From an uncultured Paracoccaceae bacterium (GTDB taxonomy: Bacteria > Pseudomonadota > Alphaproteobacteria > Rhodobacterales > Rhodobacteraceae): a stretch of 35,740 bases of DNA. The notes beneath the pieces are model-generated. The model was not told where the DNA came from. It did no database searches and was given only the letters and a program-made list of their open reading frames with translations. The DNA lies in contig CAIYZT010000254.1 of assembly GCA_903930735.1 (NCBI GenBank), positions 1 through 35,740 of the forward strand, given 5' to 3'. Below, piece after piece: positions 1 through 35,740 of this stretch (position 1 is the stretch's first letter; the number at the start of each line of letters is the position of its first letter). Position numbers and translations under genes: made by a program.

Positions 1-429
1 CCCGCCCCGCGCAATATAGCCCTGTCGCGCCAGATACCCGTCGAACTGCCCGAAAAGCGCATCGACCATCCCCGCCTTCGCCAAAGCTTCCCGGTACAGC
101 CAGACCGTCATGGCGTCAGGCACCCGGTCCCCGAGACCAAGGTCCAAAAACCGCATGAAAGAAAGCCGGTCACGGACCTGATACTCGATCTGATCGTCCG
201 ACAGGTTGTAAAGCGCGCTCAGAACCAGCGTCTTGAACATCAGAACCACAACCATCGGCTTGCGCCCGGCGCGGGATTTCCGCGCCTCGGTTGGCTTGCG
301 CCAGACCCGCTCCAGTACAGGCCGGAACTCCTCCCATGGCACGACGGCGCTTATCTAGACCAGCGGGTCCTTCTTCGCATCCAGGCTCGCGTAACGATCC
401 GAAAGATCAAAGAAACCCATCTGCGCCAT
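1..429 (-). pseudogene. IS5-family transposase, nonsense mutation, 3' end off window
   Basis: The minus-strand frame starts at 429 with MAQMGFFDLSDRYASLD and continues with PWEEFRPVLERVWRKP, MFKTLVLSALYNLSDDQIE and DRLSFMRFLDLGLGDRVPD. These are N-terminal landmarks of IS5-group DDE transposases. Codon 25 (355-357) is TAG where relatives usually have a glutamate codon (PLVEI), so a single G-to-T change explains the stop. The frame is otherwise open to the window edge. The catalytic DDE residues lie beyond the window and cannot be checked. Confidence 0.8.
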
Positions 430-502
430 GACAACCAGCCTCATCTCACTCTGTCCCAATGTCTACACCGCCGTCAGATCAGGCGCAATTTTTAGAGGTG
501 CC
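1..502 (-). mobile_element. IS5-family insertion sequence, 5' part only
   Basis: The element holds the transposase start and, further right, an outer end at about 482-502 whose minus-strand reading starts GGGCACCTCTAAAAATTGCG. That is the usual look of terminal inverted repeats in this IS5 subgroup. The other end lies outside the window, so target duplication cannot be checked. The transposase inside carries a nonsense codon, so this copy is probably dead unless trans-complemented. Confidence 0.75.
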
Positions 503-578
503 CGGAAGTCCGACGGCGATGACGAGACGCTGGAGCAGCGCCAGATCGGCAAATAGTCTGATGGGCTTGAAGGCGAAA

Positions 579-608
579 GCCGCCGACCGGGTACCGGTCG
601 ACGGCGGC
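579..608. repeat. GC-rich imperfect inverted repeat
   Basis: GCCGCCG (579-585) and ACCGG (586-590) face CCGGT (594-598) and CGGCGGC (602-608), with a 3-base loop and a 3-base bulge. It lies just downstream of the DUF3489 gene on that gene's strand. No T-run follows, so it is not a convincing terminator, but it could stabilise the 3' end of the message. The stretch 503-634 otherwise shows no gene I recognise. Confidence 0.4.
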
Positions 609-634
609 GCAAGGGGCAGCGGTGCGGCCTTCGA

Positions 635-1135
635 TCAGGCTGAAGGAATATTGTAGCAGCGCCCTCTGCCATCCACCTTCTCGGAGGTGATGGTCAGGCC
701 GAGCTTCTTCTTCAGCGCCCCGGACAGGAAGCCCCTTGCGGTGTGACCGGCCCACTTAGTTGCGGCTATGATCTCGGCGATGGTCGCGCCGCCTTCGGAT
801 TTCATCAGCGCAATCACCCCCTCTTGCTTGGTGCCGCTGCGCTGGTGCTTGGGGACTGGAGTGGGCTCGGGGTTCTCTGGCGCGTCGCCGATCCAGAGGG
901 TTTGATGGGCCAGTGGCGTGGCGCGCAGGGTCAGCGAACCCGCTTCGCCATGCCGCCAAACAGTATCCGGGTCAGCGGCGGGGATTTCCTCGATCAACCC
1001 GCGCTTCAGGAGGCTCTTGCAGATGTTGCCCACAGCGCCGCCCTTGAGGTTGGCGGTGACCGGGAAGATCAGGCCATTCTCGCGGGCGCAGGCGCTGCTG
1101 AGGATCAGGGTCTGGGTGTCGGTGAGGTCGGTCAT
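635..1135 (-). CDS. DUF3489 domain-containing protein
   Basis: A 166-residue protein. Its C-terminal half (GTKQEGVIALMKSEGGATIA through LKKKLGLTITSEKVDGRGR) matches DUF3489, a small alphaproteobacterial domain of unknown function often found with mobile or phage-like gene sets; the helical pattern suggests a winged-helix-like fold. The N-terminal half (TQTLILSSACARENGLIFP) is also typical of the family. I chose the start at 1135 because AGGAG lies eight bases upstream. An alternative ATG at 1153 overlaps the stop of the upstream gene as ATGA. The gene is intact although its upstream partner is truncated, so it may have lost its promoter. Function unknown. Confidence 0.75.
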   Translation of the reverse strand: MTDLTDTQTLILSSACARENGLIFPVTANLKGGAVGNICKSLLKRGLIEEIPAADPDTVWRHGEAGSLTLRATPLAHQTLWIGDAPENPEPTPVPKHQRSGTKQEGVIALMKSEGGATIAEIIAATKWAGHTARGFLSGALKKKLGLTITSEKVDGRGRCYNIPSA

Positions 1136-1149
1136 GGTTCTGGCTCCTG

Positions 1150-1326
1150 TCATTCGGCATGGTCGGAAAGGAAGGCGTTGATGCGGGCGAGCAGATCGTT
1201 GTGGCCAGTCGCGTCGGCCCCGATGATGACATCGCCATCATCGTCGGTTTGCAGATCGGCGATCTCGAGCAGCAAGGCGATGGCGTCGTCGCAGGCGGTG
1301 AGGCGTTCGGCCTTAGTGCTTCTGCG
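1150..1326 (-). pseudogene. 3' stub of the small gene upstream of DUF3489
   Basis: The last 58 codons of a minus-strand frame read RRSTKAERLTACDDAIALLL, then EIADLQTDDDGDVIIGADAT and GHNDLLARINAFLSDHAE. This acidic, helical composition looks genuinely coding and sits where DUF3489 genes often have a short partner. No start codon fits the conserved part: further upstream the frame runs into sequence belonging to the IS3-type remnant. I infer that the 5' end was removed by that insertion or a later deletion. Its stop overlaps an alternative DUF3489 start (ATGA), which suggests former translational coupling. Confidence 0.5.
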
Positions 1327-1365
1327 GGGGCAGGCTCTACATCCCGATGGCGCGCGCTCGCCGCC

Positions 1366-1399
1366 GCCATTGGCGTTTGAACCAATGGCGCGCCATTGT
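1366..1399. repeat. Inverted repeat at the left border of the IS3 remnant
   Basis: GCCATTGG (1366-1373) and CCAATGGC (1382-1389) form a perfect 8-bp inverted repeat around an 8-base centre. A further GCCATTG follows at 1393-1399. A related string, CCAATGGCGTTTG, recurs inside the IS3 remnant near 1578, where extra bases break the transposase frame. This suggests local duplication during the rearrangement. Confidence 0.45.
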
Positions 1400-1404
1400 C
1401 GGCT

Positions 1405-1740
1405 CCCCGGACCGATGGCGGACGGTGCCTGGCGCGACAATGTCCTCGTCGAACGGCTTTGGCAGGCCATCAAATATGAGGAGGTCTGCCTGCGGGCATA
1501 CACCAGCTTCTCGGAAGCGCGAGCATCCATCGGGCGCGACATCGTCTTCTGCAACACCGTTCGCAGGCGCACCCGGACCAATGGCGTTTGCCTGGCGCAC
1601 CCCGCATTCATCGCTTGACGGCAAAACCCCCGATCAGGCTTACTTCAACCGGTTGTTGCCGGTTCCGGTCGCAGCATAATCAGGGCGGAAATCCACTTAA
1701 AAAACGCCTGGAACCTGTTCAGACGAACCGAACCACCTCT
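1405..1740 (+). mobile_element. IS3-family insertion sequence remnant, right end
   Basis: The last part of an OrfB-type transposase is followed by a non-coding tail with CTGTTCAGACGAACCGAACC and CACCTCT at 1715-1740. Right ends of the IS407/IS51-like IS3 subgroup usually end CTGTTCAGACAAGCCGAGCC then ACCTCA, so the right boundary is intact or nearly so. The left two thirds of the element are missing. The left border is an estimate. Confidence 0.7.
1415..1679 (+). pseudogene. IS3-family OrfB transposase, C-terminal fragment, frameshifted
   Basis: Frame one gives GAWRDNVLVERLWQAIKYEE and then ASIGRDIVFCN, the conserved C-terminal block of the IS3 rve integrase core (including the ERLW...IKYEE stretch with the last acidic catalytic residue). 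A second frame then gives PHSSLDGKTPDQAYFNRLLP, which normally follows within a few residues. About 36 extra bases (roughly 1554-1590) lie between the two, so the frame is broken by an insertion. The N-terminal two thirds are absent. Confidence 0.7.
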
Positions 1741-1751
1741 GTCAAACGATC

Positions 1752-1781
1752 TTGCACTGTGACAGGCAAGTTCGCTAGCAT
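1752..1781 (+). promoter_or_regulatory. Candidate sigma70 promoter for the amide operon
   Basis: TTGCAC (1752-1757) is followed after 18 bases by TAGCAT (1776-1781). It is the best -35/-10 pair I see between the IS3 end and the operon. A start near 1789 would give a leader of about 270 bases containing the inverted repeat, a hexaloop hairpin and the terminator. Inference only. Confidence 0.35.
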
Positions 1782-1798
1782 GTACCCTCTTGCGGCTT

Positions 1799-1883
1799 TG
1801 ATGATGTAACCGCCCCCCCCTATGCCATCGGCGTGCCAAGGTGGGTTTGCGACAATCCACAATGGAGGGCGGTTATATCATCA
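1799..1883. repeat. 17-bp inverted repeat forming an 85-base hairpin
   Basis: GATGATGTAACCGCCC (1800-1815) is the reverse complement of GGGCGGTTATATCATC (1867-1882) except for one base, which would be a G-U pair in RNA. One more T-A pair closes the base (1799/1883). The 51-base centre contains a C8 run and a smaller pairing (GTGG with CCAC). It starts 59 bases after the IS3 right end. It could be a small non-autonomous insertion, a recombination site or a structured part of the operon leader. Confidence 0.6.
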
Positions 1884-1934
1884 GACCCCCGCGAGGTGGT
1901 AAATGGCGCAATAGCCGCTCAGAAGCCCGTTGAC

Positions 1935-1952
1935 CTGTGGGCAGAACCACGG
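1935..1952 (+). promoter_or_regulatory. Hexaloop stem-loop, possible AmiR (ANTAR) target
   Basis: CTGTGG (1935-1940) and CCACGG (1947-1952) pair around the six-base loop GCAGAA. ANTAR proteins bind paired stem-loops with hexanucleotide loops in which A1 and G4 are conserved; here G4 is present and A1 is not. A second stem follows at 1971-1983 (CGGC/GCCG, five-base loop). Position upstream of the terminator fits the known layout; identity is inference. Confidence 0.3.
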
Positions 1953-1998
1953 CACTCTGTGCCTATATATCGGCAGATCGCCGGAAAGGCATCCGCGC

Positions 1999-2048
1999 CC
2001 CGATGTTCAGGCCTCTTCATTGCAGGTCTGGAGTCGGGCTTTTTCTTT
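1999..2048 (+). terminator. Intrinsic terminator in the leader directly before amiC
   Basis: CCCGA (1999-2003) pairs with TCGGG (2034-2038). Inside, CAGGCCT (2008-2014) pairs with AGGTCTG (2024-2030) around a nine-base loop. T5-C-T3 follows at 2040-2048. The amiC ribosome binding site AGGTGG begins on the next base. No gene lies immediately upstream for it to terminate, so it acts on the operon's own leader, as expected for an AmiR antitermination target. Confidence 0.75.
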
Positions 2049-2062
2049 AGGTGGACTTGCAC

Positions 2063-3142
2063 ATGAAACGCCGCATCGAACTTGGGTTGCTGTATTCCCG
2101 GACGGGCAGCTATTCGCTGATCTCCGAGGCAAGCCGTGCCGGGGCTTTGGCGGCGATTGATCAGATCAACGCTGATCCCGGCTTACCGGTTTGCTTTGTG
2201 CCGATTGAACGCGACCCCGGCGGTAATGCCGATGCCTACGGTCCGCTGTGCGAGGAAATCCTGCGCGACAGCGCTACGCGCCATGTGGTGGGCTGCGTGA
2301 CATCGTGGAGCCGCAAAGAGGTGATCCCCAGTCTGGAAAAGCTGGGCGGAACGCTGTGGTATGCACTGCCCTATGAGGGGTTCGAGGCGTCTGACCATGT
2401 GGTCTATACCCACGCCTGCCCGAACCAGCACCTTTTGCCACTGCTTGATTGGGCGATGTCGGCGCACGGGCGGCGCGCCTATCTGACGGGCTCGAACTAC
2501 ATCTGGGGCTGGGAGATCGACCGACTGACGCGGGCGACGATCACAGATGCGGGTGGCGAAATACTGGGCGAACGCTATCTTGCGATCGGTGCGTTGGATG
2601 TGGGGCGGATGATTGATGAAATTCGCGCCACTCGCCCGGATTTCGTGCTGAATTCGCTGGTCGGGGCGTCGTCTTACGAATTTCTGCGGGCTTACCGCGC
2701 GCTTGGCTTGACGGATCCACATTTCAGGGCCGACCGTTGCCCGGTGTTGTCGTGCAATCTGACCGAATGCGAATTTCCACCTTTGGGCGAGGCGGCTGAA
2801 GGGCTGATCGCGGCGGGGCCATATTTTCGCGGCGTAGCGGGTTGGCCGGGGCCCGGAAATTTCGGCTCTGCACATGAGGCGGCGAGTTTCGCGGCGGTGC
2901 ACGAATTGGCACGGCTTTTGTCGCGCAGGCCGTGGGCAGAGGCCATGTCTCTGGCGCAGTTGTTGGAAGGTATGGGTGGCCCTATTGACAAAGGCACGCA
3001 TCACACGGCCCTGCCGGTGATCATCGCTCAGGTGCGCGACGGGGCGTTCCGCGTGATCCAGCATCGGGGCGAGGTGGCAGGCGATCCCGACCTGACCCGC
3101 GGCCCGCCATCTGCGGCGCAGCCCTTGCGGGTGGTGTCATGA
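2063..3142 (+). CDS. amiC: AmiC-like amide-sensing regulator
   Basis: A 359-residue periplasmic-binding-protein fold (Peripla_BP_6 type) matching Pseudomonas AmiC along its length: IELGLLYSRTGSYSLI, RDPGGNADAYGPLCEEILRD, VGCVTSWSRKEVIPSLEKLG, YALPYEGFEASDHVVY and GSNYIWGWE. There is no signal peptide, so it stays in the cytoplasm. In the known system AmiC holds the antiterminator AmiR inactive until a short-chain amide binds AmiC. The start at 2063 is preferred over the in-frame GTG at 2051 because AGGTGG (2049-2054) then sits at proper spacing. Its stop overlaps the amiR start (ATGA), supporting 1:1 synthesis. It heads an amide uptake and hydrolysis operon behind a leader terminator. Confidence 0.85.
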   Translation: MKRRIELGLLYSRTGSYSLISEASRAGALAAIDQINADPGLPVCFVPIERDPGGNADAYGPLCEEILRDSATRHVVGCVTSWSRKEVIPSLEKLGGTLWYALPYEGFEASDHVVYTHACPNQHLLPLLDWAMSAHGRRAYLTGSNYIWGWEIDRLTRATITDAGGEILGERYLAIGALDVGRMIDEIRATRPDFVLNSLVGASSYEFLRAYRALGLTDPHFRADRCPVLSCNLTECEFPPLGEAAEGLIAAGPYFRGVAGWPGPGNFGSAHEAASFAAVHELARLLSRRPWAEAMSLAQLLEGMGGPIDKGTHHTALPVIIAQVRDGAFRVIQHRGEVAGDPDLTRGPPSAAQPLRVVS

Positions 3143-3744
3143 AGCGGCAGGTGCGGATTCAAAACCTTGGGCGCGCGCGGGTGACGATCCTGCATCGCCC
3201 GGATCATACCGTGCAAGCTTTGACACGGCAATTGGTAGCAATCGGCTTGATTCTCGATCAGGTTTGGCCGGAATTGGGGCCAGAGGCCCTGGCGGTCGAT
3301 TTCATCTTTTTCGATGCCGATATGGGCTATGACGGACAGTTTCCATGGGCTGCAGGGGCGGCACCCATGCCGATGATCGCGCTGATCGGATCCGAGGCTC
3401 CGGGGCGGATCGAATGGTTTTTGCAGATCGGCGCCCATGCGCAATTGCTGAAACCTGTGGGTGACAGTGGCACCTATTCGGCACTACTTATCGCGCGGGA
3501 TGGCTTTGACCGTCAGCGCGCGTTGGGGGCACAGATCGCCGATTTGCGGCGACGCGTGGATGAACGCCAGACTGTGGTTAAGGCGGTGGCGCTGTTGGCT
3601 GCGATGGGCAAGACCGGCGCTGGAGCCTATGCGCAGGTGCGCCAGATGGCGATGGCATGGCGGATCCGCTTTGAAGATGCCGCCCTGCGGGTAGTTGCGC
3701 GCCATACATCTGGAGGCGGCAATGACCAGCGCAATCGGGGTTGA
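3139..3744 (+). CDS. amiR: AmiR-like ANTAR antiterminator
   Basis: A 201-residue protein. The N-terminal two thirds resemble a degenerate response-regulator receiver (FIFFDADMGYDG, MIALIGSEAPGRIEWFLQIG, AHAQLLKPV), as in Pseudomonas AmiR, where no phosphorylation is needed. The C-terminal ~60 residues fit an ANTAR RNA-binding domain after a short coiled coil (DLRRRVDERQTVVKAVALLA, then YAQVRQMAMAWRIRFEDAAL). ANTAR proteins bind leader RNA hairpins and prevent termination. It overlaps amiC by four bases and the next permease gene by 23. The terminator at 1999-2048 is the obvious target, so AmiR would promote its own synthesis and that of everything downstream. Confidence 0.8.
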   Translation: MKRQVRIQNLGRARVTILHRPDHTVQALTRQLVAIGLILDQVWPELGPEALAVDFIFFDADMGYDGQFPWAAGAAPMPMIALIGSEAPGRIEWFLQIGAHAQLLKPVGDSGTYSALLIARDGFDRQRALGAQIADLRRRVDERQTVVKAVALLAAMGKTGAGAYAQVRQMAMAWRIRFEDAALRVVARHTSGGGNDQRNRG

Positions 3745-4606
3745 CGCCGCCCGTCCGAAGGGTGCTTTGGCACGGCTGTTGCAAAGAAAATTGGCCGTGT
3801 TCGGGCTGATACTGATTGCCGTCGTGCTGGCAGGGGCGGTGTTTGCGCCGCTGCTTGCCTCGTTCCCGCCAGACATGCAGAATTTCGACGGGCTGACGAT
3901 CCAGGGCGCGCCGATGCCGCCCGGCGGTGCCTATCCGATGGGCACCGACCTTTTGGGCCGCGATCTGTTCAGCCGGATTTTGTACGGCGCGCGGACCTCG
4001 CTGATCATTGGCGTTGTGGCGAACGGGCTTGCGCTGCTGATCGGTACGCTGGTCGGCATCACGGCGGGCTATTTCCGCGGCTGGATCGGGGCGGTGCTGA
4101 TGCGCTTTACCGACCTGATGATGGCCTTTCCGGCGTTGTTGCTGGCAATCTGTCTCGCGGCGATTTTCTCGCCGTCGCTATGGATCGTGGCCCTGGTCAT
4201 CGCACTGGTAAGCTGGGTGCAGACCGCACGGGTGATCTATACCGAAACCACGTCGCTGGCCGAGCGTGATTTCATCGCCGCCGAACGAACCTTGGGCGCA
4301 GGCACGGGCCGCATCCTGTTTCGGCACATCCTGCCGCATCTGATCCCCACCATCATCGTCTGGGGCACATTGGGGATTTCCACCACGGTGCTGCTGGAGG
4401 CCACGCTGTCGTTCCTTGGCGTCGGGGTGCAGCCGCCCACGCCAAGCTGGGGCAATATCATCTTCGAAAACCAGACCTACTTCCAATCGGCACCGTGGCT
4501 GGTGTTCATTCCCGGCGCTGCAATCATCCTGCTGGCGTTGGCTTTCAATCTGGTGGGTGATGCGCTGCGCGATGTACTGGACCCGACGCAAAGGGGGCGC
4601 GCGTGA
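3722..4606 (+). CDS. ABC transporter permease, DppC/OppC type
   Basis: A 294-residue inner-membrane permease of the peptide/opine/nickel class. It has an N-terminal helix (LAVFGLILIAVVLAGAVFAP), the DppC signature GTDLLGRDLFSRILYGARTS, and five further helices of the BPD_transp_1 domain. The EAA loop that contacts the ATPase is ERDFIAAERTLGAGTGRILF. The start at 3722 has GGAGG just upstream and overlaps amiR. It presumably pairs with the following DppB-type permease. The operon context (amide sensor, amidase) points to import of an amide or amide-containing compound rather than peptides; the true substrate cannot be read from sequence. Confidence 0.88.
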   Translation: MTSAIGVDAARPKGALARLLQRKLAVFGLILIAVVLAGAVFAPLLASFPPDMQNFDGLTIQGAPMPPGGAYPMGTDLLGRDLFSRILYGARTSLIIGVVANGLALLIGTLVGITAGYFRGWIGAVLMRFTDLMMAFPALLLAICLAAIFSPSLWIVALVIALVSWVQTARVIYTETTSLAERDFIAAERTLGAGTGRILFRHILPHLIPTIIVWGTLGISTTVLLEATLSFLGVGVQPPTPSWGNIIFENQTYFQSAPWLVFIPGAAIILLALAFNLVGDALRDVLDPTQRGRA

Positions 4607-5526
4607 TGGCGGGCTACATCCTCCGCCGCCTGATCCAATCGGCACTGATCCTGTTGGGGGTGGCGTTCGTCACCTTCTTCCTGCTGTTCGTGCTGCCCGC
4701 CGACCCGGTCCGCCAGATCGCCGGGCGCTCGGCCACGGCGGAAACGGTCGAGAATATCCGCCAGCAACTCGGCCTCGACAAGCCCTTTCTTGTGCAGTTT
4801 TTCCGTTACCTGGGCGGGCTGGTGCAGGGCGATCTGGGGCGCAGCTATTTGCAGAAATCCGAGGTGTCCTTGCTGATCGCCTCGCGCTTGCCCGCCACGT
4901 TGCTGCTGATGGTGGCGGCGATTTTTTGCGAGTTGGCGATCGGGCTTTCGATGGGCATCACCGCCGCACTTCGGCGGGATCGCTTTACCGATCAGGCGCT
5001 GATGCTGACCTCGTTTGTCACCGTCTCTGCCCCGCAATTCGTGGTCAGCCTGCTGATGCTTTACGTTTTCGCGGTGAAACTCGGCTGGTTTCCGATTGGC
5101 GGTTATGGCACCTTCCGGCATCTGGTGTTGCCCGCGATCACTTTGGGGATCCTCGGATCGGGCTGGTATTCCCGCATGATGCGATCCTCGATGATCGACG
5201 TGATGCGCACCGACTACATCCGCACCGCCCGTGCCAAGGGGCTGACCCGTGCCCGCGTCGTGCTGGGCCATGCCTTGCCCAATGCGATCCTACCCATCAT
5301 CGCCATGATAGGCATTGACATCGGCGTCTTCATGGGCGGCATTGTGGTGGTGGAATCCGTCTTTGGCTGGCCCGGCATCGGACAGCTTGCGTGGCAGGCG
5401 ATCCAGCGCATCGACATCCCGATCATCATGGGCGTCACGCTGGTTTCTGCGGCAGCCATCGTGCTGGGCAACCTTCTGGCCGACCTGATCGTTCCGTTCA
5501 TCGACCCCCGAATCCGGCTGCGCTAG
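4606..5526 (+). CDS. ABC transporter permease, DppB/OppB type
   Basis: A 306-residue inner-membrane permease. The N-terminus YILRRLIQSALILLGVAFVT with the following LPADPVRQIAG is the DppB-type signature (long periplasmic segment after helix one). The EAA loop DYIRTARAKGLTRARVVLGH is clear, and the C-terminus IDPRIRLR is typical. The start is ATG 4606, overlapping the previous stop as TGATG; GTG 4603 is an alternative. In this class DppB normally precedes DppC; here the order is reversed. It would form the transmembrane heterodimer with the upstream permease. Confidence 0.88.
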   Translation: MAGYILRRLIQSALILLGVAFVTFFLLFVLPADPVRQIAGRSATAETVENIRQQLGLDKPFLVQFFRYLGGLVQGDLGRSYLQKSEVSLLIASRLPATLLLMVAAIFCELAIGLSMGITAALRRDRFTDQALMLTSFVTVSAPQFVVSLLMLYVFAVKLGWFPIGGYGTFRHLVLPAITLGILGSGWYSRMMRSSMIDVMRTDYIRTARAKGLTRARVVLGHALPNAILPIIAMIGIDIGVFMGGIVVVESVFGWPGIGQLAWQAIQRIDIPIIMGVTLVSAAAIVLGNLLADLIVPFIDPRIRLR

Positions 5527-5556
5527 GCCGGTCCAACAAACCAACAGGAGAGAAAA

Positions 5557-7170
5557 ATGACAAAATTTCTGACTTCCACCGCGCTCGTGCTTTCGCTGGC
5601 CCTGCCCGCAATGGCCCAAGACTACACCCCCGATCCTGCGGCCAAGGCGGGCGGGTCGATCACCGTCACCTACAAGGACGATGTGGCGACGCTGGACCCC
5701 GCCATCGGCTATGACTGGCAGAACTGGTCGATGATCAAATCGCTGTTCGACGGGCTGATGGATTATGTGCCGGGCACCACGACCCTGCGCCCCGGACTGG
5801 CCGAAAGCTATGAAATCTCGGCCGACGGCATGTCGTTCACCTTCAAACTGCGCCCCGGCGTCAAGTTCCACAATGGCCGCGAGATGACGGCCGATGATGT
5901 GAAATACTCGCTCGACCGGGTGACAAACCCCGCCACCCAATCCCCCGGCGCCGGCTTCTTCGCTTCGATTGCGGGCTATGATACGGTTGCCGATGGCAAC
6001 GGGTTGTCGGGGGTTGCGGTCGTTGATCCGCTGACGGTGACGATCACCCTGTCGCGCCCGGATGCCACATTCCTGCATGTCATGGCGCTGAACTTTGCCA
6101 GCGTGGTGCCGAAAGAGGCGGTCGAGGCTGCGGGCGACGATTTTGGCAAGCAGCCGGTCGGGACCGGGGCGTTCAAGCTGGCGGAATGGACGCTGGGGCA
6201 GAAACTGGTATTTGCCAAGAACCCTGACTACTGGCGTGCAGGAGTGCCTTACCTTGATCAAGTGGTGTTCGAGGTGGGTCAGGAGCCTGTCGTGGCCCTG
6301 CTGCGGCTGCAAAGCGGCGAGGTGGACGTGCCCGGCGACGGCATCCCGCCCGCCAAGTTCACCGAAGTGATGGGCGATCCAGCACAGGCGGCGCGCGTGG
6401 TGGTGGGCGGGCAGTTGCACACCGGCTACATCACGCTGAACGTCACCTTGCCGCCGTTCGACAAGGTGGAAGTGCGGCAGGCGGTCAACATGGCGATCAA
6501 CAAGGATCGCATCGTGCAGATCATCAACGGGCGTGCGACGCCTGCCACGCAGCCGCTGCCACCCTCGATGCCGGGCTATACCGAAGGCTATGCAGGCTAT
6601 GCCTATGATGTGGAAGGTGCCAAGAAACTGCTGGCCGACGCTGGGCTGGCGGACGGGTTCGAGACGGAGTTGTTCGTGATGAACACCGACCCGAACCCGC
6701 GCATTGCGCAGGCCATCCAGCAGGATCTGGCGGCCATCGGGATCAAGGCCAGCATCCAGAACCTCGCCCAAGCCAACGTGATCGAGGCGGGTAGCGCGGG
6801 CACCGCTCCGATGATCTGGTCGGGCGGCATGGGCTGGATCGCGGATTTTCCTGATCCGTCCAACTTCTACGGCCCGGTTCTGGGCTGCGCGGGTGCTGCG
6901 GCTGGCGGCTGGAACTGGTCCAAATTCTGCGATGCAGATCTTGATGCTAAAGCGACCGCCGCCGACAGCCTTGCCGATCCAGCCAAAGCTGCTGAGCGGC
7001 TGGCGATGTGGTCCGATGTCTATATGGGCGTGATGGAACAAGCGCCCTGGGTGCCGGTGTTCAACGAGGAACGCTATACGATGAAGTCCGAACGCATGGG
7101 CGGCGCGGACGCACTGTTCGTCGATCCGGTGTCGATCCCAGTCAACTATGACTATGTTTTCGTGAAGTAA
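5557..7170 (+). CDS. ABC transporter substrate-binding protein (SBP_bac_5)
   Basis: A 537-residue periplasmic binding protein. A Sec signal peptide (MTKFLTSTALVLSLALPAMA, then Q) is visible with an AxA cleavage site. Family 5 landmarks follow: TLDPAIGYDWQNWSM, LRPGLAESYEISADGMSFTF, KLRPGVKFHNGREMTADDV, VGTGAFKL and AVNMAINKDRIV. AGGAG lies six bases before the ATG. The gene sits between the permeases and the amidase and would deliver substrate to the two permeases. Family 5 members bind peptides, glycosides, opines or nickel; the amidase next door suggests an amide-type ligand, which is inference. Confidence 0.9.
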   Translation: MTKFLTSTALVLSLALPAMAQDYTPDPAAKAGGSITVTYKDDVATLDPAIGYDWQNWSMIKSLFDGLMDYVPGTTTLRPGLAESYEISADGMSFTFKLRPGVKFHNGREMTADDVKYSLDRVTNPATQSPGAGFFASIAGYDTVADGNGLSGVAVVDPLTVTITLSRPDATFLHVMALNFASVVPKEAVEAAGDDFGKQPVGTGAFKLAEWTLGQKLVFAKNPDYWRAGVPYLDQVVFEVGQEPVVALLRLQSGEVDVPGDGIPPAKFTEVMGDPAQAARVVVGGQLHTGYITLNVTLPPFDKVEVRQAVNMAINKDRIVQIINGRATPATQPLPPSMPGYTEGYAGYAYDVEGAKKLLADAGLADGFETELFVMNTDPNPRIAQAIQQDLAAIGIKASIQNLAQANVIEAGSAGTAPMIWSGGMGWIADFPDPSNFYGPVLGCAGAAAGGWNWSKFCDADLDAKATAADSLADPAKAAERLAMWSDVYMGVMEQAPWVPVFNEERYTMKSERMGGADALFVDPVSIPVNYDYVFVK

Positions 7171-7172
7171 TC

Positions 7173-8132
7173 ATGTGCAAGGTTTGCGACTACACGATCC
7201 ACGGCGCGCAACACCACTTCGGCTGGGACAACTCGTTTGCCCCAGCCGCAAGGGTCGAGCCGGGGGCAACGATCCTGTTTCACTGTCAGGATTCCTCGGC
7301 GGACCAGCTTGGCCCGTCTTCCACCGTGGCCGACGTGGTGGCCCTGGACTTTGGCAAGGTCAACCCGGTCTCGGGCCCGATCCATGTCGAAGGCGCCGAA
7401 CCGGGCGATGCGATCAAGGTGACGATCGAAAGCTTCGTTCCGCGCAGCCATGACGGGCGCGGCTTTGGCTGGACGGCGAATATTCCGGGCTTTGGCCTGC
7501 TTGCCGACCAGTTTACCGATCCAGCCCTGCATATCTGGTCCTACGATCCGGGCCAGATGGGGCCGGCTTTGTATGGCCGCGAAGCGCGCGTGCCCCTGAA
7601 ACCTTTCGCGGGCACCATCGGCAATGCTTTGGCCGCACCAGGGTTGCACTCGGTCGTGCCGCCCCGTCGGGTTGGTGGCAATCTGGACATCCGCGATCTG
7701 AACGCTGGCGTGACACTTTACTTGCCGGTCGAGGTGAAAGGGGCGCTGTTCAGCGTCGGCGACACCCATGCGACACAGGGTGATGGCGAGGTCTGTGGCA
7801 CCGCCATCGAGTCGCCCATGGATGTGGTGCTGACGCTGGATTTGGTGAAGGGCGCGAACCTGAAGACGCCGCGCTTTACCACGCCCGGCCCGGTGACAAG
7901 GCACCTTGACGCCAAGGGCTATGAGGTGACCATCGGCATCGGGCCGGATCTGATGTCGGCCGCGCGCGATGCGGTGGCGGCTATGATCGACCTGCTCTGC
8001 GCCACACGCGGCATGGCGGCGGTCGAGGCCTATATGCTGGTGTCAACCTGCGGCGATCTTCGTATCTCGGAAATTGTCGATATGCCGAACTGGGTGGTCA
8101 GCTTTTACTTCCCTCGCTGCGTGTTTGAATGA
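7173..8132 (+). CDS. Acetamidase/formamidase family protein
   Basis: A 319-residue cytoplasmic amidase of the FmdA/AmdA family, which hydrolyses short amides such as formamide or acetamide to ammonia and the acid. Diagnostic blocks are GPIHVEGAEPGDAIKVTIES, GTIGNALAAPGLHSVVPPRR, GGNLDIRDLNAGVTLYLPV and GDTHATQGDGEVCGTAIE. It starts two bases after the binding-protein stop and ends in an ATGA overlap with the ATPase gene. The length fits the shorter bacterial branch of the family. Together with AmiC/AmiR and the transporter it indicates use of an amide as nitrogen or carbon source. It is unrelated in fold to Pseudomonas AmiE, so this operon joins an AmiC-type switch to a different amidase. Confidence 0.9.
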   Translation: MCKVCDYTIHGAQHHFGWDNSFAPAARVEPGATILFHCQDSSADQLGPSSTVADVVALDFGKVNPVSGPIHVEGAEPGDAIKVTIESFVPRSHDGRGFGWTANIPGFGLLADQFTDPALHIWSYDPGQMGPALYGREARVPLKPFAGTIGNALAAPGLHSVVPPRRVGGNLDIRDLNAGVTLYLPVEVKGALFSVGDTHATQGDGEVCGTAIESPMDVVLTLDLVKGANLKTPRFTTPGPVTRHLDAKGYEVTIGIGPDLMSAARDAVAAMIDLLCATRGMAAVEAYMLVSTCGDLRISEIVDMPNWVVSFYFPRCVFE

Positions 8133-9901
8133 ACGCAGGATCGAAAAACGCCTCCGGAGCCGATTTGGCCCCGGAGGTTCTGCGGGTGCAAGGCCTGACG
8201 GTTTCGGTGCGCACCGAAACGGGCGACAGGTCTTTGGTGGAAGACCTGTCCTTCACTTTGCGCCGGGGTGAAACCCTTGCAATTGCGGGGGAAAGCGGCT
8301 CGGGCAAGTCGATCACCGCGCTGGCGATCATGGGGTTACTGCCGCCCCCCGCCGTGCGTGTTACGGCCGGATCGATCCATTTGGGCGACAGCGATCTGAC
8401 CCGCCTGCCCGAAGCGCAACTGCGCAGCCTGCGCGGCAGCCGCATCGCGATGATTTTTCAGGAACCGATGACCAGCCTCAACCCAGTCCTGTCCATCGGC
8501 ACCCAGTTGACAGAATCGATCCGCGCCCATACCTCTGTCAGCCGCACCGAGGCACGCACCATGGCATTGGCGGCGTTGCAAGCGGTGCGCTTGTCGCAGC
8601 CTGAACAGCGGCTGAACCAATACCCGCACGAGTTGTCAGGCGGGATGCGCCAACGCGTGATGATCGCCATGGCGCTTGCCCTCCGGCCCGAAGTTTTGAT
8701 CGCTGACGAGCCCACCACTGCACTTGACGTAACCGTGCAGCGCGAAGTGTTGGACCTGCTGCGCGATCTGCAACGCGAATTCGGCACGGCGATCATCCTG
8801 ATCACCCACGATATGGGCGTCGTCGCCGAAATGGCCGATCGGGTGATCGCCATGAAAACCGGGCGGGCGGAGGAAGAGGGCAGCACCGCACAGATTTTCG
8901 CGCAACCGAAGATGCCCTACACCCAAGACCTGCTGGCCGCCGTGCCACGCATGGGCAAGGGCAAACCCCGCGCAGAAACCGGCACGGATACGATTGCCAG
9001 ATTGCAAGACGTGGTTGTCCGCTTCCCGCTGAAGGGTGGCCTTCTGGGTCGCGCCACAGCGCAGGTTCACGCCGTCGAACATGTCAGCTTCGAGATAAGA
9101 CGCGGCGAAACCTTCGCCCTTGTGGGCGAATCCGGTTGCGGCAAATCCACCATCGCCAAGGCCATGGTCGGGTTGGTGCCCCATCAGGGAACCATCGAAA
9201 TTGCCGGGCAATCGCTTGCCAGCCTTGATACCGCGGGCAGGAAGGCGCTGCGCCGTCGCATCCAGATCGTGTTCCAGGATCCGATGGCCGCGCTGAACCC
9301 GCGCATGACCGTGGGCCAACTGATCGCCGAGCCGCTGCTGATCCACGGCCTTTGCACCGCCGCCGAACAACGCGCCCGCGCCGCCGATCTGATGCAGCGC
9401 GTGGGCCTGACCACCGATCAGCTTGACCGCTACCCGCATGAATTTTCTGGCGGGCAGCGCCAGCGCATCTGCATCGCCCGCGCGCTGGCGCTGCAACCCG
9501 ACCTGATCATCGCCGACGAATCCGTCTCGGCTCTGGATGTCTCGGTGCAGGCGAGGGTGCTTGAGCTGCTGCAAATCCTGCAGCGCGAGTTTGGCATCGC
9601 CTTCCTTTTTATCAGCCACGATATGGCGGTGGTCGAGAATATCTCGGACCGGGTGGCGGTGATGTTTTTGGGCCAGATTGTCGAGACCGGCAGCCGGGCG
9701 CAAATCTTTGGCAACCCGCAGCACCCCTATACGCGCCGCCTGATCGAAGCGGTGCCAGTGCCCGACCCAACTTGTATACGCACCGCGTCCCCGCGCCTTT
9801 CCGGCGAGGTGGCAAGCCCGGTTCATCCGTTTGGGAAAGGGCCGAAGCGGCTTGTGCTGGTTGATATTGGCAGCGGGCATCTGGTGGCCGCAAGTCCCTG
9901 A
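8129..9901 (+). CDS. Fused double ABC ATPase, DppD-DppF type
   Basis: A 590-residue cytoplasmic protein with two complete nucleotide-binding domains. The first has Walker A GESGSGKS (residues 54-61), signature LSGGMRQRV, Walker B VLIADEPT and the switch ITHDMGVVAEMADRV. The second has GESGCGKS, FSGGQRQRICIARAL, LIIADESVSALD and ISHDMAVVENISDRV. Note S for the usual P/E pattern after ADE in the second Walker B, common in this class. Each half carries the oligopeptide-type C-terminal extension (HPYTRRLIEAVPVPDP in the second). Such fusions replace separate DppD and DppF proteins. It overlaps the amidase by four bases and closes the operon. No clear terminator follows. Confidence 0.92.
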   Translation: MNAGSKNASGADLAPEVLRVQGLTVSVRTETGDRSLVEDLSFTLRRGETLAIAGESGSGKSITALAIMGLLPPPAVRVTAGSIHLGDSDLTRLPEAQLRSLRGSRIAMIFQEPMTSLNPVLSIGTQLTESIRAHTSVSRTEARTMALAALQAVRLSQPEQRLNQYPHELSGGMRQRVMIAMALALRPEVLIADEPTTALDVTVQREVLDLLRDLQREFGTAIILITHDMGVVAEMADRVIAMKTGRAEEEGSTAQIFAQPKMPYTQDLLAAVPRMGKGKPRAETGTDTIARLQDVVVRFPLKGGLLGRATAQVHAVEHVSFEIRRGETFALVGESGCGKSTIAKAMVGLVPHQGTIEIAGQSLASLDTAGRKALRRRIQIVFQDPMAALNPRMTVGQLIAEPLLIHGLCTAAEQRARAADLMQRVGLTTDQLDRYPHEFSGGQRQRICIARALALQPDLIIADESVSALDVSVQARVLELLQILQREFGIAFLFISHDMAVVENISDRVAVMFLGQIVETGSRAQIFGNPQHPYTRRLIEAVPVPDPTCIRTASPRLSGEVASPVHPFGKGPKRLVLVDIGSGHLVAASP

Positions 9902-10000
9902 ACGGGCTTTGTCAGGGCAATCCGCCGCGAGAAGCTGGAATTGGTCGCCCAGCTTTCGCGACTGACAAAATCCAGCACTTTTCAGGATCTGGAAGCCCCG

Positions 10001-10105
10001 AACGAGATCAACCGGTTGGCGGTTATGATGTATATGTGCTTTCCACTGTCGAAGCGAAACGTCGACGATCTGCTTCACGATCCCGGCATCGCAGACGAAG
10101 CGTTT
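10001..10105 (+). pseudogene. IS6-family transposase fragment
   Basis: The frame reads RLAVMMYMCFPLSKRNVDDL then LHDPGI, closely resembling the N-terminal motif of IS6-family transposases (LAVMMYVRFPLSLRNVEDLL then ERGID). Only about 35 residues match. Neither a start nor the DDE domain is present, and the frame runs on into unrelated sequence, so this is a decayed scrap downstream of the amide operon. Confidence 0.55.
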
Positions 10106-10465
10106 ACGTCTTGTATGAAGAATGCAGAAATCCGGCTCACGCCCAGAGATGGGGTGGATGCCGCTCTCTCCCCAACGGTGTCGCAATGCGAGGTTGTGTC
10201 TCGGGAGTGGTGGAAATTCTCCTGCGCCGTCCTCCGAGCGATTTGATTTGCGCCTGATCAGGCGGCGAGGTCAAGTGTTGGCGATCTGTTGGTGAGTGCA
10301 TTCACCAAGGAACATCACGATGAGATAAGCCACCGTGCGTCGTTCGGCACGCGCAGCGCTTGATCGGGAGACAAAATCAGGCGATCTTGCCGGCGACCGA
10401 AATGAAACTTGGGAAATGTCGGTCAAATAGGCTCGAAGCAGTCTCCGGGCTGGATGGGGATCTGG
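10106..10465. other. 360 bases without a recognisable gene
   Basis: Short frames only. On the minus strand around 10265-10350 a frame reads ARAERRTVAYLIVMFLGECT then HQQIANT and a stop. It vaguely resembles a helix-turn-helix segment but is too short to call. I see no T-run terminator for the operon ending at 9901. The region looks like rearranged debris between an IS6 scrap and a truncated secreted protein. Confidence 0.4.
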
Positions 10466-10605
10466 ATGGAAAAGCGGGTACAGTTAGGCATTGCGGTGGC
10501 CGCCGCCGTCTTGTCCTTTGTCGGATCGTGGTCTGCCGCTGCGCGCGACACCCAGCGACATTTGCTCAGGCCCGATGAAGCCCAACGCTGGCGCGCTGTG
10601 GGCTC
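10466..10605 (+). pseudogene. 5' stub of a secreted protein, possibly trypsin-like protease
   Basis: ATG 10466 begins MEKRVQLGIAVAAAVLSFVG then SWSAAARD, a good Sec signal peptide, followed by LLRPDEAQRWRAVG. In Rhodobacterales the string W-x-A-V-G-R soon after the signal peptide is typical of small trypsin-like serine proteases. Here the match ends at the glycine, exactly where the minus-strand recombinase remnant begins. The remainder of the frame is antisense of the recombinase. Identity is a guess from about 15 residues; the truncation is better supported. Confidence 0.35.
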
Positions 10606-11018
10606 GCCGCAAGGAATAGAGCGTATGAGCCTTGCCCGTGAACGGATCGACCTCAAGCCCAGCCCTTATCCAACAAGGCACCGAATTGCCGCTGGATCAC
10701 CTTCCCAGCCGTTGTGCGGTTGGCATATTGGGGCAGGAACAATGGGGTCTGTAAGGTTCGGTTCGGGTTACGGGCACAAATACGCTCGTAGACCGACACA
10801 GCAGCTGGCATGGTGCTGGATGTGCGGTAGCCTGTCTTGCCGTCCCTAATCGTCAGGATCAGCCGCCTTGGGTCATCGGCAACCATCACATCACCATGGG
10901 TCAGCGAATAAAGTTCGGTGGTTAACGGGCGGACAAACGAATAAACCAGAAACAGGATCAGATCAAACAGTTCGTCCGTGATCGGTGTCCCCCGAATTTC
11001 GACACATTCCAGCGACAT
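10605..11018 (-). pseudogene. Tyrosine recombinase (phage-type integrase), frameshifted and truncated
   Basis: The minus-strand frame gives LFDLILFLVYSFVRPLTTEL then YSLTHGDVMV, with the first catalytic Arg (SFVRP), followed by LILTIRDGKTGYR with the catalytic Lys region. After ALLDKGWA it stops at 10653. One base earlier in phase the frame continues AGLEVDPFTGKAHTLYSLR, the approach to the second catalytic motif HxxR. One extra G in AAGGGCTGGG therefore explains the break. The match ends at SLR (about 10607), before the histidine and the catalytic tyrosine. The N-terminal arm-binding part is also missing. It lies 140 bases from the tRNA-Gly 3' end, the usual place for an island integrase. 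Confidence 0.7.
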
Positions 11019-11160
11019 CGCTTGGGCAGTCGATAACTGACGTAGAGCCTATTGCTTTACCGAACTCCACACCGACAACGCAAGGGTGGATATTAAGGTG
11101 TATTGAATGGTCCGAAGAAAGTTAAAAGTCTATATAAATCAATTATTTGCACATAAATTT

Positions 11161-11235
11161 TGGAGCGGGCGAAGAGATTCGAACTCTCGACCCTAACCTT
11201 GGCAAGGTTATGCTCTACCCCTGAGCTACGCCCGC
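11161..11235 (-). tRNA. tRNA-Gly (anticodon GCC)
   Basis: The minus strand reads GCGGGCG (acceptor, 11235 downward), then TAGCTCAGGGGTAGAGCA (D arm), an anticodon loop centred on TTGCCAA, GTTCGAATC in the T loop and CGCCCGC closing the acceptor. The discriminator is T and CCA is encoded (11163-11161). Anticodon GCC reads GGC and GGU. Its 3' end faces the recombinase remnant, making it the probable historical integration target. Confidence 0.96.
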
Positions 11236-11253
11236 AACCTTTGAACAAGGCCG

Positions 11254-11282
11254 GATTTAGGGGCAGAGGCAGGGGGGTGCAA
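11254..11282 (-). promoter_or_regulatory. Candidate promoter of tRNA-Gly
   Basis: On the minus strand TTGCAC (11282-11277) is followed after 17 bases by TAAATC (11259-11254). Transcription would start about 10-15 bases before the mature tRNA 5' end. Spacing is ideal and the -35 is close to consensus. Confidence 0.55.
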
Positions 11283-11527
11283 GGGGAAAAGCGCGTAGGC
11301 GTTGACTTTCCTTGTGCCGAAAATCCTTCCACCTTGAGAACCGGAGCCGGGCTTCGAGGATGCATAGCGGAAGACGATTACGAACCCGCTGCCCGATAAG
11401 CTGGCCATATATCGCGCTCTGATTTTTGCAAAAATGACCAATTCGACAGGAATAGATTTCAATGGGTTAAATTTAAACTTCATTTCGAATTAGAAGGAAC
11501 TCTGTAGTTAAAAGGGAAGGCTATTCC

Positions 11528-12439
11528 ATGGTTTCGCGCACTAATTTTTTCGTTACCACCGCTTCACTTGCCGTGCTCGCCGCGCCTGTGCTGGCGCAAG
11601 ATCAACTTTCGGGATTAACAACTTCCGGTGAAGTGGCCGGAATGTACTCGCTTGGAACCGATGGCAGTGCGACCAGCGTCTATGCGGGGCTCGATCTGTC
11701 CTACCGCGCCCCAACGCAGTCAAGCCTGACTTTTGGCGTCGATGCCGGGTTCCGCGGTTACGAGCAGCATTACAACTTTTCGGGATTCACCGGTAGGGAT
11801 GTTGTATCTTCATTCTACTTCGAGGCTGTCGTCGGCGGCACTTTCGGCACACTCGCACTCGGTCAAACCCGCACGGCGACCGAGATGATCCTGAAATTCC
11901 CAGAGTTTTCCGGAAGCCCGGTTTATGAAATCGTAGCTCGTTCCATCAGCGTTCCTTTCCAGGAAACCTACCAGCTGTCCGATGGCGGCACGTTGGGTGT
12001 GCGTTTTGATGCCACTTTTGGCGGGGCGGATCTGTCCTTCTCGGTCAACAACAATCCAGACTTTGGCCTTTCGGCTCAGGCAGCGGGTTCCTATAAAGTC
12101 GGCGCCTTCACGATGCAGGGCGCGGTGGAATATGAAGAAAGTTCGGCTGCATTTGGTTATCTGGTGGGCGGGCAGGCGCGTTTTGGCAAGGTGGATATTG
12201 GCGCGAGCTATTATGACACTGACCTTGGTTTCTCGACCCCCACCTATCGGGCGTTTGGCACAGTGAATTGGACCGACAGCCTCTCGACGACAGCTCAGGC
12301 GCTCTATGAAACTGACGGCATTGAGCTGGTCTCTGTGGATGTGCGCAAATCCTGGGCCACGGGTGCCTATGTTGATCTTTCGGCAATCGCAGATTCGGAC
12401 GATGTTTCCGGCAACCTTGCGATTGGCTTTAAGTTCTAA
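11528..12439 (+). CDS. Porin-like outer membrane beta-barrel protein
   Basis: A 303-residue protein with a Sec signal peptide (MVSRTNFFVTTASLAVLAAP then VLAQ, cleavage after AQ). The mature part is made of short amphipathic strands alternating with Gly/Asp/Ser turns (LTFGVDAGFRGYEQHY, FGTLALGQTRTATEM, ARFGKVDIGASYYDTDLGF) and ends in phenylalanine (LAIGFKF), the outer-membrane insertion signal. This matches the general-diffusion porin type of Rhodobacterales, probably trimeric. The start is ATG 11528 with GGAAGG about ten bases upstream. The 290-base upstream region is AT-rich, as expected for a strongly expressed porin, but I cannot name one certain promoter. A strong terminator follows. The gene appears monocistronic. 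Confidence 0.75.
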   Translation: MVSRTNFFVTTASLAVLAAPVLAQDQLSGLTTSGEVAGMYSLGTDGSATSVYAGLDLSYRAPTQSSLTFGVDAGFRGYEQHYNFSGFTGRDVVSSFYFEAVVGGTFGTLALGQTRTATEMILKFPEFSGSPVYEIVARSISVPFQETYQLSDGGTLGVRFDATFGGADLSFSVNNNPDFGLSAQAAGSYKVGAFTMQGAVEYEESSAAFGYLVGGQARFGKVDIGASYYDTDLGFSTPTYRAFGTVNWTDSLSTTAQALYETDGIELVSVDVRKSWATGAYVDLSAIADSDDVSGNLAIGFKF

Positions 12440-12473
12440 TTGCGTCCCACTAAGCATTGGCGACAAAAAACGA

Positions 12474-12501
12474 GGCCGCGCATCATGGATGCGCGGCCTT
12501 T
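12474..12501. terminator. Bidirectional terminator between porin and pyruvate carboxylase genes
   Basis: GGCCGCGCATC (12474-12484) and GATGCGCGGCC (12488-12498) form a perfect 11-bp stem with a three-base loop. TTTATT follows on the plus strand and, on the minus strand, the far side is TCGTTTTTTG. It therefore serves both convergent genes. Confidence 0.9.
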
Positions 12502-12518
12502 ATTCTGGGCCGTCCGGC

Positions 12519-15500
12519 CTATTCCAACTCTACCAGCAGATCCTTGGCGTCGATCTGGCTGCCGGGGTGGACGAACAGGGTCTTGATCACCGCATCGCGG
12601 TCGGCATGGATGCCGGTTTCCATCTTCATCGCCTCGATGGTCAGCAGCAGATCGCCCGCCTTCACCTTTTGCCCTGCCACCACCGCAACCGCGGCCACCG
12701 CCCCCGGCATCGGCGCGCCCAGATGATTGGGGTTGCCCTCGACCGCTTTGGGTTTGGCGGCCGTCTTGGCCTTGACCGCGCGGTTTGGCACCCGCGTCAC
12801 CCGCGGCTGGCCGTTCAGTTCGAAAAAGACTTTGACCTCGCCGTCCTCTGTGGTCTCGCCGACAGCTTGCAGGCGGATTTCCAGCGTCTTGCCGGGGTCA
12901 ATCTCGGCGGTGATCTCTTCGCCGGGCTGCATGCCGTAAAAGAAGGTCTTGGTCGGCAGGGTGCGCACCGGGCCATAGAGCCGGTGGCGGCCCATGTAAT
13001 CGAGGAACACCTTTGGATACATCAGATAGCCGTTCAGATCCTCGTTATCGACCTTGAACCCCTTGAGTTCCTTGGAAACCTTGGCGCGAACAGCCTCGAG
13101 GTCCACCGCAGGCAGGCTTGCGCCGGGACGCGTGATCATCGCGGCCTCGCCCTTCAGAACCTTTTTCTGGATCGCCTCGGGCCAGCCGCCATGCGGTTGG
13201 CCAAGATTGCCTTTCAGCATGTCGACCACGCTATCGGGGAAGGACAGGTCCAACTTGGGATCCTCGACCTGCGCCCGGGTTAGATTCTGGCTGACCATCA
13301 TCAGAGCCATATCGCCCACGACCTTGGATGAGGGCGTGACCTTGACGATATCGCCAAACATCTGGTTGGCGTCTGCATAGGCCTGCGCGACTTCGTGCCA
13401 GCGCTCCTCAAGCCCCAAGGAGCGCGCCTGCGCCTTGAGATTGGTAAACTGGCCGCCCGGCATTTCGTGCAGATAAACCTCAGAGGCGGGGGCGGGCAGA
13501 CCGGATTCAAAGGCCGCATATTGGCCGCGAACGCCTTCCCAGTAGTTCGAGACCTCGCGGATGGCCGCGATATCAAGCCCGGTATCGCGCTCGGTATGGC
13601 GCAAAGCCTCGACGATGGAGCCGAGGCAAGGCTGCGAGGTGCCGCCCGAAAACGCGTCCATCGCGGCGTCGATCGCATCCACCCCGGCATCGCAAGCGGC
13701 CAGAATCGTGGCCGCCGCCGCGCCTGAAGTGTCATGGGTGTGGAAGTGGATTGGCAGGCCAACCTCTTGTTTCAGCGCCTTAATCAGGGCACGGGCGGCG
13801 GCGGGCTTTAGTAGCCCCGCCATGTCCTTCAGGCCCAGAACATGAGCGCCCGCGCCTTTTAGCTCCTTCGCGCGGTCCACATAATACTTCAGGTCATACT
13901 TGGCCCGCGCGGGGTCCAGCATGTCGCTGGTATAGCAGATCGTACCCTCGCAAAGCTTGTTCGCCTCCAGCACCGCATCCATGGCGACGCGCATGTTTTC
14001 GGTCCAGTTGAGGCTGTCAAACACCCGGAAAACATCGACCCCGGTGCCCGCCGCTTGTTTGACGAAAGCCTGCACCACATTGTCGGGATAGTTGGTATAG
14101 CCAACGCCGTTGGAGGCGCGCAGCAGCATCTGGGTCATCAGGTTCGGCATGGCGGCGCGCAGATCGCGCAGGCGTTGCCATGGGCATTCCTGCAAGAAAC
14201 GGTAGGCCACGTCAAAGGTTGCGCCGCCCCAGCATTCGACGCTGAAAAGCTGCGACAGGTTGGCGGCATAGGCAGGCGCCACCTTGATCATGTCGATCGA
14301 CCGCATCCGGGTCGCGAGCAGGCTTTGGTGCCCGTCGCGCATCGTCGTGTCAGTGATCAGAACCTTTTTCTGCGCCTTCATCCAATCGGCAACGGCCTGC
14401 GGGCCCTTTTGTTCGAGCAGGTTGCGGGTGCCCATCGGCGGCTCGGCGCGCAGGGCAGGGATGCGCGGCGCGCGGGCCTCGGCATGGGGTTTGGGGCGGC
14501 CAGCGGTTTCGGGATGCCCGTTGACCGTGATATCCGCGATATAGATCAACAGCTTGGTCGCGCGGTCCCGGCGTTTTTTAAACGCGAAAAGGTCGGGCGT
14601 GGTGTCGATGAATTTGGTCGTATAGGTGTCATCAAGGAATGTAGGATGCTTTAGCAGGTTGATCACGAACTCGATATTCGTGGCCACGCCCCGGATGCGG
14701 AATTCGCGCAAAGCCCGGTCCATCCGGGCGATCGCTTTCTCGGGGGTTTGGGCATGGGCGGTGACCTTGACCAGCAGCGAGTCGTAATACCGTGTGATCA
14801 CCCCGCCCGCATAGGCCGTGCCGCCATCCAGCCGGATGCCGTTGCCGGTGGCCGAGCGGTAGGCGGTCAGTCGGCCATAATCGGGGATGAAATTGTTCAT
14901 TGGATCTTCGGTCGTGACCCGGCATTGCACCGCATGGCCGTTCAGCCGCACCTCGGCCTGACTGGCAACGCCCGTCGCCTCGGCGAGGGTCTTGCCCTCT
15001 TCGATCAGGATCTGGGCCTGGACGATGTCAATGCCGGTGACCTGTTCGGTGACGGTATGTTCGACCTGAACGCGTGGGTTCACCTCGATAAAATAGAATT
15101 TGCCGTCGTCCATATCCATCAGAAATTCCACGGTGCCCGCGCATTCGTAATCCACAAAGGCGCAGATCTTGCGGCCCATCTCGCAGACCTCGGCGCGCTG
15201 GGCCTCGTTCAGATAGGGGGCAGGGGCGCGCTCTACCACTTTTTGGTTGCGGCGCTGAACGGTGCAGTCGCGCTCCCACAGGTGATAGATATTGCCGTGC
15301 TTGTCGCCGAGTATCTGTACCTCGACATGGCGCGCGCGCAGGATCATCTTTTCCAGATACCCCTCGCCGTTGCCAAAGGCGGCCTCGGCCTCGCGGCGGC
15401 CCTCGCGGACTTTCAACTCCAACTCGGCCTCGTTAAGGATCGGCCGCATGCCGCGCCCGCCACCGCCCCAAGACGCTTTGAGCATCAGGGGATAGCCGAC

Positions 15501-15959
15501 CTCGGCCGCCTGACGTTTGACCAGTTCCATATCATCGCCCAGCACCTCGGTCGCCGGGATGACCGGAACGCCGGCCGCCATGGCTACGCGCCGGGCGCTG
15601 GCCTTGTCGCCGAGCGCGCGCATGGTTTCGGCGCGCGGGCCGATAAAGGTGATGCCGGCCCGATCGCAAGCCTCTACGAAATCAGGGTTTTCTGACAGAA
15701 GACCATAGCCCGGATGGATGGCATCGGCGCCCGCCATCTTGGCGACGCGGATGATTTCGGGGATCGACAGATAGGCCCCGACAGGCGACAGACCGCTGCC
15801 GATCAGATAGGCCTCGTCGGCCTTGAACCGGTGCAAGGACAGCTTGTCTTCTTCGGCATAGACGGCGACCGTCTTTTTGCCCATCTCATTGGCGGCCCGC
15901 ATGATCCGAATGGCGATTTCGCCCCGGTTGGCGATCAGGATCTTCTTGAATTCGGGCAT
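12519..15959 (-). CDS. pyc: Pyruvate carboxylase
   Basis: A 1146-residue biotin enzyme that carboxylates pyruvate to oxaloacetate (anaplerosis). Domains in order: biotin carboxylase with IANRGEIAIRIMRAANEMG at the N-terminus, ATP-grasp loop KASWGGGGRGMRP (about 160-172) and EVNPRVQVEHTVTE; carboxyltransferase with DTTMRDGHQSLLATRMRS, FRVFDSLNW and the metal-binding HFHTHDTSG; C-terminal biotinyl domain with EAMKME, the biotinylated lysine being residue 1112. The length matches single-chain alpha4-type enzymes. ATG 15959 gives the conserved MPEFKKILIANRG start. It stands alone, 133 bases downstream of an MFS gene on the same strand, with its own candidate promoter. Confidence 0.97.
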   Translation of the reverse strand: MPEFKKILIANRGEIAIRIMRAANEMGKKTVAVYAEEDKLSLHRFKADEAYLIGSGLSPVGAYLSIPEIIRVAKMAGADAIHPGYGLLSENPDFVEACDRAGITFIGPRAETMRALGDKASARRVAMAAGVPVIPATEVLGDDMELVKRQAAEVGYPLMLKASWGGGGRGMRPILNEAELELKVREGRREAEAAFGNGEGYLEKMILRARHVEVQILGDKHGNIYHLWERDCTVQRRNQKVVERAPAPYLNEAQRAEVCEMGRKICAFVDYECAGTVEFLMDMDDGKFYFIEVNPRVQVEHTVTEQVTGIDIVQAQILIEEGKTLAEATGVASQAEVRLNGHAVQCRVTTEDPMNNFIPDYGRLTAYRSATGNGIRLDGGTAYAGGVITRYYDSLLVKVTAHAQTPEKAIARMDRALREFRIRGVATNIEFVINLLKHPTFLDDTYTTKFIDTTPDLFAFKKRRDRATKLLIYIADITVNGHPETAGRPKPHAEARAPRIPALRAEPPMGTRNLLEQKGPQAVADWMKAQKKVLITDTTMRDGHQSLLATRMRSIDMIKVAPAYAANLSQLFSVECWGGATFDVAYRFLQECPWQRLRDLRAAMPNLMTQMLLRASNGVGYTNYPDNVVQAFVKQAAGTGVDVFRVFDSLNWTENMRVAMDAVLEANKLCEGTICYTSDMLDPARAKYDLKYYVDRAKELKGAGAHVLGLKDMAGLLKPAAARALIKALKQEVGLPIHFHTHDTSGAAAATILAACDAGVDAIDAAMDAFSGGTSQPCLGSIVEALRHTERDTGLDIAAIREVSNYWEGVRGQYAAFESGLPAPASEVYLHEMPGGQFTNLKAQARSLGLEERWHEVAQAYADANQMFGDIVKVTPSSKVVGDMALMMVSQNLTRAQVEDPKLDLSFPDSVVDMLKGNLGQPHGGWPEAIQKKVLKGEAAMITRPGASLPAVDLEAVRAKVSKELKGFKVDNEDLNGYLMYPKVFLDYMGRHRLYGPVRTLPTKTFFYGMQPGEEITAEIDPGKTLEIRLQAVGETTEDGEVKVFFELNGQPRVTRVPNRAVKAKTAAKPKAVEGNPNHLGAPMPGAVAAVAVVAGQKVKAGDLLLTIEAMKMETGIHADRDAVIKTLFVHPGSQIDAKDLLVELE

Positions 15960-16004
15960 GGGATGGGTCTCCGGGTGCGGCGATGAAAGCGCTCTCGGGG
16001 GTGC

Positions 16005-16032
16005 ACTCTACTTTTGCTGCGGCGCAGCGCAA
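16005..16032 (-). promoter_or_regulatory. Candidate sigma70 promoter of pyc
   Basis: On the minus strand TTGCGC (16032-16027) is followed after 16 bases by TAGAGT (16010-16005), about 45 bases before the pyc start. It lies in the 133-base gap behind the MFS gene. Moderate match only. Confidence 0.4.
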
Positions 16033-16092
16033 GAGATGGTTTCGCCAAAGATGAATATTTCTTGACGCCGCGTCACGCAGCCTTGGCGCCGC

Positions 16093-17595
16093 CTATTCTG
16101 CGCCCGGCTCTGCCTTGCCCCGCAGCGGCACTTCTTTGAGAAAAAGCGCAAAGCCAAAGCCGATCACGGCCATGACAAGCACGATCCAATAGATCGGATT
16201 GACCGCATCCGAGATCATCACAGCAATCTGCGCCTGAACCTCGGGAGCCAGTGCGGCCAGCTTTTCGGGCCCGATTTCTGAAGCGTCAAACGCCACGCCT
16301 TCGCCTAAGCCTGCCGTCAGCCGCGCCGCGAAAAGCGCGCCAAAGACGGCAACCGCCACCGACCCGCCGATCTGCCTGAACATCACACCCGCCGCCGTAG
16401 CGGTGCCCAATTGATGACGTGGAACGGAGTTTTGGACGGCGGTTGTGACCACCGGAAAGATGCAGCCCATGCCAAGGCCAAAGACCACGAGGCAGGCCAT
16501 GAAATAGATCAGGCTGGTGGCGACCCCCAAAAAGGTCATCATAAAGGCCCCCGCCGCGATCAGCGCCATCCCCGCAATCGGCAACCGTTTATAGGTGCCG
16601 TATTTGCCCATCGCAATGCTTGCTACTGTGGTCGTGGTCAAAATGCCCACCGTCATCGGGATCAGCAGCAGGCCCGAAACCGTCGGAGATTGGCCAAGCG
16701 AGATTTGCAGATAAAGTGGCACAAAGGTCAGCGCGCCCAGCATGCCCGCCCCGGTGATGAACCCCAAGACCGCGGTGACGGTAAAGACATTGCCCGCAAA
16801 CAGCTCCATCGGCAAAACCGGCTCGGCGGCGCGCAGCTCGGTCCAGATAAAGAGCGCGGTCGCGAGGGGGATCAGCGCGATCAGACCCAGCGTCAGCGGA
16901 TCGCTCCATGGCAGTTCCTTGCCCCCCAGCGCCGAGATCAGGATCAGCGCGCCAAGCGCAGTTGTCAGCAGCAGCGCCCCTGCCCAGTCGATCTTGTGGC
17001 TGACCCGGTCCGATTGTGCGTCAAAGGACAGGGCAAAGGCCAGGACCGCGATGCCGCCGAGGGGGATATTGATGAAAAAGATCCAGTGCCAGGAAAACTG
17101 CTCCACAAACCAGCCGCCCATCAGCGGGCCGATCACCGAGGAGGTGGCGAAAACGGCGGCGAACATGCCTTGAACCTTGCCGCGTTCCCGCGGGGCGATC
17201 ACGTCGCCCACCACGGTCAGCGCCAGCACAAACAGTCCGCCCCCGCCTAAGCCCTGCACCGTGCGGGCAAAGATCAGAAAATTCATCGATTGCGCCAGCC
17301 CGCACAGCGCCGAGCCGAGAATAAAGAGCCCGACTGAGACGAAAACCATCACCCGGCGACCGTATAGATCGCCCAGCTTGCCATAAAGCGGCGCCACCAC
17401 GGTCGACGACAGGATATAGGCGGTGACGACCCAGCTTAGATGCTCCAGCCCGCCCAGATCGGTGACGATGGTCGGCAGCGCTGTCGAAACAATGGTCTGA
17501 TCCAAGGCCGCCAGCAGCAGCAAAAGCCCGACCGAGGCGATGACCAGCCTAGTATTGCTGCCCTTTGCGGCGGGCATTTCAGAGGTGGGGGACAT
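16093..17595 (-). CDS. MFS transporter, DHA2 (14-helix) drug/proton antiporter type
   Basis: A 500-residue inner-membrane protein. Near the N-terminus is LLLLLAALDQTIVSTALPTI, the motif D1 typical of DHA2 exporters (EmrB/QacA group). It is followed by GKLGDLYGRRVMVFVSVGLF (motif A) and VQGLGGGGLFVLALTVVGDV (motif C-type Gly-rich helix). About 14 hydrophobic segments are readable. The start at 17595 has AAGGA eight bases upstream; the frame is open far further upstream but without coding character. No periplasmic adaptor (EmrA) gene is adjacent, so it probably works alone at the inner membrane. The substrate is unknown. It is divergent from the helicase gene and upstream of pyc on the same strand. 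Confidence 0.88.
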   Translation of the reverse strand: MSPTSEMPAAKGSNTRLVIASVGLLLLLAALDQTIVSTALPTIVTDLGGLEHLSWVVTAYILSSTVVAPLYGKLGDLYGRRVMVFVSVGLFILGSALCGLAQSMNFLIFARTVQGLGGGGLFVLALTVVGDVIAPRERGKVQGMFAAVFATSSVIGPLMGGWFVEQFSWHWIFFINIPLGGIAVLAFALSFDAQSDRVSHKIDWAGALLLTTALGALILISALGGKELPWSDPLTLGLIALIPLATALFIWTELRAAEPVLPMELFAGNVFTVTAVLGFITGAGMLGALTFVPLYLQISLGQSPTVSGLLLIPMTVGILTTTTVASIAMGKYGTYKRLPIAGMALIAAGAFMMTFLGVATSLIYFMACLVVFGLGMGCIFPVVTTAVQNSVPRHQLGTATAAGVMFRQIGGSVAVAVFGALFAARLTAGLGEGVAFDASEIGPEKLAALAPEVQAQIAVMISDAVNPIYWIVLVMAVIGFGFALFLKEVPLRGKAEPGAE

Positions 17596-17742
17596 GGGCG
17601 TGATCCTTACGTCGAGGGGATTTGGCCCCTTGTGCCGCATGCGCCCCGGAAAGTCGACCCGGATCGGAGGGGCTTTCAAAGGTTGGGAACAATCAAAGAA
17701 CATGGCTTTTCCTTGGCCCGATAAAGCGCTAGCTTGGCAGTC

Positions 17743-20181
<2,439 letters not shown>

Positions 20182-20188
20182 GGGAAGA

Positions 20189-20279
20189 GTGCCGGTTTGA
20201 AAGATCCGGCCCCGCCTACGGTGGAAGGCTTCCACGATACTGGATCCGCGTAAGCGCTCAGAGGGTCGGCACGTTTTTT
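20189..20279 (+). terminator. Large nested hairpin with T6, 3' of the helicase gene
   Basis: GTGCCG (20189-20194) pairs with CGGCAC (20267-20272), directly followed by G and T6 (20274-20279). Inside, GATCC (20203-20207) can pair with GGATC (20242-20246), and GTGGAA (20221-20226) pairs with TTCCAC (20230-20235). The outer stem plus T-run fits an intrinsic terminator, but 72 enclosed bases with two inner helices are unusual, so a structured 3' UTR or small RNA is also possible. Confidence 0.5.
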
Positions 20280-20286
20280 AAGGGGG

Positions 20287-20312
20287 AAGGCCTGCCCACT
20301 GGGAGCCTTTTT
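20287..20312 (+). terminator. Intrinsic terminator
   Basis: AAGGC (20287-20291) with GCCTT (20305-20309), and CCC (20295-20297) with GGG (20301-20303), form a compact interrupted hairpin ending in T5. It is the second terminator after the helicase gene, in the gap before the convergent BenE-type gene. Confidence 0.6.
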
Positions 20313-20387
20313 CTCGCCAAGCTTTGCTCTGCCGAATAGCAGGTAAGAGCCGGGCGATCTGCGAATTCCAATGAGATCAGAATCTCC

Positions 20388-21578
20388 TCAGGGCCCTTTT
20401 CCGAGGATGGGTCCGGCTTTGGGGTTGCCTTTGGCCCGCGCCGCCACTCGCTCCAGCCCCCAAAATGCCAGACCAGCCAGCAGCCCCCAAAACGCCGCTC
20501 CGATCCCGAAAAAGGCGGTGCCCGAGGCGGTGACGATCAAGGTCACCGTCGCGGCAAAGCGGGTTTGTGGGGCAGTGAAGGCCCCGCTCAGCGCGCCCAT
20601 CAGCGGCCCCAGCAGCGCCAGCGCCACCAGCGCGGTCATCAAGGGGGCGGGCAGGGCGGCGAGCACCGCCAGAATGGCTGGGCTGAAAACCCCCAAACCC
20701 GCCCAGATCGCGCCATAGACCAGACCGACTTTCCAGCGCTGATCGCGGTCCGGATGGGTGTTCTCGTCCAGACAGATCGCCGCGGTAATCGCCGCCATCG
20801 AGACGGTATGTGCGCCAAAAAGGCCTGATATCGCTGACAAAGTCCCGGTGCCGACCAACGCTCGGCGCACCGGCGGTGCATAGCCCGCCGCGCGCAAAAC
20901 CGCGAAACCGGGCAGGTTTTGACTGGCCATGGTCACGAGATACAGCGGCAAGCCGAGACCCAGGATCACGTCCCAGCGCAGTTCGGGCATGATAAACTCC
21001 AGCCTTGGCAGGGGCAGCGTAGGGGCGGGCAATGGCGCGCCCGCCCAGCCGAAAGCCAGGATCAGCCCCAGTCCCAGCGCCGCCAGAACCGCAAGCGCCG
21101 GATTGCGCAGCCGCACCAGCACAAAGACTGCCAGCATCGGCAGTACGACCGTGGGCAGCGCCTGCGCCGCGCCCGCGCCCTTCAGGCAAAACGGCAGCAG
21201 CACACCGCCCAGCATCGCAGCGGCAATCGGATCGGGGATCTTGGCGACGAGCGCTCCCAAAGGCCGGATCAGACCGCTGGCCGCCACCAGCAACCCGGCC
21301 ACAACAAAGGCGGCCACCGCTTGCGGCAGGGTTATCCCGCTCGTGGCCGCAATCAGCGCCGCGCCCGGTGTGGACCAGGCAAGCACCACCGGCACCCGCG
21401 CCGACCAGCTAAGCAGGGCCGAGCCGATGGCTTTGGTCAGACATACCGCCAAAACCCAGCTGGCGGTCTGACCAGCACTTGCCCCCAAAGCGGAGGCTGC
21501 GGACAGGACCAGCGCTATCGTAGAGCCATAGCCCACGAGGGCAGCAACAAGGGCGGGGGGGAAAAGCGAAAACGGCAT
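20388..21578 (-). CDS. BenE-family transporter (benzoate/H+ symporter type)
   Basis: A 396-residue inner-membrane protein with 11-12 hydrophobic segments. The N-terminal FPPALVAALVGYGSTIALVL and the following WSTPGAALIAATSGITLPQA, IPDPIAAAMLGGVLLPFCLK and NLPGFAVLRAAGY are typical of the BenE/NCS2-like family. The best known member imports benzoate with a proton, but here there are no benzoate degradation genes nearby, so the substrate is open. The start ATG 21578 gives the family's usual N-terminus. It lies downstream of the CcsR-like array on the same strand, separated by a ten-base homopolymer and hairpin. Read-through from that array is possible. Confidence 0.85.
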   Translation of the reverse strand: MPFSLFPPALVAALVGYGSTIALVLSAASALGASAGQTASWVLAVCLTKAIGSALLSWSARVPVVLAWSTPGAALIAATSGITLPQAVAAFVVAGLLVAASGLIRPLGALVAKIPDPIAAAMLGGVLLPFCLKGAGAAQALPTVVLPMLAVFVLVRLRNPALAVLAALGLGLILAFGWAGAPLPAPTLPLPRLEFIMPELRWDVILGLGLPLYLVTMASQNLPGFAVLRAAGYAPPVRRALVGTGTLSAISGLFGAHTVSMAAITAAICLDENTHPDRDQRWKVGLVYGAIWAGLGVFSPAILAVLAALPAPLMTALVALALLGPLMGALSGAFTAPQTRFAATVTLIVTASGTAFFGIGAAFWGLLAGLAFWGLERVAARAKGNPKAGPILGKGP

Positions 21579-21637
21579 TGCCGCAGTATCGGGGCAAGCG
21601 CGGCGGCGCGCAAGGTGCTGGCGGGACCGGTCGTACT

Positions 21638-21647
21638 GGGGGGGGGG
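21638..21647. repeat. G10 homopolymer tract
   Basis: Ten consecutive G (C10 on the minus strand) sit between the last CcsR-like hairpin and the BenE-type start, about 60 bases before its ATG on the minus strand. It is the longest homopolymer I noticed in the window. It could be slippage-prone and could also be a sequencing or assembly weak spot. Confidence 0.85.
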
Positions 21648-21650
21648 AGC

Positions 21651-21680
21651 GGCGGCACCGGGGAGGAGTAAGGTGCCGCC
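21651..21680 (-). ncRNA. CcsR-like hairpin 4 (distal)
   Basis: Minus strand: GGCGGCACC (21680-21672) pairs perfectly over 9 bp with GGTGCCGCC (21659-21651). The 12-base loop TTACTCCTCCCC exposes the motif. It is the best-formed hairpin of the array. A C10 run, not a T-run, follows. Confidence 0.75.
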
Positions 21681-21704
21681 GTCACATTTCTTGACCAGAC
21701 CATT

Positions 21705-21710
21705 GGGAGG
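21705..21710 (-). ncRNA. CcsR-like motif 3 (weak structure)
   Basis: TTTTCCTCCCAATG on the minus strand carries the motif with a T in place of the first C. The flanks pair only weakly (GGC with GTC), so this unit may be degenerate. The span given is the motif core. Confidence 0.45.
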
Positions 21711-21721
21711 AAAAGCCGACC

Positions 21722-21757
21722 AAAAAAACCCTTTACTTCAGAGCCTTGGCTTTGAAG
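21722..21757 (-). terminator. Hairpin with T7 inside the CcsR-like array
   Basis: Minus strand: CTTCA-A-AGCC (21757-21748) pairs with GGCT-C-TGAAG (21745-21736), one mismatch, followed by TAAAGGG and T7 (21728-21722). The gap between stem and T-run makes it an imperfect terminator. It would separate units 1-2 from units 3-4 or act as a partial terminator or processing point. Confidence 0.5.
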
Positions 21758-21762
21758 CAGGT

Positions 21763-21795
21763 CCTGCGCCCTCAGGGAGGAGAAAAGGCCGCAGG
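21763..21795 (-). ncRNA. CcsR-like hairpin 2
   Basis: Minus strand: CCTGCG (21795-21790) pairs with CGCAGG (21768-21763). The enclosed 21 bases contain CTCCTCCC with a further GG/CC pair at the base of the loop. Confidence 0.65.
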
Positions 21796-21828
21796 CTCAG
21801 CGATCCATAACTGGACGCCGGATATTCA

Positions 21829-21854
21829 CGCCCCAAACTTGGGAGGAGAAGGCG
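21829..21854 (-). ncRNA. CcsR-like hairpin 1 (proximal)
   Basis: Minus strand: CGCC (21854-21851) pairs with GGCG (21832-21829) around a loop containing CTCCTCCC. It starts only about 13 bases after the DUF1127 stop codon, so it must be part of that transcript. An alternative inner pairing CCAA/TTGG competes with the motif. Confidence 0.55.
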
Positions 21855-21866
21855 CGAATTCGAAAA

Positions 21867-22082
21867 TTAGCGATCGATTGACTTGCCCTTGGCGACGTCT
21901 TCGATATTGCCGCGCATCAGGCCCATATCGGCCAGATCACGGTCGCTCAGCGCGTTCAAATCGCGCAGGGTTTGACGATAAATCGCCCGGCGCTCGCTGG
22001 CCGCGCGGATCAGAGTGACCATTGCAAAAGCACGGTCCAAAAGCGTCACGCGCACAGCGCTGGTCGAGTTTACATAAGCCAT
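21867..22082 (-). CDS. Small DUF1127 protein, CcaF1-like
   Basis: A 71-residue basic protein, MAYVNSTSAVRVTLLDRAFA, ending in a DUF1127 domain: YRQTLRDLNALSDRDLADMG then LMRGNIEDVAKGKSIDR. The Arg-rich DUF1127 C-terminus binds RNA in characterised members. In Rhodobacter sphaeroides the orthologous gene in front of the CcsR RNAs encodes CcaF1, an RNA-binding protein affecting maturation of CcsR and UpsM and RNA turnover. ATG 22082 has GAGG at good spacing; a GTG four codons upstream is possible. It is the first gene of the CcsR-like unit and sits behind a candidate RpoH promoter. Confidence 0.85.
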   Translation of the reverse strand: MAYVNSTSAVRVTLLDRAFAMVTLIRAASERRAIYRQTLRDLNALSDRDLADMGLMRGNIEDVAKGKSIDR

Positions 22083-22157
22083 TTTGAGCCTCACATCTTT
22101 CTTCTCTGTCAGGGTCTTCAGAGGAACATCCCTCTGTTAGCGCTGGCGTTGAATGAG

Positions 22158-22185
22158 AGATGGGGCAATTGCTGCATCTGCACAA
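22158..22185 (-). promoter_or_regulatory. Candidate RpoH (heat-shock sigma factor) promoter for DUF1127/CcsR
   Basis: Minus strand: TTGTGC (22185-22180), a 14-base spacer, then CCCCATCT (22165-22158). The -10 matches the sigma32-class consensus CCCCATNT, and spacing is within the known 13-17 range; the -35 is partial. A start near 22150 gives a 5' UTR of about 68 bases. RpoHI/RpoHII control is known for the equivalent locus in Rhodobacter sphaeroides. Confidence 0.55.
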
Positions 22186-22303
22186 TAGCCCATTCGGCAA
22201 TGCCGCTATGCAGCGCAGTCATGACTGGCTTTCACAAAAAATTTATATTTAACAGGCGCTTCGATCAATTCTTGAACAAATGGTCAAACCGCCCTTGCCC
22301 TTT

Positions 22304-22328
22304 GCCGCAAAGCGCTGGACTTTGCGGC
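22304..22328. promoter_or_regulatory. Perfect 9-bp hairpin in the mrp leader
   Basis: GCCGCAAAG (22304-22312) and CTTTGCGGC (22320-22328) are exact reverse complements around CGCTGGA. It ends 26 bases before the mrp start and just upstream of its GGAGG site. There is no T-run. It could be an RNA stem controlling translation, or a dyad operator in the gap between divergent genes. Confidence 0.4.
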
Positions 22329-22354
22329 TAGTCAGGCATCTGGAGGCTGGTTAG

Positions 22355-23446
22355 ATGGCAATATCGCGCGACGAGGTGATTGTGGTTCTTCAGGGCATCG
22401 CGCTGGAAGGCGGCGGCAATCTGGTCTCGCGCGATCTGGTGCGCGCGCTGAGTGTCGAAGGCGGCTCCGTGCGATTCGTGATCGAGGCTGCTACGCCGCA
22501 AGAGGCCCAGGGACTTGCGCCGAGCCAGCCAGTCATTGAGGCGGCGCTGCGGGCCTTGCCCGGAGTCACCTCGGTTCAGGTCGTGCTGACCGCGCATGGC
22601 CCGGCGGCAAGGCCCGCCGCGCCGCCGCCAAATCTGGGGGGCGGGGTCAAGATCGGTCAGCACCCGACGCCGCATCAGGGCGGGCCGGCGCGGATCTCGG
22701 GGATTGAGCGGATCATCGCGGTCGGGTCGGGCAAGGGCGGGGTCGGCAAATCAACCGTTGCCTCGAACCTTGCGGTCGCGCTGGCGCGGCAGGGTCGCCG
22801 TGTGGGTCTGCTGGACGCTGATATCTATGGCCCCAGCCAGCCGCGCATGATGGGCGTGTCCAAACGTCCAGCTTCGCCCGATGGCAAGACCATCGAGCCG
22901 CTGATTGCCCACGGCGTTACCATGATGTCGATTGGTCTGATGCTAAGGGATGACGAGGCGGTGATATGGCGCGGCCCGATGCTGATGGGGGCCCTGCAGC
23001 AGCTTTTGACGCAGGTGGCCTGGGGGCAGTTGGATATTCTGATCATCGATCTGCCGCCGGGCACGGGCGATGTGCAACTGACGCTTTGTCAGCGTACCCA
23101 TCTGACCGGGGCGATTGTGGTTTCAACCCCGCAGGATGTGGCTCTGCTGGACGCGCGCAAGGCGCTCGACATGTTCCAAAAGCTGAAAACCCCGGTGCTG
23201 GGCCTGATCGAGAATATGTCCACCTATATCTGCCCCAATTGCGGGCATGAGGCGCATCTGTTTGGCCATGGCGGCGTGGCGGCCGAGGCGGCGCGGCTGA
23301 ACCTGCCATTCCTGGGCGAATTGCCTTTGGATCTGGCGGTACGGGTGGCAGGGGACGCGGGCACACCGATTGCCGCCGGGGAGGGGCCGATGGCGCAGGC
23401 CTATATGGCGCTGGCGGCGCGGCTGGTGACGGGCGGGATGGCCTGA
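22355..23446 (+). CDS. mrp: Mrp/NBP35-family Fe-S carrier ATPase
   Basis: A 363-residue cytoplasmic P-loop ATPase (ApbC/Mrp) that carries or inserts iron-sulfur clusters. An N-terminal FeS_assembly_P/DUF59-like domain (ISRDEVIVVLQGIALEGGGN, about 1-85) precedes the deviant Walker A motif GSGKGGVGKST (124-134), then LLDADIYGPSQPRMMGV and IIDLPPGTGDVQLTL. The pair CPNC near residue 290 (STYICPNCGHEAHLFG) is the cluster-binding CxxC. GGAGG lies nine bases before the ATG. It is divergent from DUF1127 and followed by the long mraZ leader region. Confidence 0.93.
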   Translation: MAISRDEVIVVLQGIALEGGGNLVSRDLVRALSVEGGSVRFVIEAATPQEAQGLAPSQPVIEAALRALPGVTSVQVVLTAHGPAARPAAPPPNLGGGVKIGQHPTPHQGGPARISGIERIIAVGSGKGGVGKSTVASNLAVALARQGRRVGLLDADIYGPSQPRMMGVSKRPASPDGKTIEPLIAHGVTMMSIGLMLRDDEAVIWRGPMLMGALQQLLTQVAWGQLDILIIDLPPGTGDVQLTLCQRTHLTGAIVVSTPQDVALLDARKALDMFQKLKTPVLGLIENMSTYICPNCGHEAHLFGHGGVAAEAARLNLPFLGELPLDLAVRVAGDAGTPIAAGEGPMAQAYMALAARLVTGGMA

Positions 23447-23459
23447 GCCGCAATAGGTG

Positions 23460-23474
23460 GGGCCATTTTGGCCC
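23460..23474 (+). terminator. Short hairpin just after mrp
   Basis: GGGCC (23460-23464) and GGCCC (23470-23474) pair around ATTTT, 14 bases after the mrp stop. No T-run follows, so it may only protect the message 3' end. Confidence 0.35.
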
Positions 23475-23523
23475 TCGCCGGGGCCGCTGGTGCGAATCAA
23501 CTTGTATGGGAAAGCATGGGCAG

Positions 23524-23558
23524 CCCGGCGATCGCCGGGTGATTCGGCGCTGTTTTTT
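23524..23558 (+). terminator. Probable mrp terminator: 16-bp palindrome and T6
   Basis: CCCGGCGATCGCCGGG (23524-23539) is a perfect palindrome giving a 6-bp stem with a GATC loop. T6 lies at 23553-23558. The 13-base distance is long for an intrinsic terminator, but an alternative stem GCCG (23534-23537) with CGGC (23545-23548) brings the T-run close. Confidence 0.5.
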
Positions 23559-23612
23559 CTTCTGATCCGGCCGAATGGGTCAAAATTCTGGCTTTGACTA
23601 CACGATCTTGGA

Positions 23613-23634
23613 GTTTTCATGGGAAATCTTGGGT
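23613..23634 (+). promoter_or_regulatory. Upstream TGGGN pair in inverted orientation
   Basis: TGGGA (23620-23624), five bases, TGGGT (23630-23634) on the plus strand. The surrounding GTTTTCATGGGAAA (23613-23626) is the exact reverse complement of 23788-23801 in the mraZ promoter region. It may be a secondary MraZ site that faces the main one across about 160 bp. Confidence 0.45.
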
Positions 23635-23769
23635 TGGCTGCTGCCGCCACCTTGAAAACTATATCTAGGGGTCCGTGCGATGTATGGGTCTAGGTGTGGC
23701 GCAGCGGTCCCTCGATCACCTCCTAAGTGCTGCGTTTGCAGCCCCGTCAAATCAACATCTACGGTCCAA

Positions 23770-23804
23770 TCCCAAAAATTTCCATTGTTTCCCATGAAAA
23801 CCCA
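23770..23804 (-). promoter_or_regulatory. Four MraZ-type operator boxes at 10-bp spacing
   Basis: On the minus strand the boxes are TGGGT (23804-23800), TGGGA (23794-23790), TGGAA (23784-23780) and TGGGA (23774-23770), each separated by exactly five bases. MraZ is known to bind direct TGGGN repeats with five-base spacers upstream of its own gene in Escherichia coli. Three boxes fit perfectly and one has A for G. They overlap the candidate promoter, which fits autorepression. Confidence 0.7.
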
Positions 23805-23813
23805 TGGCATACA
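23785..23813 (+). promoter_or_regulatory. Candidate sigma70 promoter of the mraZ leader and dcw cluster
   Basis: TTGTTT (23785-23790), a 17-base spacer, then CATACA (23808-23813). Two of the TGGGN boxes lie within the spacer. A start near 23820 gives about 220 bases to the terminator at 24041 and about 270 to mraZ. The -10 lacks its first T, so the assignment is moderate. Confidence 0.45.
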
Positions 23814-23819
23814 TGTCTC

Positions 23820-24041
23820 ACGGAAATGAAGACGAGCAAAAAAGCAGGGGCGGCTGAAGAACCCCGAACATGGCGAAATAAAAAAAGACAGGCTCATACA
23901 GGCACTCGCTTTCATTGAACGACAAAGATCCAGCGCGCGCGAGCAGACATCTCCCCCAGGTGGCGCTGCGCAGGACGCCCCAGCGATGGGACAGAAGGCG
24001 GATCGGGTAGTGGCAGCAACCCGATCCGCCGATTCTATTTT
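23820..24041 (+). ncRNA. UpsM-like sRNA / extended mraZ 5' leader
   Basis: Between the candidate promoter and a very strong terminator lie about 220 bases without a gene, immediately upstream of mraZ. In Rhodobacter sphaeroides the dcw cluster has an uncommonly long leader that yields the abundant sRNA UpsM, about 206 bases, by partial termination and RNase E cleavage. Position, length and terminator agree here. The sequence has A-rich single-stranded stretches (around 23835 and 23880) and CTCCCCC near 23951. The 5' end is inferred. Confidence 0.65.
23997..24041 (+). terminator. Strong terminator in the mraZ leader
   Basis: GGCGGATCGGGT (23997-24008) and ACCCGATCCGCC (24019-24030) form a perfect 12-bp stem with a ten-base loop, followed by GATTCTATTTT. 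It lies 49 bases before the mraZ start, so it must be partly read through for the division genes to be expressed. The short, interrupted T-tract fits partial termination. Confidence 0.85.
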
Positions 24042-24090
24042 GGGGCCCTAAAAACCCCCGCAGGACGACAGATAGGACCGCGAAAAGCCC

Positions 24091-24600
24091 ATGGGCAGCG
24101 AGGCATTCAGAGGTGAATTCTACCAGAAGGTAGATGCCAAGGCGCGGGTCTCGGTCCCGGCTGCCTTTCGCCGAATTCTGGAAGCTGAAGATCCTTCCTC
24201 TCCCGAATTTCCCCGCCCGCGCATCTATATGGTCTATGGCGGCCGCGCGCGCAGTTTTGTCGAATGCTATTCCAAGTTCGGCGCGGATGCTCTGGCCGCC
24301 AAGATCGAGGCGATGGAAATGGGCTCGCCCGAGCGCGAGCGCGCCGAGCGGGACCTGATCTCGCGCTCTGTCATGGCCGAGATCGAGCCTGACGGCCGCA
24401 TCGTCTTGCCGCCCAAGGTGCGCGAAAAGATGGGCCTGGATGCGGGCGATCTGACGGCAGGCGCCGAGGCCGCCTTTGCCGGTTTCACCAATCGTTTCAA
24501 GCTGTACCGCCGCGAAACCTATGACGCAGAGCAGGCCATGGAGGACGGTGATGCAACCGATCCCCTGACCTTGGTCGGCAGGGCGCTTCGAGGCGGGTGA
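24091..24600 (+). CDS. mraZ: Transcriptional regulator MraZ
   Basis: A 169-residue protein with two SpoVT/AbrB-like swapped-hairpin repeats: [20 protein letters not shown] (about 5-25) and [20 protein letters not shown] (about 95-114). MraZ forms ring oligomers and represses its own dcw cluster. The central segment between the repeats is longer than in enteric MraZ, as usual in Rhodobacterales. ATG 24091 gives the family start ([10 protein letters not shown]); the ribosome binding site is weak. It is first gene of the cluster, four bases before rsmH, behind the UpsM-like leader and TGGGN boxes. Confidence 0.93.
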
Positions 24601-24604
24601 AGCG

Positions 24605-25615
24605 ATGACCCGCGACGTGCTGCCAGCGCTCTTGCCCCACATTCCGGTCCTTCTTTCTCCGCTTCTGGCGGCCTGTGCGCCGATTAGCGGCATCTGGGTC
24701 GACGGAACCTTTGGCGCGGGCAGCTATGCGCGGGGGCTGTTGCAGGCCGGGGCCGCGCAGGTCATCGGCATCGACCGCGACCCGCTGGCCTTTGATCTGG
24801 CTGGCCCTTGGATCGCGGATTATGGCGACCGGCTGCGGCTGGTGGCCGGCAATTTCTCGGAACTGGACCGCCACGCCGGGCAGCCGCTGGACGGGGTGGT
24901 TCTGGATCTGGGTGTGTCCTCGATGCAGCTGGATCTGGCCGAGCGCGGCTTTTCCTTTGCCAAGGATGGCCCTTTGAACATGCGCATGGCCCAGACCGGG
25001 CAAAGCGCCGCCGATATCGTGAATACGGCGAGCGAAGAGCGTCTGGCGGACATCCTTTATCATTTCGGCGAAGAGCGCGCCTCGCGCCGTATCGCCCATG
25101 CGATTGTGGCCGCGCGCGCGAAAGAGCCGATCATCGGCACTCTGCGGCTGGCCGAGATCGTCTCGCGCTGTTTGCCGCGTCCCAAACCGGGGCAAAGCCA
25201 CCCAGCAACCCGCAGCTTTCAGGCTTTGCGAATCGCGGTGAATGAGGAGTTTTCCGAGCTCGTCCAAGGCCTTGCCGCCGCCGAACGCGCGCTGAAACCG
25301 GGCGGGCTCTTGGCTGTTGTCACCTTTCACAGCCTCGAAGACCGGATCGTGAAACGCTTTTTCCAGCGCGCGGCGGGCGAGGAGCCGAACACCAACCGCT
25401 ACGCCCCCGCCAAAACCACGACCACGGCGCGGTTTGATCTGGTGACGCGCAAACCCATCGTCGCCGATGAGGACGAGTTGGCCCATAACCCGCGCTCGCG
25501 CTCGGCCAAGTTGCGGGTGGCGCGGCGCACGGGCGCGCCGGCGCTGGATGTCACGGCAGCCGAGGTCGATGCGCCCGAGTTGCCGCAAAAGAAGGGCAGG
25601 GCCCGCGATGCGTAG
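24605..25615 (+). CDS. rsmH: 16S rRNA (cytosine1402-N4)-methyltransferase RsmH
   Basis: A 336-residue SAM-dependent enzyme (old name MraW) that methylates C1402 in the ribosomal P-site region. Seen: [10 protein letters not shown] near the N-terminus, SAM motif [62 protein letters not shown] and [15 protein letters not shown]. All blocks are complete and the length is normal. The start is four bases after mraZ and its end overlaps ftsL by eight bases, indicating translational coupling. Confidence 0.95.
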
Positions 25616-25982
25616 TTTCATTTATGTCCTGATGTTCATGGGGCTTCTGGGCCTTGGCGCCTGGGCCTATTCGGAAAACTACGACATGCGAGCGCGCGAA
25701 TCCGAGGTGGCGCAGTTGCAGGCCGAAATCGGCACCATTCGCGATGCCATTTCAACCCAGCAGGCCGAATGGGCCTATCTGAACCGCCCCGACCGGCTGT
25801 GGGAGCTGGTAAACCTGAATTTTGAGCGGCTGCTTTTGATGCCCATGCAGCCGGCGCAATTGGGCCGCGCGACCTCGGTTGCCTATCCGGCCCTCCCTGG
25901 CCTGCCCGCCGATCTGGATCTGTCGCAATCGGTGGATATTTCGGGCCAGCTGAACGCGGGTGAGGAGATGAGCACGCCATGA
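25608..25982 (+). CDS. ftsL: Cell division protein FtsL
   Basis: A 124-residue bitopic membrane protein. A single N-terminal helix ([20 protein letters not shown]) is followed by a periplasmic coiled-coil segment ([20 protein letters not shown]) and the conserved [20 protein letters not shown], the alphaproteobacterial FtsL-like signature. FtsL bridges FtsQ/FtsB to FtsW/FtsI at the septum. It overlaps rsmH by eight bases and ftsI by four (ATGA). Identification rests on position and topology as well as the motif, because FtsL sequences diverge strongly. Confidence 0.87.
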
Positions 25983-27769
25983 TCCGCGCCCCGCTTCGCC
26001 CGCTTGCCCGCATTCTCGACGCCCGTTCAAAAGGCGAAAATCCTGATCTGATCGAGCGTGAAAACCTGCGCCTGCGCCATGAATCGATACGCGAGCGTGC
26101 GATGGGCCGTGCCAAAGTGCGGCTTTGGACCTTGGCCATCAGCTTTGCTTTTGTCTTTTCCGCGATTGGCCTGCGCATGGGCTACATGTCCGGTCAGACC
26201 CCGGTTGAGCCGGTTTCGGAACTGGGCGCCAATACAATACAGGCCCAACGCGCCGATATCACCGACCGTCAGGGCCATATTCTGGCCACCAATATGCTGA
26301 CCAATTCGCTTTATGCGCAAACCGCCAATATGGTGGACCCGCCCCGCGTGGCGCGCGAATTGGCGGAGCTGTTCCCCGAATTGAACGAGGCTGACCTGCT
26401 GCGCCGTTTCACGGATGGACGCAGTTTTCTGTGGATTCGCAAGGTCTTGAGCCCCGAGCAGCAGCAGGCGGTGCATGAAATCGGCGATCCCGGCCTTTTG
26501 TTTGGCCCCCGCGAGATGCGCCTTTACCCCAATGCCAATCTTGCCGCCCATATCCTTGGCGGCGCCTCTTTTGGCGATGAGGGGGTCAATAGTGCCGAGC
26601 TGATCGGCGTGGCGGGCATTGAAAAGGCGCTGGACGAGCGTCTGCGCGATCCGGCTATGGCGGGGCAACCGCTGGCACTGACCATCGACATCACTCTTCA
26701 GGCCGCGATGGAGGAGGTTCTTGGCGCTGGCATGACCATGATGCAGGCCCGCGGCGCCGCCGGCATCTTGATGAACGTGCAGACGGGCGAGATCCTGGCC
26801 ATGGCCAGCCTGCCCGATTTCGATCCCAACAACCGACCCAGCCCGATCGTGGCCAAAGGCGCGGATGCGGCGGACAGCCCCTTGTTCAACCGCGCGGTGC
26901 AGGGCGTTTATGAGCTTGGATCGACCTTCAAGATCTTCACCGCCGCGCAGGCGATGGAACTGGGCCTCGTGAACCCCGAGACCCAGATCGACACCTCCTA
27001 CCTCAAGATCGGCAGAAAACGGATCACCGAGTTTGAAAACAAGAATTACGGCCCCACCAAATCGGTCTCGGAGATCATGGAGGTTTCCTCCAACATCGGC
27101 ACCGGGCATATGGCGCTGATGATCGGCGCGGAACGTCAGCAGGCCTTTTTCGCCGCGCTCGGCCTCTTTGATGCCTCGCCGGTCGAGCTGATCGAAGCGC
27201 CGGGGGCAAAGCCCCTGCGCCCGGCCAGATGGTCCGATATCGTGACTGTCACCGCCTCTTTTGGCCACGGCATGTCGTCCAGCCCGCTCAATCTTGCCGC
27301 CGCCTACGCCACCATCGCCAATGGCGGAATCAAGGTCTCGCCCACGCTTTTGGCCCGCACCGAGCCGATGCGCGGCATCCGCGTCATCAGCCCGCAGGTG
27401 TCGCGCGATGCGGTGGCGATGCTGCGCCGGGTTGTGGTTTCGGGAACAGCGACGCTGGCCGATATCCCCGGCTATCTGGTGGCGGGCAAGACCGGCACCG
27501 CCGACAAGCCCCGCCCCGGCGGCGGCTATTATGAGGACAAGGTGATCAACACCTTCGCCGCGGTCTTTCCGGCCGATAACCCGCAATATGTGCTGGTCGT
27601 GACCATGGACGAACCCTTGGGCTCTTCGGGCGGCGAGGTGCGGCGTACGGCGGGTTGGACGGCGGTTCCGGTTGCGGGCGAGATCATCAAACGCATCGCG
27701 CCCTTGATGGGCATGGTTCCAGCGGTTGAAGAGCCCGCCCCGGATGAGATAACAGCCGTCAAGAACTGA
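25979..27769 (+). CDS. ftsI: Peptidoglycan transpeptidase FtsI (PBP3)
   Basis: A 596-residue class B penicillin-binding protein that cross-links septal peptidoglycan. It has a short basic cytoplasmic tail, one membrane helix (RLWTLAISFAFVFSAIGLRM, from the region of residues 46-66), a PBP dimer/pedestal domain (RADITDRQGHILATNMLTNS onward), then the transpeptidase: catalytic S315-T-F-K318, S370-S-N372, and K504-T-G-T. All three catalytic motifs are intact. It starts in an ATGA overlap with ftsL. Confidence 0.95.
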   Translation: MIRAPLRPLARILDARSKGENPDLIERENLRLRHESIRERAMGRAKVRLWTLAISFAFVFSAIGLRMGYMSGQTPVEPVSELGANTIQAQRADITDRQGHILATNMLTNSLYAQTANMVDPPRVARELAELFPELNEADLLRRFTDGRSFLWIRKVLSPEQQQAVHEIGDPGLLFGPREMRLYPNANLAAHILGGASFGDEGVNSAELIGVAGIEKALDERLRDPAMAGQPLALTIDITLQAAMEEVLGAGMTMMQARGAAGILMNVQTGEILAMASLPDFDPNNRPSPIVAKGADAADSPLFNRAVQGVYELGSTFKIFTAAQAMELGLVNPETQIDTSYLKIGRKRITEFENKNYGPTKSVSEIMEVSSNIGTGHMALMIGAERQQAFFAALGLFDASPVELIEAPGAKPLRPARWSDIVTVTASFGHGMSSSPLNLAAAYATIANGGIKVSPTLLARTEPMRGIRVISPQVSRDAVAMLRRVVVSGTATLADIPGYLVAGKTGTADKPRPGGGYYEDKVINTFAAVFPADNPQYVLVVTMDEPLGSSGGEVRRTAGWTAVPVAGEIIKRIAPLMGMVPAVEEPAPDEITAVKN

Positions 27770-27812
27770 AAAAATGCCGGCACAAGCGGCGGACCAAACG
27801 GATAGTTGCGCC

Positions 27813-29288
27813 ATGATGGCAAAGAAACTCTCGGATCTGGGGTTGCAGGCGCGGGCTGGGCGCGATGCGCGCGTCAGCGGCTTGACGTTGGACAGCCGCG
27901 CCGTGGTTCCGGGCGATCTGTTCGCCGCGCTGCCGGGCGCGCTGCGTCACGGCGCTGATTTCATTGGGGCCGCCCTGGAGCGGGGTGCCGGCGCGATCCT
28001 GACCGATGCGGCGGGCGCGCTGATTGCAGCCGATGCCCTGAAAGGCAGTCCCGCCGCCCTGATCATCGCCGAAGACGCCCGCGAGGCCCTCGCCCGCGCC
28101 TCTGCCCTTTGGTTCGGCGCGCAGCCCGCCACCATGGTTGCGGTCACCGGCACCAATGGCAAAACCTCGGTCGCAAGTTTTGCCCGTCAGATCTGGGTTC
28201 ATCTCGGCCACGGCGCTATCAATATCGGCACAACCGGGGTCGAAGGCGCCTGGGAGGCGCCCTCCAGCCATACCACCCCCGATCCCGTGACCCTGCACCG
28301 GATGCTGGCCTTGGCGGCAGGCGCGGGCGTGACCCATGCCGCGATGGAGGCCTCCTCGCATGGGCTGGACCAGCGCAGGCTGGACGGGGTGCGCCTGAAG
28401 GCCGCCGGTTTCACCAATTTCACCCAGGATCATCTGGATTATCACCAGACATTCGAGGCCTACTTCGCCGCCAAGGCTGCGCTGTTTGACCGCGTTCTGC
28501 CCGATGATGGCACCGCCGTAGTGAATACGAACGATCCCAAAGGCACCGATATTCTGGCCATCGCGCGGGCCAAGGGGCAATCTGTGATCACTGTCGGGCA
28601 CGGGACGGATTGCGATCTGCGCATCCTCGCGCAGCGCTATGATGCAAAGGGGCAGGACCTGCGCTTGGCTTGGCGCGGCGCGCTCTATCAGGTGCGGCTG
28701 GCGCTGATCGGCGGCTTTCAAGCGGAAAACGTGGCGCTAGCGGCCGGATTGGTCATCGCCGCCGGCGAAGCGCCGCGCGATGTCATTGCCGCTTTGCCGC
28801 ATCTGGCGGGGGTACGCGGACGGATGCAGCTGGCCGCGACCCGCGCGAATGGGGCGGCGGTTTTCGTCGATTACGCCCATACGCCTGATGCCATCGCCAC
28901 CGCGCTTCAGGCCCTGCGCCCGCATGTCATGGGCCGGATCGTGATCGTTTTCGGCGCCGGCGGCGACCGCGATCGCGCCAAGCGGCCCGCAATGGGGCAG
29001 GCCGCCCGCGCCCATGCCGATGTTCTATTTGTGACAGACGACAACCCAAGATCCGAGGATCCTGCCACAATCCGTACCGCAATAATGCAAGCCTGCCCCG
29101 AAGCGACTGAGGTCGGCGACCGCGCCGAAGCCATCCTGCGCGGGGTCGATGCGCTGCTGCCGGGCGACGCTTTGCTGATCGCGGGCAAGGGGCATGAGAC
29201 GGGTCAGGTGATCAAGGGTGATGTCTATCCTTTTGACGATGTCGAACAGGCATCGGTCGCCGTGGCCGCCTTGGATGGGGTGATCTGA
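27813..29288 (+). CDS. murE: UDP-MurNAc-L-Ala-D-Glu:meso-DAP ligase MurE
   Basis: A 491-residue Mur ligase adding meso-diaminopimelate to the peptidoglycan precursor. It shows LTLDSRAVVPGDLFAALPGA (substrate domain), P-loop VTGTNGKTSVASF, HTTPDPVTLHRML, FTNFTQDHLDYHQTFEAYFA, and DDNPRSEDP, the motif that marks DAP rather than lysine specificity. The start is uncertain: ATG 27813 or 27816 gives the conserved KKLSDLGL opening, while ATG 27774 would add 13 residues with poor coding character. Its stop overlaps the murF start (TGATG). Confidence 0.93.
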   Translation: MMAKKLSDLGLQARAGRDARVSGLTLDSRAVVPGDLFAALPGALRHGADFIGAALERGAGAILTDAAGALIAADALKGSPAALIIAEDAREALARASALWFGAQPATMVAVTGTNGKTSVASFARQIWVHLGHGAINIGTTGVEGAWEAPSSHTTPDPVTLHRMLALAAGAGVTHAAMEASSHGLDQRRLDGVRLKAAGFTNFTQDHLDYHQTFEAYFAAKAALFDRVLPDDGTAVVNTNDPKGTDILAIARAKGQSVITVGHGTDCDLRILAQRYDAKGQDLRLAWRGALYQVRLALIGGFQAENVALAAGLVIAAGEAPRDVIAALPHLAGVRGRMQLAATRANGAAVFVDYAHTPDAIATALQALRPHVMGRIVIVFGAGGDRDRAKRPAMGQAARAHADVLFVTDDNPRSEDPATIRTAIMQACPEATEVGDRAEAILRGVDALLPGDALLIAGKGHETGQVIKGDVYPFDDVEQASVAVAALDGVI

Positions 29289-30703
29289 TGGCCCTTTGGA
29301 CCGCAGCGGATGCCTTGGCAGCCACCGGCGGGCAGGGCCCGGCCAATTGGAAATGTTCGGGCATTTCGATCGACACCCGCACGCTGGAGCCTGGCGATCT
29401 GTTTGTCGCACTCAGCGATATCCGCGACGGGCACGACTTTGTGGGCCAAGCGCTGGATCTGGGCGCTGCCGCCGCGCTGGTGTCCCGCACGCCCGAGGGG
29501 CTCGCCAAAGACGCCCCGCTGCTTGTGGTCCCCGATGTTCTGCGCGCGCTCGAAGATCTTGGCCGCGCCGCCCGGGCCCGCACCCGCGCCAAGGTGGTGG
29601 GCGTCACCGGGTCGGTCGGCAAAACCTCGACCAAAGAGATGCTGCGCGTGGTTTTGGGCGGGCAGGGGCGCGTTCATGCCGCCGAGGCCAGTTATAATAA
29701 TCATTGGGGCGTGCCGCTGACCCTGGCGCGGATGCCGCGCGAGGTGGATTTCGCGGTGATCGAGATCGGCATGAACCATCCCGGCGAGATTGCCCCCCTC
29801 GCGCGGATGGCTGATCTCGACGTGGCGGTGATCACCACCATCGCCGCCGCCCATCTGGAGGCTTTTGCCGATGTGGCAGGCATTGCCGCAGAGAAGGCGG
29901 CGATCCTGGATGGGCTGCGCAAGAGCGGGTTTGCCGTGCTGCCGCTGGATATCGAAACCGCCGCGATCCCGATTGCCCGTGCTGATGCCCTTGGCCTGCG
30001 AAAGCTGACCTTTGGCCAAAACAGCAGCGCTGATTTTTGCCTGCTACAATCCAAGCTCTGCGACCGCGCCACCGTCGTTCACGCCCGCCACGGCGACGAC
30101 GCCCTACTCTTCAAAATCTCAGCCGCCGGCCAGCATTTTGCGATGAACGGGCTGGCGGTTTTGGCCACTGCCAGCGGCCTTGGCCTCGACCCGGCCATCG
30201 CGATCTGCGATCTGGGCCGTTGGTCTCCGCCAGCGGGCAGGGGCCTGCGCGAGCCTGTTGTCTTGGATCCGGTTTATGAAACCGGCTTTGAGCTGATCGA
30301 TGATGCCTTCAACGCCAACCCCGCCTCCATGGCCGCCGCTTTGGACGTGCTGATCGCGGCCCAGGTCCAAGAGGGCATCGGCCGTCTGGCCAAGGGCCGC
30401 CGCATCGCCATTCTGGGTGATATGCTGGAGCTTGGCCCCACCGAGGCCGACCTGCACCGCGCCATCGCGCGCCATCCCGGTCTGGAGGCGCTGACGGTCA
30501 TCCACTGCGTCGGCCCCCGAATGCGCGCCCTTTACGAGGCGCTGCCCGCCCGCCAACGCGGCCATTGGGTCGGTAGCGCGGCAGAGCTTGCGGCCAATGC
30601 GCGCAGCCTGATAGATGCGGGCGATGTGGTGCTGGTCAAAGGCTCCAAAGGGATAAAAGTCAGCCTCGTTGTCGAGGCTTTACGAAAACTAGACCGGACA
30701 TAG
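29288..30703 (+). CDS. murF: UDP-MurNAc-tripeptide:D-Ala-D-Ala ligase MurF
   Basis: A 471-residue Mur ligase that completes the cytoplasmic pentapeptide. It shows SIDTRTLEPGDLFVALSD, P-loop VTGSVGKTSTKEM, SYNNHWGVPLTLARMPREV, IEIGMNHPGEI and DDAFNANPASMAAALDVL, all typical for MurF. Length is normal. It is coupled to murE by a one-base TGATG overlap and followed by mraY after 24 bases. No breaks or missing motifs. Confidence 0.95.
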   Translation: MALWTAADALAATGGQGPANWKCSGISIDTRTLEPGDLFVALSDIRDGHDFVGQALDLGAAAALVSRTPEGLAKDAPLLVVPDVLRALEDLGRAARARTRAKVVGVTGSVGKTSTKEMLRVVLGGQGRVHAAEASYNNHWGVPLTLARMPREVDFAVIEIGMNHPGEIAPLARMADLDVAVITTIAAAHLEAFADVAGIAAEKAAILDGLRKSGFAVLPLDIETAAIPIARADALGLRKLTFGQNSSADFCLLQSKLCDRATVVHARHGDDALLFKISAAGQHFAMNGLAVLATASGLGLDPAIAICDLGRWSPPAGRGLREPVVLDPVYETGFELIDDAFNANPASMAAALDVLIAAQVQEGIGRLAKGRRIAILGDMLELGPTEADLHRAIARHPGLEALTVIHCVGPRMRALYEALPARQRGHWVGSAAELAANARSLIDAGDVVLVKGSKGIKVSLVVEALRKLDRT

Positions 30704-30727
30704 CCGGCAGGCTTGAGGGGATGCGTC

Positions 30728-31810
30728 ATGCTGTATTGGCTTACCGAGTTTTCAGATGGGGGGGATTTTTTCAATCTTTTTCGCTACATCACCTTCCGTG
30801 CCGGTATGGCCTTTGGCACTGCCCTGATCTTCGGTTTCATCTTTGGCCGCCCGCTGATTGATCTTTTGCGCCGCCGCCAAGGCAAGGGCCAGCCGATCCG
30901 CGACGATGGCCCGCAAAGCCATCTGGCCAAGGCCGGCACGCCCACGATGGGCGGTCTGCTGATCCTGTCGGCGTTGATGGTGTCCACCTTGATGTGGGCG
31001 CGGCTTGATAATCCCTATGTCTGGATCGTGATTCTGGTGACGCTCGCCTTTGGACTGATCGGATTTGCCGATGATTATGCCAAGGTCACCAAGCAGACCA
31101 CCAAGGGCGTTTCGGGCAAATGGCGGATGGCCATTGGTCTGGTGATCGCCGCGCTCGCCGCCTATGCCGCGTCGGCCTTTCACCCCGAGGCTTTGACCAA
31201 TCAGTTGGCCTTGCCTTTCTTCAAAGACCTGCTGATCAACATGTCCTATTTCTACGTCCCCTTCGGCATGCTGGTCATCGTTGGCGCGGCCAATGCCGTG
31301 AACTTCACCGACGGTCTCGATGGTCTGGCGATCATGCCGGTGATGATCGCCGCCGCGACCCTGGGCGTGATCGCCTATGTAGTCGGAAACTTCAATTTCT
31401 CCGACTATCTCGGTGTGCATTTCGTCCCAGGCACCGGCGAGATTCTCGTCTTCTCCTCTGCCCTCTTCGGCGCTGGCCTTGGGTTCCTTTGGTACAACGC
31501 CCCGCCCGCCGCCGTCTTTATGGGCGATACCGGCAGCCTCGCCTTGGGCGGCGCGCTGGGTGCCATCGCGGTCTGCACCAAACACGAGATCGTTCTGGCC
31601 ATCGTCGGCGGCCTCTTCGTGGTCGAGACCCTGTCGGTGATCATCCAAGTCCTCTACTTCAAACGCACCGGCAAGCGCGTCTTCCTGATGGCCCCCATCC
31701 ACCACCATTTCGAGAAAAAGGGCTGGTCCGAACCCCAGATCGTCATCCGCTTCTGGATCATCTCACTGATCCTCGCGATGCTCGGGCTGGCAACGCTGAA
31801 GGTTCGGTAA
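30728..31810 (+). CDS. mraY: Phospho-MurNAc-pentapeptide transferase MraY
   Basis: A 360-residue integral membrane enzyme with about ten helices, making lipid I on undecaprenyl phosphate. Visible landmarks: [20 protein letters not shown] and [15 protein letters not shown] (first Asp motif), [30 protein letters not shown], and [20 protein letters not shown] (the HHH motif). ATG 30728 has GAGGGG about seven bases upstream. The N-terminus [20 protein letters not shown] is the usual one for alphaproteobacteria. Confidence 0.96.
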
Positions 31811-31879
31811 GGGGCAAACGCGAGCGAGCTCTATCTGTTTTTGCGGTGAGAATGCCATCTCATTGAGCCGGGATCGCCA

Positions 31880-31917
31880 GCGCGGGGACGAAACGTCTCT
31901 GCGCGCCCCTTTCCCTT
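31880..31917 (+). terminator. 11-bp hairpin with pyrimidine tract between mraY and murD
   Basis: GCGCGGGGACG (31880-31890) and CGTCTCTGCGC (31894-31904) pair over 11 positions, two of them G-U, around AAA. A C/T-rich tract (GCCCCTTTCCCTTT) follows. It could be an attenuator inside the cluster, lowering murD relative to mraY, or only an mRNA end-stabiliser. The 165-base gap is the largest within this cluster. Confidence 0.45.
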
Positions 31918-31975
31918 TCCCCCAATTCCTCCTATCCCTTTCGGGCCGATCCCCCTAATCCCAACGAGGCCCCTC

Positions 31976-33376
31976 ATGATCCCCGTCACCGGCTATTCCG
32001 GCCTTAAGGTCGCTGTTCTGGGCCTCGGGCGCTCTGGTCTTGCCACGGCCCGCGCGCTGATTGCGGGTGGGGCGGAGGCGCTTTTGTGGGACGACAGCCC
32101 GGAATCCCGCACGTCGGCTACTGAGGCGGGCCTGCTGCTGACCGATCTTGGCCGGGCGGGTGCGCTGGACGGTGTGGCCTTGCTGGTCACCTCACCGGGA
32201 ATTCCGCATCTTTATCCCGAGCCTCACCCGATCATCGCCCGCGCGCTGCAGGCGGGCATTCCGATTGATAATGACATTGGCCTCTTCTTTTGTTCCTTTG
32301 CCACCTCGGACTGGGATGATTTCGAAATCACGCCCAAAATCGTCGCCATCACCGGGTCGAACGGTAAATCCACCACCACGGCCCTGCTGCACCATATCCT
32401 GGATGCCGCCGGACGCCCGGCCCAGATGGCCGGCAATATCGGCCGGGGCGTGCTCGACATTGACCCGGCCCAGGACGGCGAAGTTGTGGTGCTGGAGCTG
32501 TCGTCTTACCAGACAGAGCTTGCCCGCCACCTGACCCCCGATATTGCCGTTTTCACCAATCTGTCGCCCGATCATCTGGACCGCCACCACGGCATGGGCG
32601 GCTATTTCGCCGCCAAGCGCCGGCTTTTTGCCGAGGGCGGGCCGGACCGCGCAGTGATTGGGGTGGACGAGGCCGAGGGCTGGTTTCTGGCCAATCAGAT
32701 GGGGATGGGCCCGCAGGATGACCGGGTGATCCGCATCTCCTCGGGGCAAAAGCTGGATCAGTTCGGCTGGTCGGTCTTTGCGCGCAAGGGCTTTCTGGCC
32801 GAATGGCGCAAGGGGCGGCAGATGGCCTCGATCGATCTGCGCGAGATCCCCGGTCTGCCCGGCGCTCATAACCATCAAAACGCCTGCGCGGCCTATGCGG
32901 CGGCGCGCGCGCTGGGGATCGCGCCAAAGCTGATCGAAGGCGCGCTGCACAGCTTTGCCGGGCTGCCGCACCGCAGCCAGTTGGTGGGCGAGCGGGCCGG
33001 GGTCAAGTTCATCAATGACAGCAAGGCCACCAATGTCGACAGCGCGGCCAAGGCGCTGCAGGCCTTTGGCAAGATCCGCTGGATTGCGGGCGGCATGGGC
33101 AAAGAGGGCGGCATCACGGCGCTGAAGCCGCATCTGGCATCGGTGGTCAAAGCTTATTTGATCGGCCATTCCGCCCGCGATTTCGCGCTGCAAATCGGCG
33201 ATACGCCGTATGAAATCTGCGAGACAATGGCGCGGGCTGTGGCGCGGGCCGGGGCCGAGGCAGAGGCGGGCGAGGTGGTTTTGCTGGCGCCCGCTGCATC
33301 AAGTTTCGATCAATACCCGAATTTTGAAAAGCGGGGCGAGGATTTCGCCGCGCAGGTCAAGGCCTTGATCGGATAG
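31976..33376 (+). CDS. murD: UDP-MurNAc-L-Ala:D-Glu ligase MurD
   Basis: A 466-residue Mur ligase. The N-terminal Rossmann domain reads [20 protein letters not shown]; the P-loop is [40 protein letters not shown] and [15 protein letters not shown] follow; the C-terminal [17 protein letters not shown] and [20 protein letters not shown] are diagnostic for MurD. AACGAGG lies upstream of the ATG. It is the last division/cell-wall gene on this strand; ftsW, murG and murC do not follow. It converges with the HD-domain gene after 20 bases, with no clear terminator between. Confidence 0.95.
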
Positions 33377-33396
33377 GGGTTTTGGAGCGCGGCGGA

Positions 33397-34038
33397 TCAG
33401 CCCGCCTCGGACAAAAGCCGGGTGCGAAAGGACATCATCCATTCGGCGCGTTCGTCTGCCATGGCGCGGCCCGTGGCAGTTTGCATCCTTTCGGGCAGAC
33501 GCAGCAGCTTTACCTCGAAATGATCCAGCGCAAAGGCGCGGTCATCAAGGGGGCGGTTCAGGGCCATGGGATCGGCCTGATCGAAAAGCGCGCCACCCAG
33601 CTGCCCGGTCACCGCAAAACAGCGCGCAATGCCGATGGCACCCAAGGCTTCCAGCCGGTCGGCGTCTTGCAGGATCTTCGCCTCCAGGGTCAGGGGCGCG
33701 ATGCCGGCGGAAAAGCTGTGGGCCTCGATCGCATGGGCGGCGGCGTCCGTTTGGGCGGGGCTCAGGCCCTCAGCCAGCAAAATGGGGCGGGCGGCGGCGG
33801 CCGAAAGGCGCGAGGCCTGGGCTCGGTTTGGTGTGGATTTAGGCAGGTTCACAAAATCATGAAAATAGGCTGCGGCCAGAAGAACGGTCAGATCGCCGCC
33901 TTCGTTCACGGCGATGGTGCGCGCATTGGCCCAGACCCGCGCCAAATGGCCTAGGTCATGCGCGCCGTCAAAGGGCGCCTTGGACCATTCCTCGGAAACC
34001 CGGCGGCGATAACGCGCCTCGGACTGGGCAAGATCCAT
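33397..34038 (-). CDS. HD-domain phosphohydrolase, YedJ-like
   Basis: A 213-residue cytoplasmic metal-dependent hydrolase. The metal ligands of the HD fold are readable: H27 and H31 in DGAHDLGHLARV, H60-D61 in AAAYFHDFVN, and D125/D127 in ILQDADRLEALGAIGIARCF. This spacing and the AIGIARCF block fit the YedJ branch, whose substrate is uncertain (nucleotide-type phosphoesters are likely). The start ATG 34038 overlaps the stop of the upstream lipoprotein gene by one base (TGATG), so the two are co-translated. Confidence 0.82.
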   Translation of the reverse strand: MDLAQSEARYRRRVSEEWSKAPFDGAHDLGHLARVWANARTIAVNEGGDLTVLLAAAYFHDFVNLPKSTPNRAQASRLSAAAARPILLAEGLSPAQTDAAAHAIEAHSFSAGIAPLTLEAKILQDADRLEALGAIGIARCFAVTGQLGGALFDQADPMALNRPLDDRAFALDHFEVKLLRLPERMQTATGRAMADERAEWMMSFRTRLLSEAG

Positions 34039-34571
34039 CAAAGATCCTCGAAATCGGTGGAGATCAGGCCCAATTCCTTGGCCGCCCCCAGCGAGAGCAA
34101 GGGGCTGTCCAGCCCGCGTTCGGCCTGAAAACGGCGCAGAGCCTCGGCGGTGGCGGGGTCCATCAGGCCGGTCAGCGGCAAAACGTAATAGCCGCGGGCT
34201 TTCAGCGCGCGCTGAAGGGTGGCGACAAATTCAGGCGTCTGCACCTCGGGGCAGGGGGCGCGGAACCAGATTTCGGTGCGGTCCTGCACCATTTCCTGGC
34301 GCGTGGTAGTGCTGTAGGTCGCGGGGGTGGTGACGGTCCCGGTCTCGTCGCGCACCTCGGGGGTCACGATCTTTTGTTCGGTCACGGTTTCGATAATCGC
34401 GGGAGAGATATCGGATTCCCAGCATTCGCCCGCCGCAGGTTCGGGCTGCGAGCCGGGGGTCCATTCGATGGCCTCCCCGCTTAGATCCGCACGTTCGGGG
34501 GCCTTGGCCGTTGGCCCGCCGCAGGCGGCGACGGCGATCACAGTCAAGAGAAAAAGGTTCGAACTGCGCAT
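34038..34571 (-). CDS. Lipoprotein with peptidoglycan-binding domain
   Basis: A 177-residue protein. The N-terminus MRSSNLFLLTVIAVAAC has a hydrophobic stretch ending in a lipobox with Cys17, so it is probably lipidated and periplasmic. The middle is Pro/Thr/Glu-rich with cysteines (AAGECWESD, FRAPCPEVQ). The last 65 residues form a PG_binding_1 domain (FVATLQRALKARGYYVLPLT then GLMDPATAEALRRFQAERGL). No enzymatic domain is attached, so it likely anchors something to the wall. It is coupled to the HD gene downstream and follows the PAP2 gene after about 100 bases. Confidence 0.78.
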   Translation of the reverse strand: MRSSNLFLLTVIAVAACGGPTAKAPERADLSGEAIEWTPGSQPEPAAGECWESDISPAIIETVTEQKIVTPEVRDETGTVTTPATYSTTTRQEMVQDRTEIWFRAPCPEVQTPEFVATLQRALKARGYYVLPLTGLMDPATAEALRRFQAERGLDSPLLSLGAAKELGLISTDFEDL

Positions 34572-34673
34572 GGAATGCCTGTTTTTTTCGGGTCTTTGCC
34601 CGCCTTTAGCGGCAATCTAGCGCAAAATCACGCCGCCGCAAAGCCGCATCCAAAGCCCGGTTTTCGGCGTCCC

Positions 34674-35561
34674 TTAGAAGGACACTCCAAAGCTCAGCCC
34701 GGTGCCGTTTTGGGTAACCAGCGGCGCTGCGGTCAACCCGCCCGCGCGGTAAGCGTCCGAATTTCGCAGCACAATCTCGCCAATCCCGATCCCCAGCGCC
34801 GTGCCCGCCACCATATCCGACACCCAATGCCGATGGCCGCGAATATTGGACACCGCCAGCAGCCCGGCGGCCCCAAAAGGGATCCAGCTGTCGCCATAAA
34901 CGCCCGAATAGACACGGGCCACGGCGAAATACTGGGTGAAATGATAGGAGGGCATGGCGGTTCCGTAGCCGTCCGGTGAGACCGAAATGCCGTGGAAATT
35001 GCCGAAATCGAGCGGATTGTCGGTAAAAGTGCCGTCCGAGCAGTTCGGCTGATCCAGATCGGCGCAGGGCCGCTTGCGCGCGATCACCGATTTCAGCACC
35101 AGCTGCGAGGTGACGAAAGACAGGGCCAGCGCCTTGGACGACAGCAGCGCCGCGCGTTTGGACCGCTCGTCCCCGGTCAGCGCACCGTAAGCATAGCTGC
35201 CCGCGATCCCCGACAGCATCCAGACATCCTCAGACGCAAGCCCCAAATCTGCAAGCTTTTTCTCCCAAGGCAGCTGGGGCAGAGCAAAGCCGTCAAAAGC
35301 CTTTTCGACCGTGTTCTGGTAGGTGCGGGTCAGGGGTTTGTCGAGCAAGACCAACAGGCCGATGCCCGCCAAAATCTTGCCCGTCTTGCCGGGGTTTTTC
35401 ACCGGGGCCTGGATCAGCGCTTTGACATCGTCATCAATGGTCCGAAACGTCTCGCCCCAAAGGCTATTTTTCGAGGAAAACGGGATCGCGCCGTCGGCCA
35501 GGCTGGCGCTCGGCAGCCAAAGCACGGTGATCAGCGCGGCGAGGATTCGTCTTGCGGGCAT
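34674..35561 (-). CDS. Secreted PAP2-superfamily phosphatase
   Basis: A 295-residue protein with a Sec signal peptide (MPARRILAALITVLWLPSAS then LADG). The three PAP2 motifs are present: KSVIARKRP (KX6RP), MPSYHFTQYFAVA (PSGH-like, with Y in place of G) and NIRGHRHWVSDMVAG (SRX5HX3D-like, with N in place of S). The domain points to phosphomonoester removal from lipids such as undecaprenyl pyrophosphate or phosphatidyl compounds at the periplasmic face. The changed residues in motifs 2 and 3 leave some doubt about activity. The C-terminus GLSFGVSF is aromatic. Confidence 0.8.
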   Translation of the reverse strand: MPARRILAALITVLWLPSASLADGAIPFSSKNSLWGETFRTIDDDVKALIQAPVKNPGKTGKILAGIGLLVLLDKPLTRTYQNTVEKAFDGFALPQLPWEKKLADLGLASEDVWMLSGIAGSYAYGALTGDERSKRAALLSSKALALSFVTSQLVLKSVIARKRPCADLDQPNCSDGTFTDNPLDFGNFHGISVSPDGYGTAMPSYHFTQYFAVARVYSGVYGDSWIPFGAAGLLAVSNIRGHRHWVSDMVAGTALGIGIGEIVLRNSDAYRAGGLTAAPLVTQNGTGLSFGVSF

Positions 35562-35593
35562 GAAAGGACCGGAATTAGGAGGTTTGGATCAGC

Positions 35594-35740
35594 CTAAGGC
35601 TGGTCGCCCGCGCGTGCAAGTTCGGTTCTGAAATCGGGCAGCAAAAGCCGGTCGAGCAGCGGCGAGAGATCCTCGATCTGCTCGGCCACCACGTGTACGA
35701 CCCCCGATTGGCGCTGCAAACGGCCCGTGACGCGCAAAAG
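35594..35740 (-). CDS. dnaE2: Error-prone DNA polymerase DnaE2, C-terminal end (partial)
   Basis: The last 48 codons run in from the right edge: LLRVTGRLQRQSGVVHVVAE then QIEDLSPLLDRLL, ending TELARAGDQP. The string G-R-x-Q-R-x-x-G-V-x-H-x-V-A-x-x-x-x-D-L is the C-terminal OB-fold end of DnaE2 (ImuC), the translesion polymerase of the imuA-imuB-dnaE2 SOS cassette. The rest lies outside the window, so completeness and the neighbouring imuAB genes cannot be judged. The PAP2 gene starts 32 bases after its stop. Confidence 0.75.
   Translation of the reverse strand, partial: LLRVTGRLQRQSGVVHVVAEQIEDLSPLLDRLLLPDFRTELARAGDQP

Follow-up and report, generated by a model that had tools for sequence, protein, structure and literature searches.

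A shortened CIN1-type (ccaF1-CcsR-like) locus with predicted PhaR elements at its RpoH-type promoter in an uncultured Paracoccaceae bacterium

The stretch of DNA analysed here (hereafter the window; 35,740 nucleotides of contig CAIYZT010000254.1) carries on its minus strand a 71-amino acid DUF1127 gene followed by an array of anti-Shine-Dalgarno (aSD) hairpins, which is very likely a shortened CIN1-type (ccaF1-CcsR-like) locus, a kind already known. The same high probability is given to the best explanation taken whole, that is, a CIN1-type array together with a predicted PhaR input at the promoter. Within its family the window locus is nothing unusual. What is new is a set of conserved PhaR-like promoter elements, which suggests a connection of the stress array with carbon storage as well.

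In the mechanism we propose, a single RpoH-type promoter (predicted start 22149) would give a transcript specifying the DUF1127 protein and ending in a 3' untranslated hairpin array which exposes UCCUCCC. By homology, RNase E, aided by the DUF1127 protein, would release the hairpins, and their loops would pair with the purine-rich ribosome-binding sites of target mRNAs; a role of the window locus in the stress response is likewise inferred from homology. PhaR would bind two predicted promoter elements and repress when polyhydroxybutyrate (PHB) is absent, while PHB granules would draw PhaR off and release the promoter, the output of the array then following stress as well as carbon storage. This PhaR part, with its two bound elements and its double response, we judge moderately probable. 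If it is true, carbon-storage status would set the output of an aSD array whose known members in R. sphaeroides affect C1 metabolism and pyruvate dehydrogenase, and a widespread, poorly understood stress RNA array would gain carbon storage as a second input.

The DUF1127 gene and its aSD motifs

The gene (22082-21867, minus strand) specifies a protein of 71 amino acids which matches PF06568 (E=2.9e-8), and so has the short DUF1127 gene by which a CIN1 / ccaF1-CcsR locus is recognised. Its C-terminus departs from the EAAYGK-like end conserved in the family. Related DUF1127 genes were found in 172 of the 198 genomes covered by the family search. Four aSD motifs lie less than 200 bases downstream of the gene on the same strand, spanning 188 nt. 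All are TCCTCCC preceded by C or T: CTCCTCCC is present at 21848-21841 (motif 1), 21782-21775 (motif 2) and 21668-21661 (motif 4), and motif 3 is TTCCTCCC (21712-21705). The first-pass annotation, made from the letters of the sequence, had described a small DUF1127 gene followed by CU-rich motifs on the same strand, and both the gene and the four motifs were confirmed.

The genome to which the window belongs (3.65 Mb, in 441 contigs) contains 82 YTCCTCCC sites, four of which sit in the array. Because such sites are so few the cluster is not due to chance: 0.002 would be expected on one strand of 188 nt, and a Poisson estimate puts the genome-wide chance of the cluster at about 3e-8. The number of motifs in the window as a whole (six) is at the level of shuffled sequence, only their clustering being unusual. 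The motifs are unpaired with a mean probability of 0.85, compared with 0.56 in flank-shuffled controls, none of 100 of which reached as high a value; two of the four motifs lie in a hairpin loop, which was equalled by five of the 100 controls. Folding of the entire array gave a z-score of -3.31. A search against Rfam at gathering thresholds over the window returned tRNA only, with no family over the array. As in other CIN1 loci, a same-strand array of aSD hairpins stands directly downstream of the gene (four motifs in 188 nt, one of them degenerate).

According to passages of PMC10253847, ccaF1-CcsR1-4 of R. sphaeroides (RSP_6037) consists of a 71-amino acid DUF1127 gene with the CcsR RNAs in its 3' region and an RpoH promoter. 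The window locus (CIN1) resembles it in the length of the gene, the downstream aSD hairpins and the predicted RpoH-type promoter. The two differ in that a 3' terminator is described for ccaF1-CcsR1-4 whereas a simple scan found none in the window, and in the C-termini of their proteins. G051, probably a genome of R. sphaeroides, has the same promoter block, with operator-like site 2 (see below) perfect and site 1 at one mismatch, and 12 CTCCTCCC motifs, compared with three plus one TTCCTCCC in the window. That the window holds a unit of the CcaF1-CcsR type, as had been suggested at first pass, is supported by synteny with a sister genome, by arrays in other genera, by the hairpin statistics and by the spacing and conservation of the promoter.

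There is also a likeness to the cuckoo RNA family (alpha-r14, NfeR1, SmelA075/SmelA099), described in parts of PMC3927594 and PMC7143759 as hairpins with variable stems and aSD loops; passages of the former describe RNAs of rhizobia in which three or four loops carry CCUCCUCCC. The window too has several variable-stem hairpins with an aSD loop motif. The cuckoo RNAs, however, are trans-encoded sRNAs of rhizobia, whereas the window hairpins trail a DUF1127 gene, and loops of the window type read UCUCCUCCC, ACUCCUCCC or UUUCCUCCC, the first C of the cuckoo CCUCCUCCC being missing.

The RpoH-type promoter and its operator-like sites

The predicted promoter (22185-22158, minus strand) comprises a TTG at 22185-22183 (-36 to -34) and CCCCATCT at 22165-22158, in which A-12 falls at 22161 and T-9 at 22158. 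Twenty-two positions separate the G of TTG (22183) from the A at 22161, the -34/-12 register, and passages of PMC3441632 name G-34, A-12 and T-9 among the positions of R. sphaeroides RpoHI/RpoHII promoters. This register sets the predicted transcription start at 22149, adjoining the 22150 estimated at first pass. The block is conserved in the sister genome and in a set of 47 named loci (titles naming Rhodobacteraceae or Rhodobacterales genera, or merely a bacterial bin), with TATGTT or TATATT replacing CCCCATGTT in a few loci. Sequence and spacing fit the RpoHI/RpoHII type, the use of these sigma factors being a prediction. For the candidate RpoH promoter of the first-pass annotation, with its plausible -10 element, CCCCATCT is present, conserved and at the published spacing.

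That annotation was silent on a conserved operator-like block which lies over and upstream of the promoter. Site 1, CTGCATAGCGG (22213-22203, minus strand; about -64 to -54), lies upstream of the -35 element and has one mismatch to CTGCNNNGCAG, which is given for R. sphaeroides PhaR in passages of PMC12542648. Expressed as CTGC-N3-GCAG it occurs exactly in 32 of 48 loci (the 47 named loci and the window, anywhere in 220 nt) and with at most one mismatch, as in the window, in 43. Among 300 shuffled upstream regions two had an exact match and 37 a match with at most one mismatch, so that a one-mismatch match is weak by itself. Site 2, TTGTGCAGATGCAGCA (22185-22170, minus strand; about -36 to -21), overlaps the -35 element and the spacer. 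It has no mismatch to the family consensus TTGTGCA-N2-YGCAGCA, while the best of 300 shuffled upstream regions had three; these shuffles were of single bases, not dinucleotides. In the window the starts of the two sites are 30 bp apart. The most conserved part of the block reads AGCCATGC-N3-TGCTGCATGGCAGCATTG and, about 16 bases later, ATTGTGCA-N2-YGCAGCA.

Site 2 resembles the SMa1961 and mmgR sites of Sinorhizobium meliloti, from promoters which, in the portions of the literature used here, are shifted by PhaR in gels; it has one extra central base. The same partial sources describe MmgR as an sRNA repressed by PhaR through TTGTGCA-N-YGCAGCA, with an aSD sequence in its first loop; it is, however, a single RNA of another family, without a DUF1127 gene, and its PhaR site is one base shorter than site 2. 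Both S. meliloti phasin (phaP) promoters, as presented in passages of PMC12542648, have two PhaR palindromes flanking the -35 element; in the window one site is upstream of that element and one overlaps it. Both phasin palindromes are canonical, whereas the second palindrome of the CIN1 promoters is imperfect and has an additional base.

The genome of the window has one PhaR gene, directly behind a gene which is called phasin-like because of this position before phaR. Pfam supports the latter only weakly (E 0.83, which does not reach the cut-off), and a PF09361 search of this genome reported no phasin. Its promoter contains two CTGC-N3-GCAG sites, and TGCTGCANNGCAGCA occurs exactly there and nowhere else in the genome. 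Nine of the 30 phasin loci inspected (L124, L125 and L129-L135, the subset serving as positive control) have CTGC-N3-4-GCAG upstream, paired in five at 27-30 bp. The other 21, which include the best-scoring PF09361 matches, are without a fitting site: in 19 the stretch examined contained no CTGC-N3-4-GCAG, and in two it held stray ones only.

An 18-base site-1 pattern (at most two mismatches, 61 genomes) is not exclusive to this locus. In 16 of the 30 pattern loci fetched a DUF1127 gene follows within 700 bp, namely 4/4 of those with no mismatch, 6/8 with one and 6/18 with two. By-eye comparison of coordinates places at least five unfetched matches close to phasin or PhaR matches (G040:C13, G034:C1, G043:C11, G013:C1, G006:C22).

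Two similar sequences elsewhere in the genome of the window deserve mention. TTTGCACCTGCAGCA, which is close to site 2, lies upstream of a second DUF1127 gene on C307 (L001, match 763-864), behind which no TCCTCCC array was seen by eye; further DUF1127 genes may share PhaR-type control through site 2. TGCGGCAATGCAGCA is found at position 1037 of L098 (C298), 109 bases before a match to HpcH/HpaI aldolase/citrate lyase, making that gene a possible further PhaR target.

Presence of PhaR and fate of the promoter block

PhaR is missing in 7 of the 198 genomes, and in 9 of 395 genomes of at least 95% completeness. Five of these nine, from three genera, nonetheless have an array of 2 to 10 CTCCTCCC behind a DUF1127 gene. 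Among array loci site 2 tracks PhaR, as would be expected of a PhaR regulon: at up to two mismatches it is present in 40 of 41 loci of PhaR-positive genomes (39 at up to one mismatch, being 23/23 and 16/18 in the two samples described below) and in none of the five from PhaR-negative genomes. In the latter the best matches have 4 to 6 mismatches, as many as in shuffled sequence. Fisher's test returned 4e-6 when genomes were counted and 3e-4 when genera were; these values ignore kinship, and the PhaR-negatives behind them amount to three genera. In G150, G427, G003 and G369 (all PhaR-negative) the TTGTG of the -35 element is kept and GCAGCA is lost; in G338 TTGTG is lost too. The one PhaR-positive exception, G206, has site 2 at chance level.

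The comparison used the best DUF1127 match per genome plus a few extra loci, and a loose motif count (any base before TCCTCCC). By the strict count of CTCCTCCC, G206 has none, G201 one and the five PhaR-negative loci 2 to 10. Twenty-three PhaR-positive loci were chosen by likeness to the window protein, and 25 PhaR-positive genomes were sampled in the order in which they were listed. At least two motifs were required, which removed L022, L024, L034, L035, G210, G220, G199, G208, G219, G212, the second G221 locus and the PhaR-negative G269 and G296. Also omitted were the incomplete G098, G166 and G033 and the PhaR-negative G136, which has a match without an array; G090 and G218 gave no gene match. 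G098 and G166 are without a detected PhaR and keep the sites, which fits a PhaR gene in the missing part of each genome and is not counted as evidence. G199 has site 2 at a DUF1127 locus without an array.

From this pattern we lean, though only slightly, towards the reading that CIN1/CcsR-type loci are PhaR targets across much of the family, with two sites gating the RpoH promoter, and that where PhaR was lost in evolution the sites decayed and the array stayed. A link between PhaR and the array was not found in the open-access literature searched, and term searches in the text of PMC12542648 gave no mention of DUF1127.

A reading of the block as promoter and nothing more was rejected, since it extends as far as about -75 and genomes lacking PhaR have lost the GCAGCA portion. 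PhaR sites do not explain all of it either. Around site 1 (22225-22200 and the corresponding positions of relatives) there is an ATGC-N6/7-GCAT dyad whose positions are each 96-100% conserved over 66 distinct rows, the profile being limited to rows having site 2. The left arm of the dyad is degenerate in the window. Because it is equally conserved, and persists in four PhaR-negative genomes, the dyad probably serves another factor or has some further role. One may go further and take the entire block for the site of another factor, or for an unusually extended RpoH promoter, rather than a PhaR operator. This is possible, if somewhat doubtful: the dyad and the extra base in site 2, compared with proven PhaR sites, would be in keeping with it, but the selective loss of GCAGCA from PhaR-negative genomes, four of five of which keep TTGTG, would not, and neither would the occurrence of the same class of motif at some phasin promoters or the strong resemblance of site 2 to those of SMa1961 and mmgR.

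Hairpins of the array and their counterparts in relatives

Motif 1 is carried by a hairpin at 21859-21824 (all on the minus strand), which is moderate (z -2.11) with partial pairing inside the loop; the sister genome keeps its stem and loop. It is followed by a folded spacer hairpin without an aSD loop (21820-21798). This is possibly an eroded aSD hairpin which has lost its loop, judging from by-eye comparison with the sister, or possibly an insertion in the window, going by where the aligner places it. The hairpin of motif 2 (21795-21763) is strong in energy (-18 kcal/mol, motif unpaired 0.99), yet its z-score is only -1.54. An extra hairpin (21758-21735) and, six bases on, a run of seven T (21728-21722) precede the degenerate element with motif 3 (21726-21690), which has no significant hairpin of its own (z 0.07). 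The hairpin of motif 4 (21683-21648), with 12 pairs, is very strong (z -4.65), and its stem and loop are near-identical in the sister.

Stems of unequal length and shifts of loop register among the copies led to the use of an arm-swap test in place of covariance models; motif 1 was left out as being too near the gene. The arms of motifs 2 and 4 were superior to 20 of 20 swaps, whereas for motif 3 15 of 20 swaps paired as well as its own arms or better. At least two of the four motifs had been placed at first pass in strong hairpin loops, and one copy, motif 3, had been taken as degenerate; the array has two strong hairpins, one moderate and one degenerate, the last having arms no better than swapped ones.

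The sister, a genome of the same genus, has the identical gene order mrp/ApbC - DUF1127 - array - BenE. Of the eight TCCTCCC motifs in its array, seven lie in hairpin loops. In the alignment hairpins 1 and 4 of the window are almost unchanged, and three hairpins which follow hairpin 4 in the sister are absent. Immediately after hairpin 4 the window has a run of ten C (21640-21650), in place of which the sister shows seven C, followed by its three further aSD hairpins; this end of the array could represent a real loss or an assembly problem or collapse (the genome being in 441 contigs).

Among 29 family loci with flanks, CTCCTCCC occurs downstream at least once in 26 and at least twice in 25 (once in one locus, and in three not at all). 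Forty-six of the 47 named loci, seven of which are shared with the former set, have arrays of 2 to 16 motifs, the one exception being truncated by a contig end. In the arrays of relatives 413 of 458 motifs have at least six of their eight bases in a hairpin loop, and the mean unpaired probability is 0.97 at the motifs and 0.43 across whole arrays; the sister is entered twice (L041, L048) in the 458-motif counts. Over 419 hairpins, own arms exceeded the median of 20 swaps in 96% and all 20 in 45%. That own arms outdo swapped ones bears on the covariation in relatives raised by the first-pass annotation, in general terms and not pair by pair.

The array is among the shortest, which raises the question of whether the locus is a decaying relic, from which the protein is perhaps still made and whose array no longer acts as a regulatory RNA. 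It has four motifs, where the sister has eight and most of the named relatives 5-14; motif 3 lacks a supported hairpin and the C-terminus of the protein is altered. We hold this to be unlikely. The exposure of the motifs exceeds that of flank-shuffled controls, both sister genomes retain hairpins 1 and 4, the promoter and site 2 are intact, and short arrays are found elsewhere (L049 with three motifs, L071 and G338 with two each).

Lying as they do in a 3' untranslated region, the hairpins might instead merely stabilise or shape the 3' end of the DUF1127 mRNA, with no action in trans. This is quite improbable given that the loop sequence is kept while the stems vary (346 distinct 5' arms among the 419 hairpins), and that the CcsR RNAs of R. 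sphaeroides have flhR mRNA as a target, as reported in passages of PMC8307010.

The first-pass idea that two transcripts arise from the array because the hairpin with the T7 run ends transcription in its middle is highly improbable and was rejected: the hairpin exists, and the stretch 21765-21722 folds with z -2.19 and outer pairs extending into the T run, but six bases separate this run from the inner stem, the terminator scan of the window does not call it, the sister has no T run at the aligned position, and one of the folds has the run paired to the far arm of the motif 3 hairpin. A simple scan, which can miss terminators, gave no convincing 3' terminator for the array either; the lone weak terminator-like site (21584-21572), over the start of BenE, is no more than shuffles yield. 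A Rho-independent 3' terminator was not treated as defining for a CIN1 locus.

A different arrangement of motifs is seen at L039, where the DUF1127 gene is followed by six pairs of aSD motifs, each made up of a short and a long one. Over the 700 nt covered the pairs repeat every 113 nt (116 at the first step), a regular spacing which suggests a recent tandem duplication.
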